The notes under the pieces: model-generated
The model's database searches: none
What the model saw: the letters and a program-made list of their open reading frames with translations, nothing else
Told to the model about the DNA's origin: nothing
Program-made: the position numbers and the translations under genes
Assembly (NCBI GenBank): GCA_023248855.1
Contig: JAHFDS010000009.1
Coordinates: 1 to 59,786, forward strand
Length of the DNA stretch: 59,786 nucleotides
From: Myxococcales bacterium
Lineage (GTDB): Bacteria; Myxococcota_A; Polyangia; JAHFDS01
Direction: 5' to 3'
Shown here: in pieces, positions 1-59,786 of the stretch
Layout of the letters: every line of letters begins with the position of its first letter
How positions within the stretch are numbered: position 1 is the stretch's first letter

Positions 1-1130
1 CCACCGAGCACCAGGGCCACCGCTCCGCCGGCGATCCACAGGCGCACGGCGCGCCGGCCGCGGCCGATGCGATCGAGCAGCGCCCGGGCTGCCTCGTCGC
101 TCGGCGACACCTCGAGCGCTCGGTTGAGCAGGTCGAGCGCGTCCGCCACGCGCCGCTCGCTCCGCGCCGTTGCCGCCGCCGCCACCAGCGCGGGCACGAG
201 GCGGGCCGGAAATGCCGCCACGTGCGGGTCGGGATCCCGGAAGAACGCGGCCGTCTCACGCCGGGCCTCGTCGATGCCGGCTTCCGCCAGGTACGCCTCG
301 AGGTCTGCGCACAGGTCCCCGACCGCCTGGTAGCGCTCGTCCGGGTTCTTGGCGAGCGCGCGCCGGATCACCGCCGCCAGGCGCGCCCCGATGCGCGGGC
401 AAACCTCGCGCGGGTCCGCGTACTCGCACTCGCCGATGCGGCGCAGCACCTCGTGCGGGTTCTTCCCCGCAAAGGGCAGCTTTCCGGTCGCGAGCTGGTA
501 CAGCAGGATGCCCATCGAGAACACGTCGGTGCGGAAGTCGATGGGCCTTCCGCTGACGTGCTCGGGCGACATGTACGCCGGCGAGCCGAGCAGCTGCCCG
601 GTCACGGTGAGGCGTTCGGTGTCGACCATCTGGGCGATGCCGAAGTCCATCAGCTTGACCGCGCCGTCGTCGGAGACCATGACGTTCTCGGGCTTGATGT
701 CGCGGTGGATGATGCCGCCCTGGTGGGCGTGCACCAGCGCGCGCCCGATCTCGAGCACCGCACAGGCGGCCAGCTCGGGAAACGGAAAGGCATCCTCGCC
801 ACGGCGGTCGAGGAAACGACGCAGCGTCTCGCCGGCGATCAGCTCGGTGACGATGTAGCTCTCGGGTGATTCGGGGCCCGAGTAGTCGAAGATCTCGAGG
901 ATGTTCTCGTGGTGCAGCTTGGCGACGGCTTGTGCCTCACGCTGCAGGCGCCGCTTGGACTCGGCGTCATCCGAGAGGAACGGGTGCAGGATCTTGACCG
1001 CGACGGCTCGCATGAGCGCCGTGTCGAGACCCCGGTAGACGACCGCCATACCACCGCGTCCGATCTCCTCCTGGATCTCGTACTTGGCGAGGCGTCGACC
1101 AACCATTTCCACCCGTGTCGTGGGTGACAT
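1..1130 (-). CDS. Ser/Thr protein kinase (Hanks type), 3' end cut off by window
   Basis: Read directly from the reverse strand from an ATG at 1130; open to the window edge (376 codons). The kinase domain has a glycine loop GRGGMAVVYRG (from residue 24), catalytic Lys in VAVKIL (K46), HRDIKPEN (142-149), DFG (162-164) and SPE. About 70 residues of linker with a TPR-like stretch (RRVADALDLLNRALEVSPSDEAA) follow, and a hydrophobic segment begins near residue 363, so this is probably a membrane-anchored receptor kinase whose sensor domain lies outside the window. It diverges from tRNA-Val. The substrate cannot be inferred. The other kinase of the window (27476) differs in having HRDVSPSN. Confidence 0.93.
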   Translation of the reverse strand, partial: MSPTTRVEMVGRRLAKYEIQEEIGRGGMAVVYRGLDTALMRAVAVKILHPFLSDDAESKRRLQREAQAVAKLHHENILEIFDYSGPESPESYIVTELIAGETLRRFLDRRGEDAFPFPELAACAVLEIGRALVHAHQGGIIHRDIKPENVMVSDDGAVKLMDFGIAQMVDTERLTVTGQLLGSPAYMSPEHVSGRPIDFRTDVFSMGILLYQLATGKLPFAGKNPHEVLRRIGECEYADPREVCPRIGARLAAVIRRALAKNPDERYQAVGDLCADLEAYLAEAGIDEARRETAAFFRDPDPHVAAFPARLVPALVAAAATARSERRVADALDLLNRALEVSPSDEAARALLDRIGRGRRAVRLWIAGGAVALVLG

Positions 1131-1196
1131 CGTAGGGGATGGTGGGGACCCGGGCAACCCGCGAGCGCGGCGGAAGTCCCGAGAACGACTCGACCC

Positions 1197-1225
1197 TTGA
1201 CAACCCGCGATGGAGAGACTACCAA
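1197..1225 (+). promoter_or_regulatory. Sigma-70-type promoter of tRNA-Val
   Basis: TTGACA (1197-1202), 17-bp spacer, TACCAA (1220-1225). The -35 is a perfect consensus and the predicted start near 1232 leaves a short 5' leader before the tRNA at 1246. The other two tRNAs in the window have the same layout. Confidence 0.6.
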
Positions 1226-1245
1226 CTTCCCCATCGTAGCGGTGA

Positions 1246-1320
<75 letters not shown>

Positions 1321-1440
1321 GTACACCTGTCGCGGTTCCGGCCGCGGCCCTGGCGGTTCCCCACACCGCTTGCACTTCCTCACTTCCCGGGACGACCACG
1401 CGGACGTTCGCGTGAGCCGCGCCCAGACGGTCTAGTCGAC

Positions 1441-3213
1441 ATGGCAGAGCTGCGTGCCCCTCGAGAAGAGGGCGATGTCCCGAACGATCCACTGAGCCGG
1501 ATCCGCCACTCTTGCGCCCACGTCATGGCGGACGCCGTGACGCGCCTGTTCCCCGGCACCAAGGTGACGATCGGTCCCGCGATCGAGACCGGCTTCTACT
1601 ACGACTTCGATCCGCCCCGGCCCTTCACGGACGAGGATCTGCCCGCCATCGAGGCGGAGATGCAGAAGATCATCGCCGCCGGCGGGCAGTTTCGCCGCGA
1701 GGAGGTGGGGCGCGACCAGGCCGAGAAGCTGTTCGGCGGGATGGGCGAGACGTACAAGCTCGAGATCCTCTCAGGCATCGCCGGAGATGCGCCGATCTCG
1801 CTCTACCGGCACGGCGATTCGAAGTTCGTCGACCTGTGCCGCGGCCCGCATGTGGGTGATCTCTCGGAGATCAAGGCCTTCAAGCTGACCAGCGTGGCCG
1901 GCGCGTACTGGCGCGGCGACGAGCGAAACCCGATGCTGTCGCGCATCTACGGGACCGCGTTCGCTGCGAAAGCCGACCTCGACGCGCACCTCAAGATGAT
2001 CGAGGAGGCCAAGAAGCGGGACCACCGAAAGCTCGGCCAGCAGCTCGAGCTCTTCACGATCGATCCGAAGATCGGTCCCGGCCTGGTGCTGTGGCTGCCC
2101 AAGGGCGGCCTGGTCCGGTACCACATCGAAGAGTTCATGCGACGGACCCTTCTGGATAGCGGCTACGAGCTCGTGTTCACGCCGCACGTCTCGCGCGACG
2201 AGCTCTGGCGGATCAGCGGGCACCTCGAGAACTACAAAGAGAACATGTTCTCGGGCCTCGACATCGAGGGGCAGACGTACCTCGTCAAGCCGATGAACTG
2301 CCCATTCCACTGCACGATCTTCGGTACGCGCCTGCGCAGCTATCGCGAGCTGCCGCTGCGCCTCGCAGAGCTCGGCACGGTGTATCGATACGAGCGGTCC
2401 GGGGTGCTCGGGGGGCTTCTGCGCGTGCGTGGCTTCACGCAGGACGATGCGCACCTGTTCTGCCGTCGCGAGCAACAGGAAGAGGAGCTCACCAGGACCC
2501 TCAGCCTGTGCCTGCGGATTCTGCGCGCGTTCGGCTTTTCGGACTACAAGCTGTTCCTGGCGACCCGGCCGGAGAAGTCCGTCGGCGCGCCGGAGCTGTG
2601 GGCGGAGTCCGAGGCGGCGCTCGCGCTCGCGCTCGAGAAGAACGGCCTGCCGTTCGAGTATGACCACGGCGGCGGGGCGTTCTACGGTCCGAAGATCGAT
2701 CTCAAGCTGCGCGACGCGATCGGGCGCGAGTGGCAGTGCTCGACCATCCAGCTCGACTACAACCTGCCCGAGCGCTTCGAGCTCGAATACGTGGGCCCGG
2801 ACGGCCAGCGCCACCGCCCGGTCATGATCCACCGGGCGTTCTTCGGCTCGGTCGAGCGATTCTTCGGAGTCCTCATCGAGCATTACGCCGGCGCGTTCCC
2901 GCTGTGGCTCGCGCCGGTCCAGGCGCGGGTGCTCCCGGTCAGCGAGGAGAAGCACCGTGGCTTCGCGGACGAGGTCGTGGCGGCGCTCAAGGCCGCGGGC
3001 CTGCGCGCCGAGGCCGATTATTCCAACGAGAAGCTGGGTGCGCGCATTCGGGACGCGCAGCTGCAGAAGATCCCGTACATGATCGTGCTCGGCGACAAGG
3101 AAGTCGAAGCCCGCACGGTGTCGCCGCGCTCGCGCGACGGCAAGCAGCACGAGCCGCAGAAGCTAGAGGATTTCATCAGCCGGTTGCGCCAAGAGGCGCA
3201 GGTGCCGGCCTGA
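1441..3213 (+). CDS. thrS: Threonine-tRNA ligase, TGS-less form
   Basis: Charges tRNA-Thr with threonine (cytosolic class II synthetase). The protein is 590 aa. It starts almost directly in the N2 editing domain (HSCAH near residue 24; CRGPH of the same site), continues with the catalytic core (MNCPFHCTIF with Zn-binding Cys, class II motif 2 RYERSG, DDAH, IHRAFFGSVERF) and ends in an anticodon-binding domain. Compared with the usual ~640-aa enzyme it lacks the N-terminal TGS domain. It heads thrS-infC-rpmI-rplT-pheS-pheT, a common bacterial order. No Shine-Dalgarno is obvious before the ATG. The leader 1321-1440 holds only a short CACGCG/CGCGTG hairpin; no T-box elements were seen. Confidence 0.97.
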   Translation: MAELRAPREEGDVPNDPLSRIRHSCAHVMADAVTRLFPGTKVTIGPAIETGFYYDFDPPRPFTDEDLPAIEAEMQKIIAAGGQFRREEVGRDQAEKLFGGMGETYKLEILSGIAGDAPISLYRHGDSKFVDLCRGPHVGDLSEIKAFKLTSVAGAYWRGDERNPMLSRIYGTAFAAKADLDAHLKMIEEAKKRDHRKLGQQLELFTIDPKIGPGLVLWLPKGGLVRYHIEEFMRRTLLDSGYELVFTPHVSRDELWRISGHLENYKENMFSGLDIEGQTYLVKPMNCPFHCTIFGTRLRSYRELPLRLAELGTVYRYERSGVLGGLLRVRGFTQDDAHLFCRREQQEEELTRTLSLCLRILRAFGFSDYKLFLATRPEKSVGAPELWAESEAALALALEKNGLPFEYDHGGGAFYGPKIDLKLRDAIGREWQCSTIQLDYNLPERFELEYVGPDGQRHRPVMIHRAFFGSVERFFGVLIEHYAGAFPLWLAPVQARVLPVSEEKHRGFADEVVAALKAAGLRAEADYSNEKLGARIRDAQLQKIPYMIVLGDKEVEARTVSPRSRDGKQHEPQKLEDFISRLRQEAQVPA

Positions 3214-3243
3214 TCGTCAATTGCTAGGAAAGGGACTAGGACC

Positions 3244-3936
3244 ATCGCAAAGCCGTTCGACAGAAGCGCTCCCCGTGCCGAGGAGCAGTACCGCATCAAC
3301 CGCCGCATCCGCGTGCCCGAGGTCAGGTGCATCGGGGCTGATGGGCACCAGTTCGGTGTGATCCCGACCCATGAGGCCCTCCGCGTCGCGGAGGAAGCGG
3401 GCCTCGATCTGGTCGAGGTCTCGCCCAAGGCTGCCCCGCCGGTCTGCAAGATCATGGATTACGGCAAGTTCAAGTACGAGGAGTCGCGCAAGAAGAAGGC
3501 GGCCCGCAAGAACGCCTCCGTGATCATGATCAAGGAAGTCAAGCTGCGGCCCAAGACGGACGACCACGACATCGACACCAAGGTCCGTCAGATTCGCGGG
3601 TTCCTCCAGGAGGGCAACAAGGCCAAGATGGTGGTCATCTTCCGCGGACGCGAGATCGTCCACCCGGAAACTGGCCAGGCCATCCTCCAGCGGGTGGTTC
3701 AGCAGCTGGTCGACGTGGCGACGGTCGAGCAGATCCCGACGATGGAAGGGCGCCGGATGACCATGATCATCGGCCCCAAGGCCGGTCTGCGCCGAGACGG
3801 GATGGCGCCAGCCGTCATGGCGCCGGCCCCGGTGCGCCCGGCGGGACCGTCCGTGGGCCCGGCGCGGCCGCCTGGTGCCGTCGCGGGACCCCGGCCGCCT
3901 GGTCCGCCTGCCTCCGTGGGTCCAGGGCGGCGGTAA
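3244..3936 (+). CDS. infC: Translation initiation factor IF-3, ATC start, Pro/Ala-rich tail
   Basis: IF3 checks start-codon and initiator-tRNA selection on the 30S subunit. The ATG at 3313 would remove the conserved N-terminal residues; reading back in frame, the homologous start is ATC at 3244 preceded by AAAGGG and AGGA. The next in-frame stop upstream is the thrS TGA at 3211. The protein begins AKPFDRSAPRAEEQYRINRR. AUU/AUC starts are a known autoregulatory trait of infC because IF3 itself rejects them. Both IF3 domains are intact (NTD; CTD through MTMIIGPK). After GPKAG comes a tail of about 50 residues, mostly Pro, Ala, Gly, Val and Arg. Myxococcus Dsg is remembered as an IF3 with an AUC start and a C-terminal extension, so this is a likely orthologue. 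Confidence 0.95.
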   Translation: MAKPFDRSAPRAEEQYRINRRIRVPEVRCIGADGHQFGVIPTHEALRVAEEAGLDLVEVSPKAAPPVCKIMDYGKFKYEESRKKKAARKNASVIMIKEVKLRPKTDDHDIDTKVRQIRGFLQEGNKAKMVVIFRGREIVHPETGQAILQRVVQQLVDVATVEQIPTMEGRRMTMIIGPKAGLRRDGMAPAVMAPAPVRPAGPSVGPARPPGAVAGPRPPGPPASVGPGRR

Positions 3937-3987
3937 CATCGGTCGAATTGTGTTGCATTCCGGGGGCCTCCCGGTTAAGAAACGCGA

Positions 3988-4029
3988 CCTCGGCTCGAGC
4001 CGAGGGCCCGGCGGCCGTCAAGGCCGGGC
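3988..4029 (+). promoter_or_regulatory. Two stem-loops in the infC-rpmI leader
   Basis: CCTCGGCTCGAGCCGAGG (3988-4005) is a perfect 18-bp palindrome. It is immediately followed by GCCCGGC (4006-4012) and GCCGGGC (4023-4029) with a 10-nt loop. There is no U-tract, so a simple terminator is unlikely. In many bacteria the IF3-L35-L20 transcript carries a structured leader bound by L20; this position fits such feedback control, but homology to a known leader was not established. Confidence 0.4.
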
Positions 4030-4059
4030 CGACGCTAGGCTTCAGGAGCCCGACCAGTC

Positions 4060-4257
4060 ATGCCCAAGATGAAGAGCAACTCCGGTGCGAAGAAGCGCTT
4101 CAAGGTGACCAAGAACGGTCGCGTGAAGTTCAAGGGCGCTTTTCGCAACCACATCCTCACCAAGAAGTCCACGAAGGCCAAGCGCAAGATGCGCGGGGTC
4201 CATTACATTGCCGACACCCAGGAGCACCAGGTGAAGGCGATGCTGCCCTACGCCTAG
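4060..4257 (+). CDS. rpmI: 50S ribosomal protein L35
   Basis: 65-aa basic protein starting [20 protein letters not shown], typical of bL35 in length and sequence. Lies between infC and rplT as in most bacteria and belongs to the large ribosomal subunit. It probably shares control with rplT through the upstream leader hairpins. The gap to rplT is 26 bp. Confidence 0.97.
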
Positions 4258-4283
4258 CATTATCCGACCGCAGGAGAAGCAAG

Positions 4284-4637
4284 ATGCCGCGCGCAAAAGG
4301 TGGGTTCAAGACCCGCCGTCGTCGTAACAAGATCATCAAGGCTGCCAAGGGGTACCGCGGCGGCCGTCACTCGAACTGGAAGGCCGCGTTCGAGACCGTC
4401 CGGCACGCGTGGATGCACGCGTATCGCGGGCGCAAGCAGCGCAAGCGCGACATGCGCGCGCTGTGGATCACGCGCATCGCGGCGGCTGTTCGTGAGCACG
4501 GGATCTCGTACTCGCGCTTCGTCGGTGCGCTCGCCAAGGCCGGCGTGACCCTCGACCGCAAGGTTCTCTCGGACATCGCGATCGTGGATCCCGTGGCGTT
4601 TGGCAAGATCGTCGCCACCGCGCAGCAAGCTAGCTAG
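4284..4637 (+). CDS. rplT: 50S ribosomal protein L20
   Basis: 117 aa starting MPRAKGGFKTRRRRNKI at an ATG preceded by AGGAG. It has the long basic N-terminal helix followed by the globular domain (RIAAAVREHGISYSRF, ending FGKIVATAQQAS). bL20 is needed for early 50S assembly and is the usual autoregulator of infC-rpmI-rplT. A longer frame open from 3948 is only a read-through of the leader and rpmI region. Followed by a 137-bp gap before pheS. Confidence 0.97.
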   Translation: MPRAKGGFKTRRRRNKIIKAAKGYRGGRHSNWKAAFETVRHAWMHAYRGRKQRKRDMRALWITRIAAAVREHGISYSRFVGALAKAGVTLDRKVLSDIAIVDPVAFGKIVATAQQAS

Positions 4638-4692
4638 CTTCAGCGCAGTACGGCGATCGGCAGTACGGAGCGCGACAGTTCACGAAGCCTGG

Positions 4693-4711
4693 CGCGCGGC
4701 CGAGCCGCGCG
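4693..4711 (+). other. GC-rich hairpin between rplT and pheS
   Basis: CGCGCGGC-CGA-GCCGCGCG, a perfect 8-bp stem with a 3-nt loop and no U-run, lies in the 137-bp spacer 4638-4774. It could slow or partly stop transcription between the ribosomal and pheST genes. A direct repeat of CAGTACGG (near 4645-4672) precedes it. No Phe-rich leader peptide of the enteric pheM type was found. Confidence 0.35.
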
Positions 4712-4774
4712 TCGTTCGAGCGGCCCAGGTCACGCGTCGGGTTCTCCTTTCCGCCACCGGCGGAGGCAGGACGC

Positions 4775-5812
4775 ATGACCGCCCAAGAAATCATCCAGCA
4801 GATCGAGGAGGCCGGCCGCGAGTTCGCTCGCGCGATCGGTGACCTCCGCGACGAGCAGGCCATCCGCGAGGAGAAGGCGCGCGTCCTCGGCAAGAAGGGC
4901 AGCCTCGCCGGCGCGATGAAGGGGCTCGGCGCCCTGCCTGCGCCCGATCGTCCCCGCGTGGGCGAGGCGCTCAACCGGGTCAAGGGCAGCATCGAGGCCG
5001 AGGTCGAGCGGCGCCTGGGGGCGATCGCCGAGGAGGCGCTCGAGGTCGATCTCGCGCGCCGGGTGGACGTCACGCTGCCGTCCAGGCCGCGCCGCCGCGG
5101 CCACCTGCACCTGCTCACCCAGCTCCTGCGTGAGATCGAGGAGATCTTCAGGGAGATTGGCTTCCAGGTGGCCACCGGGCCGCAGGTCGAGACCGACTTC
5201 CACAACTTCGAGGCCCTCAACATGCCGCCGGATCATCCGGCGCGTGACATGCAGGACACGTTCTTCATCGAGGGCGGGCAGGGTCAGCTGGTTCTGCGCA
5301 CGCACACCTCGCCGGTGCAGATCCGGACCATGCTGGCGGGGCCCCCGCCGGTGCGGATCATCGCGCCCGGCGTGGTCTATCGCCGCGACGACGACCCGAC
5401 CCACAGCCCGATGTTCACCCAGGTGGAGTGCCTGTGCGTGGACCACGGCGTGTCGTTCGCGGATCTCAAGGGGACGCTGCTCCACTTCGTGCACCGCTTC
5501 TTCGGGCCCGACATCGGCATCCGATTGCGGCCTTCGTTCTTCCCGTTCACCGAGCCGTCTGCCGAGATGGACATCCTGTGCCTGTTCTGCAAGGGGCGCG
5601 GGTGCCGCATCTGCAAGAGCACGGGGTACCTCGAGGTGGGCGGTGCCGGCATGGTGGATCCGGCAGTCTTTGCGGCCTGCGGCTACGATCGCTACGACGT
5701 CACCGGCTTCGCGTTCGGCTTCGGTGTGGAGCGGATGGGCATGCTCCGGCACGGCGTGGATGACATCAAGCTCTGGTACGAAGGCGACGCCCGCTGGCTC
5801 GAGCAATTCTGA
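4775..5812 (+). CDS. pheS: Phenylalanine-tRNA ligase alpha subunit
   Basis: 345 aa, standard length. N-terminal coiled coil (residues about 1-90, MTAQEIIQQIEEAGREF...), then class II core with HPARDMQDTFF, TSPVQIRTM and the C-terminal GFAFGFGVERMGMLRHGVDD. Forms the alpha2-beta2 enzyme with PheT and holds the aminoacylation site. Contains a CLFCKGRGCRICKSTGYLEVGG stretch with three Cys near residue 270, as seen in many bacterial PheS. The gap to pheT is 12 bp, so they are co-transcribed. Confidence 0.97.
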   Translation: MTAQEIIQQIEEAGREFARAIGDLRDEQAIREEKARVLGKKGSLAGAMKGLGALPAPDRPRVGEALNRVKGSIEAEVERRLGAIAEEALEVDLARRVDVTLPSRPRRRGHLHLLTQLLREIEEIFREIGFQVATGPQVETDFHNFEALNMPPDHPARDMQDTFFIEGGQGQLVLRTHTSPVQIRTMLAGPPPVRIIAPGVVYRRDDDPTHSPMFTQVECLCVDHGVSFADLKGTLLHFVHRFFGPDIGIRLRPSFFPFTEPSAEMDILCLFCKGRGCRICKSTGYLEVGGAGMVDPAVFAACGYDRYDVTGFAFGFGVERMGMLRHGVDDIKLWYEGDARWLEQF

Positions 5813-5824
5813 GAGGCAATCCTG

Positions 5825-8311
5825 ATGCGCGTTTCGTGGAGCTGGCTCGGTGATCTCGTGGACCTCGGTGCAGAGACGCCGGAGTCGGTGGCGCGTCGGC
5901 TGACGATGTCGGGCCTCGAGGTCGAGGGGCTCGAGCGCATCGGTCACGGCCTCGACGAGGTCGTGCTGGTCGAGGTGCGCCGGAGCGAGCAGCACCCGCG
6001 CGCGCAGAAGCTGACGCTCGTCTGGGTGTGGGACGGTGCCGCCGAGACGCGCGTGGTGTGCGGCGCGCCGAACGTCCCGGCGCCAGGGCACCGCGCGGCG
6101 TGGGCACGCCCGGGGACACGCATGCCCGACGGCCGCGTGCTGGAGGCCCGGCAGATCCAGGGCGAGACGTCGCCGGGCATGCTGTGCTCGGAGCGCGAGC
6201 TCGGGCTGTCGGACGAGGGCGAAGGAATCCTCGTCCTGCCGCCGGGCGCGGGTGAGCTCGGTCGCCCGGCGGTGGACGCGCTGGGCGCGCGCGATGTCGT
6301 GCTCGAGGTGAACGTCACGCCGAACCGCGCCGACTGCATGGGGCACGTCGGGATCGCCCGCGAGCTCGCGGCGCTGCTCGACCGGCCGTTTCGCGCGCCG
6401 GCGCCGAGGCCACTGGAGGAGGGCAGGGCCGCGGCGCAGCGGGTGAGCGTGACGATCGAGGGTTCGCAGGCGTGCTCGCGCTACACGGCGCGGGTCATCG
6501 ATGGCGTGCGGGTCGGGCCGTCTCCGACGTGGATGCAGAGGCGGTTGCGAGCCGTCGGCGTGCGGCCGATCTCGAACGTCGTCGACGTCACGAACTACGT
6601 GCTCTTCGAGTACGGCCAGCCACTGCACGCCTTCGACCTCGAGAAGGTCTCGGAAGGACGCGTGGTCGTGAGGCTGGCTCGCGCGGGCGAGCGGTTCGTC
6701 ACGCTGGACGGGCAGGCGCGTACGCTCGAGCCCGACGACGTCGTGATCGCGGACTCGCGTGCAGGGATCGCGCTCGGCGGCGTCATGGGCGGCCTCGACA
6801 GCGAGGTCACGGCGACGACCACCTCGATCCTGCTCGAGTCGGCGAGCTTTGCCGCTTGTCGCATCCGGCGCACGTCGCGCCGGCTGGGGCTTCGCAGCGA
6901 GGCCTCGCAGCGCTTCGAGCGCGGCGTCGATGTGGAGGCGCTCGCTGACGCGAGCGCGCGCGCCGCGATGCTCATCGCCGAGACGGCGGGCGGCACGATC
7001 GCGCCCGGTCTCGTGGACGCGTACCCCGGGCGGACGGAGCGCGCCGTCGTGCCCTTGCGGCCGGCGAGGGTGTCCCAGGTGCTCGGCGTGGCCGTGGGCA
7101 CGGCGGAGACGACGGGGATCCTCGAGCGACTCGGCCTCGAGGTCACGAGCGGCGATCCGCTGGTCGTGCGTGTGCCCAGCTATCGCGGCGACCTCACGCG
7201 CGAGGCCGACCTCATCGAGGAGGTCGCACGCGTGCGCGGCTTCGACTCCATCCCGGCCCGCATCCCCGGCGGGCTCGGAGCCGTGGAGGGCAGGGGCGCG
7301 CGGGCGCGAGCGCCCGTCGAGCTCGCGCGCGATGCGCTCTGTGACGCAGGCCTCGACGAGGCCATCACCTACGGCTTCGCGGCGCCGTCGCGGCTGGCCT
7401 GGTTTGCGCCGGTCGAGCCCGACGCCATCGACGGGATCCCGGGCGCCGAGATCCCGGGTGGTCTGCGCTTCGGTGGGGCCGAGCGCAGCACCCTGGCAAA
7501 CCCCTTGCGGGAGGATCACCTGGGGCTGCGGCCGAACCTGCTGCCGAACCTCTTGGACGTGGTCAAGCTCAACCTCGGTCGGGGCTCGCGTGATCTCGGG
7601 CTCTTCGAGGTCGGCGCGGTCTTCCACGAGCAGGTCGAGGAGGTCGATCCGCGCGGGCGGAGCGTGCGAAAGCCGGTCGAGCGCGTGCACGCTGCGGGCG
7701 TCCTGTGCGGCCGTCGCCGGACCTGGCTCGGGCCGCTCGAGGCGATGGACTTCTTCGACGCCAAGGCCGCGGTCGAGCGCGTGGCGGCGGCGTTCGGGGG
7801 GCAGGCCCTCTACGTGCCCGCGACGCGAGCTCCCGAGTGGTTGCACCCGGGTGTCCGCGCATGGGTGTATCTGGCGGGCGCCGGGGGGATACGCCTCTTG
7901 GGGCTCCTGGGTGAGCTCTCGCCGCGCCTGCGCCTGCGTTACGCGATCGACTGCCCCGTCTTTGCCTTCGAGCTGGATCTGTCGGACGTGCAGCGGCCGG
8001 CTGCGATCCAGATGGCTCAGCTACCCCGGCACCCGGCCATTGCCCGCGACGTCTCGCTGCTCGTGGACGCGGACCTGCCGGCGTCGCGCGTCGAGCAGGC
8101 GCTGCGTGCTCCGCGCGAACCGTTGCTCGTGGACGCCGAGGTGGTCGAGGACTACCGCGATCCCGCACACGTCCCTTCTGGCAAGAAGGCGCTGCTGTGG
8201 GCGCTGACCTACCGCGCGCTCGATCGAACCCTGACCGACGCCGAGGTCGAGGTCGCGCACGAGACCTTGGTCGGCAAGGCCTGTCAGGCTCTCGGCGCGG
8301 TGCGCCGCTAG
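5825..8311 (+). CDS. pheT: Phenylalanine-tRNA ligase beta subunit
   Basis: 828 aa, usual length for the beta subunit. Starts MRVSWSWLGDLVDL; tRNA-binding (EMAP-like) domain around residues 40-150 (VCGAPNV, GMLCSERELGLS), B3/B4 editing domain (residues ~215-390, ISNVVDVTNYVLFEYGQPLHAFD), B5 DNA-binding-like domain, inactive class II core, and C-terminal FDX-ACB anticodon domain (LPRHPAIARDVSLLVD...). Partner of PheS. Very long antisense frames over this gene (one of 1038 codons at 4730-7846) come from codon bias and are not genes. Confidence 0.97.
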   Translation: MRVSWSWLGDLVDLGAETPESVARRLTMSGLEVEGLERIGHGLDEVVLVEVRRSEQHPRAQKLTLVWVWDGAAETRVVCGAPNVPAPGHRAAWARPGTRMPDGRVLEARQIQGETSPGMLCSERELGLSDEGEGILVLPPGAGELGRPAVDALGARDVVLEVNVTPNRADCMGHVGIARELAALLDRPFRAPAPRPLEEGRAAAQRVSVTIEGSQACSRYTARVIDGVRVGPSPTWMQRRLRAVGVRPISNVVDVTNYVLFEYGQPLHAFDLEKVSEGRVVVRLARAGERFVTLDGQARTLEPDDVVIADSRAGIALGGVMGGLDSEVTATTTSILLESASFAACRIRRTSRRLGLRSEASQRFERGVDVEALADASARAAMLIAETAGGTIAPGLVDAYPGRTERAVVPLRPARVSQVLGVAVGTAETTGILERLGLEVTSGDPLVVRVPSYRGDLTREADLIEEVARVRGFDSIPARIPGGLGAVEGRGARARAPVELARDALCDAGLDEAITYGFAAPSRLAWFAPVEPDAIDGIPGAEIPGGLRFGGAERSTLANPLREDHLGLRPNLLPNLLDVVKLNLGRGSRDLGLFEVGAVFHEQVEEVDPRGRSVRKPVERVHAAGVLCGRRRTWLGPLEAMDFFDAKAAVERVAAAFGGQALYVPATRAPEWLHPGVRAWVYLAGAGGIRLLGLLGELSPRLRLRYAIDCPVFAFELDLSDVQRPAAIQMAQLPRHPAIARDVSLLVDADLPASRVEQALRAPREPLLVDAEVVEDYRDPAHVPSGKKALLWALTYRALDRTLTDAEVEVAHETLVGKACQALGAVRR

Positions 8312-8376
8312 GCAAGGACAGCGCGCCCATGACACGGAAGGGATTGAAGTTCCTACGTGTTCTGCCCTCGGATGAA

Positions 8377-8405
8377 TTGACTAAGCGAGCGCCCGGAAGT
8401 ACCGT
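8377..8405 (+). promoter_or_regulatory. Possible ihfA promoter
   Basis: TTGACT (8377-8382), 17-bp spacer, TACCGT (8400-8405), predicting a start about 13 nt before the ihfA ATG, which still leaves room for its GGAGG ribosome site. The -35 is good and the -10 is weak. It would separate ihfA from pheT although both lie on the same strand. Confidence 0.4.
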
Positions 8406-8425
8406 CGTGACGTTCGGAGGACTCC

Positions 8426-8704
8426 ATGACGAAGGCTGACATCATCGAGAAGGTCTACGAGCAGGTGGGCGGGTGCTCCAAGAAGGAGGCTGCCGAGATC
8501 GTCGAGACGGTGTTCGACACGATCAAGGAGACCCTCGAGCGCGGGGAGAAGATCAAGATCAGCGGTTTCGGCAACTTCGTCGTCCGCGACAAGAACTCTC
8601 GCGTGGGTCGGAACCCGCAGACTGGCGAGGAGATCACGATCAGCGCGCGGCGGGTGCTGACGTTCAAGCCGTCGCAGGTGCTCAAGAGCGCCTTGAACGG
8701 CTAG
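8426..8704 (+). CDS. ihfA: Integration host factor alpha subunit
   Basis: 92-aa HU/IHF-family protein: MTKADIIEKVYEQVGGCSKK, dimer core, and beta-arm RVGRNPQTGEEITISARRV with the intercalating Pro. Bends DNA and acts in nucleoid architecture and promoter regulation, usually as a heterodimer with IHF-beta (not in this window). The pheT-ihfA-MerR order is the one known from enterics (pheM-S-T-ihfA) and common in Proteobacteria, which supports IHF-alpha over HU. Good GGAGG site ahead of the ATG. Confidence 0.93.
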   Translation: MTKADIIEKVYEQVGGCSKKEAAEIVETVFDTIKETLERGEKIKISGFGNFVVRDKNSRVGRNPQTGEEITISARRVLTFKPSQVLKSALNG

Positions 8705-8720
8705 AGCCCTCTGACTGGCG

Positions 8721-9074
8721 GTGGTCCCTCGCGTGAGGACGCGACCCGTCGCAGAGGTGGCTGACCGGGCCTACTTCAAGATCGGTGAGGCGGCCGCCGT
8801 GGTCGGCGTCGCGACCTCGACGCTGCGGCACTGGGAGTCGGAGATCCCGTCGCTCCGGCCGGAGCGCTCGGCGGCCGGGCACCGTGTGTACTCACGTGCC
8901 CAGGTGGAGCGGCTGGTGTTGCTGCGGCAGCTGCTCGAGCAGCGCGGGCTCACGCTGGACGGAGCCCGCCGTGCGCTGGCCGGACGCAACAGCGACGGCG
9001 TGACGGACGCCCTCGCTCGAATTCGCGGCGAGGCGCAGGCCCTCGAGGCGCTTGCCGCTGAACCCGAGGATTGA
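8721..9074 (+). CDS. MerR-family transcriptional regulator
   Basis: 117 aa from GTG at 8721 (GTG at 8733 is an alternative). Winged-helix MerR DNA-binding domain from about residue 19: YFKIGEAAAVVGVATSTLRHWESE, then RSAAGHRVYSRAQVERLVLLRQLL, then a short C-terminal helix. There is no effector domain or conserved Cys cluster, as in the short MerR proteins usually found next to ihfA. Its ligand and targets are unknown. The -35 of the tRNA-Pro promoter overlaps its stop codon. Confidence 0.88.
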   Translation: MVPRVRTRPVAEVADRAYFKIGEAAAVVGVATSTLRHWESEIPSLRPERSAAGHRVYSRAQVERLVLLRQLLEQRGLTLDGARRALAGRNSDGVTDALARIRGEAQALEALAAEPED

Positions 9075-9099
9075 CGCCCCCGAGCGTGCGTGGTAGTTG
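9071..9099 (+). promoter_or_regulatory. Promoter of tRNA-Pro
   Basis: TTGACG (9071-9076), 17-bp spacer, TAGTTG (9094-9099), with the expected start about 22 nt before the mature tRNA. The same -35/17/TA layout is present before tRNA-Val and tRNA-Thr. Confidence 0.55.
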
Positions 9100-9127
9100 A
9101 ACCGCTCGTCCGTCGGCAGGCAACACT

Positions 9128-9203
<76 letters not shown>

Positions 9204-9213
9204 TGGACGGCTC

Positions 9214-9250
9214 GGAGACTGGGAGGGAAACCCCAGTCTCCTTTTGTTTT
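9214..9250 (+). terminator. Rho-independent terminator after tRNA-Pro
   Basis: GGAGACTGGG (9214-9223) and CCCAGTCTCC (9232-9241) form a 10-bp perfect stem with an 8-nt loop, followed by TTTTGTTTT (9242-9250). It is the only textbook intrinsic terminator noticed in the window. Confidence 0.92.
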
Positions 9251-9262
9251 CCTGGAACACGC

Positions 9263-10039
9263 GTGAGTCGACCGCTCATCCTCCTGTCCAACGACGACGG
9301 CATCCGCGCCCGCGGTCTCCGCGCGCTCGAGGAGGCGCTGGCCGACCTGGGCGACCTGCTCGTGGTAGCCCCGGACCAGGAGCGTTCCGGGATCGGCCAC
9401 GCGATCAGCCTGCACGCGCCGTTGCGAGCGGAGCCCCACGGCCCGGGCCGGTTTGCGGTGAGCGGGACGCCCTGCGACTGCGTCTACCTCGGTGTCCTGC
9501 ACCTGGCCCCGCGCAAGCCTGCGCTGGTGGTCTCCGGGGTGAACCACGGATTCAACCTGGGCGCCGACGTCTTCTACTCCGGCACGCTCGCCGCCGCCGT
9601 CGAGGGCGTGCTGCGCGGCGTCCCGTCGATCGCCGTGTCCACCGGTTCGCTCGAGCACCGGCCGTTCCAGGACGAGGACTTCGTGACCGCGGCGTGCATC
9701 GCGCGCAGGCTCGCGGCAGGGGTGCTGGCGCATGACATGCCCCCGAGCACGGTGCTGAGCGTCAACGTGCCGGCTGGCAGGCCGCCCCTCGGTGTTCGCT
9801 GGACGCGCCTCGGACACCGCCACTACCGCGATCAGGTCGAGGTGCGCAGCGATCTGCGGGACAAGGTCTACTACTGGATCGGTGGTCCTGCGACGGGGTA
9901 TGGGGACATCGAGGGCTCCGACGGGGTCCTGGTGGGGCAGGGGTACGCGTCGGTGACGCCACTCGACCTCGATCTCACGCACGAGCGGATGCTGGCGAGC
10001 CCACCGCCGTTCCAGCTGGACGAACCGGTCGGCGCCTGA
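9263..10039 (+). CDS. surE: 5'-nucleotidase SurE
   Basis: Survival protein SurE, a metal-dependent 5'/3'-nucleotidase and exopolyphosphatase. 258 aa from GTG at 9263 (MSRPLILLSNDDGIRARGL). The family signature NDDGI near the N-terminus supplies the metal-binding Asp pair; VVAPDQERSGIGHAIS and SGTPCDCVYLG, NHGFNLGADVFYSGTLAAAVEG are all present. It is followed by a LysM/M23 lipoprotein as in the enteric surE-pcm-nlpD order, here without pcm. The start is only 13 bp after the tRNA-Pro terminator, so transcription probably needs a promoter within that region. Confidence 0.95.
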   Translation: MSRPLILLSNDDGIRARGLRALEEALADLGDLLVVAPDQERSGIGHAISLHAPLRAEPHGPGRFAVSGTPCDCVYLGVLHLAPRKPALVVSGVNHGFNLGADVFYSGTLAAAVEGVLRGVPSIAVSTGSLEHRPFQDEDFVTAACIARRLAAGVLAHDMPPSTVLSVNVPAGRPPLGVRWTRLGHRHYRDQVEVRSDLRDKVYYWIGGPATGYGDIEGSDGVLVGQGYASVTPLDLDLTHERMLASPPPFQLDEPVGA

Positions 10040-10137
10040 CGCCGAGGCGGCTCCCGCGGCGTGGTATTTGCGGCCGCCGCGGGGGCGGCTGACAATCGGC
10101 GAAGCTGCCACGCTGCGTATTTCTTCGAGCCGAGTCG

Positions 10138-10854
10138 GTGCGCCCGGGTGCCGCCCATCGGGTGCTCGCGCTGCTGCTTTGCGTGGTGGGCGGTTGCGCA
10201 TCGAGCGCGCCCCTGCATCCCCAGCATCCGCCGCTCGAGCTGCACGGGCGCTGGGTGACCGCTGTCTCGGGAGACACGGCGGATGTGCTGGCACGGCGCC
10301 ACGGGGTGCCGGTCGACGACGTGGCCGAGCTCAACGACGTCGACCCCGAAACGCCGATCCCGGCCGGGACCCAGGTGTTCATCCCGCGCTGGGGGCAAGA
10401 GGCGGTGCCCCCCCGAGGGCGCCCCACGGTGGCGCAACGCCCCCGTCCGGCGAGCCTGCCGGGTCGCGTGCGTGGCACGTTCAGGTTGTCCTGGCCCGTC
10501 GGGGGGACCGTGTCGTCGCGATTCGGACCTCGCTGGGGGCGGATACACGAGGGCATCGATATCCTGGTCGCCGAGGGCACGGACGTCCGCGCGGCAGCGG
10601 CCGGTGAGGTGGTCTACTCGGGCAACAAGCTGCGCGGCTTCGGCAACCTGGTGATCGTGCTCCATGAAGGGCGCTTCTTGACCGTGTACGCGCACAACCG
10701 CGAGAATCTCGTGCGCGAGCGCACCTACGTGGACCGCGGCCAGGTGATTGCCCGGGTCGGCACGACCGGCCACTCGACTGCGCCGCACTTGCATTTCGAG
10801 GTCCGCGTCGGTGACGTGCCGCAGGACCCGCTCGATTTCCTGGAGGAGAGATGA
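10138..10854 (+). CDS. LysM / M23 peptidase lipoprotein (NlpD-like)
   Basis: 238 aa from GTG at 10138. Lipoprotein signal with lipobox VGGC (Cys20), LysM peptidoglycan-binding domain (residues ~42-85, GDTADVLARRHGVPVDDVAELN), Pro/Arg linker, and an M23 LytM domain (~residues 115-236). The Zn ligands look intact: HEGIDI (His and Asp) and HLHFE near the C-terminus. It could therefore be an active endopeptidase rather than a degenerate NlpD-type amidase activator. Outer-membrane-anchored role in cell-wall remodelling or division is inferred. Its TGA overlaps the ATG of apt (ATGA), indicating translational coupling. No pcm or rpoS lies nearby. Confidence 0.9.
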   Translation: MRPGAAHRVLALLLCVVGGCASSAPLHPQHPPLELHGRWVTAVSGDTADVLARRHGVPVDDVAELNDVDPETPIPAGTQVFIPRWGQEAVPPRGRPTVAQRPRPASLPGRVRGTFRLSWPVGGTVSSRFGPRWGRIHEGIDILVAEGTDVRAAAAGEVVYSGNKLRGFGNLVIVLHEGRFLTVYAHNRENLVRERTYVDRGQVIARVGTTGHSTAPHLHFEVRVGDVPQDPLDFLEER

Positions 10855-11468
10855 AGAAGCGTCCGAAGAGCAAGGCGAAGCCCGCGGCCAGACGCACGAA
10901 GGCCAAGCCGGCCGGCCGGCGCAACCGCGAGGCGGTGGTGCGCGACCTCATGTTGCGCATCCGTGACATCCCCGACTTCCCGAAGCCGGGGATCCTGTTC
11001 AAGGACATCACGCCGCTGCTCGGACATCCCCCGTCGCTCGCAGCCATCATCGAGCAGATGGCCGCCGGCATTCGCAAGACCGGCGCCGAGCTCCTGGTGG
11101 GCATCGAATCGCGCGGCTTCATCTTCGGCGCGCCGCTCGCGCTCGCCCTCGGGCTGCCGTTCGTGCCAGTGCGCAAGCCCGGCAAGCTCCCGTACCGCAC
11201 GGTCAAGGTGTCGTACGCCCTCGAGTACGGGCACGACTCGCTGGAGATGCACGAGGACGCGATCGCGCACGGCGCCAAGGTGTGCATCGTGGACGATCTG
11301 CTCGCGACCGATGGCACGGCCGGCGGCACCGCGCAGCTCGTCGAGCAGCAAGGCGGCGAGGTTGTCTCCTTCGCCTTCGTCATCGAGCTCGGCTTCCTGG
11401 GTGGCCGCGAAAAGCTGGTGGGACCGCGCAACGGCGCGGACGTGCTGTCGCTCATCCGCTACGACTGA
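10851..11468 (+). CDS. apt: Adenine phosphoribosyltransferase
   Basis: Converts adenine and PRPP to AMP (purine salvage). 205 aa; the core from about residue 28 (MLRIRDIPDFPKPGILFKDI) is the usual ~170-aa enzyme, with VGIESRGFIFGAPLA and the PRPP loop VCIVDDLLATDGTA. It is preceded by a 25-residue Lys/Arg/Ala-rich extension (KKRPKSKAKPAARRTKAKPA) that is not part of the fold. The start overlaps the stop of the upstream lipoprotein gene; an internal start at the core is possible, but the overlap favours the ATG used here. Confidence 0.95.
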   Translation: MKKRPKSKAKPAARRTKAKPAGRRNREAVVRDLMLRIRDIPDFPKPGILFKDITPLLGHPPSLAAIIEQMAAGIRKTGAELLVGIESRGFIFGAPLALALGLPFVPVRKPGKLPYRTVKVSYALEYGHDSLEMHEDAIAHGAKVCIVDDLLATDGTAGGTAQLVEQQGGEVVSFAFVIELGFLGGREKLVGPRNGADVLSLIRYD

Positions 11469-11471
11469 CCC

Positions 11472-13163
11472 ATGCGCTGGCGGAGCGGCCACCGGGAGTC
11501 GCTCGGAACGCTGCTGGCGTTTCTCCTGGCATCGTTCGTGGCCTACCTGCCGGCGCTGCGCGGAGGCTGGGTCTACGATGACATCCCCCTCATCCTCGAG
11601 CAGGGGTGCTTTCGCTCGCTCTCCCGCATCCCCGACATGCTCGCCGTGTGGCACCGCGGCCCGTGTAACCAGCGGCCGCTGCGCTACGTGACCTACGCGT
11701 TCGACCACGCCCTGTTCGGCATGGATCCGGTGGGCTGGCACGCGGTCAATACCTTCCTGCACGGCGTCGTGTGCTGGATGCTGTACCGGTTGTTGTTGCG
11801 CCTCGGCCGGTCGAAGGTGGCGGCTTCCGTGGCGGCGGGCCTGCTGTGCGTGCACCCGGTCTGCACCGAGGCCGTGGCCTACGTGTCCGGTCGTCGCGAC
11901 CTGCTCGCGGGCTGCTTCGCCATCGCATGCGTGTCAGCGTATGTGTCGGTGACGGTGCGCAGGAGCCCGCTGCACGCCGCCGGCGCGCTCGCGGCGTTTC
12001 TCGCGGCCATCCTTTCCTACGACGGGGCCGTGGCCCTGCCGGTCGTGCTCCTGCTCCTCGAGCTGCGGGCGCTGGCGGCCGATCGGTCCCTCAGGCCTGG
12101 CTTCTGGCGCCGTCCGGCCTGGTGGGTGATCGGGCCCATGCTGGCGCTCGGGCTCGCCTATGCGGCCTTCCGAGTGCTGGCGTTCTCGCCGTCGGGCAAG
12201 CACGAGCTGTGGGGCGGCTCTCTCGGCGCCCACGTCGCCACCGTCCTGCGCGTGCACCTGCAGTACCTGCGACAGCTCGCGCTGCCCCTCTGGCTACAGG
12301 CCGACTACGGCGACGGGGCCTTCCGGGTGTCGTCCACCCTGGTCGAGCCCGCGGCCCTGTTCGCGCTTTCGGTGGTCGGTGGGACGATCGCGCTCGGAGC
12401 GTGGCTGCTGTTGCGACGAGGCAGCTGGGCCGGGGTGGCGATCCTGGGGTACTTCGCGCTGCTCCTGCCCTCGAGCCACCTCGTCGTGCACCACGAGCTC
12501 GCGGCCGAGCATCGCCTGTACGTGCCGGCGATGGCGCTTTTCGCCCTGGTCGGCGAGGCGGCCGAGCGGCTCCTCGCCAGGCGGCGACTGTTCGTGGTTC
12601 CGGGGCTGGCGATCGCAGCAGCCCTCCTCGTGTTGACGTGGCGGCGCGATCGCGCGTGGGCGAGCGAGGACGCCTTGTGGCGCGCGGCGCTGGAGGTCAC
12701 GCCCCGCTCCGCCCGTGCCCTGGGCAACCTCGGCGTCCTCGCGGCCGAGCGCAGGGACATGGCCGAGGCGGAGCGGATGTTCCGCGCGGCGGTGGAGGTG
12801 CGCCCGAGCGACTGCCCGAACCTCCGCAACTGGGGGCGCGCGCTGCGGATCGGCGACCGCGCCGCCGAGGCGTCGGGCATCCTCGAGCGGGCCATCGCCT
12901 GTCAGGCGCACGCGTCGGCCTGGCTCGAGCTCGGGCTCGCGCGTCAGGCGCTGGCGGATCGCGCAGGCGCCGAGGCTGCGGTGGCCGAGGCGCTGCGGAT
13001 CGATCCCGAGTACTTCGACGCCCTGGTGGTGTGGGGAGAGCTGGCCCGAAGCGACGGCGAGCGCCGCTCTCGGTGGCAGCGCGCGCTGGCGGTCCCGGCG
13101 CGGCCCGATGCGAAGGCGAAGCTACGACGGCGGCTCGAGGCCGCCGACGCCTACATGAAGTAG
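11472..13163 (+). CDS. TMTC-like polytopic membrane protein with TPRs
   Basis: 563 aa starting 3 bp after apt. About ten hydrophobic segments in residues ~12-390 are followed by TPR repeats (~395-550: ALGNLGVLAAERRDMAEAERMFRAAVEVRP and similar). The N-terminal half carries YDDIPLI (residue ~35), NQRPLRYVTYAFDHALFG, HAVNTFLH and YVSGRRDLLAG. This layout matches the TMTC/DUF1736 group, whose eukaryotic members are ER O-mannosyltransferases (GT-C fold) with the acidic pair in the first lumenal loop. Bacterial homologues are mostly uncharacterised, so glycosyl transfer is an inference. The stop overlaps the 3' end of the convergent gene by 13 bp. Confidence 0.75.
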   Translation: MRWRSGHRESLGTLLAFLLASFVAYLPALRGGWVYDDIPLILEQGCFRSLSRIPDMLAVWHRGPCNQRPLRYVTYAFDHALFGMDPVGWHAVNTFLHGVVCWMLYRLLLRLGRSKVAASVAAGLLCVHPVCTEAVAYVSGRRDLLAGCFAIACVSAYVSVTVRRSPLHAAGALAAFLAAILSYDGAVALPVVLLLLELRALAADRSLRPGFWRRPAWWVIGPMLALGLAYAAFRVLAFSPSGKHELWGGSLGAHVATVLRVHLQYLRQLALPLWLQADYGDGAFRVSSTLVEPAALFALSVVGGTIALGAWLLLRRGSWAGVAILGYFALLLPSSHLVVHHELAAEHRLYVPAMALFALVGEAAERLLARRRLFVVPGLAIAAALLVLTWRRDRAWASEDALWRAALEVTPRSARALGNLGVLAAERRDMAEAERMFRAAVEVRPSDCPNLRNWGRALRIGDRAAEASGILERAIACQAHASAWLELGLARQALADRAGAEAAVAEALRIDPEYFDALVVWGELARSDGERRSRWQRALAVPARPDAKAKLRRRLEAADAYMK

Positions 13164-13738
13164 TAGCGGATGTTCATCAGCAGGTAGGGGAACTCGCCGC
13201 CGTACCCGCCGAGGTGGATGATGTTGAAGTTGTTGCGGTCGCCGTCCGGGTTCACGTGGGTGAACGAGAACCCGAACTCGGGCGAGAAGCCGAGCCCGGG
13301 CAGCCCGGCCGGCAGGATGTACTCGAAGCCGCCGTTGATGTTGAAGTTGAACGCCAGGAAGTCGGGGTTGCCGCCCTGAACGAAGTGGAAGCCGGCGTTG
13401 GTGAAGAAGTGACCGTGCGTGAACTTGTGCAGGATGTAGTGGAACTTCCCGCCGAACATGAAGTCCGTGCGCGTGTTGCCGGTCTCCGGCGAGATCGCCA
13501 GGATGCCGAGGTTGACCTCGGCGCCGAAGTGCTCGGCGAAGAAGAACTTGCTCGAGATGGTCGTGAGCGGGAAGGCAGAGCCTCCGCCGGCGCCGGGTAG
13601 GCCGGCGCCGATGCTGCTGGCCAGGATGCTGAGCTGGTTCGAGATGCCGATCCCGAACTTCGGCATCTCCTGGGCTTCGGCGCGGGCACCGAAGAGGAAG
13701 AAGGCGACTGCCAGGGCGAGAAGGCCACGCTTGCGCAT
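13151..13738 (-). CDS. Outer-membrane beta-barrel-like protein
   Basis: 195 aa from ATG at 13738, chosen because AAGGAG lies 11 nt upstream and the product starts with a clean signal peptide (MRKRGLLALAVAFFLFGARAEA, cleavage expected before QEMPKFG). The mature part alternates Gly-rich turns and amphipathic strands (AEVNLGILAIS, FMFGGKFHYILHKF, NAGFHFVQGG, LMNIRYYFM), typical of small OMP barrels. No named family was recognised. Its last 13 bp overlap the end of the convergent TMTC-like gene. Confidence 0.7.
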   Translation of the reverse strand: MRKRGLLALAVAFFLFGARAEAQEMPKFGIGISNQLSILASSIGAGLPGAGGGSAFPLTTISSKFFFAEHFGAEVNLGILAISPETGNTRTDFMFGGKFHYILHKFTHGHFFTNAGFHFVQGGNPDFLAFNFNINGGFEYILPAGLPGLGFSPEFGFSFTHVNPDGDRNNFNIIHLGGYGGEFPYLLMNIRYYFM

Positions 13739-13771
13739 ATTTTCATCTGCTCCTTTCGAGCCGTTCGCGCT

Positions 13772-13800
13772 CTCGTACCTCAGGCGACGATGTCGCACAA
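13772..13800 (-). promoter_or_regulatory. Possible promoter of the barrel protein gene
   Basis: On the minus strand TTGTGC (13800-13795), 17-bp spacer, TACGAG (13777-13772). It lies in the 126-bp divergent region between this gene and era and gives a ~25-30-nt leader holding the AAGGAG site. Both hexamers are imperfect. Confidence 0.4.
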
Positions 13801-13864
13801 GTCCCTACGGCACACGCGTCATGGCTGTGCAGCGACGGTTTTCCGTGTATGAGTAGCGCCCGCC

Positions 13865-14836
13865 ATGCACCGCGCCGGCTTCTGCGCCATCCTCGGGCGA
13901 CCCAACGTCGGCAAGTCGACGCTGCTCAACCACGTGCTCGGGCAGAAGCTCGCGATCGTGAGCCCGAAGCCGCAGACGACGCGCAATCGCATCCTCGGCG
14001 TGCACAACGTCACGGACGGGGACGGCGCCCAGATCGTGTTCCTGGACACACCGGGGATCCATCGCGGGCGCTCGCCGCTCAACCGCACGATGGTGAACGA
14101 GGCGCTCGACGCCGCCGCCAACGCGGACGTGCTGCTCTACCTGTTCGAGGCGCCGCAAACGGCCGCCGACCAGCTCGCCGAGCACTTCGAGCTCGGTCCC
14201 GCAGAGCGGGTGGTCATCCAGGAGCTCACGGCCGTGGTGCAACGCAAGGCTGGGGCGAAGCTCGTCGTGGCGGTGAACAAGGTCGACCGGCTGCGCGATC
14301 GGCGGGCGCTCCTGCCCGTGCTCGCGGGCCTCGAGGCCGCCCTGGCCGCCGCGAACCCGCTCGCGCTCGTGCCCATCTGCGCGCGGACCGGCGACGGCGT
14401 CACCTCGCTCCTGGCGGAGATCGAAAAGGCGTTGCCGGAGGGGGCCGACGTCTACCCCGAGGAGATGCTGACCGACCGCGCCGAGCGCTGGCTCGCAGCG
14501 GAGATGGTCCGCGAGCAGGTGTTCCTGCTCTGCGACAAGGAGGTGCCGTACGGCGCCGCGGTGGAGATCGAGGTCTTCGAGGAGCGCGAGCGGGACACCG
14601 CTGAGGGCGGACGGCGGGACATCTTCATCGAGGCGGCGTTGACGGTGGAGCGCGACTCGCAAAAGGGCATCGTCGTCGGCAAGGGCGGCCGCATGATCAA
14701 GGAGATCGGGATGCGCGCGCGCGAGGAGATCGCGGGGCTCGTGGGCTGTCCGGTCCACCTCAAGCTGCGGGTGCGCGTCGAGGCGGGCTGGACGGAGCGG
14801 GCGGACGCGGTGCGCCGGCTGGGAGGCTTCTCGTGA
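13865..14836 (+). CDS. era: GTPase Era
   Basis: Essential GTPase binding the 3' end of 16S rRNA in 30S maturation. 323 aa: G1 GRPNVGKST (residues ~11-19), switch QTTRNRILG, G3 DTPG, G4 NKVD, and a C-terminal KH domain (EEIGMRAREEIAGLVGCPVHLKLRVRV). About 20 aa longer than typical through a slightly extended middle. Stop overlaps the GTG of der by 4 bp, an unusual pairing that puts two ribosome-assembly GTPases in one coupled unit. Confidence 0.96.
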   Translation: MHRAGFCAILGRPNVGKSTLLNHVLGQKLAIVSPKPQTTRNRILGVHNVTDGDGAQIVFLDTPGIHRGRSPLNRTMVNEALDAAANADVLLYLFEAPQTAADQLAEHFELGPAERVVIQELTAVVQRKAGAKLVVAVNKVDRLRDRRALLPVLAGLEAALAAANPLALVPICARTGDGVTSLLAEIEKALPEGADVYPEEMLTDRAERWLAAEMVREQVFLLCDKEVPYGAAVEIEVFEERERDTAEGGRRDIFIEAALTVERDSQKGIVVGKGGRMIKEIGMRAREEIAGLVGCPVHLKLRVRVEAGWTERADAVRRLGGFS

Positions 14837-16194
14837 GGCGCGCGCGACCGACGGTCGAGGATCGCACCGACCTGCCGCTCGTCGCCGTGGTGGGCCGCAC
14901 CAACGTCGGCAAGTCGACGCTCTACAACCGGCTCGTCGGGGGTCGTCAGGCCATCGTCGAGGACCGGCCGTCGGTGACGCGCGACCGGCGCTTCGGTGTC
15001 GTCGAGTGGATTGGCCGGCAGTTCCGCGTGGTGGACACGGGGGGGCTCGAGCCGGACGCCAGAAAGGGCATCGAGGCCGGCATCACGCGGCAGGCGCGGG
15101 CGGCGATCCAGGCCGCCGAGCTCGTGCTGTTCATCCTCGACGCGCAAGCCGGTCCCATGCCGACCGACCGACAGATCGCCCGCGATCTGCGCAAGCTCGG
15201 CAAGCCCATCCTGTGGGTCGCGAACAAGGTGGACGCCGGCAAGCACGAATCGGCGCTGGGCCCGTTCTATGAGCTCGGGGCGGACGAGGTGTTCGGCATC
15301 TCGGCGGAGCACGGCCGCGGCGTGACCGACCTCATCGAGCGCGTGCTGGAGCTCTTGCCCGATCCAGGGCTCGAGCCCGAGGCCGGCGCCGACCCGATTC
15401 GCCTCGCGTTCGTGGGCAAGCCGAACGCCGGCAAGTCGTCGATGGTCAACGCCGTCCTCGGCGAGGATCGCGTGCTGGTGGACGAGGTGCCCGGCACCAC
15501 GATGGACCCGGTGGACACGCCTTTCCAGTACGAGGGCCAGCGCTGGGTGCTCGTGGACACGGCCGGCATCCGCAAGCACCGCAGCACCTTTGGCAGCACC
15601 GAGGCGATCGCCGTGACGCTGGCCAAACGGCAGATCGAGCGGGCCGACGTGGTGGTGCTGGTCATCGACGCGCGCGAGGGTGCGAGCGAGCAGGACGCCC
15701 GCATCGCGTCCCTGGCCGAGGAGAACGGCTGCGCCGTCGTGATCGCTCTCAACAAGGTGGATCAGCTGCGCAAGCGCGACGTCGAGGCGGCCATCCAGCG
15801 TGTGCGCGACGAGCTGGCGTTCCTGGCCTGGGCCCGCATCGTGCCGGTGTCGGCGCTCGAGGGCACCCGCGTCGATCTGCTGCTCGAGGCGGCTCGCGAT
15901 GCCGTGGGGCAGCACCGAAGCCGCGTGCCGACGGCCGAGCTCAACCGCCTGTTCGAGGGCGTGCTCGAACGCTCACCACCGCCCTCGTGGCGTGGGCAGA
16001 CGATCAAGCTCTTCTACATCACGCAGGCCAGCATCCGTCCGCCGACCTTCGTCGTGCAGACCAACAAGCCCGAAGGCGTGACGACGAGCTACCGCCGCTA
16101 CCTCAACAAGGAGCTGCGGGGCCTGTTCGGCCTCGAAGGGACGCCGATCCGGCTGGTCGTGCGCGGCCGGCGCAAGCCCGACGCCGAGTCGTAG
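14833..16194 (+). CDS. der: GTPase Der (EngA)
   Basis: 453 aa with two tandem G domains: VVGRTNVGKST / DTGG / NKVD, then FVGKPNAGKSS / DTAG / NKVD, followed by a KH-like C-terminal domain (YRRYLNKELRGLFGLEGTPIRLVVRGRRKP). Der acts in 50S assembly. GTG start overlaps the era stop (GTGA). The first switch region SVTRDRRFGVVEW is normal for the family. Confidence 0.96.
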   Translation: MRRARPTVEDRTDLPLVAVVGRTNVGKSTLYNRLVGGRQAIVEDRPSVTRDRRFGVVEWIGRQFRVVDTGGLEPDARKGIEAGITRQARAAIQAAELVLFILDAQAGPMPTDRQIARDLRKLGKPILWVANKVDAGKHESALGPFYELGADEVFGISAEHGRGVTDLIERVLELLPDPGLEPEAGADPIRLAFVGKPNAGKSSMVNAVLGEDRVLVDEVPGTTMDPVDTPFQYEGQRWVLVDTAGIRKHRSTFGSTEAIAVTLAKRQIERADVVVLVIDAREGASEQDARIASLAEENGCAVVIALNKVDQLRKRDVEAAIQRVRDELAFLAWARIVPVSALEGTRVDLLLEAARDAVGQHRSRVPTAELNRLFEGVLERSPPPSWRGQTIKLFYITQASIRPPTFVVQTNKPEGVTTSYRRYLNKELRGLFGLEGTPIRLVVRGRRKPDAES

Positions 16195-16220
16195 GGCGAC
16201 CGCGCTGGTATCATGGGTGG

Positions 16221-17231
16221 GTGAAGCGCGCCCACGAGGCTCTCCTGCGCGTGCAGCTCGCCCAGGACAGCCTGGCGACATTCGTCGAGCAATACGCCGG
16301 CCACGCGGTGCCGGGCGGCATCTTCATCGGCTCGCGCAACGCCTACCCGATCGGGAGCGGCGTGCGCTTCGAGCTGGCCTTGCGCGACGGTCGGCCAGCT
16401 TTGCGCGGTGAAGGTCGCGTGGTCTGGGTGCGCGAGTACGACCCGGCCAAGCGGAGCGCGCAGCATGGCGTGGGCGTGACCATCCGGCGGCTGGACGGCG
16501 CGAGCCAGAGCGTGTTCCAGACGCTGCTCGATCGCCGACAGCGGGGGGTTCGCGCGCCGGCGGTCGAGGCGGAGTCGCTCGAGGCGTTGATGCTCGAGCA
16601 CGGAGTCGACGAGCTTGCGGCCGAAGGCGGTGCGGCGCGGCTGCGCCTTGCCGGCGCTGGCCTCGGAGAGGAGGCCCTGCCGGCGCTGGCGCGGCGGGAG
16701 CGGCGAGCCCGGGAGACCTTGGGTGTGGACGAGCTCGTTCGGCGCCTCGAGGCGCTGGTGGCTCCTTCCGTGAGCACCACGGTCGCTGTCGAGGCGCCCG
16801 GGCCCCAGGACACGCAGGTGGCAGCGCCGATGTTGACGCCGAGGCTGACGCCGATGCCGACCGGCATCGACCTCGGCGAGGATCTGCTGGCGCTAGAGGC
16901 GGCACCGGAGAATCGCCGGATGCTTCGGTTGCCTGGAGACGACGCGCCGACGATCCAGGCGAGCTCGGCCGAGGAGCCGACGGACGCCGTCCGGGAGTTC
17001 GAGCGGAGCCCGCCGGCCACCATCTTCGACCCGCGGGAGGCGAGTGACGACGAGTCCGACGCGGCGCCAGCGACGTCCGCGGTGCCGACCCTCTTGCCGG
17101 CCGACGACGAGGACATCACGAGCCCCCAGGACGTGCTGCCGGAGCTCCAGCCGGAGCAACCCGGGGCGCCCTCCGACTCCGATCGCCCCGGCTTTTTCCG
17201 GCGCCTGTTCGGCGCCAAGAGGAAGGACTAG
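16221..17231 (+). CDS. PilZ-like domain protein with long acidic tail
   Basis: 336 aa from GTG at 16221 (a longer open frame upstream runs inside der). Residues ~5-105 resemble the myxobacterial paralogous PilZ-type domain (VPGGIFIGSRNAYPIGSGVRFEL...GEGRVVWVREYDP...HGVGVTIRRLD). The canonical c-di-GMP motifs RxxxR and (D/N)xSxxG are not visible (AVPGGIF replaces NxSxGG), so nucleotide binding is doubtful. The remaining ~230 residues are acidic, low complexity and probably disordered, ending basic (FFRRLFGAKRKD). TATCAT (16209-16214) lies 6 nt before the start with no Shine-Dalgarno, consistent with a leaderless mRNA. Stop codon is shared in CTAG with convergent gshA. Confidence 0.7.
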   Translation: MKRAHEALLRVQLAQDSLATFVEQYAGHAVPGGIFIGSRNAYPIGSGVRFELALRDGRPALRGEGRVVWVREYDPAKRSAQHGVGVTIRRLDGASQSVFQTLLDRRQRGVRAPAVEAESLEALMLEHGVDELAAEGGAARLRLAGAGLGEEALPALARRERRARETLGVDELVRRLEALVAPSVSTTVAVEAPGPQDTQVAAPMLTPRLTPMPTGIDLGEDLLALEAAPENRRMLRLPGDDAPTIQASSAEEPTDAVREFERSPPATIFDPREASDDESDAAPATSAVPTLLPADDEDITSPQDVLPELQPEQPGAPSDSDRPGFFRRLFGAKRKD

Positions 17232-18667
17232 CGCAGGCGAACGCGCTCGATGAAGGCCGCGACGTCGCCGTCGGAAGCCGCGTGGGCGTCGAGCACCTCG
17301 TCTGCGACCGACCGGCCCGTCTTCGCCACCTCCTCCAGCGGCGCGAGCAGAGGCGCGTCGGCGGCGCCGTCGGGCAGGGACAGGAGGCCCGCTCGTGCGA
17401 TCGCCACGACCTCGCGCGCGAGGTCGCGCACGCGTCGCCCGCCGACCTCAGCAGAAAGGCCGAGGCGCGGGACCTCGCGGCGCAGGGCCTCGCGCTCGGC
17501 GAGCGAGAGGCCGCGCACCATCGACCATGCGGCGCGCGTCGCGTCGGGCGCATAGAGGAGCCCACGCAAGAATGCCGGCAGGGCGCGCACCATCGGGCGC
17601 GTGCTGGCGTCGGCCCCCCGGATCTCCAGGAAGGTCTTGAGGCGCACCTCGGGAAACAACGTCGACAGGTGCAAGACCCAGTCGCTGATCGTCGCGCGCT
17701 CGCCCCCGATGCCGTCGCGAAGGAAGCGCCGGAACGTGACGCCGCCCGCGGGACGGTAGCCGTCCCGATAAAGGAAGAACATTGGCACGTCCAGCGCCCA
17801 TTGCGCGTACGCCTCGAACACCGCGTCGCGCTCCTCGAACACGAACGGCAACAGGCCGCAACGATCGGGATCGGTGTCGAGCCAGCACGCCGCGCGGAGC
17901 GACTGATGGCCGCACGGCCGCCCATCCTCGAGCGGGGATGCGGCCCACAGGGCGGTCATGATCGAGCTGACGCCGAACGCCGTGCGGAGCTTCTGCGCCG
18001 CGTCGGCCTCGTCGCAATAGTCGAGGTTCGCCTGCACGGTTGCGGTGCGGAGCATCATGTCGAGGCCACGCTGGCCGCGCGTCGGCAGGTAGGTCCGCAT
18101 GACCCCGTAGCGGCCCTTCGGCATCCAAGGCACGTCCGCGCGGGCGCCGAAGGGCCGATAGCCGATCCCGAGCCAGGCGATGCCGAGGTCGCCGCTCGCG
18201 GCCTCGACGTCGGCGTAGTGCGCGTCGAGCAGCCGGGCCACCTCCGCCGCGGTCCGACGCGCCGGGCCCGAGTTCTCGAGCTGCCCTCCGGGCTCGAGCG
18301 AGACCGCGTCGCCGCCCTTGTCGAGGGCGATGATGGCGTCGCCCTCGGCGATGGCCGTGTACCCGCGCGCCGCCAGGCGGTCGAGGATGCGGCGGATGCC
18401 GCGCTCTCCCTCGTAGGGAATCGCCCGACCGATCTCGCCAGGAGTCGTGTAGACCCCGATCTTCTCGTGCTCCGCGCCGATGACGAAGCGGTCTGGCGTC
18501 CGAGACCCGGTATGGAAGTGCGCGACGAGCTCCGCCTCGCTGGAGATCGGTCGGTCGCGATCGGCGGCGGCCACAGGCTCGTCAATGTAGGAATCGATCG
18601 CGGATGCGTCAAGGCGCCCGGTCTCCTTGACGCGACCAGGCTCGTTTGGTTCACTGCGGGGCGTCAT
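17228..18667 (-). CDS. gshA: Glutamate-cysteine ligase (plant/proteobacterial type)
   Basis: Makes gamma-glutamylcysteine, the first step of glutathione synthesis. The core from PISSEAELVAHF onward carries GAEHEKIGVY, SLEPGGQLENSG, GIGYRPFG, MLRTATVQANLDYCDE and a C-terminal ERVRLR; length (479 aa) fits the 440-460-aa family plus ~30 N-terminal residues. Start is uncertain: ATG 18667 overlaps the ATG of the divergent bactofilin, whereas GTG 18574 (VAAADRDRP) would trim the extra residues and leave a 90-bp spacer. A frame extending further to 19084 is antisense to the bactofilin. gshB is not in the window. Confidence 0.9.
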   Translation of the reverse strand: MTPRSEPNEPGRVKETGRLDASAIDSYIDEPVAAADRDRPISSEAELVAHFHTGSRTPDRFVIGAEHEKIGVYTTPGEIGRAIPYEGERGIRRILDRLAARGYTAIAEGDAIIALDKGGDAVSLEPGGQLENSGPARRTAAEVARLLDAHYADVEAASGDLGIAWLGIGYRPFGARADVPWMPKGRYGVMRTYLPTRGQRGLDMMLRTATVQANLDYCDEADAAQKLRTAFGVSSIMTALWAASPLEDGRPCGHQSLRAACWLDTDPDRCGLLPFVFEERDAVFEAYAQWALDVPMFFLYRDGYRPAGGVTFRRFLRDGIGGERATISDWVLHLSTLFPEVRLKTFLEIRGADASTRPMVRALPAFLRGLLYAPDATRAAWSMVRGLSLAEREALRREVPRLGLSAEVGGRRVRDLAREVVAIARAGLLSLPDGAADAPLLAPLEEVAKTGRSVADEVLDAHAASDGDVAAFIERVRLR

Positions 18668-19046
18668 GCAGGACAAGCGAAGCGGCAAGTCGGGTGGTGG
18701 CTGCGTGATCGGGCCGAGCATCGAGATCCGCGGCCGCCTGTCCGGCGACGAGGATCTCGTCATCGAGGGCAAGGTGAGTGGCCAGATCGCGCTGTCGCGG
18801 GCGCTCACGGTCGAGGCCGCCGCGGTGGTCGAGGCCGATGTCGCGGCCGACGAGCTGACGGTGGCGGGCCGCCTCAAGGGCGACGTGGTCGCGCAGGGTG
18901 CCGTGACCATCTTCGCAGGCGCTTCGGTCGAGGGGAAGGTCCGCGCGACGCGGATCTCGATCGAGGAGGGCGCCCGCTTCCGCGGCGCGATCGACATGGA
19001 CGTGGATCTGCCGCCGGGCATCGAGCTCCCGAGCGGCAGGCGCTGA
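18666..19046 (+). CDS. Bactofilin 1
   Basis: 126 aa from ATG at 18666. Bactofilin (DUF583) right-handed beta-helix built of short repeats (EIRGRLSGDEDLVIEGKVSG, VTIFAGASVEGKVRATRI), polymerising without nucleotide. N-terminal tail MQDKRSGKSGGGCVIG and Pro-rich C-terminus (DLPPGIELPSGRR) flank the helix. First of three tandem bactofilins. TTGACG (18627-18632), 17 bp, TTCACT (18650-18655) may be its promoter, giving a nearly leaderless start. Confidence 0.92.
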   Translation: MQDKRSGKSGGGCVIGPSIEIRGRLSGDEDLVIEGKVSGQIALSRALTVEAAAVVEADVAADELTVAGRLKGDVVAQGAVTIFAGASVEGKVRATRISIEEGARFRGAIDMDVDLPPGIELPSGRR

Positions 19047-19083
19047 CACTTCGGATTCCAGACTCCGAGCGAGGGGACCCACA

Positions 19084-19398
19084 ATGGCGAGCACCGTCAT
19101 CGGATCGAGCATCACCATCGACGGCGAGATCCACGGCGACGAGGACCTGCAGGTTCTCGGCACGGTCAAGGGCAAGATCGCGATCAAGGATCGACTCGTG
19201 ATCGATTCGGGCGCGACGGTCGAGGCCGATGTCGAGACCGGTCACGTCACGGTCGCCGGTCGCATGACCGGCAACATCCACGCGACCGAGCGGGTCGAGA
19301 TCAAGGCCGAGGGCAAGATGGTCGGCGACATCAAGGCCCCACGCATCCTCATCGCCGACGGCGCGACGTTCAAGGGCAACGTCGACATGGACGCCTAG
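19084..19398 (+). CDS. Bactofilin 2
   Basis: 104 aa, the shortest of the three, almost pure beta-helix core (IGSSITIDGEIHGDEDLQVL, VTVAGRMTGNIHATERVEI, AKMVGDIKAPRILI-type repeats) with little tail. Lies 37 bp after bactofilin 1 with AGGGGA upstream, and 6 bp before bactofilin 3, so all three are probably co-transcribed. Possible co-polymer with its neighbours. Confidence 0.93.
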   Translation: MASTVIGSSITIDGEIHGDEDLQVLGTVKGKIAIKDRLVIDSGATVEADVETGHVTVAGRMTGNIHATERVEIKAEGKMVGDIKAPRILIADGATFKGNVDMDA

Positions 19399-19404
19399 CA
19401 GCCG

Positions 19405-19929
19405 ATGGCGAGCCAACAGCGAGACAGCGGCGCCACCACCATCGCGCACGGAGCTCGTGTGCGCGGGCAGGTGAGCGGGGCCGAGGACGTGGTGGTCGAC
19501 GGTCGGATCGACGGCGGCATCAAGCTCGAGGGATCCCTGCACGTGCGCGAGGGCGGTGTCGTGGTGGCGCAGGTCGCCGCGCTCGACGTCCACATCGCCG
19601 GGATCCTGGTCGGCGACGTCATCGCGAACGGCGCCGTGACGATCGCACCCAAGGGCAAGCTCGTCGGGGACGTCAAGGCCGGCCGCATCGTCATCGCGGT
19701 CGGCGGCGCGATGCGCGGCCATGTGGACACCACCGAGGAAGCCACCGGCGCAGCGCGCGGACGGTCGCGTGCGTCCGAGCCTCGCGATGCCCGTGATCTG
19801 CGCGAGACGCGTGATCTGCGCGATGCGTTCTCGAGCCCCTCGCGGCCCGTGGAGCGCGCCGAGTCGGCCGCGCCCGCGCCGCCGAGGCCGGCGATGGTGG
19901 GCAAGAAGAAGCTCACCCGCAAGGCGTGA
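19405..19929 (+). CDS. Bactofilin 3 with charged C-terminal tail
   Basis: 174 aa. Beta-helix in residues ~10-110 (GARVRGQVSGAEDVVVDGRI...VGDVKAGRIVIAVGGAMRGHVD), then a ~60-residue charged, repetitive tail (ASEPRDARDLRETRDLRD) ending VGKKKLTRKA. The tail resembles basic C-terminal KKxL-type ends of myxobacterial bactofilins that bind partners; that role is inferred. The start follows bactofilin 2 directly. Confidence 0.92.
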   Translation: MASQQRDSGATTIAHGARVRGQVSGAEDVVVDGRIDGGIKLEGSLHVREGGVVVAQVAALDVHIAGILVGDVIANGAVTIAPKGKLVGDVKAGRIVIAVGGAMRGHVDTTEEATGAARGRSRASEPRDARDLRETRDLRDAFSSPSRPVERAESAAPAPPRPAMVGKKKLTRKA

Positions 19930-19933
19930 CGGG

Positions 19934-20514
<581 letters not shown>

Positions 20515-20518
<4 letters not shown>

Positions 20519-21180
20519 TCGTGCGCGCTGCAGGCCTCGTGCTCGTGGGGCTCGCTCTGTCCTGCCAGCCCGAGCTGCCGAAGCCGGTCAACCTCTCCGA
20601 GGTCACGCGCTCGTATCGCAGCCGGGAGTACAAGCGCGTGCTCGATCGCTGGACACGATCGGGGCGCATCACCAAGACGTTCGACATGGTGCTCGACGCC
20701 TCCGCGACCTTCAAGTCGTGGGACTTCCGGCAGGCCTACATCGCCAGGTTCGTCGAGGCCTACAAGATCAGCGGACGCGAGCGCGACACGATGAGCGACC
20801 GCGAGCTCTCGGATGCACGCCAGACCTACGAGGTCTTCTTCTCGGCCGCGACCTCCAAGTACGAGTGGACGGATTTCTCGGAGAAGAACTCGATCTGGCG
20901 GGTCAAGCTGCTCGACGACAAGCAGCGCGAGGTCAGGCCCATCGAGATCAAGCGGGTCAAGGATCCGCACGCGCACCTCGAGACGTTCTTTCCGTACGTG
21001 CAGATGTTCTCGAAGCAGTACCTGATCCGGTTCCCGCAAACCCTCGACGGTCAGCCGCTGCTCACGCCGGACACGAAGTACTTCGTGCTGCGCTTCGCAG
21101 GGCCGCTCGGTACGCTCGATCTGCGCTGGAGCGCCGAGGGGGCCGGCGAGGCGCCCGCTGCCGAGCGCGAAGAAGACTGA
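20515..21180 (+). CDS. Lipoprotein of unknown function
   Basis: 221 aa from GTG at 20515 overlapping the pyrE stop (alternative GTG 20521). Signal with lipobox ALSC (Cys17: AAGLVLVGLALSCQPELPKP). The mature protein is charged, alpha/beta mixed, with no recognised domain (TRSYRSREYKRVLDRWTRSG, FDMVLDASATFKSWDFRQAY). Ends in an acidic Ala/Glu tail. Convergent with the ferritin-like gene 9 bp away. Confidence 0.75.
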
Positions 21181-21189
21181 CTGGTTTGC

Positions 21190-22272
21190 CTACGACGGGT
21201 CTGAGCCGCGACGCCGCAGCTCGCGGCTCTGGTTGGCTTGCTCGGCCTCGGCCAGGGCGAGGTCCTGGAAGGGATCGGGCGCGTGCTCGAACTGCAGGAT
21301 GCCGAGCTTCTCGAAGCGCTCGCGCTGCCGGTTGCTGAGCAGGCCAATGCGCTTGACCGCGGGCACGATCTTGGCGAACAGGTACGAGCGGAACATCTTC
21401 TGGCCGGCGTTGTCGAGCGCGAGCTTGACGCACTCCTCGATCGGCATGCCCATCTTCTCCCAGACCTGCTGGAACAGAAACCGGTCGCGCATGAGGACCG
21501 CGGCCTCGTAGACGAAGTCCTCGCGCTCCTTGACGTCGCTCTCCTTCTGGTCGGCATAGTAGTCGCGCAGCGAGAGCACGCCGAACGCGACGTGCCGCGC
21601 CTCGTCGAGCATCACGTAATGGGTGAGCTGCTTCAGCAGGGGCTCGGTGGTGTTCTGGCGGATCATGCCGAACGCCGCCAGCGCGAGCCCCTCGACCATG
21701 ATCTGCATGCCGAGCAGCTTCATGTCCCAGCGCGAGTCGGTGAGGATGAGGTCGAGCAGCTTCTTGAGGTGCGGGCTGATCGGGTAGACCAGCCGGCACT
21801 TCTCGTGGAGGTAGCGATCGTAGACCTCGACGTGGCGCGCCTCGTCCACGACCTGCGTGGCCGCGTAGTACTTCGACTCCATGTCGGGGACCGCGGCGAC
21901 GAGCTGTGTGGCGGCCATCATCGCGCCCTGCTCGCCGTGCAGGAACTGCGACAGCGTCCACGCGTTGAGCTCGGCCTGCAGCGTCGTGGCTTCCTGCGGC
22001 GTCAGCTTCGCGAGGATCGCAGAGCCGTGCAGCGGGTGGAACTCCGGCGGGCCGGCGGGCTTGGAGATGTCGACGTCGGTCTGCCAGGGCAGCACGTCGT
22101 CGGGGATCCACTGTGCGCGCTTGGCCTTGTCGTAGAGGGTGCGCAGCTCCTGGCGCTGCCGCTCGTAGCTCCAGTTGTAGATGAGGTCGAGGTGCACCTC
22201 GAGCTGCTCGAGGTGCAGGGCGCGTGCGGCGGTCGTGGACTCTGCGCGGGCCTGGCTCTCGGTCTGGAGCAT
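21190..22272 (-). CDS. Ferritin-like diiron protein (R2/AurF-like oxygenase candidate)
   Basis: 360 aa. The diiron ligand pattern is clear and symmetrical: E114 (LHGEQG), E144 and H147 in DEARH, E194 (VEGLALAAFG), E224 and H227 in a second DEARH. Thus E-x29-ExxH occurs twice, as in R2/AurF/long-chain oxidase folds and unlike storage ferritins. The substrate is unknown; N-oxygenation, fatty-acyl desaturation or hydrocarbon oxidation are all possible. Good AGGGAGG site before ATG 22272. Diverges from a TetR regulator with twin operators in between, so expression is probably inducible by a small, perhaps lipophilic, ligand. Confidence 0.8.
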   Translation of the reverse strand: MLQTESQARAESTTAARALHLEQLEVHLDLIYNWSYERQRQELRTLYDKAKRAQWIPDDVLPWQTDVDISKPAGPPEFHPLHGSAILAKLTPQEATTLQAELNAWTLSQFLHGEQGAMMAATQLVAAVPDMESKYYAATQVVDEARHVEVYDRYLHEKCRLVYPISPHLKKLLDLILTDSRWDMKLLGMQIMVEGLALAAFGMIRQNTTEPLLKQLTHYVMLDEARHVAFGVLSLRDYYADQKESDVKEREDFVYEAAVLMRDRFLFQQVWEKMGMPIEECVKLALDNAGQKMFRSYLFAKIVPAVKRIGLLSNRQRERFEKLGILQFEHAPDPFQDLALAEAEQANQSRELRRRGSDPS

Positions 22273-22292
22273 GCGGTCCTCCCTGCGGCGCG

Positions 22293-22320
22293 GTTATTGG
22301 GCGTGTTTGACGCCCGTCAA
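22293..22320 (-). promoter_or_regulatory. Promoter of the diiron protein gene
   Basis: On the minus strand TTGACG (22320-22315), 16-bp spacer, AATAAC (22298-22293), predicting a start just ahead of the AGGGAGG ribosome site. The -35 lies inside the palindrome TTGACGCCCGTCAA (22307-22320), whose other arm could serve as a -35 towards the TetR gene. Confidence 0.5.
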
Positions 22321-22332
22321 GCCTTCGGTCGG

Positions 22333-22359
22333 AAAGTGAAGCTGACTTCAGTTTTTGGC
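22333..22359. promoter_or_regulatory. TetR operator, copy 1
   Basis: AAAGTGAAGCTGACTTCAGTTTTTGGC. The core is palindromic: AAA-n-TGAA-N6-TTCA-nn-TTT. It matches copy 2 (22384-22410) at most positions and lies between the divergent diiron and TetR genes, just upstream of the diiron-gene promoter on the minus strand. Written in full at 27 nt it would exceed the motif limit elsewhere; key half-sites are TGAA (22337-22340) and TTCA (22347-22350). Confidence 0.75.
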
Positions 22360-22383
22360 CAGGCAGGGTGCCCTGTCAAACAA

Positions 22384-22410
22384 AAAGTGAAATCTGCTTC
22401 ATCTTTTGGC
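22384..22410. promoter_or_regulatory. TetR operator, copy 2
   Basis: Same architecture as copy 1 with half-sites TGAA (22388-22391) and TTCA (22398-22401) and flanking AAA/TTTT. It starts 51 bp from copy 1, close to five helical turns, so both lie on the same DNA face. Ends 11 bp before the TetR start, where bound repressor would block transcription or initiation of the regulator itself. Confidence 0.75.
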
Positions 22411-22421
22411 AGGATGGACCT

Positions 22422-23129
22422 GTGCCGAGAGCGCAACCTCGAGCCGCACGAGCGCGGCGGGCGGCGGACCCGCCGGGACGCAAGAGCGCCGTGCCGCCGT
22501 CACGCCAGACGCGGGAGTTCTCGCAGCAGCGGGCGCACGACACGCACGCGGCCCTGATGTCCGCGGCGCGCGCGGTGTTCGCGGAGGTCGGCTTCGACGC
22601 CGCGCAGACGCCGGACATCGCGCGGCGCGCGGGCGTGAGCGTGGGGACCTTCTATCGCTACTTCCACGACAAGCGGCAGGCCTTCGTGGAGCTCATCAGC
22701 GAGCACCTGGCCGCGGCGCACGAGGACATCTTCGCGCGCCTGCAGCCGGAGCGATTCGCGGCTTCGGTCCCGGTGGGTGACCGCCGCGCCGCGGTCGACG
22801 CGGTGCTCGAGGTCATCTTCGGCTTCCTCGCGCGGTTCCCGGGGATCGAGCGCGTTTACCTGGAGATGTCGCTGCGGGATCCCGAGGTGGCGCGCCTGCG
22901 CATGGAGTTCGAGGAGAAGGGGCGGCTGGCGCTCGCGCAGCTCATCGAGGCTTTGGTGCCGAGGAGCCGCGTACCCGACGCACGGGCGGCGGCGCAGGTC
23001 ATCCAGGTGGCGGTGCTCGAGGTCGCGATCGGGGCCCTCGGCGTCAGGGGTCCGCATCACCCGGGTGCCGCGCCGGAGGTGGTCCGGGAGGCGCTGGCGC
23101 AGATGATCGACCGCTACCTGTTCTCGTAG
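22422..23129 (+). CDS. TetR/AcrR-family regulator
   Basis: 235 aa from GTG at 22422 (longer in-frame start at 22368 would place the operator inside the gene). HTH domain residues ~34-80: HDTHAALMSAARAVFAEVGFDAAQTPDIARRAGVSVGTFYRYFHDKRQAF, a textbook TetR N-terminus. The C-terminal ligand domain (~85-235) is helical and has no recognised ligand signature. Very likely represses itself and the divergent diiron gene through the two operators. Confidence 0.93.
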   Translation: MPRAQPRAARARRAADPPGRKSAVPPSRQTREFSQQRAHDTHAALMSAARAVFAEVGFDAAQTPDIARRAGVSVGTFYRYFHDKRQAFVELISEHLAAAHEDIFARLQPERFAASVPVGDRRAAVDAVLEVIFGFLARFPGIERVYLEMSLRDPEVARLRMEFEEKGRLALAQLIEALVPRSRVPDARAAAQVIQVAVLEVAIGALGVRGPHHPGAAPEVVREALAQMIDRYLFS

Positions 23130-23146
23130 CGCTACGCTGCAGCCGG

Positions 23147-23917
23147 GTGCGTGGCGCGATCATCCCGCTCATCTTGTTCGCCGGCTGCACGGCTCGCGAG
23201 CCGCTGCGCCTGTTGCCGGCGGACGGTCCTCGGGCGGACGCATCCGCTGACGCGCATGGGTTGAGGCCAGACGGGCCACAGCGACCCGACGCCCCGCTGG
23301 CCTGCACGAGGGCGGCTCGTCCGACGATGCCGGAGCGCGGCCTGGCTCTGGGTGGCAGTGGCTGGGCGTGCGCGTCCAGCGACTGTGCGGATTTCACGCG
23401 GGCGAACAATCCCTGCCGGGACGCCGACCTCGAGCCGAACGATTGCCTGAGCGGCGCTGCGCGCACGGGGTCGCGCGTGGGTGACATCCTCCCGAGCTTC
23501 GGCCACTGGGTCGACTTCGCGCTGTGCCCGGCCGGCGACGTCGACTGGATCGGCTTCGACGCGGAGCTCGGCCAGCACGTGGTCGCGCTCATGACGTACC
23601 GCAAGGGGGAGGGCGACCTCGACGCGGCGATCGTGGACGCCGCCGGTCGCACGCTGGCGTCGTCGCAGGAGACCACCGGGCTCGAGACAGTCGAGATCGA
23701 CGCGCCGGCCAAGGGGCGGTACTGGCTGGTCGTGCTGGGCGCCGACGCGCAGCAGACTGCGCGCTACGACGTCACGATCGATCTGCTCTGTGGCCCTGGC
23801 GCGCCGCCTTGCCCGGCAGGCCACACCTGCCAGCTGGGCCGCTGTCGGCCGCCTTTGCCGCTCGACGCCGGGGTGCGGGACGGGCAGGCGCGTGACGCGT
23901 CGGCCCCTCGCGGTTGA
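23147..23917 (+). CDS. Lipoprotein with PPC-like beta-sandwich domain
   Basis: 256 aa from GTG at 23147. Lipobox FAGC (Cys14), then an Asp/Ala/Pro-rich linker, a Cys-rich stretch (CASSDCADFTRANNPC) and a pre-peptidase C-terminal (PPC)-like domain, residues ~120-215: VDWIGFDAELGQHVVALMTY, GDLDAAIVDAAG, GRYWLVVLG. A second Cys cluster (CGPGAPPCPAGHTCQLGRC) follows, as in many myxobacterial surface lipoproteins. No protease domain is attached, so it is a binding or structural protein at best guess. Confidence 0.75.
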   Translation: MRGAIIPLILFAGCTAREPLRLLPADGPRADASADAHGLRPDGPQRPDAPLACTRAARPTMPERGLALGGSGWACASSDCADFTRANNPCRDADLEPNDCLSGAARTGSRVGDILPSFGHWVDFALCPAGDVDWIGFDAELGQHVVALMTYRKGEGDLDAAIVDAAGRTLASSQETTGLETVEIDAPAKGRYWLVVLGADAQQTARYDVTIDLLCGPGAPPCPAGHTCQLGRCRPPLPLDAGVRDGQARDASAPRG

Positions 23918-23930
23918 TTCGATTCCGGGG

Positions 23931-25052
23931 TCAGTTGGTGCTGAGCGCGCCGGTCTCCGTGGCGATGTCGCCCTTCCAGGTCTCGCCGTCCTTGTTGGTC
24001 CCTGCGGCTGCGCGCGTGGCCTTGAGGTCGGCCTTGGCCTGGGCCTGGCGTGCCACGAGGTCCATGTGGGTCGAGAAGAACGGCAAGCTCTTGCCGATGA
24101 CGTCGGTCAGGCGCTCGAATCTGCGGTCGACCATGAACTTCTCCAGGTCGGCCTTGAGCTCCGCGATGATCTCGTAGCCGCGCAGCATGGCGCCGGTGCA
24201 CACCTGGACCGTGCTCGCACCGAGCAGGAAGAACTGCACGGCGTCGGCACCGGTCTCGATGCCGCCCATGCCGCTGATGGCGACACCCGGGTGCGCGCGC
24301 GCGATCTCCATGACGTGGCGCAACGCGATCGGCCGCACGGCCTGCCCGGAGTACCCACCGGGTACCGAGTAGCCCTCCACCGTCGGCAGGGGGCGCAACG
24401 TCTGAAGGTCGATGCCGCAGATCGAGAGGATGGTGTTGATCGTCGAGATGCCGTCGGCGCCGCTTTCGAGCGCGGCACGCGCCGGGGCGACCGGATCGCC
24501 CACGTTTGGCGTCATCTTGGCCCAGACGGGGATCTTGGCGACCTCCTTGACCCAGCCCACCACCTCGCAGACCAGGCCAGGGTCCTCCCCCATCGCCATG
24601 CCCATCTTGCGCTCGGGCAGACCGTGTGGGCACGACAGGTTGAGCTCGAAGCCGTCGACGCCGGTCTCTTGCACCCGCTTGATGATCTCGTGCCACGCTT
24701 CGCGCCGGTACTCCTCCATCACCGAGGCGATGAGGACGCGGGAGCTGCCGTACTGCTTCTTGAGCTGCCGGAGCTCGTCGAGCCACACCTCGAACGGGCG
24801 ATCGCTGATGAGCTCGATGTTCTCGAAGCCCACGACCTCACCCTTGTCGCGCGACTTGAGCTTGGCGTAGCGGGGCGAGGTGTTGACGACCTTCGAGGCG
24901 TCGAGGCTGATGGTCTTGCACACCATGCCGCCCCAGCCGAGATCGTAGGATTTGGCGATGACGCGCGCGTTCGTCCCCGGCGGGCCCGAGCCCAGCACGA
25001 AAGGGTTCTCGAAACGCATGCCGTTCACCGTGATCCCGAGGTCAATCGCCAT
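23931..25052 (-). CDS. preA: Dihydropyrimidine dehydrogenase-like (PreA) without Fe-S domain
   Basis: 373 aa from ATG at 25052 (MAIDLGITVNGMRFENPF). FMN TIM-barrel of the PreA/DHODH family with NLSCPHGLPERKMGMAMGED (catalytic Cys), KMTPNVGD, INTILSICGIDLQTLRP, GMGGIETGADAVQFFLLGAS. E. coli-type PreA continues into a 2x[4Fe-4S] ferredoxin domain; here the C-terminus (GTNKDGETWKGDIATETG) has no Cys at all. A PreT-like NADPH partner is not adjacent, so the electron route is unclear and the substrate may be pyrimidine or another compound. Diverges from gpsA. Confidence 0.82.
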   Translation of the reverse strand: MAIDLGITVNGMRFENPFVLGSGPPGTNARVIAKSYDLGWGGMVCKTISLDASKVVNTSPRYAKLKSRDKGEVVGFENIELISDRPFEVWLDELRQLKKQYGSSRVLIASVMEEYRREAWHEIIKRVQETGVDGFELNLSCPHGLPERKMGMAMGEDPGLVCEVVGWVKEVAKIPVWAKMTPNVGDPVAPARAALESGADGISTINTILSICGIDLQTLRPLPTVEGYSVPGGYSGQAVRPIALRHVMEIARAHPGVAISGMGGIETGADAVQFFLLGASTVQVCTGAMLRGYEIIAELKADLEKFMVDRRFERLTDVIGKSLPFFSTHMDLVARQAQAKADLKATRAAAGTNKDGETWKGDIATETGALSTN

Positions 25053-25079
25053 AGAGGGGGGCAATGGTAGCATCGCCGG

Positions 25080-26087
25080 ATGGCGAACGAACGACTCGAG
25101 GTGGGGGTCCTCGGCGCGGGCAGCTGGGGCACTGCTCTCGCGAAGCTGCTGGCGGACTCGGGCCACGTGGTCACGCTGTGGGGCCGCAGCGCCGAGGCGA
25201 TGCGGCAGATGGACCAGGCGCGCGAGAACACGACCTACCTAAAGGGCGTGCGCTTTCCGGACCGGCTGCGCGCGACGGGCGATCTGGCCGCCACCGTCCG
25301 GGGCAAGGTCATGGTGCTGTCGGTCGTGCCGTCGCAGGTCACCCGCGCGACGCTCGCGGCCTGCGCCTCCGAGATTCCGCGCGGCGCGTTGCTCGTCGGG
25401 GCCTCGAAGGGCATCGAGAACGAGACGCTCGCGACCATGGACCAGGTGTTCGAGGACGTTGTGCCGCACGCGCGCGCGGTGTTCCTGTCGGGGCCGAGCT
25501 TCGCGCGCGAGGTCGGGCGCGGCGTGCCGACAGCCGTGGTCGCAGCCTCTCGCGATGGCGAGGCCGCGCAGGCAGCGCAGCGCGCCTTCTCGAGCGATCG
25601 CTTCCGCGTCTACACGAGCGACGACGTCGTCGGGGTGGAGATCGGGGGGGCCCTCAAGAACGTCATGGCGATCGCCTCGGGCATCTCGGATGGCCTGGAA
25701 TTCGGCTACAACACGCGCGCGGCGATCATCACGCGCGGGCTCGCCGAGATGGCGCGCCTGGCGGTCAAGCGCGGCGGCAACCCGCTCACGCTCGCGGGAC
25801 TGGCCGGCATGGGCGACCTCGTGCTCACGTGCACGGGCGACCTGTCGCGCAACCGTCATGTCGGGGTGGAGCTCGGGCGCGGCCGCACGCTCGAGGAGAT
25901 CCTGGGCGCCATGAAGGAGGTCGCGGAGGGCGTGCGGACCACCAAGAGCGCGCACGACCTGGCGCGACGCGAGGGGGTGGACATGCCCATCACCGCGGCG
26001 GTGCACGCGGTGCTCTACGGCGGCAAGCCACCGCGCGAGCTCGTGATCGACCTCATGAACCGGTCGCTCAAGGAAGAGCGCGGCTAG
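25080..26087 (+). CDS. gpsA: Glycerol-3-phosphate dehydrogenase [NAD(P)+]
   Basis: Makes sn-glycerol 3-phosphate from DHAP for phospholipid synthesis. 335 aa: Rossmann motif VLGAGSWGTALA (residues ~10-21), LVGASKGIENETL, FLSGPSFAREVGRG, catalytic-domain EIGGALKNVMAIASG (Lys) and FGYNTRAAIITRGLAEM, GLAGMGDLVLTC. TAGCAT (25068-25073) is 6 nt before the ATG and no Shine-Dalgarno is seen, suggesting leaderless translation. Its TAG stop is part of the CTAG at the left end of a mobile-element-like repeat. Confidence 0.96.
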   Translation: MANERLEVGVLGAGSWGTALAKLLADSGHVVTLWGRSAEAMRQMDQARENTTYLKGVRFPDRLRATGDLAATVRGKVMVLSVVPSQVTRATLAACASEIPRGALLVGASKGIENETLATMDQVFEDVVPHARAVFLSGPSFAREVGRGVPTAVVAASRDGEAAQAAQRAFSSDRFRVYTSDDVVGVEIGGALKNVMAIASGISDGLEFGYNTRAAIITRGLAEMARLAVKRGGNPLTLAGLAGMGDLVLTCTGDLSRNRHVGVELGRGRTLEEILGAMKEVAEGVRTTKSAHDLARREGVDMPITAAVHAVLYGGKPPRELVIDLMNRSLKEERG

Positions 26088-26347
26088 TGCCGCTCGTCAG
26101 AAGTTGGACCGGAGTAGAGTTGTGGAGAGAAATCGTCGAACGCCCTGCGTGCGCCACTCGCGAGCGCAGAGCGCGAGCAAACGAGACACCTAGTGCTGTC
26201 CGTGATTCCAGTGGAATCATCTGGTTCGACGAGCGGCCCCAGGTGTTTGTCTTGCGCACGCTTCGCGTGCGCGAGTGCTGCGGCCAGCTGGCAGGTGAAG
26301 GCTGCTCCGAGCTCAAATGCCGTCCAACTACTGGCGGGCAGCACTAG
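26084..26347 (+). mobile_element. 264-bp miniature inverted-repeat element, copy 1
   Basis: Non-coding unit bounded by CTAG on both sides (26084-26087, 26344-26347). The first 26 nt and the reverse complement of the last 26 nt agree at 22 positions (CTAGTGC-GC-CG-CAG-AGTTGGAC). A second copy at 37514-37777 has the same length with only 7 differences. Internal structure: palindrome TGATTCCAGTGGAATCA, hairpin GCGCACGC-TTC-GCGTGCGC, and an internal end-like CTAGTGCTGTCCG at 26190. No transposase. Ends are compatible with IS630-type TA or IS5-type CTAG target duplication. Base composition is visibly less GC-rich than the flanks. Confidence 0.88.
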
Positions 26348-27393
26348 TGCCGCTTGGCAGGCGCCTCGGGCTGCTGCTCGACGACATCTCGCTCGAGCAC
26401 GCGGAGCCGCAAGGGCACCCGGAGCGGGCGGAGCGGCTGCGCGCGATCGCGCGCGAGGTCGACGCCGGCGGGTTCTGGGACCGCTGCTTGCGTGTGCGAT
26501 CGCGGCCCGCGACGCGCGGCGAGCTGGAGGCCGCGCACGCGCCGCGCCTCCTGGATCTGCTTGAGCAGGACCTGCCAGGACACGAGGGGCACATCGACGC
26601 CGACACCTACTACGCCCCGAAGAGCTGGGAAGCCGCGCTCCACGCGGCGGGTGGCGCGGTCGCGCTGGTCGAGCGTGCCCAGGCCGGCGACATCGAGGCG
26701 GGCGCGGCGCTGGTCCGGCCTCCGGGCCACCACGCGACGGGCGATCGACCGATGGGCTTTTGCCTCCTCAATAACGTCGCCGTGGCCGCGCGCGCCGCGC
26801 TGGCCGGAGGTGCCAGGCGCGTGGCGATTGTGGACTGGGACCTGCATCACGGCAACGGCACCCAGGAGATCTTCTGGCAGGACCCGGGCGTCCTCTATGT
26901 GTCGACCCACCAGTACCCGTTTTACCCGGGGACGGGTGCGGTGGACGAGATCGGTGAGGGGCCTGGTCGGGGCTACACGCTCAACGTGCCCCTGCCGGCA
27001 GGGGCTGGTGACGCGGAGTACGAGCACGTCTTCGCCCGCGCCATTGGGCCTGCGCTTCGGGCCTACGCACCCGATTTTCTGCTGATCTCGGCCGGGTTCG
27101 ACGCGCATGTGCGCGACCCGATCGGGCAGATGCGCCTTTCGACCGGGGCTTTCCATCGGCTGACGCATCGCCTCCGAGACGCGGTCGGCGCGGCGCCGGT
27201 CGTGGCCGTGCTCGAGGGAGGCTATGATCTGGAAGGTCTGGCGAGCTCGAACCGCGCGATGCTGGATGCGTTAGAGGGGCCCGCGGCGACCCCAGGCGGG
27301 GCGGCCAAGGCCCATCCGGTGGCGGCCCGGGTGCTCGGGGCGCTGCGGGCGGCCCTCGCGGGCACGCCCCTCGAGGGGGCGATCGGGTCGTGA
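26347..27393 (+). CDS. HDAC-like amidohydrolase (histone deacetylase superfamily)
   Basis: 348 aa from GTG at 26347, whose G is the last base of the CTAG at the right end of the repeat (a frame from 26317 would start inside the element). Zn-dependent deacetylase fold: PPGHHA (H128/H129), DWDLHHGNGT (D165, H167 as Zn ligands), D252 in SAGFDAH, LEGGYD (Y293). All catalytic residues are present. Close to class II HDAC/HDAH and acetylpolyamine amidohydrolases; the substrate may be acetyl-lysine or acetylpolyamine (an arginine decarboxylase gene, speA, lies 9 kb away). Promoter and ribosome site, if any, are supplied by the element. Confidence 0.9.
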   Translation: MPLGRRLGLLLDDISLEHAEPQGHPERAERLRAIAREVDAGGFWDRCLRVRSRPATRGELEAAHAPRLLDLLEQDLPGHEGHIDADTYYAPKSWEAALHAAGGAVALVERAQAGDIEAGAALVRPPGHHATGDRPMGFCLLNNVAVAARAALAGGARRVAIVDWDLHHGNGTQEIFWQDPGVLYVSTHQYPFYPGTGAVDEIGEGPGRGYTLNVPLPAGAGDAEYEHVFARAIGPALRAYAPDFLLISAGFDAHVRDPIGQMRLSTGAFHRLTHRLRDAVGAAPVVAVLEGGYDLEGLASSNRAMLDALEGPAATPGGAAKAHPVAARVLGALRAALAGTPLEGAIGS

Positions 27394-27418
27394 CGCTGTC
27401 AGAGTTCCGACCTAATCT
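27390..27418 (+). promoter_or_regulatory. Possible promoter of the second Ser/Thr kinase
   Basis: GTGACG (27390-27395), 17-bp spacer, TAATCT (27413-27418); it begins at the stop codon of the HDAC-like gene. A separate perfect TTGACA at 27428 has no good -10 partner. Predicted leader about 50 nt. Confidence 0.45.
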
Positions 27419-27475
27419 GGGCGGCGCTTGACAGGGACGGTCGGGCGCGCGAAACCGCCGATCGGTTCGGAGCGG

Positions 27476-28957
27476 ATGGCCGAAGAAGTTTCCTCGTCGG
27501 AGGCGGGCAGCACCATCGCTGGGCGGTACACGCTCGTGCGGCACCTTGCGACGGGTGGGATGGCAGAGCTGTACCTGGCGCGCCTTGGCTCCCTGGGTGG
27601 TTTCCAGAAGGACGTCGTCATCAAGCGCATCCATCCGCGCTTTGCCGACCACGCCAAGATCACGAAGCTCTTCCTCGACGAAGCGCGCATCGCTGCGACG
27701 CTCACGCATCCCAACATCTTGAACGTGCTCGATGTCGGGGAGGAGAACGGCACGCTCTACATCGTCATGGAGTACATCCGCGGCGAGAACCTCTGGACGA
27801 TCGCGCGACGCGGCGTGGAGGCGCACCGCTTCCTGCAGCTGTCGCACGCGGTTCGCATCGTCTCGACGGTCTGCGAGGGCCTGCACTACGTGCACACCCG
27901 CAAGGGGCCGGACGGTCGGCCGCTCGAGATCGTGCACCGCGACGTGTCGCCATCGAACATCGTGGTGTCCGCCGACGGCGTGGCCAAGCTGGTCGACTTC
28001 GGCATCGCGCGGTGGGCGCTGCGCTCGTTCGACGACCGCAGCCTGGTGACGGGCAAGCCGAACTACATGGCGCCGGAGCAGCTCCGCGGGGTGCAGGTGG
28101 ATGCGCGCGCGGATGTCTTCGCGCTCGGCATCGTGCTCTGGGAGATGACGGTCCAAAAACGCCTGTTTCGCGGCAAGCCCGACGAGGTGACGCGGCGGAT
28201 CCTCGACGAGCCAGTTCCACGACCGAGCGAGATCGTGGCCAGCTATTCGCCGGAGCTCGAGCAGATCGTCATGCGCGCGCTGGAGAAGCAGCCCGAGGCG
28301 CGCTGGGAGACCTGCGCTGACCTGCACGACGCGCTCGAGACCTTCGCGATCGAGCACAAGCTGCGCGCCTCGTCGATCGCGATAGGTCTGTTCGTGCGGG
28401 ACCTGTTCGCGATGCGTACGCAGCCGTCGTACCAGGACCTCGAGGAGGCGCGGGCCTGGGGCGAGGAGGACGAGATCGAGATCGAGGAGGACCTCGACTT
28501 CGATCGCGCGGAGGCCGAGAGCTCCCCCCTCGGGGGAGCGGCCCCGAAGGGCGCGCCGCCGCGGCGCCAGCCGACCCCGCCACCACCACCGGCGCCAGTG
28601 ACCGAGACGGAGGGGACGCTGGCGAGCCCTGGGACCACGGCGCTGACCACGAGCGGCCGCCAGCCGGCGCTGGCCACGAGCGGGCGTCAGGCGACCGTGC
28701 CGCCGGTGCAGGCGGTCGCGGCGCTCACGCAGGTGGGGCGCAAGAGCGTGCCGCCTCTGGCGACCGAGGGGCGCAAGAGCGTGCCGCCCCCCGGGACCAG
28801 CGGACGACAAAGCGCCCCACCCGGGCGCTCGTCGCGACCGCCGATGGACGCCCGCAAGGTGCCGCTGCGACCGCGCTCGCGCCTGCCACTGCTGCTCGTC
28901 CTGACCGGCACCCTGCTCGTCGCGGCCGTGTTCGCGTGGACCACGCTGCACAAGTAG
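27476..28957 (+). CDS. Membrane-anchored Ser/Thr protein kinase
   Basis: 493 aa from ATG at 27476 (GGAG upstream; a TTG at 27428 is also open). Kinase domain ~residues 15-290: glycine loop ATGGMAELYLA, K50 in VVIKR, HRDVSPSN (154-161), DFG (174-176), APE (199-201). HRDVSPSN is typical of the myxobacterial non-RD subgroup. A disordered linker with SGRQ/GRKSVPP repeats (~residues 360-465) leads to one C-terminal TM helix (PLLLVLTGTLLVAAVFAW), so the kinase is cytoplasmic and tail-anchored with no periplasmic sensor. Adjacent to ilvA; targets unknown. Confidence 0.94.
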   Translation: MAEEVSSSEAGSTIAGRYTLVRHLATGGMAELYLARLGSLGGFQKDVVIKRIHPRFADHAKITKLFLDEARIAATLTHPNILNVLDVGEENGTLYIVMEYIRGENLWTIARRGVEAHRFLQLSHAVRIVSTVCEGLHYVHTRKGPDGRPLEIVHRDVSPSNIVVSADGVAKLVDFGIARWALRSFDDRSLVTGKPNYMAPEQLRGVQVDARADVFALGIVLWEMTVQKRLFRGKPDEVTRRILDEPVPRPSEIVASYSPELEQIVMRALEKQPEARWETCADLHDALETFAIEHKLRASSIAIGLFVRDLFAMRTQPSYQDLEEARAWGEEDEIEIEEDLDFDRAEAESSPLGGAAPKGAPPRRQPTPPPPPAPVTETEGTLASPGTTALTTSGRQPALATSGRQATVPPVQAVAALTQVGRKSVPPLATEGRKSVPPPGTSGRQSAPPGRSSRPPMDARKVPLRPRSRLPLLLVLTGTLLVAAVFAWTTLHK

Positions 28958-28974
28958 CGGTACGGTCCTCTGCA

Positions 28975-30183
28975 ATGCTCACGTTCGCGGACATCGAGCA
29001 AGCGCGCTCGCGCATTGGCGACCAGGTGTTCGTGTCTCCCTGCGCCTACTCCGAGACCTTCTCGAAGCTGACCGGCAACAAGGTCTACTTCAAGCTCGAG
29101 AACCTGCAGATGACGGGCTCCTTCAAGGAGCGCGGGGCGGCGAATCGGATCCTGCTCCTGCCCCCGGAGGACAGGCGCCGCGGTGTGATCGCCGCGTCGG
29201 CCGGCAACCACGCGCAGGGCGTCGCGTACCACGCCACCCGGAACGGCGTCCGGGCCGTCATCGTCATGCCCGAGACCACGCCGCTCGTGAAGATCTCGGC
29301 AACGCGCGGCTACGGCGGCGAGGTGGTCCTACACGGTGCCAACTACGACGCCGCCTACGAGGAGGCGCTCCGGCGCGCGCGCGAGGAGGGCTTGACGCTC
29401 ATCCACGCCTTCGACGACGAGGCGGTCATGGCGGGGCAGGGCACGCTCGGGCTCGAGCTCCTCGAGCAGAACCCCTACCTCGAGGTGGTGGTGCTCTCGG
29501 TGGGGGGAGGCGGCCTCGCCTCCGGCGTCGCGGTCGCCATGAAGGAGACCAATCCACGCATCAAGGTGATCGGCGTGCAGACGGCGCGGGTCCCCTCGAT
29601 GAAGGCGGCGCTCGCGGCGGGCGGGCCGGTGGTGCTGCCAGCGGCGCAGACGATCGCCGACGGCATCGCGGTCCGACGCGCCGGCGACCACACGGTGCCG
29701 GTGCTTTCGCGCTATCTCGACGATCTCGTCACCGTGGACGAGGACGAGCTCGCGAACGCGGTGCTCCTGCTGCTCGAGCGCGAGAAAACCGTCGCAGAGG
29801 GCGCGGGCGCCGCGCCGCTGGCGGCCCTGGTCCAGGGACGGACTGGGGTCACCGGCAAGCGCGTCGGCTGCGTGATCAGCGGGGGCAACATCGACGTCAC
29901 GCTGCTCGCGCGCATCATCGACCGCGGCCTGGCGAAGGACGGGCGCCTCTTGCGCATGCGTGTGCGCATCCCGGACCGGCCGGGCGCGCTGCACCTTCTG
30001 ACGGGTATCGTGGGTCACGTGGGTGCGAACATCATGGACATCCAGCACGACCGGACGTTCGAGAACGCCGAGATCAGCGAGACCATCGTCGACGTCACGT
30101 GTGAGACACGCGGCAACGAGCACGCCACTGCTCTCCGTCAGGCGCTGGTGGGCGCGGGCTACGTGCTCGACCGTCTGATCTAG
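28975..30183 (+). CDS. ilvA: Threonine ammonia-lyase with ACT domain
   Basis: PLP enzyme converting threonine to 2-oxobutanoate and ammonia (isoleucine entry or threonine catabolism). 402 aa from ATG at 28975. PLP Lys51 in TGSFKERGA, phosphate-binding SVGGGGLASG, and a single C-terminal ACT domain (~residues 325-402: MRVRIPDRPGALHLLTGIVG), the ~400-aa form rather than the 514-aa E. coli IlvA with two regulatory domains. Feedback by isoleucine or valine through the ACT domain is likely. TACGGT at 28961 may be its -10. Confidence 0.94.
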   Translation: MLTFADIEQARSRIGDQVFVSPCAYSETFSKLTGNKVYFKLENLQMTGSFKERGAANRILLLPPEDRRRGVIAASAGNHAQGVAYHATRNGVRAVIVMPETTPLVKISATRGYGGEVVLHGANYDAAYEEALRRAREEGLTLIHAFDDEAVMAGQGTLGLELLEQNPYLEVVVLSVGGGGLASGVAVAMKETNPRIKVIGVQTARVPSMKAALAAGGPVVLPAAQTIADGIAVRRAGDHTVPVLSRYLDDLVTVDEDELANAVLLLLEREKTVAEGAGAAPLAALVQGRTGVTGKRVGCVISGGNIDVTLLARIIDRGLAKDGRLLRMRVRIPDRPGALHLLTGIVGHVGANIMDIQHDRTFENAEISETIVDVTCETRGNEHATALRQALVGAGYVLDRLI

Positions 30184-30196
30184 CGCTTGCCAGGGC

Positions 30197-31555
30197 CTAC
30201 GCCCTGACGACGACGAGGACGCGGTCCTCGCGCGGGGCAGCCGTGCCGATGTGCGCTGCGACCTCGGCGAGGAGCGCGTCGCGCAGGGTCGCGGCGTCGA
30301 CCCGCTCCGGCGACACGATCTTGCGTAGGGCGCGCAGAAAGCGCCGATCGCCGAACGGCTCGCCGCGTGCGTTCTGGGCGCCGACGAGCCCGGGCGTGTA
30401 GAGCACGAGGACGTCGCCGGGCTGGAGCGGTGCGGTGACCTCGCGGAAGGTGTGGTCGACGCGATCTCCCAGCGCGACGCCGCGCGAGATCACGGCCGAC
30501 AGGACCGCCGCGTCGGCCACGCGAGACAGCCGGAGCGGGAACGGGCCGCCGGCGCCGACCACGCGGAGCTCGCGCCGCGGGGCGTCGATGAGGGCGATGG
30601 TGCCCTGGAGCAGCAGGGGCATGCCGGCGCGGCGGCGCAGGGACTCGTGCACGGCCGCGGCCACGGCGACCGCGGATCCGGCGCGATCGGCGAGCAAGGC
30701 TGCTTCGGAGGCGCCCTTGGCCACCGCGCCGACCATCGCAGCCGAGACGCCACGCGCGGCCACCGTGCCGCTCCAAAGGAGCAGGCGGCCCTGGCCGAGC
30801 TCGTGGCAGCTCCAGAAGTCTCCCGACGAAGGCGACGCTGCGAGGCGCGCGCCTGCGATCTTGAGCGGTCCCGACGACAAGACGGGCTGCGCCGGCAGGA
30901 GCTCACGCTCGACCGCTCGCGCGAGGTCGACCTCGCGTGAGAGGCCAATCTTGTGCGCTGCGTCCTTGGCCAGACGCGCGTTCGAGGCGGCCGCGCTCGC
31001 CTCGAGGTGCACGTCGTCCACGAAGCGGCGTTCGTCGGCGCCGAGCCGCCCGGAAATCGGTAGTAGCGCGATCGCCAGGAGCTCCGAAGACGGGCTCGCC
31101 ACCGGGACGAGCAGCGTCGCGCCGAAGCGCTGCATGAGCTCACCGAGCGGGACGCGCAGGGCGCCGAAGCGCCTGTCGCCGAGCTCGCTGGCGAAGATCG
31201 GGTGGTTGTTGCGGCCGAGCCAGGCAGGGACGCCGCCGGGCGGGGCGTCGGCGGCGTGCCAGCCCTCGCGCGAGCGAGCCGTCATCTCCCAGCCGCCATC
31301 CGTGCCGGGTGCCAGGACGGCGGCGTCGGGCAGGTCCAGCGTCGTGCCGATGCAGTCCGCGACCACGATGGCGACGTCGCGTGGAGCCTCCTTCTCGAGG
31401 CACGCCTCGAGGAGCCCCGCCAGGGCCTCGTCGAGGATCTCGCGCGGGACCGTGGTCGCGCGCGCGTAGGTGCCACGCTTTCGCATGCGCGAACGCAGAT
31501 AGGTCGCCACGCCGGTCGCGCCGACCGCGAGGCCGAGGATGACGCCCGCGCTCAT
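30197..31555 (-). CDS. SpoIIE/PP2C-like protein with degenerate metal site (pseudophosphatase candidate)
   Basis: 452 aa, N-terminal TM helix (residues 3-20), GAF-like region (~50-190), then a SpoIIE-type PP2C domain (~210-450). Compared with its upstream neighbour, GDVTGHG is replaced by SGTVAARG (262-269), YTDG by YTPG (386-389) and DDYTLV by EDRVLV (443-448); only SGDFW (D246) keeps its Asp. Loss of three conserved Asp suggests no metal-dependent phosphatase activity but possibly binding or regulation. ATG overlaps the stop of the upstream phosphatase (ATGA), so the pair is translationally coupled. Convergent with ilvA. Confidence 0.85.
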   Translation of the reverse strand: MSAGVILGLAVGATGVATYLRSRMRKRGTYARATTVPREILDEALAGLLEACLEKEAPRDVAIVVADCIGTTLDLPDAAVLAPGTDGGWEMTARSREGWHAADAPPGGVPAWLGRNNHPIFASELGDRRFGALRVPLGELMQRFGATLLVPVASPSSELLAIALLPISGRLGADERRFVDDVHLEASAAASNARLAKDAAHKIGLSREVDLARAVERELLPAQPVLSSGPLKIAGARLAASPSSGDFWSCHELGQGRLLLWSGTVAARGVSAAMVGAVAKGASEAALLADRAGSAVAVAAAVHESLRRRAGMPLLLQGTIALIDAPRRELRVVGAGGPFPLRLSRVADAAVLSAVISRGVALGDRVDHTFREVTAPLQPGDVLVLYTPGLVGAQNARGEPFGDRRFLRALRKIVSPERVDAATLRDALLAEVAAHIGTAAPREDRVLVVVRA

Positions 31556-32994
31556 GCCGGGCCTGACTCCTCGCGTCCCACGATGACGAGCGTGTAGTCG
31601 TCCTCCAGCGGCCGCGAGCCGCGGTGGCGCTCGAGATCGCCCGACAGTCGCGTCACGACGTCGGCGATGGGCACGGAGGCGAGCTGCGACAGCGTGCGAC
31701 GGAGGCGCTTCTCACCGAACGAGTCGCCGTTCTCCGACACGACGCCCTGGGCCCCGTCCGTGTAGAGCAGGATGCGCTCGCCGGGCTCGAAGGCGCGCGT
31801 CTCGCTCTGGTACGTCGAGTGCGTGCTGGTCCCGAGGGCGTCTCCGCGCGCGATCAGCCGCTTGAGCTCGGCGCCGCCGTCAGGCCCGAGGCCCCTGGAC
31901 GAGAGCAGATACGGGAACTCATGGCCGGCGTTGGCGAAGCGGATCTGTGCGTGGGTCGCCTCGACGACCAGCGCGAAGGCCGTCATGAAGTACCTGGTCT
32001 TGCCGACGCCGTGCACGACCCGCCCGAGCGTCTCGAGCAGCTCGCCCGGATCGATCTGCCCGCCGCGGGCGAGGCGGAGGGCGTCGGTCGCGCCCTTGGC
32101 CACCGCGGCGAGCATCGCCGCCGGCGCGCCGTGGCCGGTGACGTCCCCGACCAGGATGAGCCAGCGACCGTTCGGGAGCTCCGAGCACATCCAGAGGTCG
32201 CCGCCGCACTCGCTCGCGCTCTTCGCCAGGCCGCGCACGACCAGGTCACCGCGCCGCTGCGGCCGCTCGTCGGGCAGGAGCGCCTCCTGCACGGCCGTCG
32301 CGAGACCCACCTCGCGGGCGAGCGAACCCACGCCCCTTGCCGCCTCGCGCAGGAGCAAGCTGGTCAGCGCGACGGTGGTGCCAGCGCCGAGGCGCCTCGC
32401 GCGGGCCGTCGCGTCGGCCGTGGCCGCGACGCCGCCCAGGAACAGCACGCCCACGAGCGCTCCACGCTGCACGAGCGGGACTGCGAGGTGCGCGTCGAGC
32501 TGCTCCATCAGGAGGCGCGCAGCCTGCCCGCCCTCGTCCTCGGCGAGCGCGGCGCGCGCGACGGGTCCTCCCGTCGCCATCAGCGCGTCGAACAGGCCTT
32601 CCGAGGTGGGGGCCTCGACCGCGCCGCCCCCGAGGATCCGGGCGCCGGTCTTCGCGCTGGCGTCGGCCACCAGCAGGCGGCCGCGGCTGGCGCCGAGCAC
32701 ACGCTCGGCCTCGGCCGCGACGAGCGGAGCGAGCTGGTCGAGCGAGTGCGCCGCGAGCGCCCGGGCGACGAACCGCTCGGCGACGTGGGGCACCACGAGG
32801 GCTGGCGCAGACCCGAGGCGCTCGTGGACGATCGGCTCGAGGAAGACGAGGCCCGCGGCCAGTGCGGCGAAGCACGCGACGAGCGATCCGGCGGCTCCGA
32901 CCGGGCTGTCCAGGCCGCCGAGCAGCGCGGACAGGCCGACGAGGCCCAGGGCCGGCGCTGCCCCCACCAGCGACGCCGCGACGCCTCGATCCAC
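31552..32994 (-). CDS. GAF/SpoIIE-type PP2C phosphatase (RsbU-like)
   Basis: 480 aa from GTG at 32994. Two N-terminal TM helices (~10-52), GAF-like sensor (~80-215), SpoIIE/PP2C catalytic domain (~230-475) with GGD (264-266), GDVTGHG (283-289), YTDG (411-414) and DDYTLV (465-470) intact. Probably a membrane-bound Ser phosphatase of an anti-anti-sigma factor or similar. TACGGT sits 7 nt before the GTG with no Shine-Dalgarno. Followed by a coupled degenerate paralogue. Confidence 0.88.
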   Translation of the reverse strand: MDRGVAASLVGAAPALGLVGLSALLGGLDSPVGAAGSLVACFAALAAGLVFLEPIVHERLGSAPALVVPHVAERFVARALAAHSLDQLAPLVAAEAERVLGASRGRLLVADASAKTGARILGGGAVEAPTSEGLFDALMATGGPVARAALAEDEGGQAARLLMEQLDAHLAVPLVQRGALVGVLFLGGVAATADATARARRLGAGTTVALTSLLLREAARGVGSLAREVGLATAVQEALLPDERPQRRGDLVVRGLAKSASECGGDLWMCSELPNGRWLILVGDVTGHGAPAAMLAAVAKGATDALRLARGGQIDPGELLETLGRVVHGVGKTRYFMTAFALVVEATHAQIRFANAGHEFPYLLSSRGLGPDGGAELKRLIARGDALGTSTHSTYQSETRAFEPGERILLYTDGAQGVVSENGDSFGEKRLRRTLSQLASVPIADVVTRLSGDLERHRGSRPLEDDYTLVIVGREESGPA

Positions 32995-33054
32995 GGGCCA
33001 AACCGTAGCATGGACGAGCTGTTCGTTGGTGGAGGACAGGCCCTCTCGGGAGGG

Positions 33055-33549
33055 TCAATCCACGAGCTTGAGGTGGCTCGGCCGCGGCTTCTTGCCGGGC
33101 TTGGCCGCGGGCGGAGGCTCGGCCGCTGGTGCGGCCTCGACGTCGTCGGCCGACAGGTCCGCCGGGGCATCGGTCGGGAACTGCACCCCGCGGCCCTCGC
33201 CGTCGTGCAGCACGTAGACGGCGTCCCAGGGGATGACGCACGCGTGAGGACTGCGCTGGAAAGACAGCGTCGCCCGGATGCCGGCTTGGTCGACCGTCAG
33301 GTCGCGGATGGGCACGGGCATGTCGTACGCGAACTGCAGGACGAGCCCGCTGTTTCCCGCCAGGTGCGGCGGGACGCTGACGCCAGGGCGCCTCGCATCG
33401 AGCACCACGAACGCGTAGCCCTCCCGCAAGAGCTCGAGCATGACGGCCTGCTTGAGCGTGGCCGGATCGACCGGCAGCGCGGCGTCGTTGGCCGGCTCGA
33501 CGGGCGTCGGCCCCGTCCGCGGCGCTTCGGGATCGTCGGGCTGGCTCAT
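33055..33549 (-). CDS. sspB: SspB-like ClpXP adaptor
   Basis: 164 aa from ATG at 33549. SspB (stringent starvation protein B) core, residues ~30-125: LKQAVMLELLREGYAFVVLD, LQFAYDMPVPIRDLTVDQAGI, ATLSFQRSPHACVIPWDAVYVL. A Pro/Ala linker and the C-terminal PRPSHLKLVD, similar to the RPxLRVVK ClpX-binding peptide of proteobacterial SspB, follow. Predicted to bring ssrA-tagged or other substrates to ClpXP. Lies 13 bp from metF and transcribed with it. Confidence 0.88.
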   Translation of the reverse strand: MSQPDDPEAPRTGPTPVEPANDAALPVDPATLKQAVMLELLREGYAFVVLDARRPGVSVPPHLAGNSGLVLQFAYDMPVPIRDLTVDQAGIRATLSFQRSPHACVIPWDAVYVLHDGEGRGVQFPTDAPADLSADDVEAAPAAEPPPAAKPGKKPRPSHLKLVD

Positions 33550-33562
33550 CGGTCCCTGGTTA

Positions 33563-34444
33563 TCACAATCGCACTGCGCCGCGCAGCGCCGCGAAGATGT
33601 CGCGGGTCGCGCTCGAGCGGTTGAGCGTGTAGAAGTGGATGCCCGGCGCGCCGCCGAGGAGCAGGCCCGCCGCCTGTGCCGAGGCATAGGCGACGCCGAG
33701 CTGCACGGTGGCCGCGAGGTCCTCGCGCCGTCGATCCAGCTCGAGCCGCAGCCGCGGCGGCAGGGTCGCACCGCACATCAGCGTGAAGCGCTCGATCTGC
33801 CCGGTGTTCGTGACGGGCATCAGGCCCGGGATGATGGGCACCGTGATGCCGGCGGCGCGCGCGCGCTCGACCAGCTGGAAGTAGAAGGCGTTGTCGAAGA
33901 ACAGCTGCGAGATGAGGAACGAGCAACCCGCGTCGACCTTGCGCCTGAGGTTCGTCACGTCGTGGTCGAGCCCGTGCGCCTCGGGGTGCCCCTCCGGGTA
34001 GCACGCGGCGCCGACGCAGAAGGTGTCGCCGTAGGTCTCCTTGATGAACGCGACGAGCTCGTTGGCGTGCCCGAAGCCGCCCGCCGTGCGCTGGAACGTG
34101 TGCTGGCCCTTGGGCGGGTCGCCTCGCAGCGCGAGCACGTTCTCGATGCCGGCGTCACGCAGGCGGTCGAGCACCGTCTTGAGCTCGTCTCTCGACGAGC
34201 CCACGCAGGTCAGGTGCGCCATCGACTCGATGCCGTGGTCGCGCTTGATGTGGGAGACGATCTCGAGCGTGCGCTCGCGCGTGGAACCGCCAGCGCCGTA
34301 GGTGACGGACACGAAGGTCGGCTCCAGCGTGCGCAGCTCGCCCACGGTCTCGGAGAGCTGGCGGACCGCCTCGTCGGTCTTCGGCGGGAAGAACTCGAAG
34401 GAGAAGCTCGGTCGGCCCGAGGCCAGGAGCTCGTCGATGCGCAC
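33563..34444 (-). CDS. metF: 5,10-Methylenetetrahydrofolate reductase
   Basis: FAD enzyme giving 5-methyl-THF for methionine synthesis. 293 aa from GTG at 34444 (MRIDELLASGRPSFSFEFFPPKT). Family motifs FEFFPPK, VSVTYGAGGSTR, LTCVG, LALRGDPP, FLISQLFFDNAFYF, PGLMPVTN. TAGGCT (34456-34451 on this strand) lies exactly 6 nt before the GTG and no Shine-Dalgarno is visible, consistent with leaderless initiation. Confidence 0.96.
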   Translation of the reverse strand: MRIDELLASGRPSFSFEFFPPKTDEAVRQLSETVGELRTLEPTFVSVTYGAGGSTRERTLEIVSHIKRDHGIESMAHLTCVGSSRDELKTVLDRLRDAGIENVLALRGDPPKGQHTFQRTAGGFGHANELVAFIKETYGDTFCVGAACYPEGHPEAHGLDHDVTNLRRKVDAGCSFLISQLFFDNAFYFQLVERARAAGITVPIIPGLMPVTNTGQIERFTLMCGATLPPRLRLELDRRREDLAATVQLGVAYASAQAAGLLLGGAPGIHFYTLNRSSATRDIFAALRGAVRL

Positions 34445-34494
34445 GGCGGGAGCCTAGCATGGAGATCCGGTGGGCTCGCACCGATGCGAGGAGA

Positions 34495-35577
34495 TCACAG
34501 CCCGAGCTGCCTCCTAAGGCCCGGCCAGAGCGGCCCGCACACGCGGCCGACGCTGCCGCCGGTCTCGCAGGCGGGGCCCGTGAGCGCGCGCAGGCCTCCC
34601 TTGCCGAGCACCTCCCAGCGCTTCGTGCGACGCCGCGCCGCGATGGCCTGGTCGGTGCGGAGGTCCGCGCACAGCCAGAGCGCGTCGTCCTGGGCCACCA
34701 CGCAGCGGGGATGCACAGGGGCTTGTGTTCGCGTGAAGTGCTGCGCGTCCGTCGCGCGCAGGAGGGCCCCGTCGACGATGGCGTAGGTGGCATCGCGCGC
34801 GATGGCGACCCCGGAGAGCTCCTGGGCCGAGAGCACCACGCGCCACTGCCGCAGCGTGGCGTCCGCGCGCAGGAGCACGGGGCGCTCGTCGACGAAGCCG
34901 GTCGCCAGCACCGGCCCGCCGGCGCGCGCGCCCTGGCCGCCCACCAGGAGGAAGATGAGCCGGGCGCCCGCCGGCAGCTCGACCGCGAGCTCGCGAAAGG
35001 TCGTGCCGTCGTCGGTCGAGCGGTAGAGCCGGTTCGTGCCCTTGCCGATGGCGTCGTACGCCGAGACCAATACCTCGCGCCCACGGACGAGGATCGACTT
35101 GAACCACACGGTGCGCGAGCGCAGCGTCGTCCTGGCGAAGTGGCGGCCGTCGTCGCGGCTCACGTAGAGGCCGTTCTCGACACCGTTCGTGCTGGTGACC
35201 GCCCACACGCGGCCCCGCGGGTCGACGACGACGTGGTCCACGTACATCTTGTCGAGCGGCCCGCCGGCCATCTGGAAGTCGCAGCCGCCGTCGCGCGAGA
35301 TGGCGAGGCCATCGTGCGAGGCCGCGAAGAGCGTGCCCCGTGCCGAGACCGCGTAGGGCGGCTGGTAGGGCGGCTCGTAGCCCACGCCTCCGTGACACGC
35401 CCACCGCCACGCGTGTCCGTCGCGTGACAGGATCGTGCCGATCGGCGTGCCGGCGACGAGCTGTCCGTGCCCGGCGGCGAGCGTCGTCACGTCGGGCACG
35501 TGCCTCGGCTGGGCCCGGGCGGGTGTCCACGCTCCCGCGAGCAGGAGCGCAACGTGAATTGCCTTTGGCGTGCGCAT
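34495..35577 (-). CDS. Secreted beta-propeller protein with BNR/Asp-box repeats
   Basis: 360 aa. Sec signal MRTPKAIHVALLLAGAWTPARA, then repeated Asp-box blades (ISRDGGCDF, VSRDDGRHF, RSTDDGTTF) as in sialidase/YCF48-type propellers; no sialidase Arg triad was identified. Two Cys near the end (ACETGG, RVCGP) could form a disulphide. Function unknown. The start is 20 bp from that of divergent speA; TATATC lies 6 nt before the ATG on this strand. Confidence 0.75.
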   Translation of the reverse strand: MRTPKAIHVALLLAGAWTPARAQPRHVPDVTTLAAGHGQLVAGTPIGTILSRDGHAWRWACHGGVGYEPPYQPPYAVSARGTLFAASHDGLAISRDGGCDFQMAGGPLDKMYVDHVVVDPRGRVWAVTSTNGVENGLYVSRDDGRHFARTTLRSRTVWFKSILVRGREVLVSAYDAIGKGTNRLYRSTDDGTTFRELAVELPAGARLIFLLVGGQGARAGGPVLATGFVDERPVLLRADATLRQWRVVLSAQELSGVAIARDATYAIVDGALLRATDAQHFTRTQAPVHPRCVVAQDDALWLCADLRTDQAIAARRRTKRWEVLGKGGLRALTGPACETGGSVGRVCGPLWPGLRRQLGL

Positions 35578-35583
35578 GCGATC

Positions 35584-35591
35584 GATATACT
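35584..35591. promoter_or_regulatory. Overlapping divergent -10 boxes (propeller gene / speA)
   Basis: GATATACT contains TATACT (35586-35591) for speA and, on the other strand, TATATC (35589-35584) for the propeller gene. Each is followed by exactly 6 nt and then a start codon (GTG 35598; ATG 35577). The spacer between the coding regions is only 20 bp, leaving no space for ribosome sites. The -35 regions would lie inside the opposite genes and are weak (e.g. TTGGCG, 35565-35570). Confidence 0.6.
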
Positions 35592-35597
35592 GCCCTC

Positions 35598-37517
35598 GTG
35601 AGTCAGGCCAAGCTTCCCCGCCGCTGGACGGTCCAGGATTCCCGCGAGCTGTACAACGTCACCAACTGGTCGAACGGATACTTCGGCATCAACGATGCTG
35701 GGCACCTCGTCATGCACCCAGAAGGGGCGCCGGGCCCCTCGCTCGACGTCAAGGAGCTCGTGGACGAGGTCGGCACGCGTGGCATCGGGCTCCCGCTCCT
35801 CATCCGCTTCTCGAACATCTTGAAGGCGCGCATCGTGGAGCTCAACGAGGCGTTCCGCAAAGCGATCGCGGACTACGGCTACGGGGCACCCTACAAGGGC
35901 GTCTATCCGATCAAGGTCAACCAGCACAAGTACATCGTCGAGGAGATCGTCCACTACGGCCGCCAGTACCACTATGGGCTCGAGGCCGGCTCGAAGCCCG
36001 AGCTGCTCGCCGTGATGGCGATGATGGACGACCCCGAGGCGCTCATCGTCTGCAATGGCTACAAGGACGAGGAGTACGTCGAGTCCGCGCTGTACGCGTC
36101 CAAGCTCGGCCGCACCGTCATCATGGTGGTCGAGAAGATGAGCGAGCTCGCCCTCATCCGGTCGGTCTCGGAGCGCACGGGCATCAAGCCGCGCATCGGC
36201 ATGCGCGCCAAGCTCGCGACGCGGGGCTCGGGGCACTGGGAGGCCTCGGGCGGCGACCGCTCGAAGTTCGGCCTCACCGCGCAGGAGCTCATGGAGGCGA
36301 TCGCGTACCTGCGCGAGCACGAGATGCTCGACTCGTTCGAGCTGCTCCACTTCCACCTCGGCAGCCAAATCTCCGCCATCCGTTCGGTCAAGGACGCGCT
36401 CCGGGAGGCGGTGCGCTTCTACTGTGAGCTGCACAAGCTTGGCGTGCCGCTCAAGTATCTCGACGTCGGCGGTGGCCTCGGCATCGACTACGACGGCTCG
36501 CAGACCAACTTCCAGTCGTCGATGAACTACTCGATGCAGGAGTACGCGAACGACATCGTCTTCCAGACCGGCGACATGTGCAACGAGGCTGGCGTGCCGC
36601 ACCCGACCCTGGTCAGCGAGTCCGGCCGCGCGGTGGTGGCGCACCACTCGATCCTGGTGGTCGACGTGCTCGGGGTCGGCGAGTTCAACGTCGGTAGCCT
36701 CCCGGACTCCCTGCCAGCGACGGTGCCGCCGACGGTGCGCAACCTGTGGGACACCTACCGCGACGTCACGCGCAAGAACGTCATCGAGTCCTATCACGAC
36801 GCGGTCGGCTACAAGGACGAGAGCCTGACGCTGTTCACGCTCGGGCACCTCTCCCTCGAGGAGCGCGTCCTCGCGGAGAAGCTGTTCTGGGCCATCTGCC
36901 AGAAGGTGCAGCGCCTGACGCGCGAGCTGCCGGAGCTACCCGAAGAGCTCGCGGGCCTCGAGCGCTTGCTGTCCGACACGTACTTCTGCAACTTCTCCAT
37001 GTTCCAGTCGGTGCCCGATTCGTGGGCGATCGACATGCTGTTTCCGATCATGCCGATCCACCGGCTCGAGGAAGAACCCACGCACCGCGCGGTGCTGGCG
37101 GACATCACCTGCGACTCGGATGGCAAGATCGACCACTTCATCGACCGCCGGGACGTCAAGGCGGTGCTCGAGCTGCACCCGTTCGTGCCCGACAAGGACT
37201 ACCACGTCGGCATCTTCCTCATCGGCGCGTACCAGGAGATCCTCGGCGACTTGCACAACCTGTTTGGCGACACCAACACGGTGCACGTGTCCCTCGAGGA
37301 GGGCGGTGGCTACCGCATCGACCACGTGGTGGCGGGCGACACGGTGACCGAGGTGCTGAACTACGTGAGCTATTCGCGCGAGGACCTGGTCGTGCGGGTG
37401 CGTCGCGCCGCCGAAGACGCCGTGCGCGCTGGCCGGATGACGCTCGAGGAGACGCGCCGACTGGTCCGCATGTACGAGGGTGGCCTCTCGGGCTACACGT
37501 ATCTCGAACGCGACTAG
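35598..37517 (+). CDS. speA: Biosynthetic arginine decarboxylase
   Basis: PLP enzyme converting arginine to agmatine, the first step of the agmatine route to putrescine. 639 aa from GTG at 35598, close to the 630-660-aa SpeA norm (the frame is open further upstream, antisense to the propeller gene). Alanine-racemase-like barrel with YPIKVNQ (PLP Lys), HFHLGSQ, DVGGGLGIDYDGS, and C-terminal domain with DITCDSDGKID. Likely leaderless (see the overlapping -10 boxes). The TAG stop is in the CTAG of repeat copy 2. No agmatine-using gene adjoins. Confidence 0.96.
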   Translation: MSQAKLPRRWTVQDSRELYNVTNWSNGYFGINDAGHLVMHPEGAPGPSLDVKELVDEVGTRGIGLPLLIRFSNILKARIVELNEAFRKAIADYGYGAPYKGVYPIKVNQHKYIVEEIVHYGRQYHYGLEAGSKPELLAVMAMMDDPEALIVCNGYKDEEYVESALYASKLGRTVIMVVEKMSELALIRSVSERTGIKPRIGMRAKLATRGSGHWEASGGDRSKFGLTAQELMEAIAYLREHEMLDSFELLHFHLGSQISAIRSVKDALREAVRFYCELHKLGVPLKYLDVGGGLGIDYDGSQTNFQSSMNYSMQEYANDIVFQTGDMCNEAGVPHPTLVSESGRAVVAHHSILVVDVLGVGEFNVGSLPDSLPATVPPTVRNLWDTYRDVTRKNVIESYHDAVGYKDESLTLFTLGHLSLEERVLAEKLFWAICQKVQRLTRELPELPEELAGLERLLSDTYFCNFSMFQSVPDSWAIDMLFPIMPIHRLEEEPTHRAVLADITCDSDGKIDHFIDRRDVKAVLELHPFVPDKDYHVGIFLIGAYQEILGDLHNLFGDTNTVHVSLEEGGGYRIDHVVAGDTVTEVLNYVSYSREDLVVRVRRAAEDAVRAGRMTLEETRRLVRMYEGGLSGYTYLERD

Positions 37518-37777
37518 TGCCGCTCGTCAGAAGTTTGACCGGAGTAGGGCTGTGGAGAGAAATCGTCGAACGTCCTGCGTGCGGCACTCGCGAGCGCAGA
37601 GCGCGAGCAAACGAGACACCTAGTGCTGTCCGTGATTCCAGTGGAATCATCTGGTTCGACGAGCGGCCCCAGGTGTTTGTCTTGCGCACGCTTCGCGTGC
37701 GCGAGTGCTGCGGCCAGCTGGCAGGTGATGGCTGCTCCGAGCTCAAATGCCGTCCAACTATTGGCGGGCAGCACTAG
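37514..37777 (+). mobile_element. 264-bp miniature inverted-repeat element, copy 2
   Basis: Same orientation, length and bounding CTAG (37514-37517, 37774-37777) as the copy at 26084-26347, with 7 single-base differences (about 97% identity). It again begins at the stop codon of the preceding gene (speA), and lies between the convergent speA and mnmA. Short frames within it (~82-86 codons, conserved in both copies) are unlike any known protein and probably not expressed. Confidence 0.88.
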
Positions 37778-37801
37778 TTTGGCTTCACCTCGCGCGAACG
37801 A

Positions 37802-38878
37802 TCAGGCGGCGATCCAGCCGCCGCCCATCACCCGGTCGCCTTCGAAGAACACGGCCGCCTGTCCGGCGGCGACGGCCCGCTCGGGCGCGTCGAACGTCAC
37901 CTCCACCGCACGCTCGCCGACCCTGACCAGTGACGCCGGAACCGCAGTGTGGCGGTGCCGGAGCTGCACGAGCGCTCGCGTCGGGAACGCGTCGCACAGC
38001 CAGCGGACGTCGTCGACCTGGATGGTGTCGCGCTGCAGGGCCGACGCTTCCGAGAGGGTGACGCGTCCGCTGCCCGCGTCGATCGCCGTCACGTAGCGCC
38101 TGCCGGCGGCCTCCGAGACCCCGACGCCGCGGCGCTGGCCGATCGTGAAGCGGTGAACACCGTCGTGCTCGCCCAGCACGTGTCCGGCCGCGTCGACCAC
38201 GAGGCCGGCCCGGACGGCGGCTCCGCGCCGCAGAGCCTCGCGCGCGACGAACGACGCATGATCGCCATCAGGCACGAAGCAGATCTCCTGCGACTCCGCC
38301 TTGTCTGCGTTCGGAAGCCCGAGCGACCGGGCCTGCTCGCGCACGGCGTCCTTTTGGAGCTCGCCTAGCGGGAAACGAAGGTGGGGCAGGGCACCTGGTG
38401 GGAGCGCGAACAGGAAGTACGCCTGATCCTTGGCCGCGCTGGCCCCTCGATGCAGGTTCGGTCGCCCCGTTCGATCGTGCTCGATGCGCGCGTAGTGCCC
38501 GGTCGCGAGCGCGTCCGCGCCGAGGGCCCGGGCGTGGCGGAGCAGGGGACCGATCTTGACGTGCTCGTTGCAGCGCACGCAGGGATTCGGCGTGCGCCCG
38601 GCCAGGTACTCGCTCACGAAGTCCTCGATCACCCTCGCGCGAAAGCGCTCGGCGTCGTCGATCACGTAGTAGGGGATGTCGAGGTGCGCGGCCACGCGCC
38701 TCGCGTCCTCGAGATCACGCGGTCCGCAGCAGCGGCCCACCGCGGCGGGGGTGCCCCCCGCGTCGTAGAGCCGCATCGAGAGCCCGATCACCCGATGGCC
38801 CGCCGCGACGAGGAGCGCGGCAGCCGTGGCGCTGTCCACGCCGCCCGACAGGCCCACCGCGATGGTCTCGCGTGTCAT
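37802..38878 (-). CDS. mnmA: tRNA-specific 2-thiouridylase MnmA
   Basis: Thiolates U34 of Lys, Glu and Gln tRNAs. 358 aa: PP-loop [13 protein letters not shown] near residue 8, [17 protein letters not shown] with the catalytic Cys, [20 protein letters not shown] with the second Cys, and a C-terminal beta-barrel domain. ATG overlaps the rlmE stop by 4 bp, so two RNA-modification genes are coupled. Confidence 0.96.
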
Positions 38879-39495
38879 CTGGAGAGGCTCGCCGGTGCGC
38901 CTCGGAAGCGCAAGCCCGCGAGGTAGATCTCGAGGCTCTCCTTGCGGGAGCTCTCGGGCTTGACGACCTTGGCCTCGGCGAAGCGGTCTCGCAGGAGCTT
39001 CTGCAGTCGCTGGAAGTCTGGACCCTGGAAGAGCTTGCCGACGAAGCTCCCGCCGGGCGCGAGGGTGGCGAGCGAGATCTCGAGCGCGCGCTCGAACAGG
39101 GCCTCGGAGCGCGCCTGATCGAGCGAGCGGATGCCGCTCGTGTCGGGCGCCATGTCGCTGAGCACCACGTCGAACCGATCGAGCTCTCCGAGCAGCGTGC
39201 CCGGCGCGATCGACATGACGTCTCCCACGAGGACGCGTGCGCCGGGGATCTCGATCTCGAGCGACGTCCGGTCGAGACCCACCAGTGGCGCCGCCTCTCC
39301 ACAGATCTTGCGCGCGTACTGCAACCAGGAGCCCGGCTTGCAGCCGAGGTCGAGCACCCGCGCCCCCTTGCGGAGCAAGTGCAGCTTCTGGTCGATCTGC
39401 TCGAGCTTGAATACCGCGCGCGCAGCGAAGCCGCCCTTCTGGGCGCGCTGGTAGAACGCGTCGTGTCGGTTCCGGCGGTCGCCGAGCCTGGACAT
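38875..39495 (-). CDS. rlmE: 23S rRNA (U2552) 2'-O-methyltransferase RlmE
   Basis: FtsJ/RrmJ family, late 50S maturation. 206 aa: [14 protein letters not shown] (Lys of the K-D-K-E tetrad), SAM motif [24 protein letters not shown] (Asp), GKLFQGPDF (Lys), [10 protein letters not shown] (Glu). All catalytic residues present. Preceded by the inverted repeat GGCTC-GCTAGG-GAGCC (39496-39511), which abuts the ATG and could mask initiation. Confidence 0.95.
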
Positions 39496-39516
39496 GGCTC
39501 GCTAGGGAGCCGCTGA

Positions 39517-39539
39517 GCCCTTCGCGCGCGGCGAAGGGC
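39517..39539 (-). terminator. Strong hairpin between rplC and rlmE
   Basis: GCCCTTCGC (39517-39525) and GCGAAGGGC (39531-39539) form a perfect 9-bp stem with a 5-nt loop 6 bp after the rplC stop. There is no U-run on the minus strand, so it may act as partial terminator or mRNA-end stabiliser, lowering rlmE-mnmA relative to rplC. Confidence 0.45.
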
Positions 39540-39545
39540 GAGCGG

Positions 39546-40301
39546 TTACTTCTTGGCGGCTTTCTTCGCGCCTGCGGCGGCCTTCGAGGCCTTCATCGGG
39601 TTCTTCGAAGCCGTCTCTTGCATCTCGACCTTGGCGCGCCAGTTCTGGGTGGGCTTCTTGACGGCGCCACGAACGACCAGATAGCCGTTCTTGCCGCCAG
39701 GCACCGCGCCGCGGAGCAGGAGGAGCCCCTCTTCCGCCATGATCTTCATGAGCGCGACGCTCTGCATGGTCATGTTCGCATCGCCCATGTGACCGGACAT
39801 GCGCTTGCCCTTGTGAACGCGGCCGGGTGTGAGGCGGCAGCCGATGGAGCCACCGTGGCGGAAGAACTCGTGCGTGCCATGCGTCCGCTTGAAACCCGGC
39901 ATTCCGTGGCGCTTCATGACGCCCTGGTAGCCCTTGCCCTTGGTGCGGCCGCTGACGTCGACGAAACCGCCCTCGTGGAATAGCTTCGAGAGGTCCACCT
40001 TCTGGCCGATCTCGTAGCCCTCGAGCGCCTTGACGTCGGCGACGCGCAGCTCGCGCACGAAACGCAGCGCCGGGACCTCGGCCTTCTTGAAGCGGCCCTC
40101 GTCGGGCTTGTTGGTCACGCGCCAAGGCTTCTCGTCGAAGCCGAGGATCAGGGCCGCGTAGCCGTCCTTGTCGGGCGTCCGCTTGCCGAGCACCGCGCCG
40201 CCCGCCTGAACGACGGTGACGGGGATGCGCATGCCGTTGTCGATGAAGATCTGGGTCATGCCGAGCTTCTTGCCCAGGACGCCCATACGATGAGTGGACA
40301 T
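39546..40301 (-). CDS. rplC: 50S ribosomal protein L3, outside the S10 cluster
   Basis: 251 aa: MGVLGKKLGMTQIF, SGRTKGKGYQGVMKRHGMPGF, HGTHEFFRHGGSIGCRLTPGRVHKGKRMSGHMG, PGGKNGYLVVRG. Full-length uL3 with the long central loop that reaches the peptidyl-transferase centre; the C-terminus has an extra Ala/Lys tail (KASKAAAGAKKAAKK). In most bacteria rplC is the second gene of the S10 operon; here its neighbours are rlmE and a protease. Own strong promoter at 40338-40366 and a GGAG site. Confidence 0.95.
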   Translation of the reverse strand: MSTHRMGVLGKKLGMTQIFIDNGMRIPVTVVQAGGAVLGKRTPDKDGYAALILGFDEKPWRVTNKPDEGRFKKAEVPALRFVRELRVADVKALEGYEIGQKVDLSKLFHEGGFVDVSGRTKGKGYQGVMKRHGMPGFKRTHGTHEFFRHGGSIGCRLTPGRVHKGKRMSGHMGDANMTMQSVALMKIMAEEGLLLLRGAVPGGKNGYLVVRGAVKKPTQNWRAKVEMQETASKNPMKASKAAAGAKKAAKK

Positions 40302-40337
40302 GATCGAACGCTCCTTCGGTGCTCCAGAAGAGAGGGT

Positions 40338-40366
40338 TAGCTACACCCGGTGGCCAGAACTGTCAA
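40338..40366 (-). promoter_or_regulatory. rplC promoter
   Basis: On the minus strand TTGACA (40366-40361), exactly 17 bp, TAGCTA (40343-40338): perfect -35 and a 4/6 -10. Gives a ~30-nt leader with GGAG ahead of the ATG. Strongest-looking promoter in the window. Confidence 0.75.
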
Positions 40367-40411
40367 GAGATACCGGAGGCTGCGCAGTGGAGCAGGGAAG
40401 GCGGCCGATCG

Positions 40412-41842
40412 TCAGTCACCGAGCTGGACGGACCAGAGGTTCAGCGTGCCGACATCCTGGGCCGCCACGTCGGCGACCTTGAGGGTCCAGGTGCCCGCGC
40501 CGTCCGTGTCCTGGAAGTCCGCGAGCGTGAAGGTCTTCTTGAGGTCGTCGTCCGAGCCCCCTTGCTGGTCCAGGAGGGTCGCGGTCTTGCCGCCGTGCGT
40601 CAGCTGCAGAACGAGATCGCCGACATAGGGGTGGGTGATGTCGACGGTCACGGTCACGCGGCCCGCCTTGCCGGTGCCGGTCGCGGTGATGTCGCTCGTG
40701 ATACCCGCGCGATCACCATCGGGGATCCCGGCCGCCGGGCGCGCCTCGAAGCGGCGACCGGTCGGGGGTGGCGGCGGGGGCGGGGTCACGGTGGGGACAT
40801 CGCTCGTGTAGGCCGAGCCGTAGTCGTCCACGTAGCGCATCGACAGGTAGCCGTAGCCGGCGCCATTCGGATTCGTCACACCGAAGCGCGTGGTGCCCCA
40901 GCTGTTCTTGAAGATCCAGAAGCCCTTCTCGGTGCGGGCCTTGCCGTCCGCCCCGAGCACCGGCTTGCCGTCCTTGTCGACGATCGGGAGCTCGACGGTG
41001 TCGTCCCAGCCGACGATGAGGATGGAGTGCCCTGCGCGCTGCTTGTGGCTCTCGGTGACGTCGTCGTCGTTCGGCGAAAGGACGATGCCCTGGCGGAAGG
41101 ACTCGGCGTTGACCGGGAGCTTGGACAGGCGGTGGTTCCAGGCCTGGTAGAAGAAGTCGAGGCCGACGATGACGCCGGTCTTCTTGCGGAAGAGACGGTC
41201 CTTGAGGTCTCGCGTCGACACGTAGCGCCCCGCAGGCAGCTTGACCTTCTGGGCCATCCGCGCGCCGGCCGGAGGCTCGCCGTTCGTGTAGCACTTGGTC
41301 GGCTGGTTCTCGGCCTCGTCATCGTCCTTGCATTCGGGATCGTTGGCGCTGGTCCAGCCGTAGCTCTCGTAGGGCCACGCGGCTTCCTCGACGATGCCAA
41401 AGCGCGAGATGGCGCGCAGGTTGGCGTCGGCGGAGGATCCGCCCGAGTGCGGGAACGAGCCGACCTCGTTCTTGACCGACCACTGCAGGTACTGCTCCGA
41501 GAAGTCGGGCGTGGCCACGCCGGCCTTGATGTAGAGGTGCTCCATCAGCGCCACGGTCGAGAAGATGGAGCAGACGCCCCGGCTGGCCTGATTGCGCACC
41601 GGCGATTGCTCTCGCAGCAGATCGGAGAACTTGGCAGGATAGACCGCATCGGCCTTGCCCTCGGTCGGCAGCGTCCGGTTGTCGGGCGCACCTGCGAAGA
41701 CCGATTCGTAGGACGACAGCCTGGCGTCGTCCTCGGCGTCGCTCCATTCGGGTGCCGGACGGCCGTCGGCGCCACAGCCGACGGAAATGGCGCACAGGAG
41801 GGCGAGGGCGCCGAGCTTCTTGAATGGATTCAGGTTCAGCAT
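40412..41842 (-). CDS. Papain-like (C1A) protease lipoprotein with P-domain
   Basis: 476 aa from ATG at 41842 (GAGGG ~10 nt upstream; earlier in-frame ATGs at 41872 and 41932). Lipoprotein-like signal ending SVGC (Cys23), propeptide-like spacer, and C1A catalytic domain with oxyanion Q85 (SPVRNQASRGVCS), nucleophile C91, H272 (AGHSILIVGW) and N313 (FKNSWGT). A Pro-rich linker (TPPPPPPPTG) connects to a proprotein-convertase P-domain (~residues 365-476: ITHPYVGDLVLQLTHGG, GAGTWTLKVADVA). Predicted surface or secreted protease, role unknown; predation or matrix turnover is speculative. Confidence 0.87.
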   Translation of the reverse strand: MLNLNPFKKLGALALLCAISVGCGADGRPAPEWSDAEDDARLSSYESVFAGAPDNRTLPTEGKADAVYPAKFSDLLREQSPVRNQASRGVCSIFSTVALMEHLYIKAGVATPDFSEQYLQWSVKNEVGSFPHSGGSSADANLRAISRFGIVEEAAWPYESYGWTSANDPECKDDDEAENQPTKCYTNGEPPAGARMAQKVKLPAGRYVSTRDLKDRLFRKKTGVIVGLDFFYQAWNHRLSKLPVNAESFRQGIVLSPNDDDVTESHKQRAGHSILIVGWDDTVELPIVDKDGKPVLGADGKARTEKGFWIFKNSWGTTRFGVTNPNGAGYGYLSMRYVDDYGSAYTSDVPTVTPPPPPPPTGRRFEARPAAGIPDGDRAGITSDITATGTGKAGRVTVTVDITHPYVGDLVLQLTHGGKTATLLDQQGGSDDDLKKTFTLADFQDTDGAGTWTLKVADVAAQDVGTLNLWSVQLGD

Positions 41843-41932
41843 GCGCCGTGCCCTCTGCGAGGGCCGTGCCATGCGTGGTCGAATGTAAGTAATGTGAAGG
41901 TGGTGTACGGGGGTGAGGTGCGGACACCGCAA

Positions 41933-41950
41933 CGGCTAGTCGTCTAGCCG
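41933..41950 (-). terminator. Hairpin overlapping the tatD stop codon
   Basis: CGGCTAG-TCGT-CTAGCCG, a perfect 7-bp stem whose arm includes the TatD stop. Followed by no U-run on the minus strand. Probably ends or attenuates the holB-ricT-metG-tatD transcript ahead of the protease gene. Confidence 0.4.
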
Positions 41951-42747
41951 GACCGACGGACCCCAGCGCGCGGCGGTAGCCGGAAAATCGCGCGCGCGTT
42001 GTCGCTGGTGCTGGCAGCCAGGGCGCCCGGCTCCTCGCCGCGCGTGGCTGCGAGCAGCGTCGCCGTGTGGGCCAGGAACGAGGGCTCGTTGCGCTTGCCA
42101 CGGTTCGGGACCGGGGCCAGGAAGGGCGCGTCGGTCTCGATGAGGAGCCGGTCGGCTGGCACGATGCGCGCCGCTTCCCGGAGGGCGTCGGCGGTCTTGA
42201 AGGTGACGATGCCCGAGAAGGAGACGTGGTGGCCGAGCTCGAGGTACGGCGCGGCCTCGGCGGCGGTGCCGGTGAAGCAGTGGATGATGGCGCGCTGGAC
42301 GCCCTCCTCGCGCAGGATGCGCGCCGCCTCGGCGTGGGCGTCGCGGATGTGCACGACGAGGGGCAGGTCACGCTCGATGGCGAGGCGCGCGAAGCGGCGG
42401 AAGGCAGCCTGCTGGAGCTCGCGCGGCGAGTGATCGTAGTGGTAGTCGAGCCCGCTCTCGCCGACGCCGACGACCCGGGGCGCGCGGGCCAGGGCGGCGA
42501 CCGTGGCGAAGTCGGCGTCGGTCATACGCGCGACGTCGTGCGGATGCACGCCCACGGTGGCCCAGACATCCTCGTGGGCTGCCGCAAGGGCCACCGCGCG
42601 GTGGCAGGACTCGAGGTCGCCCGAGGCGCCGATGGCGATCATGCCCTCCACGCCCGCCGCTCGCGCGCGGGCGAGCACGTCGCCGAGGTCCGCATCGAAG
42701 GTCTTCTCGTAGACGTGGCAGTGCGAATCGAAGAGCGCGAGCGTCAC
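41944..42747 (-). CDS. tatD: TatD-family metal-dependent nuclease
   Basis: 267 aa: DSHCHV at the N-terminus, GVHPHD, GESGLDYHYDHS, HIRDAH, IHCFTGT, IETDAPFLAPVPNRGKRNEPS. These are the metal-binding His/Glu/Asp residues of the TatD DNase TIM barrel. Start overlaps the metG stop (ATGA). The metG-tatD pairing is widespread in bacteria; a role in DNA repair or RNA/tRNA quality control is inferred from the family. Confidence 0.94.
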   Translation of the reverse strand: MTLALFDSHCHVYEKTFDADLGDVLARARAAGVEGMIAIGASGDLESCHRAVALAAAHEDVWATVGVHPHDVARMTDADFATVAALARAPRVVGVGESGLDYHYDHSPRELQQAAFRRFARLAIERDLPLVVHIRDAHAEAARILREEGVQRAIIHCFTGTAAEAAPYLELGHHVSFSGIVTFKTADALREAARIVPADRLLIETDAPFLAPVPNRGKRNEPSFLAHTATLLAATRGEEPGALAASTSDNARAIFRLPPRAGVRRSG

Positions 42748-44708
42748 TTGACCTTGGTCCCGGGCACGACCTCCCGATCCAGGCCCGAGAGCGCCAGGAC
42801 CTCGGCGTCACCGGCGGCGAGGACCATGCCGTGCGAGAGGATGCCGCGGATCTTCTTGGGCTCGAGATTGGCCAGGAAGACGACCTGCTTGCCGACGAGG
42901 CCATCGGGTGCATAGGCCGTCGCGATGCCTGCCACGACCTCGCGGGGAGCGGGCTCGCCGATCTCCACGTGCAGGTGCAGCAGCTTGTCGGCCTTGGGGA
43001 TGCGGTCGGCCTTCACGATGCGGCCCACGCGCAGGTCGAGCCTGCCGAAGTCCTCGTACGTGATCTTCGCGACGTCGGGCTTGGTGGGCGGAGCTGGCTC
43101 GGTCGGCGCCTCGGGAGCTTCGGCCTTCGGAGCGCCTGCCTTGGCGAGCCACTTGTCGATGAGCGTGGCGGCGGCGGGCTCGTCGAGGCGCTGGAACAGC
43201 ACCGCGCCGGTCTCTGCCACCTGCGAGCCCGGGTAGCGCCACGCAGACGGCCACCGCTCGCCGGACGAAAGGCCCAGCTGACGCTGGATCTCGGTGGCGC
43301 TCCTCGGCAGGAAGGGCGCGACGAGCAGCGCGATCCAGCGCAGGGACTCGGCGAAGCTCGCGAGGACGACGTCGAGGCGCGCCTTGCCCTCAGGGTTCCT
43401 GGCGAGCACCCACGGCTGCGTCTGGTCGACGTAGCGGTTGGCCAGGCGGACCAGCTCCCAGATCGCATCGAGCGCGCGTGAGGGGGCGAGCTCATCGAGC
43501 GCCTTGCCGGCGTCGTCGCGGGCCCGCTCGGCCGTCGTTCGCAGCTCGACGTCGAGCGGATCGTCGCCTCCGGCCAGCGCGGGGATCTTGCCCCCCACGT
43601 ACTTGCGCAGCATCGCGGCGGAGCGATTGAGGAGGTTGCCGAGGTCGTTCGCGAGCTCGCTGTTGATGCGGCCGATGAGGCCCTCGTAGCTGAAGTCCCC
43701 ATCGGCGCCGAGCGGCACCTCGCGCATCAGGAAATAGCGCACGGCGTCCGCCCCCACGTCCTCGCTGAGCTGCACTGGATCGATGCGCGTGGCAGGCAGC
43801 CCTTTGGAGATCTTCTTGCCCGAGACCTTCCACCAACCGTGCGCGAACACCGTGCGGGGCAGCGGCAGGCCCGCAGACAGCAGCATCGCCGGCCAGTACA
43901 CGCAATGAAAGCGCAGGATGTCCTTGCCGATGACGTGGATCGTGCGCGCCGCTTCCCAGAACCGCTGGTAGCCGTCCGCACCGGGGCCACCGAGCGCGCT
44001 GATGTAGTTGGTCAGGGCGTCGATCCAGACGTAGATGACGTGCTCCGGATGCTCGGGGGCCTGGATGCCCCAGCCGAAGGTGGTGCGCGAGATCGAGAGG
44101 TCGCGCAGCGGCTCGCTACGCAGGAAACCGAGCACCTCGTTCTTGCGGATGGTCGGCTGGACGAAGCCGGGGTGCTGCTCGATGTAGGAGATGAGCGCGT
44201 CCTGGTACTTCGACAAGCGGAAGAAGTAGGACTGTTCCTTGACGCGCGTGACCTCGCGCTCGTGGACCGGACACAGCTTGCCGCCGGCGAGCTGCGACTC
44301 CGGATAGAACTCCTCGCAGGAGATGCAGTACCAGCCCTCGTAGTCGCCGAGGTAGATGTCGCCCTGCTGCTCGAGCCGCCGCCAGAGGTCGAGCACGACC
44401 GCCTTGTGGCGCGGCTCGGTGGTGCGGATGAAGTCGTCGTTCGAGATGTCGAGGGCGCGCCAGGCGGCGCGGAAGCGCTCCACCACGCGATCGGCGAGCT
44501 CGATCGGCGTCTCGCCGCGCTTGTGCGCGGCTTCCTGGATCTTGAGGCCGTGCTCGTCCGTGCCGGTGAGCATGCGGACGTTCTCGGGGCCGAGGCGTGC
44601 ACGCTGATAGCGCGCCAGTACGTCGACGGCGACGGTCGTGTAGGCGTGCCCGAGGTGCGGCACGTCGTTGACGTAGTAAATGGGTGTCGTGATGTAGAAG
44701 CGTTCCAT
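42744..44708 (-). CDS. metG: Methionine-tRNA ligase with C-terminal tRNA-binding domain
   Basis: 654 aa class I synthetase: MERFYITTPIYYVNDVPHLGHAYTT (HIGH-type HLGH), Zn-binding CISCEE...CPVH, catalytic KMSKS equivalent KISKGLPATR, anticodon domain, and a C-terminal EMAP/Trbp111-like domain (~residues 550-654: YEDFGRLDLRVGRIVKADRI). The Ala/Pro/Glu-rich linker before that domain is typical. Part of holB-ricT-metG-tatD; 71-bp gap to ricT. Confidence 0.96.
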   Translation of the reverse strand: MERFYITTPIYYVNDVPHLGHAYTTVAVDVLARYQRARLGPENVRMLTGTDEHGLKIQEAAHKRGETPIELADRVVERFRAAWRALDISNDDFIRTTEPRHKAVVLDLWRRLEQQGDIYLGDYEGWYCISCEEFYPESQLAGGKLCPVHEREVTRVKEQSYFFRLSKYQDALISYIEQHPGFVQPTIRKNEVLGFLRSEPLRDLSISRTTFGWGIQAPEHPEHVIYVWIDALTNYISALGGPGADGYQRFWEAARTIHVIGKDILRFHCVYWPAMLLSAGLPLPRTVFAHGWWKVSGKKISKGLPATRIDPVQLSEDVGADAVRYFLMREVPLGADGDFSYEGLIGRINSELANDLGNLLNRSAAMLRKYVGGKIPALAGGDDPLDVELRTTAERARDDAGKALDELAPSRALDAIWELVRLANRYVDQTQPWVLARNPEGKARLDVVLASFAESLRWIALLVAPFLPRSATEIQRQLGLSSGERWPSAWRYPGSQVAETGAVLFQRLDEPAAATLIDKWLAKAGAPKAEAPEAPTEPAPPTKPDVAKITYEDFGRLDLRVGRIVKADRIPKADKLLHLHVEIGEPAPREVVAGIATAYAPDGLVGKQVVFLANLEPKKIRGILSHGMVLAAGDAEVLALSGLDREVVPGTKVK

Positions 44709-44779
44709 GGCTCGTGGCCTCGTGGCGCCGCTGGCGGCGCTGCGGGCGGCACAGGAATACCCGAAACCGGGCGCCGGTG

Positions 44780-46306
44780 CTACGAAGGTGGGCCGTCGTC
44801 GGAGGCAGGGCCGGGCGCCGGCGGGCCATCGTCGGGAGGGAGCTCGGCGGGCGGCGCGGGCTCCGGAGGCGGCGCGCTCGGACCGGAGCTCGCCAGCGAG
44901 GCGAGCTGGACTTCCTCGGCGGTGTACGCGCGCGACGCCCCGTCGGGATAGGAGACCCGAACGCGGCGGCGCAGGGCGTCGAGCTCTTGCACGCGGCCCT
45001 CACCGTCGGGCGTGACGACGCGCTTGCCGAGCTTGGGCAGCCCCTTCATGGCCTCGCGGTACTGCGCCTCCTCGTAGACGAGGCAGCACTTGAGGCGGCC
45101 ACACTGTCCGGACACCTTTTGCGGATTGAGGACGATGCCCTGATCCTTGGCCATGCGAATCGACACGGGCGCGAACGATGGCAGGAAGGTCGAGCAGCAC
45201 AGCTCGAGGCCACAGGTTCCGATGCCGCCCATCGCCTTGGCATCGTCGCGCACGCCGACCTGGCGCAGCTCCACACGCAGGCGCTCTCGTACGCTGAGAT
45301 CGCGCGCGAGCTCCCGCAGGTCGACCCGGTCCTCGGCGCTGAAAGTCAGCACCAGACGATGACCGGGAAGGACCTCGGCGCGGAAGACCTTGACCGGCAT
45401 TCGCATCGCACGCGAACGGTCCCGCGCCAGGGCGAGCAGCTGGCTCTCCTTTTCCCTGTTGCGCTCGCGCTGTCGCAGATCGTTGGTGTCGGCCACGCGG
45501 ACCACTGGGCGCAGCTGGCCCCTCGGCTCGCGCCGACGGCTCGCCACGGCGACCGTGCCGAGCAGCGTGCCCCGCTCCGTGGACACGACCACCTCCGCTC
45601 CGCGTTCGAGCGTCAGGTCTCCTGCGTCGAACTCGTACACCCGCCCTGCTTCCCGCAGCCGCACGCCCACGACATTCGCCACCGCCACGTCCCCGTCGAG
45701 ATCGAGGTCGACCAAGGCGTCTTCGCCGTCGACGTCGGGCGCGGGTTCCTCCAGCAGCGCAAGAAAGGGTAGCTGGGGCGGGCCTTGGTTGACACGCTCC
45801 TCCGCCGGGGCTGAAGGCACCACGTCCGGCAGCCTCGGAACCAGCACGTCCGGCGGCCGGGTTCGACGCGCAGGCTCGGCTCGGCGTGCCTCGGTGCCCG
45901 GCCGGTCGGCTGGCCGGTCGAGCCGCTCCGGTGGTCGCGTCCGTCGCTCGTCGCGTCGGCCCTCGCTTGCGTCTGGCGGCCGGGTGCGGCGGCCTTCACG
46001 GGCCTCTTGGGGTGGGCCGTCCGGTGGTCGCGGGCCACGAGAACGCCGGTCACGGTCGCGCCGCGGTCGCCGATCGGGCGCACCAGGGCGCGGATCGCCT
46101 GGGGGCTGATCGCCGCGGGGCTCGGCGCTGCCGCTGGCCTCGCGGGGAGCATCGGGCGGGGCTCCCGCGTCCGGGCGTCTCGCTTCGCCACCGGGGCGGC
46201 CGCCTCGACCGCGCCTGCCACGCCGTCTGCGCCCACTGCCGCCGCCGCCCCCCTCACCTCCGTCGCCGCCGGACGGGCGCGCCGGCGGATTGGCGTTGTC
46301 GCTCAC
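44780..46306 (-). CDS. ricT: PSP1/RicT-family protein with long disordered N-terminus
   Basis: 508 aa from GTG at 46306, overlapping the holB stop (GTGA). Residues ~1-190 are Arg/Gly/Pro-rich (GGSGRRRRGRRGRGGRPGG; RRTRPP repeats); the PSP1 domain (~195-470) carries the Cys motifs CGLELCCSTFLP and CGRLKCCLVYE that in RicT/YaaT can bind Fe-S. B. subtilis RicT joins the RicAFT (Y) complex affecting RNase Y cleavage and phosphorelay; here the gene has kept the holB-yaaT-metS-tatD order. The RG-rich region is much longer than in typical RicT and may bind RNA. Confidence 0.9.
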   Translation of the reverse strand: MSDNANPPARPSGGDGGEGGGGGSGRRRRGRRGRGGRPGGEARRPDAGAPPDAPREASGSAEPRGDQPPGDPRPGAPDRRPRRDRDRRSRGPRPPDGPPQEAREGRRTRPPDASEGRRDERRTRPPERLDRPADRPGTEARRAEPARRTRPPDVLVPRLPDVVPSAPAEERVNQGPPQLPFLALLEEPAPDVDGEDALVDLDLDGDVAVANVVGVRLREAGRVYEFDAGDLTLERGAEVVVSTERGTLLGTVAVASRRREPRGQLRPVVRVADTNDLRQRERNREKESQLLALARDRSRAMRMPVKVFRAEVLPGHRLVLTFSAEDRVDLRELARDLSVRERLRVELRQVGVRDDAKAMGGIGTCGLELCCSTFLPSFAPVSIRMAKDQGIVLNPQKVSGQCGRLKCCLVYEEAQYREAMKGLPKLGKRVVTPDGEGRVQELDALRRRVRVSYPDGASRAYTAEEVQLASLASSGPSAPPPEPAPPAELPPDDGPPAPGPASDDGPPS

Positions 46307-47292
46307 TGCGTCACCGCCATGAGCACGCGGCCAAGCCGCACGCTGAGGGCCTCGAGCCACACTTGCGGGTTTGCGTTGCCCTCGAGCGCCACGCGCGTGT
46401 CCTCGAGGGTCTGGGCCGCGGCGAAGAGGTCTGCGGGAGGGCGCCGGGCGAGGGAACGGACGAGGTCGTCCGCAGCGTGCGCCGCGGAGGTCTCGACCAG
46501 GGCGTCACGGATGAGCTGACGCGCCAGGATCAGCGCCCCGGGCAGCAGGGTTCGTTGCGCCCACGCGTCGCTGGCCACCGACGAGGTCCCCTGCCGCTCG
46601 AGGGCATTTGTCAGCACCCTGCGCGCGAGGTCCGCCTGGCTGGCAGCTTCGCCGGACGCCGCCACGGCCAGCGCGTTTCCTGGGCTGCCCTCGGCCAGCC
46701 GCGCGGCTGCACGGGCATCCGCGTCCGCGAAACCATGCCGCTCGACGAGGAGCTTGACCAGCGGCTCCTCGCCGAGGGGCACAAAGCGGACCACCTGGCA
46801 GCGCGAAGGGATCGTGGCCGGCAAGCGCGACGGCGCATCACAGGTCAGCACGAAGCGCGTGCCGTTCGGGGGCTCCTCCAGTGTCTTGAGCAGCGCGTTG
46901 GCGGCGATCGGATTCATCAGGTCTGCATCCTCGAGGAGAACGATCCGGCTCGGAGACTCGTTCGGCAGGAACGCGAGCCTGGGCAGCAGCTCTTCCCGCA
47001 CCTGCTCGATCTTGATCTCGGGCCGCGCCTTGCTCCGGTCGGGGACGATGTGCAGGACGTCCGGATGCGTGCCCGTGGCCACGTGGCGGCACGCGTTGCA
47101 GCGGCCGCATCCGGAGCCAGGTGCCTCGGGACACGCGATCGCAGCGGCCAGCGCCAGCGCAGCCGTTCGCTTGCCGACCCCTGGGGGTCCGGCGAAGAGA
47201 TACGCGTGATGGAGCCTGCCGTGTGCGGTGAGCGCGTGCCGCAAGAGGTCCACAGCGCGCGGCTGCCCAACCAGCAGGTCGAGCGTGAGCAT
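46303..47292 (-). CDS. holB: DNA polymerase III subunit delta'
   Basis: 329 aa from ATG at 47292 (MLTLDLLVGQPRAVDLL). AAA+ clamp-loader subunit: P-loop GPPGVGKRT, Zn module CPEAPGSGCGRCNAC, LLEDADLMNPIAANALLKTLEEPP (DEAD-like), and CDAPSRLPATIPSRCQ. Part of the gamma complex that loads the sliding clamp. TACGCT is 7 nt before the start. Head of the holB-ricT-metG-tatD operon; diverges from the AgmX-like gene. Confidence 0.94.
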   Translation of the reverse strand: MLTLDLLVGQPRAVDLLRHALTAHGRLHHAYLFAGPPGVGKRTAALALAAAIACPEAPGSGCGRCNACRHVATGTHPDVLHIVPDRSKARPEIKIEQVREELLPRLAFLPNESPSRIVLLEDADLMNPIAANALLKTLEEPPNGTRFVLTCDAPSRLPATIPSRCQVVRFVPLGEEPLVKLLVERHGFADADARAAARLAEGSPGNALAVAASGEAASQADLARRVLTNALERQGTSSVASDAWAQRTLLPGALILARQLIRDALVETSAAHAADDLVRSLARRPPADLFAAAQTLEDTRVALEGNANPQVWLEALSVRLGRVLMAVTQ

Positions 47293-47373
47293 GTGAGCCA
47301 GCGTAGCAGACCGACGCTGATGTGTCGCGTTCAGGTGGCCTTGGCGCTCCTGAGCAGCTATTCTCCGTAGATC

Positions 47374-48516
47374 ATGGCGGGAGAGCAGGACCCGAAGCGC
47401 CAGGGCGGAAAGCCTGGAGAAGATACGAGCGGGCTCATCGACCTGCTCGAGCTGGCCGCGACCGAGAAGAAGACGCAGACAGGCAAGCACCCGGTCGTGG
47501 GTCGAACCCCGCAGGGCGGCACGCGCGCCGTCAGCGATACGGGCCGCCGCTCCGTGATCCGCGTGACGACTCCACCGACCGGCGAGACGCGCGTGCCCAC
47601 GCCGACCGGCACGAGCGGCAGGAACGGTGCCGTCGTTCGCACGATGACTCCGCCGGCCGGGACGCCGGCGGTGCCGCCAGCCGCCATCGCCCCGCCCCCA
47701 GGACCCGCTGCCGGCGGGTCGAGGCTCCCGCTCGTCATTGGCAGCATCGTGGCGGCCTCGGCGGTCATCGCAGGTTACCTGGTGCTCAGTCGACCCTCCG
47801 CTCCACCGCCTGTCGTCGCGGCGGCCGCGCCGCCCATCGCGTCCGCGATCAAGCCCGCCTCGCCGGCCAAGCCCATCGAGGTGGCGAAGGCGGCCGAGCC
47901 CGAGGTGGCGAAGGCGGCTGTGCCCGAGGTGGCGAAGGCGGCCGAGCCCAGCAAGCCACGGAAGGACAAGGACCTCAAGATCGCGAAGGCCGAGCCCACC
48001 AAGACGGATCCAGCCAAGGCGGTGCCCACCAAGGCGCCCGAAGATCCACTCCCGGCCAAAGCAAAGGACAAGCCGGCGCCCAAGGCGGAAGAGCCTCCGC
48101 GAACGGAAGCAGCGCGACTCGCTGGCGAGGCGGTCACCAAGGAGAAGAAGGACAAGAAGGGCAAGGGAGGTGACGAGCTCTCGGACGTGCTGAGCGCAAG
48201 TGGCGAGGAAAAGGAGAAGCCGACCGCAGCCAAGGCCGAGGACGCGCTGCCGGAAAAGCTATCCCAAGGCGACCTCAAGAAGGGCATGTCGCCCGTGTCC
48301 AAGAAGGCGGCCGACTGCTACGAGAAATACCAGGTACCCGGGTTGGCCAAGCTCCAGCTGACGATCGAGCCTTCCGGCAAGGTCTCGGGAGCGAAGGTGC
48401 TGGCTCCCTACGACGGCACGCCCACCGGACACTGCCTGCTCGACGCCATCAACAAGGCTTCGTTTCCGAGGAGCCGCTCGCCGCTCTCGCTCACCTATCC
48501 GTTCATGCTCCGATAG
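47374..48516 (+). CDS. AgmX/TonB-like envelope protein
   Basis: 380 aa. Cytoplasmic, disordered N-terminus (~1-115, many RVTTPP/GTSGR motifs), one TM helix (~116-135: LPLVIGSIVAASAVIAGYLV), then a long Lys/Ala/Pro-rich periplasmic spacer with EVAKAAEP repeats, and a C-terminal globular domain (~290-380: VSKKAADCYEKYQVPGLAKL, LQLTIEPSGKVSGAKVLAPY) resembling the AgmX/PglI C-terminal domain of Myxococcus gliding/TonB-like proteins. Likely spans the periplasm and touches an outer-membrane or peptidoglycan partner. TATTCT (47359-47364) may be its -10. Confidence 0.8.
   Translation: MAGEQDPKRQGGKPGEDTSGLIDLLELAATEKKTQTGKHPVVGRTPQGGTRAVSDTGRRSVIRVTTPPTGETRVPTPTGTSGRNGAVVRTMTPPAGTPAVPPAAIAPPPGPAAGGSRLPLVIGSIVAASAVIAGYLVLSRPSAPPPVVAAAAPPIASAIKPASPAKPIEVAKAAEPEVAKAAVPEVAKAAEPSKPRKDKDLKIAKAEPTKTDPAKAVPTKAPEDPLPAKAKDKPAPKAEEPPRTEAARLAGEAVTKEKKDKKGKGGDELSDVLSASGEEKEKPTAAKAEDALPEKLSQGDLKKGMSPVSKKAADCYEKYQVPGLAKLQLTIEPSGKVSGAKVLAPYDGTPTGHCLLDAINKASFPRSRSPLSLTYPFMLR
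47878..47949 (+). repeat. Three tandem 24-bp repeats within the AgmX-like gene
   Basis: Unit GAGGTGGCGAAGGCGGCCGA GCCC repeated three times, the middle copy with two changes, encoding EVAKAAEP-EVAKAAVP-EVAKAAEP. In the periplasmic spacer; likely to vary in copy number between strains. Confidence 0.9.
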
Positions 48517-48533
48517 CCGGCACGGCCGGTCAT

Positions 48534-49262
48534 TCAGCGATTCGCCCGCACCTGGCGCAGGGACGTCACCACCAGCACGACGCCGAGCAACAGGATCACG
48601 CCCACGCAGCTCGCCAGGATGGCCGTCAGCGTGCCCCGCGACGCCGCCGCCACTGCAATCGGGCCGACGTGCGCCAGCGCGGGCGCCTCGCCTTGGGCGG
48701 CAGACTCGACGGAGACGACGCTGACGGACTCGGTCGACAGCCCGGAGACGGCACCGGCGACGAGGCGCTTGACGTCTGCCTCCGAAATCCCGAGGGCGAT
48801 TCCGCGAGCGCGCTTGAGCAGCACCGAGGCACTCGGCTTGGTGCGCTCCGCGTGCGGAGCCAGCGGGTCGGCATCCGGCAGGGCCAGGTGAACCCGGGCC
48901 GTGATCACGCCGTCCGCTGTCTCGAGCGTCCGTGCGAGCTCGCCTCCGAGCGCGTCGATCCAGCGCGCGCGGTCCTCGTTCGGGGAGGGCACCAGACTCT
49001 GCTTGCCGTAGAGATCACGGAAGGCGGATCCGGGGCCGCGGGGCAGCTCGTGGGCCTTGAGGACCTCCATCGCGCGACCGGCCTCGGCCGAGGGCACCTG
49101 GACCGACCAGCGCTGGCCCTCGCCGGCCTCGCGCTCCTTGCGCGCACCGACGCCCGCCCGGTTGAGCGCCAGCACCACTTCATTGGCCGCACGCTCGTCG
49201 AGCCCGTGCTCGATCTCGGAGGCGCAACCGATGCACACCAGGAGACCCAGCACCCAACGCAT
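48534..49262 (-). CDS. sctJ: Type III secretion inner-ring lipoprotein SctJ (YscJ/PrgK-like)
   Basis: 242 aa from ATG at 49262. Short lipoprotein signal MRWVLGLLVCIGC (Cys13), ring-building domain 1 (NEVVLALNRAGVGARKER) and domain 2 (SFRDLYGKQSLVPSPNEDRARWIDALGGELARTLETADGVITARVHLALP, the YscJ/FliF signature region), then VSVVSVES and a C-terminal TM helix (~210-232). Size and lipobox separate it from flagellar FliF. Preceded by an sctI-like gene; no other secretion genes lie within the window. Confidence 0.85.
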   Translation of the reverse strand: MRWVLGLLVCIGCASEIEHGLDERAANEVVLALNRAGVGARKEREAGEGQRWSVQVPSAEAGRAMEVLKAHELPRGPGSAFRDLYGKQSLVPSPNEDRARWIDALGGELARTLETADGVITARVHLALPDADPLAPHAERTKPSASVLLKRARGIALGISEADVKRLVAGAVSGLSTESVSVVSVESAAQGEAPALAHVGPIAVAAASRGTLTAILASCVGVILLLGVVLVVTSLRQVRANR

Positions 49263-49303
49263 GGCGGCCGGTCGATACCAGACCCGCGCGCCCCAGGGCA
49301 AGG

Positions 49304-49654
49304 TCATACCTGGGTCTGCAGGATGGTCTTGACGGCGCCGTTGCAGCGATCCGCCACGTGCGTGGCGAGCTCGACGCGTTCCGCGTAGCGGTACAGGGTG
49401 ATTTGCAGCCGCAAGTCGGCGGGGCTGAGCGCCCCCGCTCGACCGGGCTCGGCCACCGCCTCGAGCTGTCGCCGATCCCGCTCCGTGGCCACCCAGCCCT
49501 CGCGGGCACGATCGAGCAGGTCGGCGAAGGACCTGCCCGGGGCAGCCGGTCCGGCGGAAGGAAGAGTCGAAGGGGGGAACCCACGCGGCCATCGATGCGC
49601 ATGGGGGAGTTTTCGGTCGGACCGGCGCGGGGTTGCGTGCGATCTTCGGACCAC
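49304..49654 (-). CDS. sctI: SctI-like type III secretion inner-rod protein
   Basis: 116 aa from GTG at 49654, which has AAGGG 6-7 nt upstream. N-terminal ~40 residues are basic/Pro-rich; the C-terminal half (LSPADLRLQITLYRYAERVELATHVADRCNGAVKTILQTQV) follows the YscI/EscI/HrpB rod signature of a long amphipathic helix ending KTxLxTQ. Identification depends on this match and on the sctJ gene 41 bp downstream. A shifted frame starting ATGCGCATCG was rejected. Confidence 0.65.
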   Translation of the reverse strand: MVRRSHATPRRSDRKLPHAHRWPRGFPPSTLPSAGPAAPGRSFADLLDRAREGWVATERDRRQLEAVAEPGRAGALSPADLRLQITLYRYAERVELATHVADRCNGAVKTILQTQV

Positions 49655-49663
49655 CTGCGACCC

Positions 49664-49691
49664 TTGACATCTGCGCGCCGTTCGCTATCGT
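49664..49691 (+). promoter_or_regulatory. Promoter of the yceD-rpmF-fab cluster
   Basis: TTGACA (49664-49669), 16-bp spacer, TATCGT (49686-49691). A start near 49698 leaves an ~18-nt leader before the ATG at 49716. Overlaps the upstream region of divergent sctI. Confidence 0.65.
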
Positions 49692-49715
49692 CCGCGCCTC
49701 GCGTCCCGGCAGCCC

Positions 49716-50276
49716 ATGAAGCCCATCGAAGAATTCTCCATCTCGATCGCGGAGATCGGCGACGGCGAGCTGCTCGTCGAGCGGCCGATCCGACCGGCGT
49801 GGGCGGCCGAGGCGCTCGACGAGGTGGAGCTGGCGGTCGAAGCCGGTGCCCACCTCGCGGTGCGATGCTACCGGACCGGTGGTGACGTGGTGGTGCGGGG
49901 ACGGATCGAGGGCGTGGGCAAGGCCGAGTGCGGTCGCTGTCTCGGCGAGGCCCACGTGGACCTCGGGACGGACATCCACGTGCTCTTTTCGGCAAATGCC
50001 CAGCGTGCCAACGGCGACGATGTGTCGGACCTCGAAGGTGACGGCGAGATGGACATCCTGCCACACGACGGCGTCGTGCTGGATCTCGCGGGGGTGGTGC
50101 GCGAGCAGCTCATCCTGGCCATCCCGATGCGGCCCTTGTGCCGCGAGGACTGCAAGGGTCTGTGTGATCAGTGCGGTCACGACCTCAACCAGGGGCCGTG
50201 CGCGCATCAGGCCGAACCGAAACCCGACCCCCGGCTGGCGAAGCTGGTGAGTCTGCGTGGAAAGCCCAGCGCCTAG
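49716..50276 (+). CDS. DUF177/YceD-family protein
   Basis: 186 aa. YceD (DUF177), commonly encoded before rpmF and linked to 23S rRNA or L32 accumulation; no catalytic activity is known. Conserved CGRCLGEA (residue ~72-79) and LCREDCKGLCDQCGHDLNQGPC (~145-166), the Cys-rich metal-binding motifs of the family. First gene of the cluster that continues with rpmF, fabH, fabG, acpP and fabF. Confidence 0.92.
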   Translation: MKPIEEFSISIAEIGDGELLVERPIRPAWAAEALDEVELAVEAGAHLAVRCYRTGGDVVVRGRIEGVGKAECGRCLGEAHVDLGTDIHVLFSANAQRANGDDVSDLEGDGEMDILPHDGVVLDLAGVVREQLILAIPMRPLCREDCKGLCDQCGHDLNQGPCAHQAEPKPDPRLAKLVSLRGKPSA

Positions 50277-50299
50277 CGCTGGTTATCAGGAGAACGAAG

Positions 50300-50488
50300 A
50301 TGGCAGTTCCGAAGCGGAGACAATCGAAGGCGCGCTCGTCGAGTCGGCGGGCGCAGTGGGCGGCGAAGCGCAAGCCCCCCACCGTCGTGCAGTGCCAGAA
50401 GTGCGAGAACCCGATGGTGCCGCACCGCGTGTGTGGCGCGTGCGGGTTCTACGGCGGCAAGGAGATCTTCCCGCAGGAAGAGGCATAG
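50300..50488 (+). CDS. rpmF: 50S ribosomal protein L32, zinc form
   Basis: 62 aa from ATG at 50300: MAVPKRRQSKARSSSRRAQW, with the Zn ribbon CQKCENP...CGACGF (four Cys), so the zinc-dependent L32 type. Follows yceD by 23 bp. Ends 7 bp before fabH. Confidence 0.97.
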   Translation: MAVPKRRQSKARSSSRRAQWAAKRKPPTVVQCQKCENPMVPHRVCGACGFYGGKEIFPQEEA

Positions 50489-50495
50489 CTGGCGA

Positions 50496-51482
50496 ATGGT
50501 GCCGCGCGCGCGGATCCTCGGCACCGGGCGTGGCGTTCCGTCACGAGTCGTCAGCAATGACGACCTGTCCAGGATCGTCGACACGAACGACGCCTGGATC
50601 ACGGAGCGGACCGGGATCAAGGAGCGCCGGCTGATCGAGGACGGGCGGGTGACGTCCGACCTCGCAGCCGAGGCTGCCCGAAATGCGTGCGAATCGGCCG
50701 GGATCTCCCCGTCCGAGCTGGACTGTATCGTGCTCGGCACGGTGACGCCGGACATGCCCATGCCGGCGACCGCGGTCTACGTGCAGCAGAAGCTGGGCAT
50801 CTCGGGCATCCCCGCCTTCGATCTGTCGGCGGCGTGCGCGGGCTTCCTCTATGGGCTGACCATCGCCGATTCCTTCGTGCGCGCGGGCCAGTACAAGCGC
50901 GTCTGCGTGATCGGCGTCGAGGTGCTGTCTCGCATCCTCGACTGGACCGACCGGAACACCTGCGTGCTGTTCGGTGACGGCGCGGGCGCCGTCATCGTGG
51001 GCCCGTCGGAGGATCCGTCACGTGGCATCCTGTCGACCCACATCTTCGCGGATGGTGGCTGCGCGCAGCACCTGCTCATCCCGGGCGGAGGGACGGTCCA
51101 CCCGACGACGCCGCAGAGCGTGGCGGACAAGCTCCACCACGTGAAGATGAACGGGCGCGAGATCTTCAAGAACGCGGTCAAGAACCTGGCCTCGGCGTCC
51201 ATTGCGGCGCTCGAGGCCAATGGCATGACGGCCGCCGACGTGGATCTGGTGGTGGCGCACCAGGCCAACCTGCGCATCATCGAGGCCGTGGCGGAGCGCA
51301 TCAAGCTTCCCCTGGACCGGTTCCACCTGAACATCCAGCGCTATGGCAACACCAGCTCGGCGTCGGTGCCGATCGCCCTCGACGAGGCCCTCCGCGAGGG
51401 CAAGATCCAGCCGGGGATGCGCATCCTGTTCTCGGCGCTGGGCGCCGGCCTGAGCTGGGGCAGCGCGATGCTGCGGTGGTAG
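50496..51482 (+). CDS. fabH: 3-Oxoacyl-ACP synthase III
   Basis: Condenses acetyl (or branched acyl)-CoA with malonyl-ACP to start fatty-acid synthesis. 328 aa from ATG at 50496. Catalytic C114 in SAACAGF, His in AHQANLRI and Asn in YGNTSSAS. Branched-chain fatty acids, frequent in this phylum, would come from its primer choice (not readable here). plsX, which usually precedes fabH, is absent. Confidence 0.96.
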   Translation: MVPRARILGTGRGVPSRVVSNDDLSRIVDTNDAWITERTGIKERRLIEDGRVTSDLAAEAARNACESAGISPSELDCIVLGTVTPDMPMPATAVYVQQKLGISGIPAFDLSAACAGFLYGLTIADSFVRAGQYKRVCVIGVEVLSRILDWTDRNTCVLFGDGAGAVIVGPSEDPSRGILSTHIFADGGCAQHLLIPGGGTVHPTTPQSVADKLHHVKMNGREIFKNAVKNLASASIAALEANGMTAADVDLVVAHQANLRIIEAVAERIKLPLDRFHLNIQRYGNTSSASVPIALDEALREGKIQPGMRILFSALGAGLSWGSAMLRW

Positions 51483-51491
51483 GAGCGACAA

Positions 51492-52250
51492 GTGACGCGT
51501 GAGCTCGACGGCAAGACGGCGCTCGTGACGGGAGCGTCGCGCGGAATCGGACGCGCGATCGCGATCGCGCTCGGCCGCCAGGGTGCCCAGGTGGCGCTCA
51601 ATTACATGGCGAACGAGGAGGCGGCGAAGGCCGCGGCGGCCGCCGTGGAGGCCGCCGGCGGCAAGGCGCGTCTTTACCGATTCGACGTCGCCGATGCTGC
51701 GGCGGTCACCGCCGCGGTGGATCAAATCGCGAAGGACCACGACGGCAAGCTCCAGATCGTCGTGTGCAATGCCGGAATCGCCATCGATCAGCTGATCCTG
51801 CGCGCCAAGGCCGAGGACTATCAGCGCACCATCGACGTGAACCTCGGTGGAGTCTTCCACACGGCGCGCGCGGCCTCGAAGCACCTCTTGCGGGCCAAGG
51901 GGGACGGACGCCTCGTGACCCTGGCCTCGGTGGTGGGCGAGCAGGGCAACGTCGGGCAGGCATACTACGCCGCGTCGAAGGCAGGCATCATCGGCCTGAC
52001 GAAGGCCATCGCCCGCGAGCTCGCTCCGCGCGGCGTGACCTGCAACGTCGTGAGCCCTGGGTTCATCGATACGGACATGACCGCGGCGCATGTGCAGGGG
52101 GAGCTGCGCGACAGGATCCTCGCGCAGATCCCGCTCGAGCGCATCGGCTCGGCCGACGACGTGGCCGAGGCGGTGGCCTTCCTGGCGTCGCCGCGGGCCG
52201 GCTACATCACGGGGCAGGTCTTGCGCGTGAACGGTGGGATGCTGATGTGA
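51492..52250 (+). CDS. fabG: 3-Oxoacyl-ACP reductase
   Basis: SDR enzyme reducing 3-oxoacyl-ACP with NADPH. 252 aa from GTG at 51492 ([24 protein letters not shown]). TGASRGIG cofactor loop, NAG motif, catalytic Ser (LASVVG) and YYAASKAG (Tyr, Lys), typical C-terminus [14 protein letters not shown]. fabD, usually just upstream, is missing from the cluster. The 131-bp spacer to acpP ends in AAGGGAG. Confidence 0.96.
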
Positions 52251-52381
52251 CGGTCGAGGTCTGTCGCCCTAGGGTGCGGCGGACGGCGCTCCGGACCCTG
52301 TCGCTTCTGGCCATCGGGACCTGCTTGATTGCGCTCGGGCTCCATGCCCTGGCACCCAAAACGGAAAGAGAAGGGAGACAC

Positions 52382-52621
52382 ATGGCGGACAACATCGAGG
52401 CGCGGGTCAAGGAGATCATCGCGCAGCAGCTGGACGTCAGCCCAGAGAAGCTGGTGCCGAGCGCGTCGTTCACGGATGACCTCAAGGCGGATTCGCTCGC
52501 GGTGGTCGAGCTCGTGCTTGCGCTCGAGGAGGAGTTCAAGATCGAGATCCCCGACGAGGACACCGAGAAGATCAAGACCGTGGGAGACGCGATCAAGTAC
52601 ATCCAGGCCAAGGGCAAGTAG
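52382..52621 (+). CDS. acpP: Acyl carrier protein
   Basis: 79 aa acidic four-helix protein; phosphopantetheine attached to Ser38 in [19 protein letters not shown]. Strong ribosome site AAGGGAG. Note ADSL where most ACPs have (A/G)DSLD; the following Asp is replaced by Ala (DSLA), though the AcpS recognition Leu and Ser are intact. Confidence 0.96.
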
Positions 52622-52655
52622 CCGCGCAGCGCGCGCTCTCACGAGGAAGGATCAG

Positions 52656-53903
52656 ATGGGGCTCCGCAGGGTCGTCGTCACGGGCCTCGGCGCGCTGACG
52701 CCGGTCGGCCTGACCGCCGAGGAGAGCTTCTCGGCGCTTCTCCGGGGGCAGTCGGGGATCGGACCGATCACGCGCTTCAATCTCGAGGGCTTCACCTGCA
52801 AGATCGCGGGCCAGCTCGAGGGGTTCGATCCGACCCGGTGGATGACGCCTCGTGAGGCGCGCACCATGGATCCGTTCATCCACCACGCCATCGCGGCCAC
52901 GCAGATGGCGATGGAGGACGCGGGGCTCGGCAGGCTCGAGGGCGAGCTGGCGGATCGCACCGGTTGCTACATCGGAGCCGGCCTCGGAGGCATCGCGTCG
53001 CTCGAGAACACGCACGCGTCGCTGATGGCCAAGGGGCCCCGCCACGGCATCTCGGCGTACTTCGTCACGCAGATCATCGTGAACCTAGCGCCCGGCCAGG
53101 TGGCCATCCGGTGGAACGCGCGGGGGCCCAACATGTCCCACGTCTCTGCGTGTGCCTCGAGCGCGCACTCGATCGGCGAGGCGATGCGGGCGATCCAGTA
53201 CGGCACCTGCGATCTGATGATCGCCGGTGGGACCGAGGCGACCATCACGCCGCTCGGCGTGGGCGGATTCTGCTCCATGAAGGCCGTGTCGACGCGGAAC
53301 GACGAGCCCACCAAGGCCTCGCGCCCGTTCGACCTCGACCGCGACGGATTCGTGATGGGGGAGGGCGCGGGCGTCCTCATCCTCGAGGAGCTCGAGCACG
53401 CCCGCAAGCGCGGCGCGAGGATTCACGCCGAGCTGGTCGGATATGGCCTGTCGGGCGATGCGAATCACATCACGGCGCCTGCGGCGGAGGGGGAGGGCGG
53501 CCAGCGCGCGATGAAGATGGCCCTCGCCGATGCGCGGCTCGCACCGGAAGCCGTCGGCTACATCAATGCGCACGGGACCTCCACGCCCGTCGGCGACGTG
53601 CTCGAGACGCTGGCGATCAAGCGCGTCTTCGGAGAGCACGCCCGAAGGCTCGCGGTGAGCTCCACGAAGTCGATGACCGGGCACCTGCTGGGCGCCGCGG
53701 GGGCGGTCGAAGGCGTGTTCTCCGTGCTCGCATTGACGCGGAGCGTCCTGCCGCCGACCATCAACCTCGACAAGCCCGATCCCGCGTGCGATCTCGACTA
53801 TGTGCCTCACCACCCGCGCGAGGTGCGCGTGCAGGCGGCGATGTCGAACTCGTTTGGATTCGGCGGCACGAACGCAACCCTCGTGTTCGCGAGACTGGAT
53901 TGA
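52656..53903 (+). CDS. fabF: 3-Oxoacyl-ACP synthase II
   Basis: Elongating ketosynthase. 415 aa from ATG at 52656 with GAGGAAGG. Catalytic C166 in SACASSAHS, His in [11 protein letters not shown] and His in [14 protein letters not shown]; also GGTEATI and [12 protein letters not shown]. Follows acpP, the standard acpP-fabF pair. Last fatty-acid gene; rpiB starts 18 bp later. Confidence 0.96.
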
Positions 53904-53921
53904 CGTGAACGAGCTGGCGCA

Positions 53922-54386
53922 ATGACAGAGAAGAGTGTTCCGAAGGTATTTCTCGGCGGCGATCACGCGGGCCTCGAGCTGCGCAAGGCCCTGCGCGAGG
54001 TGCTCGTCTGGATGGGGCGCGAGGTCGAGGACCTCGGCACCCACGAGACGCGCAGCGTGGACTATCCCGACTTCGCGATCGCCGTCGGCGAGCGCGTCGG
54101 GCGCGGCGAGGGCATCGGCATCCTCGTCTGCGGCACGGGCATCGGCGTCGACATCGTCGCCAACAAGATGCCTGGTGTGCGCGCAGCGCGTTGCACGGAG
54201 CCCTACAGCGCGCGCATGTCGCGAGCCCACAACGACGCCAACGTGCTTTGCCTCGGCGCCCGGGTGACCGGGATCGGCCTCGCCGAGGAGATCCTCAAGG
54301 CGTGGCTCGACACGCCCTTCGAGGGCGGGCGACATCGGCAGCGGGTCGAGAAGATCCGCGCGCTCGACGAGAAACGTCGCGGCTAG
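53922..54386 (+). CDS. rpiB: Ribose-5-phosphate isomerase B
   Basis: Interconverts ribose-5-P and ribulose-5-P (pentose phosphate pathway). 154 aa, RpiB/LacA fold: FLGGDHAGLELR, DLGTHETRSVDYPDFA, LVCGTGIGVDIVANK (catalytic Cys), ARMSRAHNDANVLCLGARV. Last gene of the plus-strand run; its stop is 8 bp from the 3' end of the convergent tRNA-Thr. Confidence 0.96.
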   Translation: MTEKSVPKVFLGGDHAGLELRKALREVLVWMGREVEDLGTHETRSVDYPDFAIAVGERVGRGEGIGILVCGTGIGVDIVANKMPGVRAARCTEPYSARMSRAHNDANVLCLGARVTGIGLAEEILKAWLDTPFEGGRHRQRVEKIRALDEKRRG

Positions 54387-54393
54387 GGAAGGG

Positions 54394-54466
54394 AGCCACC
54401 CGCCGGATTTGAACCGGCGACCCTCGCTTTACGAAAGCGATGCTCTACCAGCTGAGCTAGGGTGGC
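54394..54466 (-). tRNA. tRNA-Thr(CGT)
   Basis: On the minus strand, acceptor GCCACCC (54466-54460) pairs with GGGTGGC (54401-54395); D arm GCTC/GAGC; anticodon stem TCGCT/AGCGA with loop TTCGTAA giving CGT; T arm GCCGG-TTCAAAT-CCGGC. Discriminator T; CCA not encoded. Decodes Thr ACG. Confidence 0.96.
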
Positions 54467-54481
54467 GAAAAACGGGCTTTC

Positions 54482-54510
54482 TAACTATGTCAACTCGACG
54501 AACGCGTCAA
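54482..54510 (-). promoter_or_regulatory. Promoter of tRNA-Thr
   Basis: On the minus strand TTGACG (54510-54505), exactly 17 bp, TAGTTA (54487-54482). Its -35 lies within the first codons of the divergent exported-protein gene at 54487, so the promoter is nested in a coding region. Confidence 0.6.
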
Positions 54511-55347
54511 GGCTTTTCGGGTGCACGGCGCGGAGCCGCGCTGGTGCTCGGTCTCGCGCTGCTCCCTGCGTCCGCGGCGGTCGCGCGCGGGCAGGAGGCG
54601 GCGCCCTCCACGGCGACGCAGGGCGAGATCGAGCGCATGTGGGGAGCGTTCCAGGCGGCGCTCAAGAAGAAGGATCTGGAAGCGTTCGAGGCGGCCTGCT
54701 CGGCACGATGGCGAGGCGTGCGGGGGGAGAACGCGTACACGTTCTTTGGCCTCGCGACGCGCATGGGCTTTCAGTGGAGCCCGCCGAAATACAAGCTGCG
54801 CGGGGCCCGAGCTGCCGTGATCGCGACCGCAGCCGCCAACGGCCGTGAGTGGCCCGTGGCGATCCTCCTGTCCCAGGAAGGCAGTGGCTGGCGCGCGGAC
54901 GGCGTGACGGACGACCCGAAGACCGCGGAGACCTACGTCGAGCAGAAAAAGCCGCTCGGCAATGATCCTCCGGCGGCGCCCGGTAGCATCCGCACGCTCG
55001 CGGACCAGCTGGATGGATCGTTCGCCGCGCTGCGGAACGCCATCTTCTGGCGCGACGAGGCGACCTTCAAGCGGCTCGGGACGGAACGCTGGCAGAAGGC
55101 CTTCCGGAACAGCGCGGGCTACTTCTGGGCGAAGTTCGGCGAATCGCCCCTGTGGATCACCAACCCGCGGGCCAAGATCGCCGGATCGCGCGCCGCGATC
55201 GCGGTCGATCTCATGCAAGGGACGTCCGTCACGCATACCGTGGGGCTGCTCTACGTGCTCGGCCCGCGGGGATTTCTCCTCGACGGGCTCGGCCGGTCGG
55301 AGAAGGAGAGCGAGCTGTTTCTAAGGGGTCTCGATCCGGCCAAGTAG
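54487..55347 (+). CDS. Exported protein with duplicated NTF2-like domain
   Basis: 286 aa from ATG at 54487 (a longer frame from 54409 runs through the tRNA). Signal MSTRRTRQGFSGARRGAALV... ending near ARG-QEA. Two similar ~95-residue units follow, ~48-140 and ~176-268: each begins with A/S-F-x-x-A-x..., has F at the same place, a conserved RW, and ends GWRADGV / GFLLDGL. Fold prediction suggests NTF2/SnoaL-like, but no family was matched. Function unknown. Confidence 0.7.
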   Translation: MSTRRTRQGFSGARRGAALVLGLALLPASAAVARGQEAAPSTATQGEIERMWGAFQAALKKKDLEAFEAACSARWRGVRGENAYTFFGLATRMGFQWSPPKYKLRGARAAVIATAAANGREWPVAILLSQEGSGWRADGVTDDPKTAETYVEQKKPLGNDPPAAPGSIRTLADQLDGSFAALRNAIFWRDEATFKRLGTERWQKAFRNSAGYFWAKFGESPLWITNPRAKIAGSRAAIAVDLMQGTSVTHTVGLLYVLGPRGFLLDGLGRSEKESELFLRGLDPAK

Positions 55348-55368
55348 CCGAGAGCCGTGAGACGCGGT

Positions 55369-55397
55369 TTGACGCAGCGCGATGGATCGCGCATGCT
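55369..55397 (+). promoter_or_regulatory. Promoter of the efflux gene set
   Basis: TTGACG (55369-55374), 17 bp, CATGCT (55392-55397), then 6 nt and the GTG at 55404. The -10 is weak, but the distances match the window's other likely leaderless genes. Confidence 0.45.
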
Positions 55398-55403
55398 GCG
55401 CCC

Positions 55404-56558
55404 GTGCCGCCGGGCGACCCTTATTCCGAGCTCGCGTCGCTGCGCATCGAGCGCAAGGAGCCGAAGACCAGCAGCGGTGGCAGGCGCTTGCCGTGGGGGT
55501 GGCTGGTCGTTCTCGGGGCCCTGGGAGGCGGAGGGTATGTGGCCTATCCGCGGGCGCGGCAGGCGATCGAGGAGCGGACGATGCCGGAGGTGCCCACGGC
55601 CATGGTGGTCAAGACCGGTGGGCCGACCACCGTGCTGGTCGGATCGGGCTATGTGAACGCCGAGACGGACGTCGTCATCGGCGTGACGACCGGGGGACGC
55701 CTCATGCGCCGGCCGATCCGCAAGGGCGATCGTGTCCGCCGCGGACAGCTCCTCGCCCAGCTCGACGACAGCGAGCTGCGCGCCCAGATCGACCTCGCGA
55801 AGGCGCAGCTGGCCGACGCGGACCGCACGCTCAAGCGCGCGGAGATGCTGCGCGAGATGAAGGCAGGCACCGAGGCAGACTACGACAAGGCGACGTCGGC
55901 GCGGGACATCGCACGCGCCAACATCGCGGTGCTGGACGCGCGCATCAAGCAGATGCGGGTGCTCTCGCCGATGGACGCGACGGTGATCGAGACGCTGGCC
56001 GAGCCGGGCGAGATCCTCATGCCGGCGGCTGCGGGGCAGACGGTGGGCAAGGGCAGCGGGATCGCCAAGATCGCCGACCTGCGCCGCACGGTGGTCGAGG
56101 TCGACGTCAACGAAGCCGACGTGGCGCGGATAGCGGTTGGTCAGCGGGCCGATCTCAGCCTCGACTCCCACGCCGGCCGTCAGTTCGCGGGGCGCGTGCT
56201 CGAGCTGGCGCGCCAGGCCGACAAGGCCAAGGCGACCGTGCAAGCCAAGGTGCTGTTCGAAGAGCCCGAGGCTGGCATCCTGCCCGGGATGAGCGCGAAG
56301 GTTCAGTTCCGGCCGAAGCAGGTGGAGAAGGCCGAAGCGCCGCGGATCGTGATGCCGAAGAAGGCCCTCCTGCCAGGCGGTAACGCGGTGTTCCTGGTCC
56401 AGGGGGGCAAGGCCGTACGCCGCGTGGTGGAGACCAAGGAGCTAGTGGGCGCGGCGGACACCGTCGAGGTCGTCATGGGTGTGGGCGAAGGCGACCTCGT
56501 GGCCACCGGCGAGCTCGATCGGCTCACCGACGGCATGACCCTGCCGAAGAAGAAGTAG
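55404..56558 (+). CDS. Periplasmic adaptor (MFP/HlyD-like)
   Basis: 384 aa from GTG at 55404 (open frame extends further upstream without another suitable start). Cytoplasmic tail, one TM helix (~residues 32-50: PWGWLVVLGALGGGGYVAY), lipoyl/barrel-sandwich domain (GGRLMRRPIRKGDRVRRGQLLAQLDD), ~60-residue coiled hairpin (DLAKAQLADADRTLKRAEML), second lipoyl half (RVLSPMDATVIETLAEPGE), beta-barrel and membrane-proximal domains. MacA/HlyD-type adaptor linking an inner-membrane ABC transporter to TolC. Confidence 0.93.
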   Translation: MPPGDPYSELASLRIERKEPKTSSGGRRLPWGWLVVLGALGGGGYVAYPRARQAIEERTMPEVPTAMVVKTGGPTTVLVGSGYVNAETDVVIGVTTGGRLMRRPIRKGDRVRRGQLLAQLDDSELRAQIDLAKAQLADADRTLKRAEMLREMKAGTEADYDKATSARDIARANIAVLDARIKQMRVLSPMDATVIETLAEPGEILMPAAAGQTVGKGSGIAKIADLRRTVVEVDVNEADVARIAVGQRADLSLDSHAGRQFAGRVLELARQADKAKATVQAKVLFEEPEAGILPGMSAKVQFRPKQVEKAEAPRIVMPKKALLPGGNAVFLVQGGKAVRRVVETKELVGAADTVEVVMGVGEGDLVATGELDRLTDGMTLPKKK

Positions 56559-56609
56559 CGCACGCCGCGGGTGCGTTCCCGCGACATCATCAGTGGCCTG
56601 AGAGGGGAC

Positions 56610-57317
56610 ATGGAGACGCTCGTCAAGCTCGACAACGTGGTGAAGCTCTACAAGCGCGACGCCGAAGAGGTGCGCGTGCTGGACAACCTGTCGTTCGAGG
56701 TCAAGAAGGGCGACTTCGTCGCGCTCATGGGGCCTTCCGGGTCGGGCAAGACGACCATCCTGAACCTCATGGGCGGGATCGATCGGGCGACCAGCGGATC
56801 GGTGCGCGTCGGTGAGTCGGAGCTCACGCGGCTCTCCGAGGCGGAGCTCACGCGCTGGCGATCGCAGCACGTGGGCTTCATCTTCCAGCTTTACCACCTC
56901 ATCCCCGTGCTCACGGCGCTCGAGAACGTCGAGCTCCCGCTCCTGCTCTACAAGATGTCGCGCAGCGAGCGGCGCGAGCGCGCGCAGAAGGCGCTCAAGA
57001 TCGTGGGGCTCGAGGATCGCATGGGGCACTTTCCGCGCCAGCTCTCGGGCGGGCAGGAGCAGCGCGTCGCCATCGCGCGCGCAGTCGTCTCGGACCCCCT
57101 GCTCCTCCTCGCGGACGAGCCGACCGGCGACCTCGATGCCAAGAGCGCCGAGGAGATCCTGGTCCTGCTCGAGACGCTGCACAGCAAGCTCGGCAAGACC
57201 ATCGTGATGGTGACGCACGACCCGAAGGCCGCGAAACGGGCGAGCCGCGCGGTTCACCTCGAGAAGGGCGTGCTCGAGCGCGACGAGCAGCAGCCGCGCG
57301 CTTCGGCGAGCGCCTGA
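56610..57317 (+). CDS. ABC transporter ATPase, MacB/LolD type
   Basis: 235 aa from ATG at 56610 (AGAGGGG upstream; GTG 56571 also open). Walker [11 protein letters not shown]-loop FIFQLYHL, signature [14 protein letters not shown], Walker [14 protein letters not shown]-loop VTHD. Single nucleotide-binding domain of the lipoprotein/macrolide exporter group, which needs an FtsX-like permease; no such gene follows. Confidence 0.95.
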
Positions 57318-57340
57318 AGTAGCGCCAGCCTCACGCAGCC

Positions 57341-58621
57341 ATGATCTCGCTCGCCTTCGCGGTAGCCTTGCTGGCCGAGCCGCTGACTCTCGACCAGGCC
57401 TTCGAGCTGGCCCTGGGGCGCGACGAGCGCCTCAAGGCGAACGCGACGCAGGCCGAGCAGGCGCGCCGGGGCGCCGATCGCGCCAGAACCCTGTTCAACC
57501 CACAGGCCTCGCTGTTTGCCGCGGGCACTGTTCAAAACGAGATCGAGGCGGACTTCGGCGTGCCAGCCAGCGTCCAGGCGATGTTCGGCCTGAACCTGCC
57601 ACCGTCGAAATCGGTGGTGCAGCAGCGCCTGGTGGGGCGCTTCGGCGCGCAGGCGAGCGCCGTCTACAACGCGCAGTACTGGGGCCAGCGCGAGGTGGTG
57701 CGCCACCAGGTGGAGGTGCTGCTCTCGCAGGGGGGGCGCCTGCGCGAGGTCGTCATGCTCGAGGTGGCCCAGGCCTACTTCGACGCCTTGCGCGCCGATG
57801 GTCGCGTGAGGATCGGCCAGGCCGCGCTCGAGCGCGCGCGGGCGCAGAAGGACCTGGCCCAGGCGCGGATCAAGGCCGGCGCGGAGCTCAAGACGGCTGC
57901 GCTGCAGGCGGAGCTCGACATCACCCGCGCCGAGCGGCAGATCCTCGACGCGGATTCGCAGCGAATGGTGGCGTACGAGACGCTGGCGCGGCTGTGCGGG
58001 CGCTCTCCGGGGACGCTGGTGCAGCCGCCACCGCAGATCGGCCCCAGCGACCTCGGCGCCGCCGTCGAGGAGGCGACGCGCTCGCGGCGCGATGTCCAGG
58101 AGGCGCTGCGCACGGTCGAGCAGGCGGAGGCGGAACGGCAAGTGGCCCGGCGGAAGCTGTGGCCGACGCTCGGTGTGGTGGGGCAGGTCTCGGCGACGCA
58201 GCCATCGAGCGTGTTCGCGAGCGCGCTGAACTGGAGCGTCATCGCGACGTTCGCGGTGCCGCTCTACCAGGGGGGCGGCGAGTATCTGGACATCAAGGAC
58301 CGCGAGACCGCGATCGTGCTGGCGAAGAACACGACTGAGCAGCGCAAGAAGCTGGTGCGGGACGACGTGACGCGTGCCTTCGCGACCTACCACACCGCGC
58401 GCCAGGCGGTGACGCTGGCCGAGCGGCAGGTGGCGGTGGCGCGCGAGAACCACAGCCTCGTCTCGAGCCAGTTCAAGGCCGGCGCGGTGCGCTCGACCGA
58501 CGTGACGCTGGCGCAGATCGAGCTGACCTCCGCGGAGGATCAGGTGGTCGTGGCGACCTTCGACCGCGAGCTCGCGGCGACGGCGCTGCGGGCGGCCATG
58601 GGCACCCTGGCGGCTCGGTAG
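57341..58621 (+). CDS. TolC-family outer-membrane channel
   Basis: 426 aa. Short signal peptide (MISLAFAVALLA), then the duplicated OEP repeat: LTLDQAFELALGRDERL ... VAQAYFDALRADGRV and the second half VEQAEAERQVARRKLWPTLGV, KKLVRDDVTRAFATYHTARQAV. Trimeric exit duct for the adaptor and ABC protein encoded just upstream. No lipobox. One base separates its TAG stop from the stop of the convergent peptidase. Confidence 0.93.
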   Translation: MISLAFAVALLAEPLTLDQAFELALGRDERLKANATQAEQARRGADRARTLFNPQASLFAAGTVQNEIEADFGVPASVQAMFGLNLPPSKSVVQQRLVGRFGAQASAVYNAQYWGQREVVRHQVEVLLSQGGRLREVVMLEVAQAYFDALRADGRVRIGQAALERARAQKDLAQARIKAGAELKTAALQAELDITRAERQILDADSQRMVAYETLARLCGRSPGTLVQPPPQIGPSDLGAAVEEATRSRRDVQEALRTVEQAEAERQVARRKLWPTLGVVGQVSATQPSSVFASALNWSVIATFAVPLYQGGGEYLDIKDRETAIVLAKNTTEQRKKLVRDDVTRAFATYHTARQAVTLAERQVAVARENHSLVSSQFKAGAVRSTDVTLAQIELTSAEDQVVVATFDRELAATALRAAMGTLAAR

Positions 58622-58622
58622 C

Positions 58623-59786
58623 CTACTGAGGGATCCCGAGGCCGCGCAGCCAGGTCTGCGCGAGCGGGCCGGGGTCGAAGCCGGTCTCCACCTGGATGGT
58701 GTCGAGCATGTCCTGCATGCCGGCTGCCTTGCCCTTCCAGGTCGCGTAGAAGCGCGAGAGCACGCGCTCCATCGCCGTGCGACCGATCTGCGCTTCCACC
58801 TTCTTGTAGAAGAAAGCGCCCTTCATGTAGGGGATGGAATCGTAGAGGTCGCGCAGCACGTCGGCCTGGCCGCAGGTGGCCGGCCAGGCGGCATGGTCGC
58901 GCTGGCGAACTGCCTGCGACAGCTCGAGCATCATGTCCGCCCAGACGGCGTCCTCGGCGGCCTGGCCCTTCACCGCTCCGGTGACGTGTGCCTGCAGGTA
59001 CGAGACGGTGCCCTCGGAGAGGACGAAGTCCTCCCAGCAGCGGATGCGAACGCCGTTGCCGAACCATCCGTGTGCGGCCTCGTGGACGTGCGTGACCGGG
59101 TCGGCCAGCGAATCGGCGCCCACGTGCCAGAACGGATGGTGCTCCATGCCGCCGTAGGCCCCCGGGCCCCACAGGACGGCCACCGAAGCAGCGTGGCTCC
59201 CGAACAGGTAGGGACCGAGGTTCTGCTCGTACCAGTCGAACGCATCGCGCAGGTAGGCGACACCCATCTGCGTCGAGCCGTCCTGGCCGGCGAGGTGGTA
59301 CGCGGAGATCTGGGTGCCGGCGCGGGTCGTGCCGAGCATCATCTGCTGGTACGAGCCGACGGCGAGGGCGAGCATGTACGAAGGCGCGTCGGCGTCGAGA
59401 TGGGGCGTGACGATGGCCGTCTTGCCGGGCGGCACTCCGGTGACCGCGAGCTCGAGCCTGACGCCGTCCGAGGGCGCGCTGTGGCACGGGTAGAGGTTGC
59501 CGCAGAAGTAGGGCCAGAGGAACGAGACGCTCGATCCCGCGAGCCAGCCGTCGTAGCTCATGTGGTCGGCGAACGCGTAGTCCACGCGAACGGTTCCGGC
59601 CGCGGGCGGCGAGAAGTGCAGCGAGCCCATCTCGAGCGTGTGCGCCACCGCGGCGCCCTGCGGATCGGTGATCGAGATCATGGCGAGGTTGCCAACCTCC
59701 AGGGAGACCGCGCTGGTGGTCGCAAGCTCGATGACGGCGGAGCCGTGATGCTGGGCGAGGTCGAGCGAGACCACGGTCGACACCAC
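58623..59786 (-). CDS. M1-family metallopeptidase, N-terminus outside window
   Basis: Partial (387 codons to the window edge). M1 features: GGMEHH (in place of GxMEN), HEAAHGWFGNG with Zn ligands H235 and H239, and E258 in VLSEGTVSY, i.e. HExxH-x18-E complete. The upstream part is a beta-domain (VRVDYAFADHMSYDG). Gly-x-Met-Glu-Asn to GGMEHH is a variation at the N-terminus-binding motif. Predicted exported aminopeptidase-like enzyme; signal peptide lies beyond the edge. Convergent with the TolC gene. Confidence 0.85.
   Translation of the reverse strand: MVSTVVSLDLAQHHGSAVIELATTSAVSLEVGNLAMISITDPQGAAVAHTLEMGSLHFSPPAAGTVRVDYAFADHMSYDGWLAGSSVSFLWPYFCGNLYPCHSAPSDGVRLELAVTGVPPGKTAIVTPHLDADAPSYMLALAVGSYQQMMLGTTRAGTQISAYHLAGQDGSTQMGVAYLRDAFDWYEQNLGPYLFGSHAASVAVLWGPGAYGGMEHHPFWHVGADSLADPVTHVHEAAHGWFGNGVRIRCWEDFVLSEGTVSYLQAHVTGAVKGQAAEDAVWADMMLELSQAVRQRDHAAWPATCGQADVLRDLYDSIPYMKGAFFYKKVEAQIGRTAMERVLSRFYATWKGKAAGMQDMLDTIQVETGFDPGPLAQTWLRGLGIPQ

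Follow-up and report, generated by a model that had tools for sequence, protein, structure and literature searches.

The 264-bp repeat that occurs twice in the window (the whole stretch of DNA analysed, 59,786 nucleotides) is, we conclude with high confidence from sequence comparison, a non-autonomous DNA transposon, or MITE, of the IS630 family, which would be moved by a transposase acting in trans. The family is new but belongs to a familiar kind, the bacterial IS630 MITEs such as RUP, and a search of the open-licence literature found no description of it. As elements of this kind are already well known, its general interest is moderate; the analysis assigns a parent family to a repeat that is abundant and young, in a myxobacterial lineage that has otherwise gone unstudied, and provides a case of a compound, nested miniature element as the spreading unit.

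The two copies in the window

The features of the two copies are as follows.

26084..26347, + strand: MITE copy 1, 264 bp from CTAG to CTAG, a mosaic of two young subfamilies
26084..26109, + strand: left terminal inverted repeat of copy 1, end-pattern match
26322..26347, − strand: right terminal inverted repeat of copy 1, end-pattern match
26190..26242, + strand: inner nested mini-element at the hairpin apex of copy 1, CTAG...CCAG here and CTAG...CTAG, 52 bp, in the family consensus
37514..37777, + strand: MITE copy 2, 264 bp, one of four identical copies in the genome
37514..37539, + strand: left terminal inverted repeat of copy 2, end-pattern match
37752..37777, − strand: right terminal inverted repeat of copy 2, end-pattern match
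37620..37672, + strand: inner nested mini-element of copy 2, recognised from the family consensus and from an older cousin at locus L112

The initial annotation had described two copies of equal length and the same orientation with 7 differences, inverted 26-bp ends agreeing at 22 of 26 positions, CTAG boundaries and no transposase gene. This description stands: both copies are 264 bp long, lie on the + strand and are 97.35% identical over 264 bases; CTAG is seen at all four edges; and the single open frame of the element carries no Pfam domain. The figure of 22/26 holds for copy 1, both by direct reading and by the pattern, while the ends of copy 2 agree at 20 of 26 positions. Four matches to the end pattern were found in the window and none in 100 shuffles, from which we conclude that the pattern is not due to chance. 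A whole copy folds as a full-length hairpin on one strand (z = −6.0 against dinucleotide shuffles), and comparison of the MITE with Rfam found no family.

An unbroken frame of 87 codons runs through the MITE (26084-26347, frame 1) and ends on the terminal TAG, and forward frame 1 is open in 24 of the 33 full-length copies described below. We do not regard this frame as a gene, since it lacks any domain and is interrupted in some of the copies. Elsewhere in the window, positions 634-713 and 27929-28008 form an 80-nt inverted repeat pair that is 79% complementary.

Copies across the host genome

The host assembly (8.4 Mb in 724 contigs) is from the Myxococcota, and protein matches of the ORF near the element lie mainly in Kofleriaceae and other Myxococcales MAGs (Myxococcota/Deltaproteobacteria). 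Many copies at unrelated sites, as expected of a MITE, were found in this genome: BLAST matched the element at 45 places, and 33 distinct full-length copies were extracted, each with different flanks. Searching the genome for the 26-bp end, a check suggested by the initial annotation, gave 103 matches (51 + 52), and a reversed control pattern gave none. Plasmids, phages and viral contigs searched for the MITE yielded no match.

Eight of the 33 copies are mutually identical, as are four others that include window copy 2. The movement had earlier been proposed to be recent or continuing, and these groups of identical copies at different sites agree with that proposal and imply a recent expansion, with the caveat that the identity of copies may be inflated by repeat resolution in a fragmented assembly. 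Several contigs end approximately 115-121 bases within a copy, indicating that the assembly is broken by the repeat and that the true copy number is higher than the number counted. Copy 1 combines the end markers of the eight-copy group with the interior markers of the four-copy group, a mosaic that may be an assembly chimera or the product of recombination. Shortened forms, either truncated or with internal deletions, are frequent and reach a minimum of ∼60 bp. In two divergent copies (L062 and L082), blocks in both hairpin arms (∼27-45 and 215-240) are replaced together.

A probable IS630 parent type in other genomes of the class

A parent of IS630 or IS5 type acting in trans had been proposed, and a transposase gene with the same ends was to be sought in the host genome. 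None is present in the assembly. Transposase-family searches identified six DDE_Tnp_1 and two DDE_3 loci in the host, of which none has MITE ends, and the only two IS630 pieces are a remnant bearing another type of end (L120) and a gene that is unrelated (L119) and has no recognisable shared ends. Across the host and seven relatives, no match to PF01609, PF13358, PF13340 or PF13546 carries MITE ends, and the transposase of the G386 element described below, used as a protein query, has no match in the host at 1e-10. The host parent was either lost, unassembled or never present; a parent in the same genome is usual for an IS630-derived MITE, but is not required.

The parent type was identified only by a class-wide search for the ends. 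A blastn search with the whole MITE of 58 other genomes of the class, a set without G386, gave nothing convincing (one weak 47-bp match), and within this set it is the ends only that are shared between genomes. When the end consensus was compared with 318 class genomes, it was present in 23, the host and 22 others, and the control gave one match. In genome G386 (contig C554), a 1199-bp IS630 element lies between facing inverted ends CTAGTTCCGCCCGGC[C/A]GAAGTT and contains two overlapping frames that encode an IS630 transposase (NF033545 of NCBIfam, 1.1e-52; PF13358, 6.9e-21). A second complete IS630 element with such ends, of 1192 bp, is found in genome G579, and in both elements the right-hand CTAG provides the TAG that serves as the stop codon of the transposase. 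In a third genome (G003, contig C54) the C-terminus of a transposase runs into the same end at the end of the contig. Two other candidates were set aside: a putative third full element of 1197 bp (L223, in G514) was rejected as its right end is out of register, and L221 (in G535) was not counted as a simple element, both ends being present but 2047 bp apart.

The G386 protein query has matches in 77 genomes of the class. Relatives of this transposase above approximately 55% identity have ends in which 16-19 of 22 bases are identical to the MITE left end, and more distant IS630 clades have other ends, CTAGTAC... or CTAGTGTCCTG.... The ends are present in 7 of the 12 genomes with the close transposase clade and in 16 of the 306 others, for which the p value of 2.5e-6 is optimistic, given that the genomes are related. 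Full IS630 transposons with such ends in the class thus bear out the IS630 part of the original proposal, and ends common to IS630 elements of other genomes are consistent with a parent that would act in trans. At locus L189 we also observed a 505-bp deletion derivative of IS630 (positions 1519-2023), retaining transposase fragments and lying in tandem with a complete IS630 element with which it has a CTAG in common; this derivative is likely to be a transitional form between a full element and a MITE.

Could the MITE instead descend from a parent of the IS5 family, or from another YTAR-duplicating element, with CTAG as a 4-bp duplication? A duplicated CTAG does fit IS5-type elements, and MITEPsy1 of Pseudomonas syringae, tentatively IS5, duplicates CTAG or YTAA (PMC3189936). 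DDE_Tnp_1 transposases are, furthermore, present in 7/7 relatives searched, where the DDE_3 profile found none. However, no DDE_Tnp_1 (IS4/IS5-type) locus examined has MITE ends, nor does any of the 27 transposase loci outside the DDE_3 set, and there is no DUF4096-type gene in the host. Our preference for IS630 over IS5 follows from IS630 elements with these ends having been found and IS5/IS4-type loci being without them; the IS630 genes between these ends, and the G386 element in particular, mostly refute an IS5 parent, which we regard as very unlikely.

Less likely still is a REP/BIME-like repeat mobilised by a Y1 (RAYT) transposase, with a tetranucleotide and then a palindrome at each end. 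Such a structure is seen in some genomes, where the end consists of CTAG and the perfect palindrome TGCCGNNCGGCA, and the whole element does form a hairpin, but the terminal palindrome is not conserved, being mismatched in both window ends, and CTAG stands at both edges and is common to tandem copies. IS630 elements with the same ends speak in large part against this possibility as well.

The CTAG target and stop codons

IS630-family elements move by cut and paste into TA with duplication of the TA (PMC2170065), and IS630 itself is cited as preferring the TA in CTAG (Tenzen and Ohtsubo 1991, cited in PMC2170065). Based on this biochemistry, an IS630 transposase supplied in trans would cut the MITE out at its ends, and the element would be inserted at the TA of CTAG with TA duplication, giving C-TA-element-TA-G. 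Since every target is CTAG, duplication of TA and duplication of CTAG give identical products and are indistinguishable. CTAG is found at both edges in 29 of the 33 full-length copies, the other four having a point change at one edge, and tandem pairs have one CTAG in common (contigs C107 and C383, with C508 similar). In the window, CTAG occurs 31 times against 64 expected from trinucleotides.

The target sites of the two window copies and the genes around them are listed below.

26084..26087, no strand: left CTAG target of copy 1, holding the gpsA TAG stop (26085-26087)
26344..26347, no strand: right duplicate of the CTAG target of copy 1, its G opening an in-frame GTG codon (26347-26349) in the histone-deacetylase-like gene
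37514..37517, no strand: left CTAG target of copy 2, holding the speA TAG stop (37515-37517)
37774..37777, no strand: right duplicate of the CTAG target of copy 2, 24 bp from the mnmA stop
25080..26087, + strand: gpsA, NAD(P)H-dependent glycerol-3-phosphate dehydrogenase, intact, stop inside the left CTAG
26317..27393, + strand: histone-deacetylase-family gene, whose longest ORF begins at an ATG within the MITE
35340..37517, + strand: speA, biosynthetic arginine decarboxylase, intact, stop inside the left CTAG, family match from ORF residue 92
37802..38878, − strand: mnmA, tRNA 2-thiouridine(34) synthase, intact, convergent neighbour of copy 2

Copy 1 sits between gpsA and the histone-deacetylase-family gene, and copy 2 sits at the speA stop, facing mnmA. 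Without the element the copy 1 junction would read GGCTAGTGCC, a TAG stop overlapping a GTG start, and the duplication preserves both. The GTG at 26347 was probably the start of the histone-deacetylase-family gene before insertion; the right end of the MITE (26317-26347) provides an ATG in frame with this gene.

A TAG stop lies exactly within the left or right CTAG at 19 of the 33 insertions, both window copies included, compared with 17 of 55 other CTAGs from the analysed host sequence (p = 0.02); a stop was scored where the TAG ended a long ORF whose third codon positions looked coding-like, a simple GC3 rule that makes these numbers approximate. Insertions inside genes are below expectation (2/31, tandem copies left out, versus 17/55, p = 0.013). 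Duplication of CTAG at the junction restores the C-TAG stop. Insertions at stop codons would be harmless and so survive, because CTAG is rare in this genome and is often a gene end (xxC TAG, the last base of a codon plus the TAG stop) that insertion rebuilds, which offers a simple explanation for the tolerance of the element. One might argue instead that the repeat is not mobile but a structural element under selection, a terminator hairpin or transcript 3' end retained where genes stop: its hairpin is strong, and 19/33 copies lie directly against a stop codon, 14 of them in the same orientation. We consider this highly improbable, given that 17/55 other CTAGs coincide with stops although no element is present there, that the orientation bias is not significant (p = 0.064), and that the identical, nested and truncated copies speak for a mobile element.

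A nested, compound element

In the consensus, CTAG lies on either side of a central 52-bp block, and the arms outside this block form the palindrome ...GACAC-CTAG-GTGTTTG.... At its own ends the block reads CTAGTGCTGTCC and CTAGGGCCGCTCGTC, similar to the outer ends of the MITE. In the older cousin (L112) the ends of the equivalent block, CTAGTGCTGCCCG and CTAGTGCCGCTCGG, clearly match each other, and a fresh MITE copy is inserted at a CTAG of this cousin; at L103 the hairpin apex holds a CTAGTGTCCTG-type mini-element instead. No copy without the 52-bp block was found in the host sequence analysed. We infer that the apex CTAG served as a landing site: a palindromic element with CTAG at its apex would have received an older 52-bp relative there, and the compound would then have become the mobile unit and spread as 264 bp.

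Relation to known elements

The closest described parallel is RUP of Streptococcus pneumoniae with IS630-Spn1. RUP is likewise IS630-derived and gene-less, with parent-like ends and a TA target, is present in about 100 copies, and inserts into other mobile elements as the host MITE does (PMC2229807). It differs in being 107 bp long with its parent resident in the genome, whereas the host MITE is 264 bp long, has no parent in the assembly, and is distinguished by a strict CTAG target and a nested composite structure. The IS630 clade of the G386 element (G579, G003 and others) has in common with the MITE 16-19 of 22 left-end bases and CTAG at both edges, but its members carry a transposase and the MITE does not, and no likeness to the MITE interior was seen by the whole-MITE search, which covered 59 genomes with G386 outside the set. 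IS630 of Shigella and ISY100 of Synechocystis are autonomous elements of ∼1 kb, with end sequences that presumably differ from those of the host MITE. Correia and ERIC elements are small palindromic intergenic repeats with TA targets, which we take to differ from it in sequence, size and hosts. The likeness to IS630 and ISY100 lies in the DDE transposase of the MITE's inferred parent family and in TA duplication (PMC2170065). MITEPsy1 resembles the host MITE in being gene-less with CTAG among its targets, but is 100 bp long, has other ends and is tentatively assigned to IS5 (PMC3189936).

Related CTAG-ended repeats

It is conceivable, though we would not lean towards it, that a class-wide pool of CTAG-specific IS630 mini-elements grows by self-nesting, with CTAG targeting as a safe-harbour strategy. 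If self-nesting occurs, apex and end CTAGs would serve relatives as landing sites, and compound units would be mobilised as one. If CTAG is a safe harbour, the duplication would rebuild gene stops, and would supply the transposase's own stop in two autonomous relatives.

Several MITE copies adjoin a second repeat type, CTAGTGTCCTG..., at its CTAG end. The second CTAG-ended host repeat (CTAGTGTCCTGT...), in part a 60-bp mini-element, was observed at L103 (∼1360-1425) and L120 (1348), in the latter ∼150 bp from the IS630 transposase remnant, and also in the flanks of L037, L040, L043 and L010. Both ends of an IS630 element from another genome (L244) read CTAGTGTCCTGAGTTAGAA. Two MITE copies on separate contigs (C69 and C633, flanks of L041 and L008) are bordered by one and the same sequence, CTAGTTGACGATCGGTCGCCGCGGACGGCGACCG, which is perhaps a third CTAG-ended repeat. 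Finally, several genomes of genus g43 (L170-L175, L206, L213) contain a MITE family of 248-253 bp with nearly the same asymmetric ends, a different interior and, here too, an internal CTAG-end.
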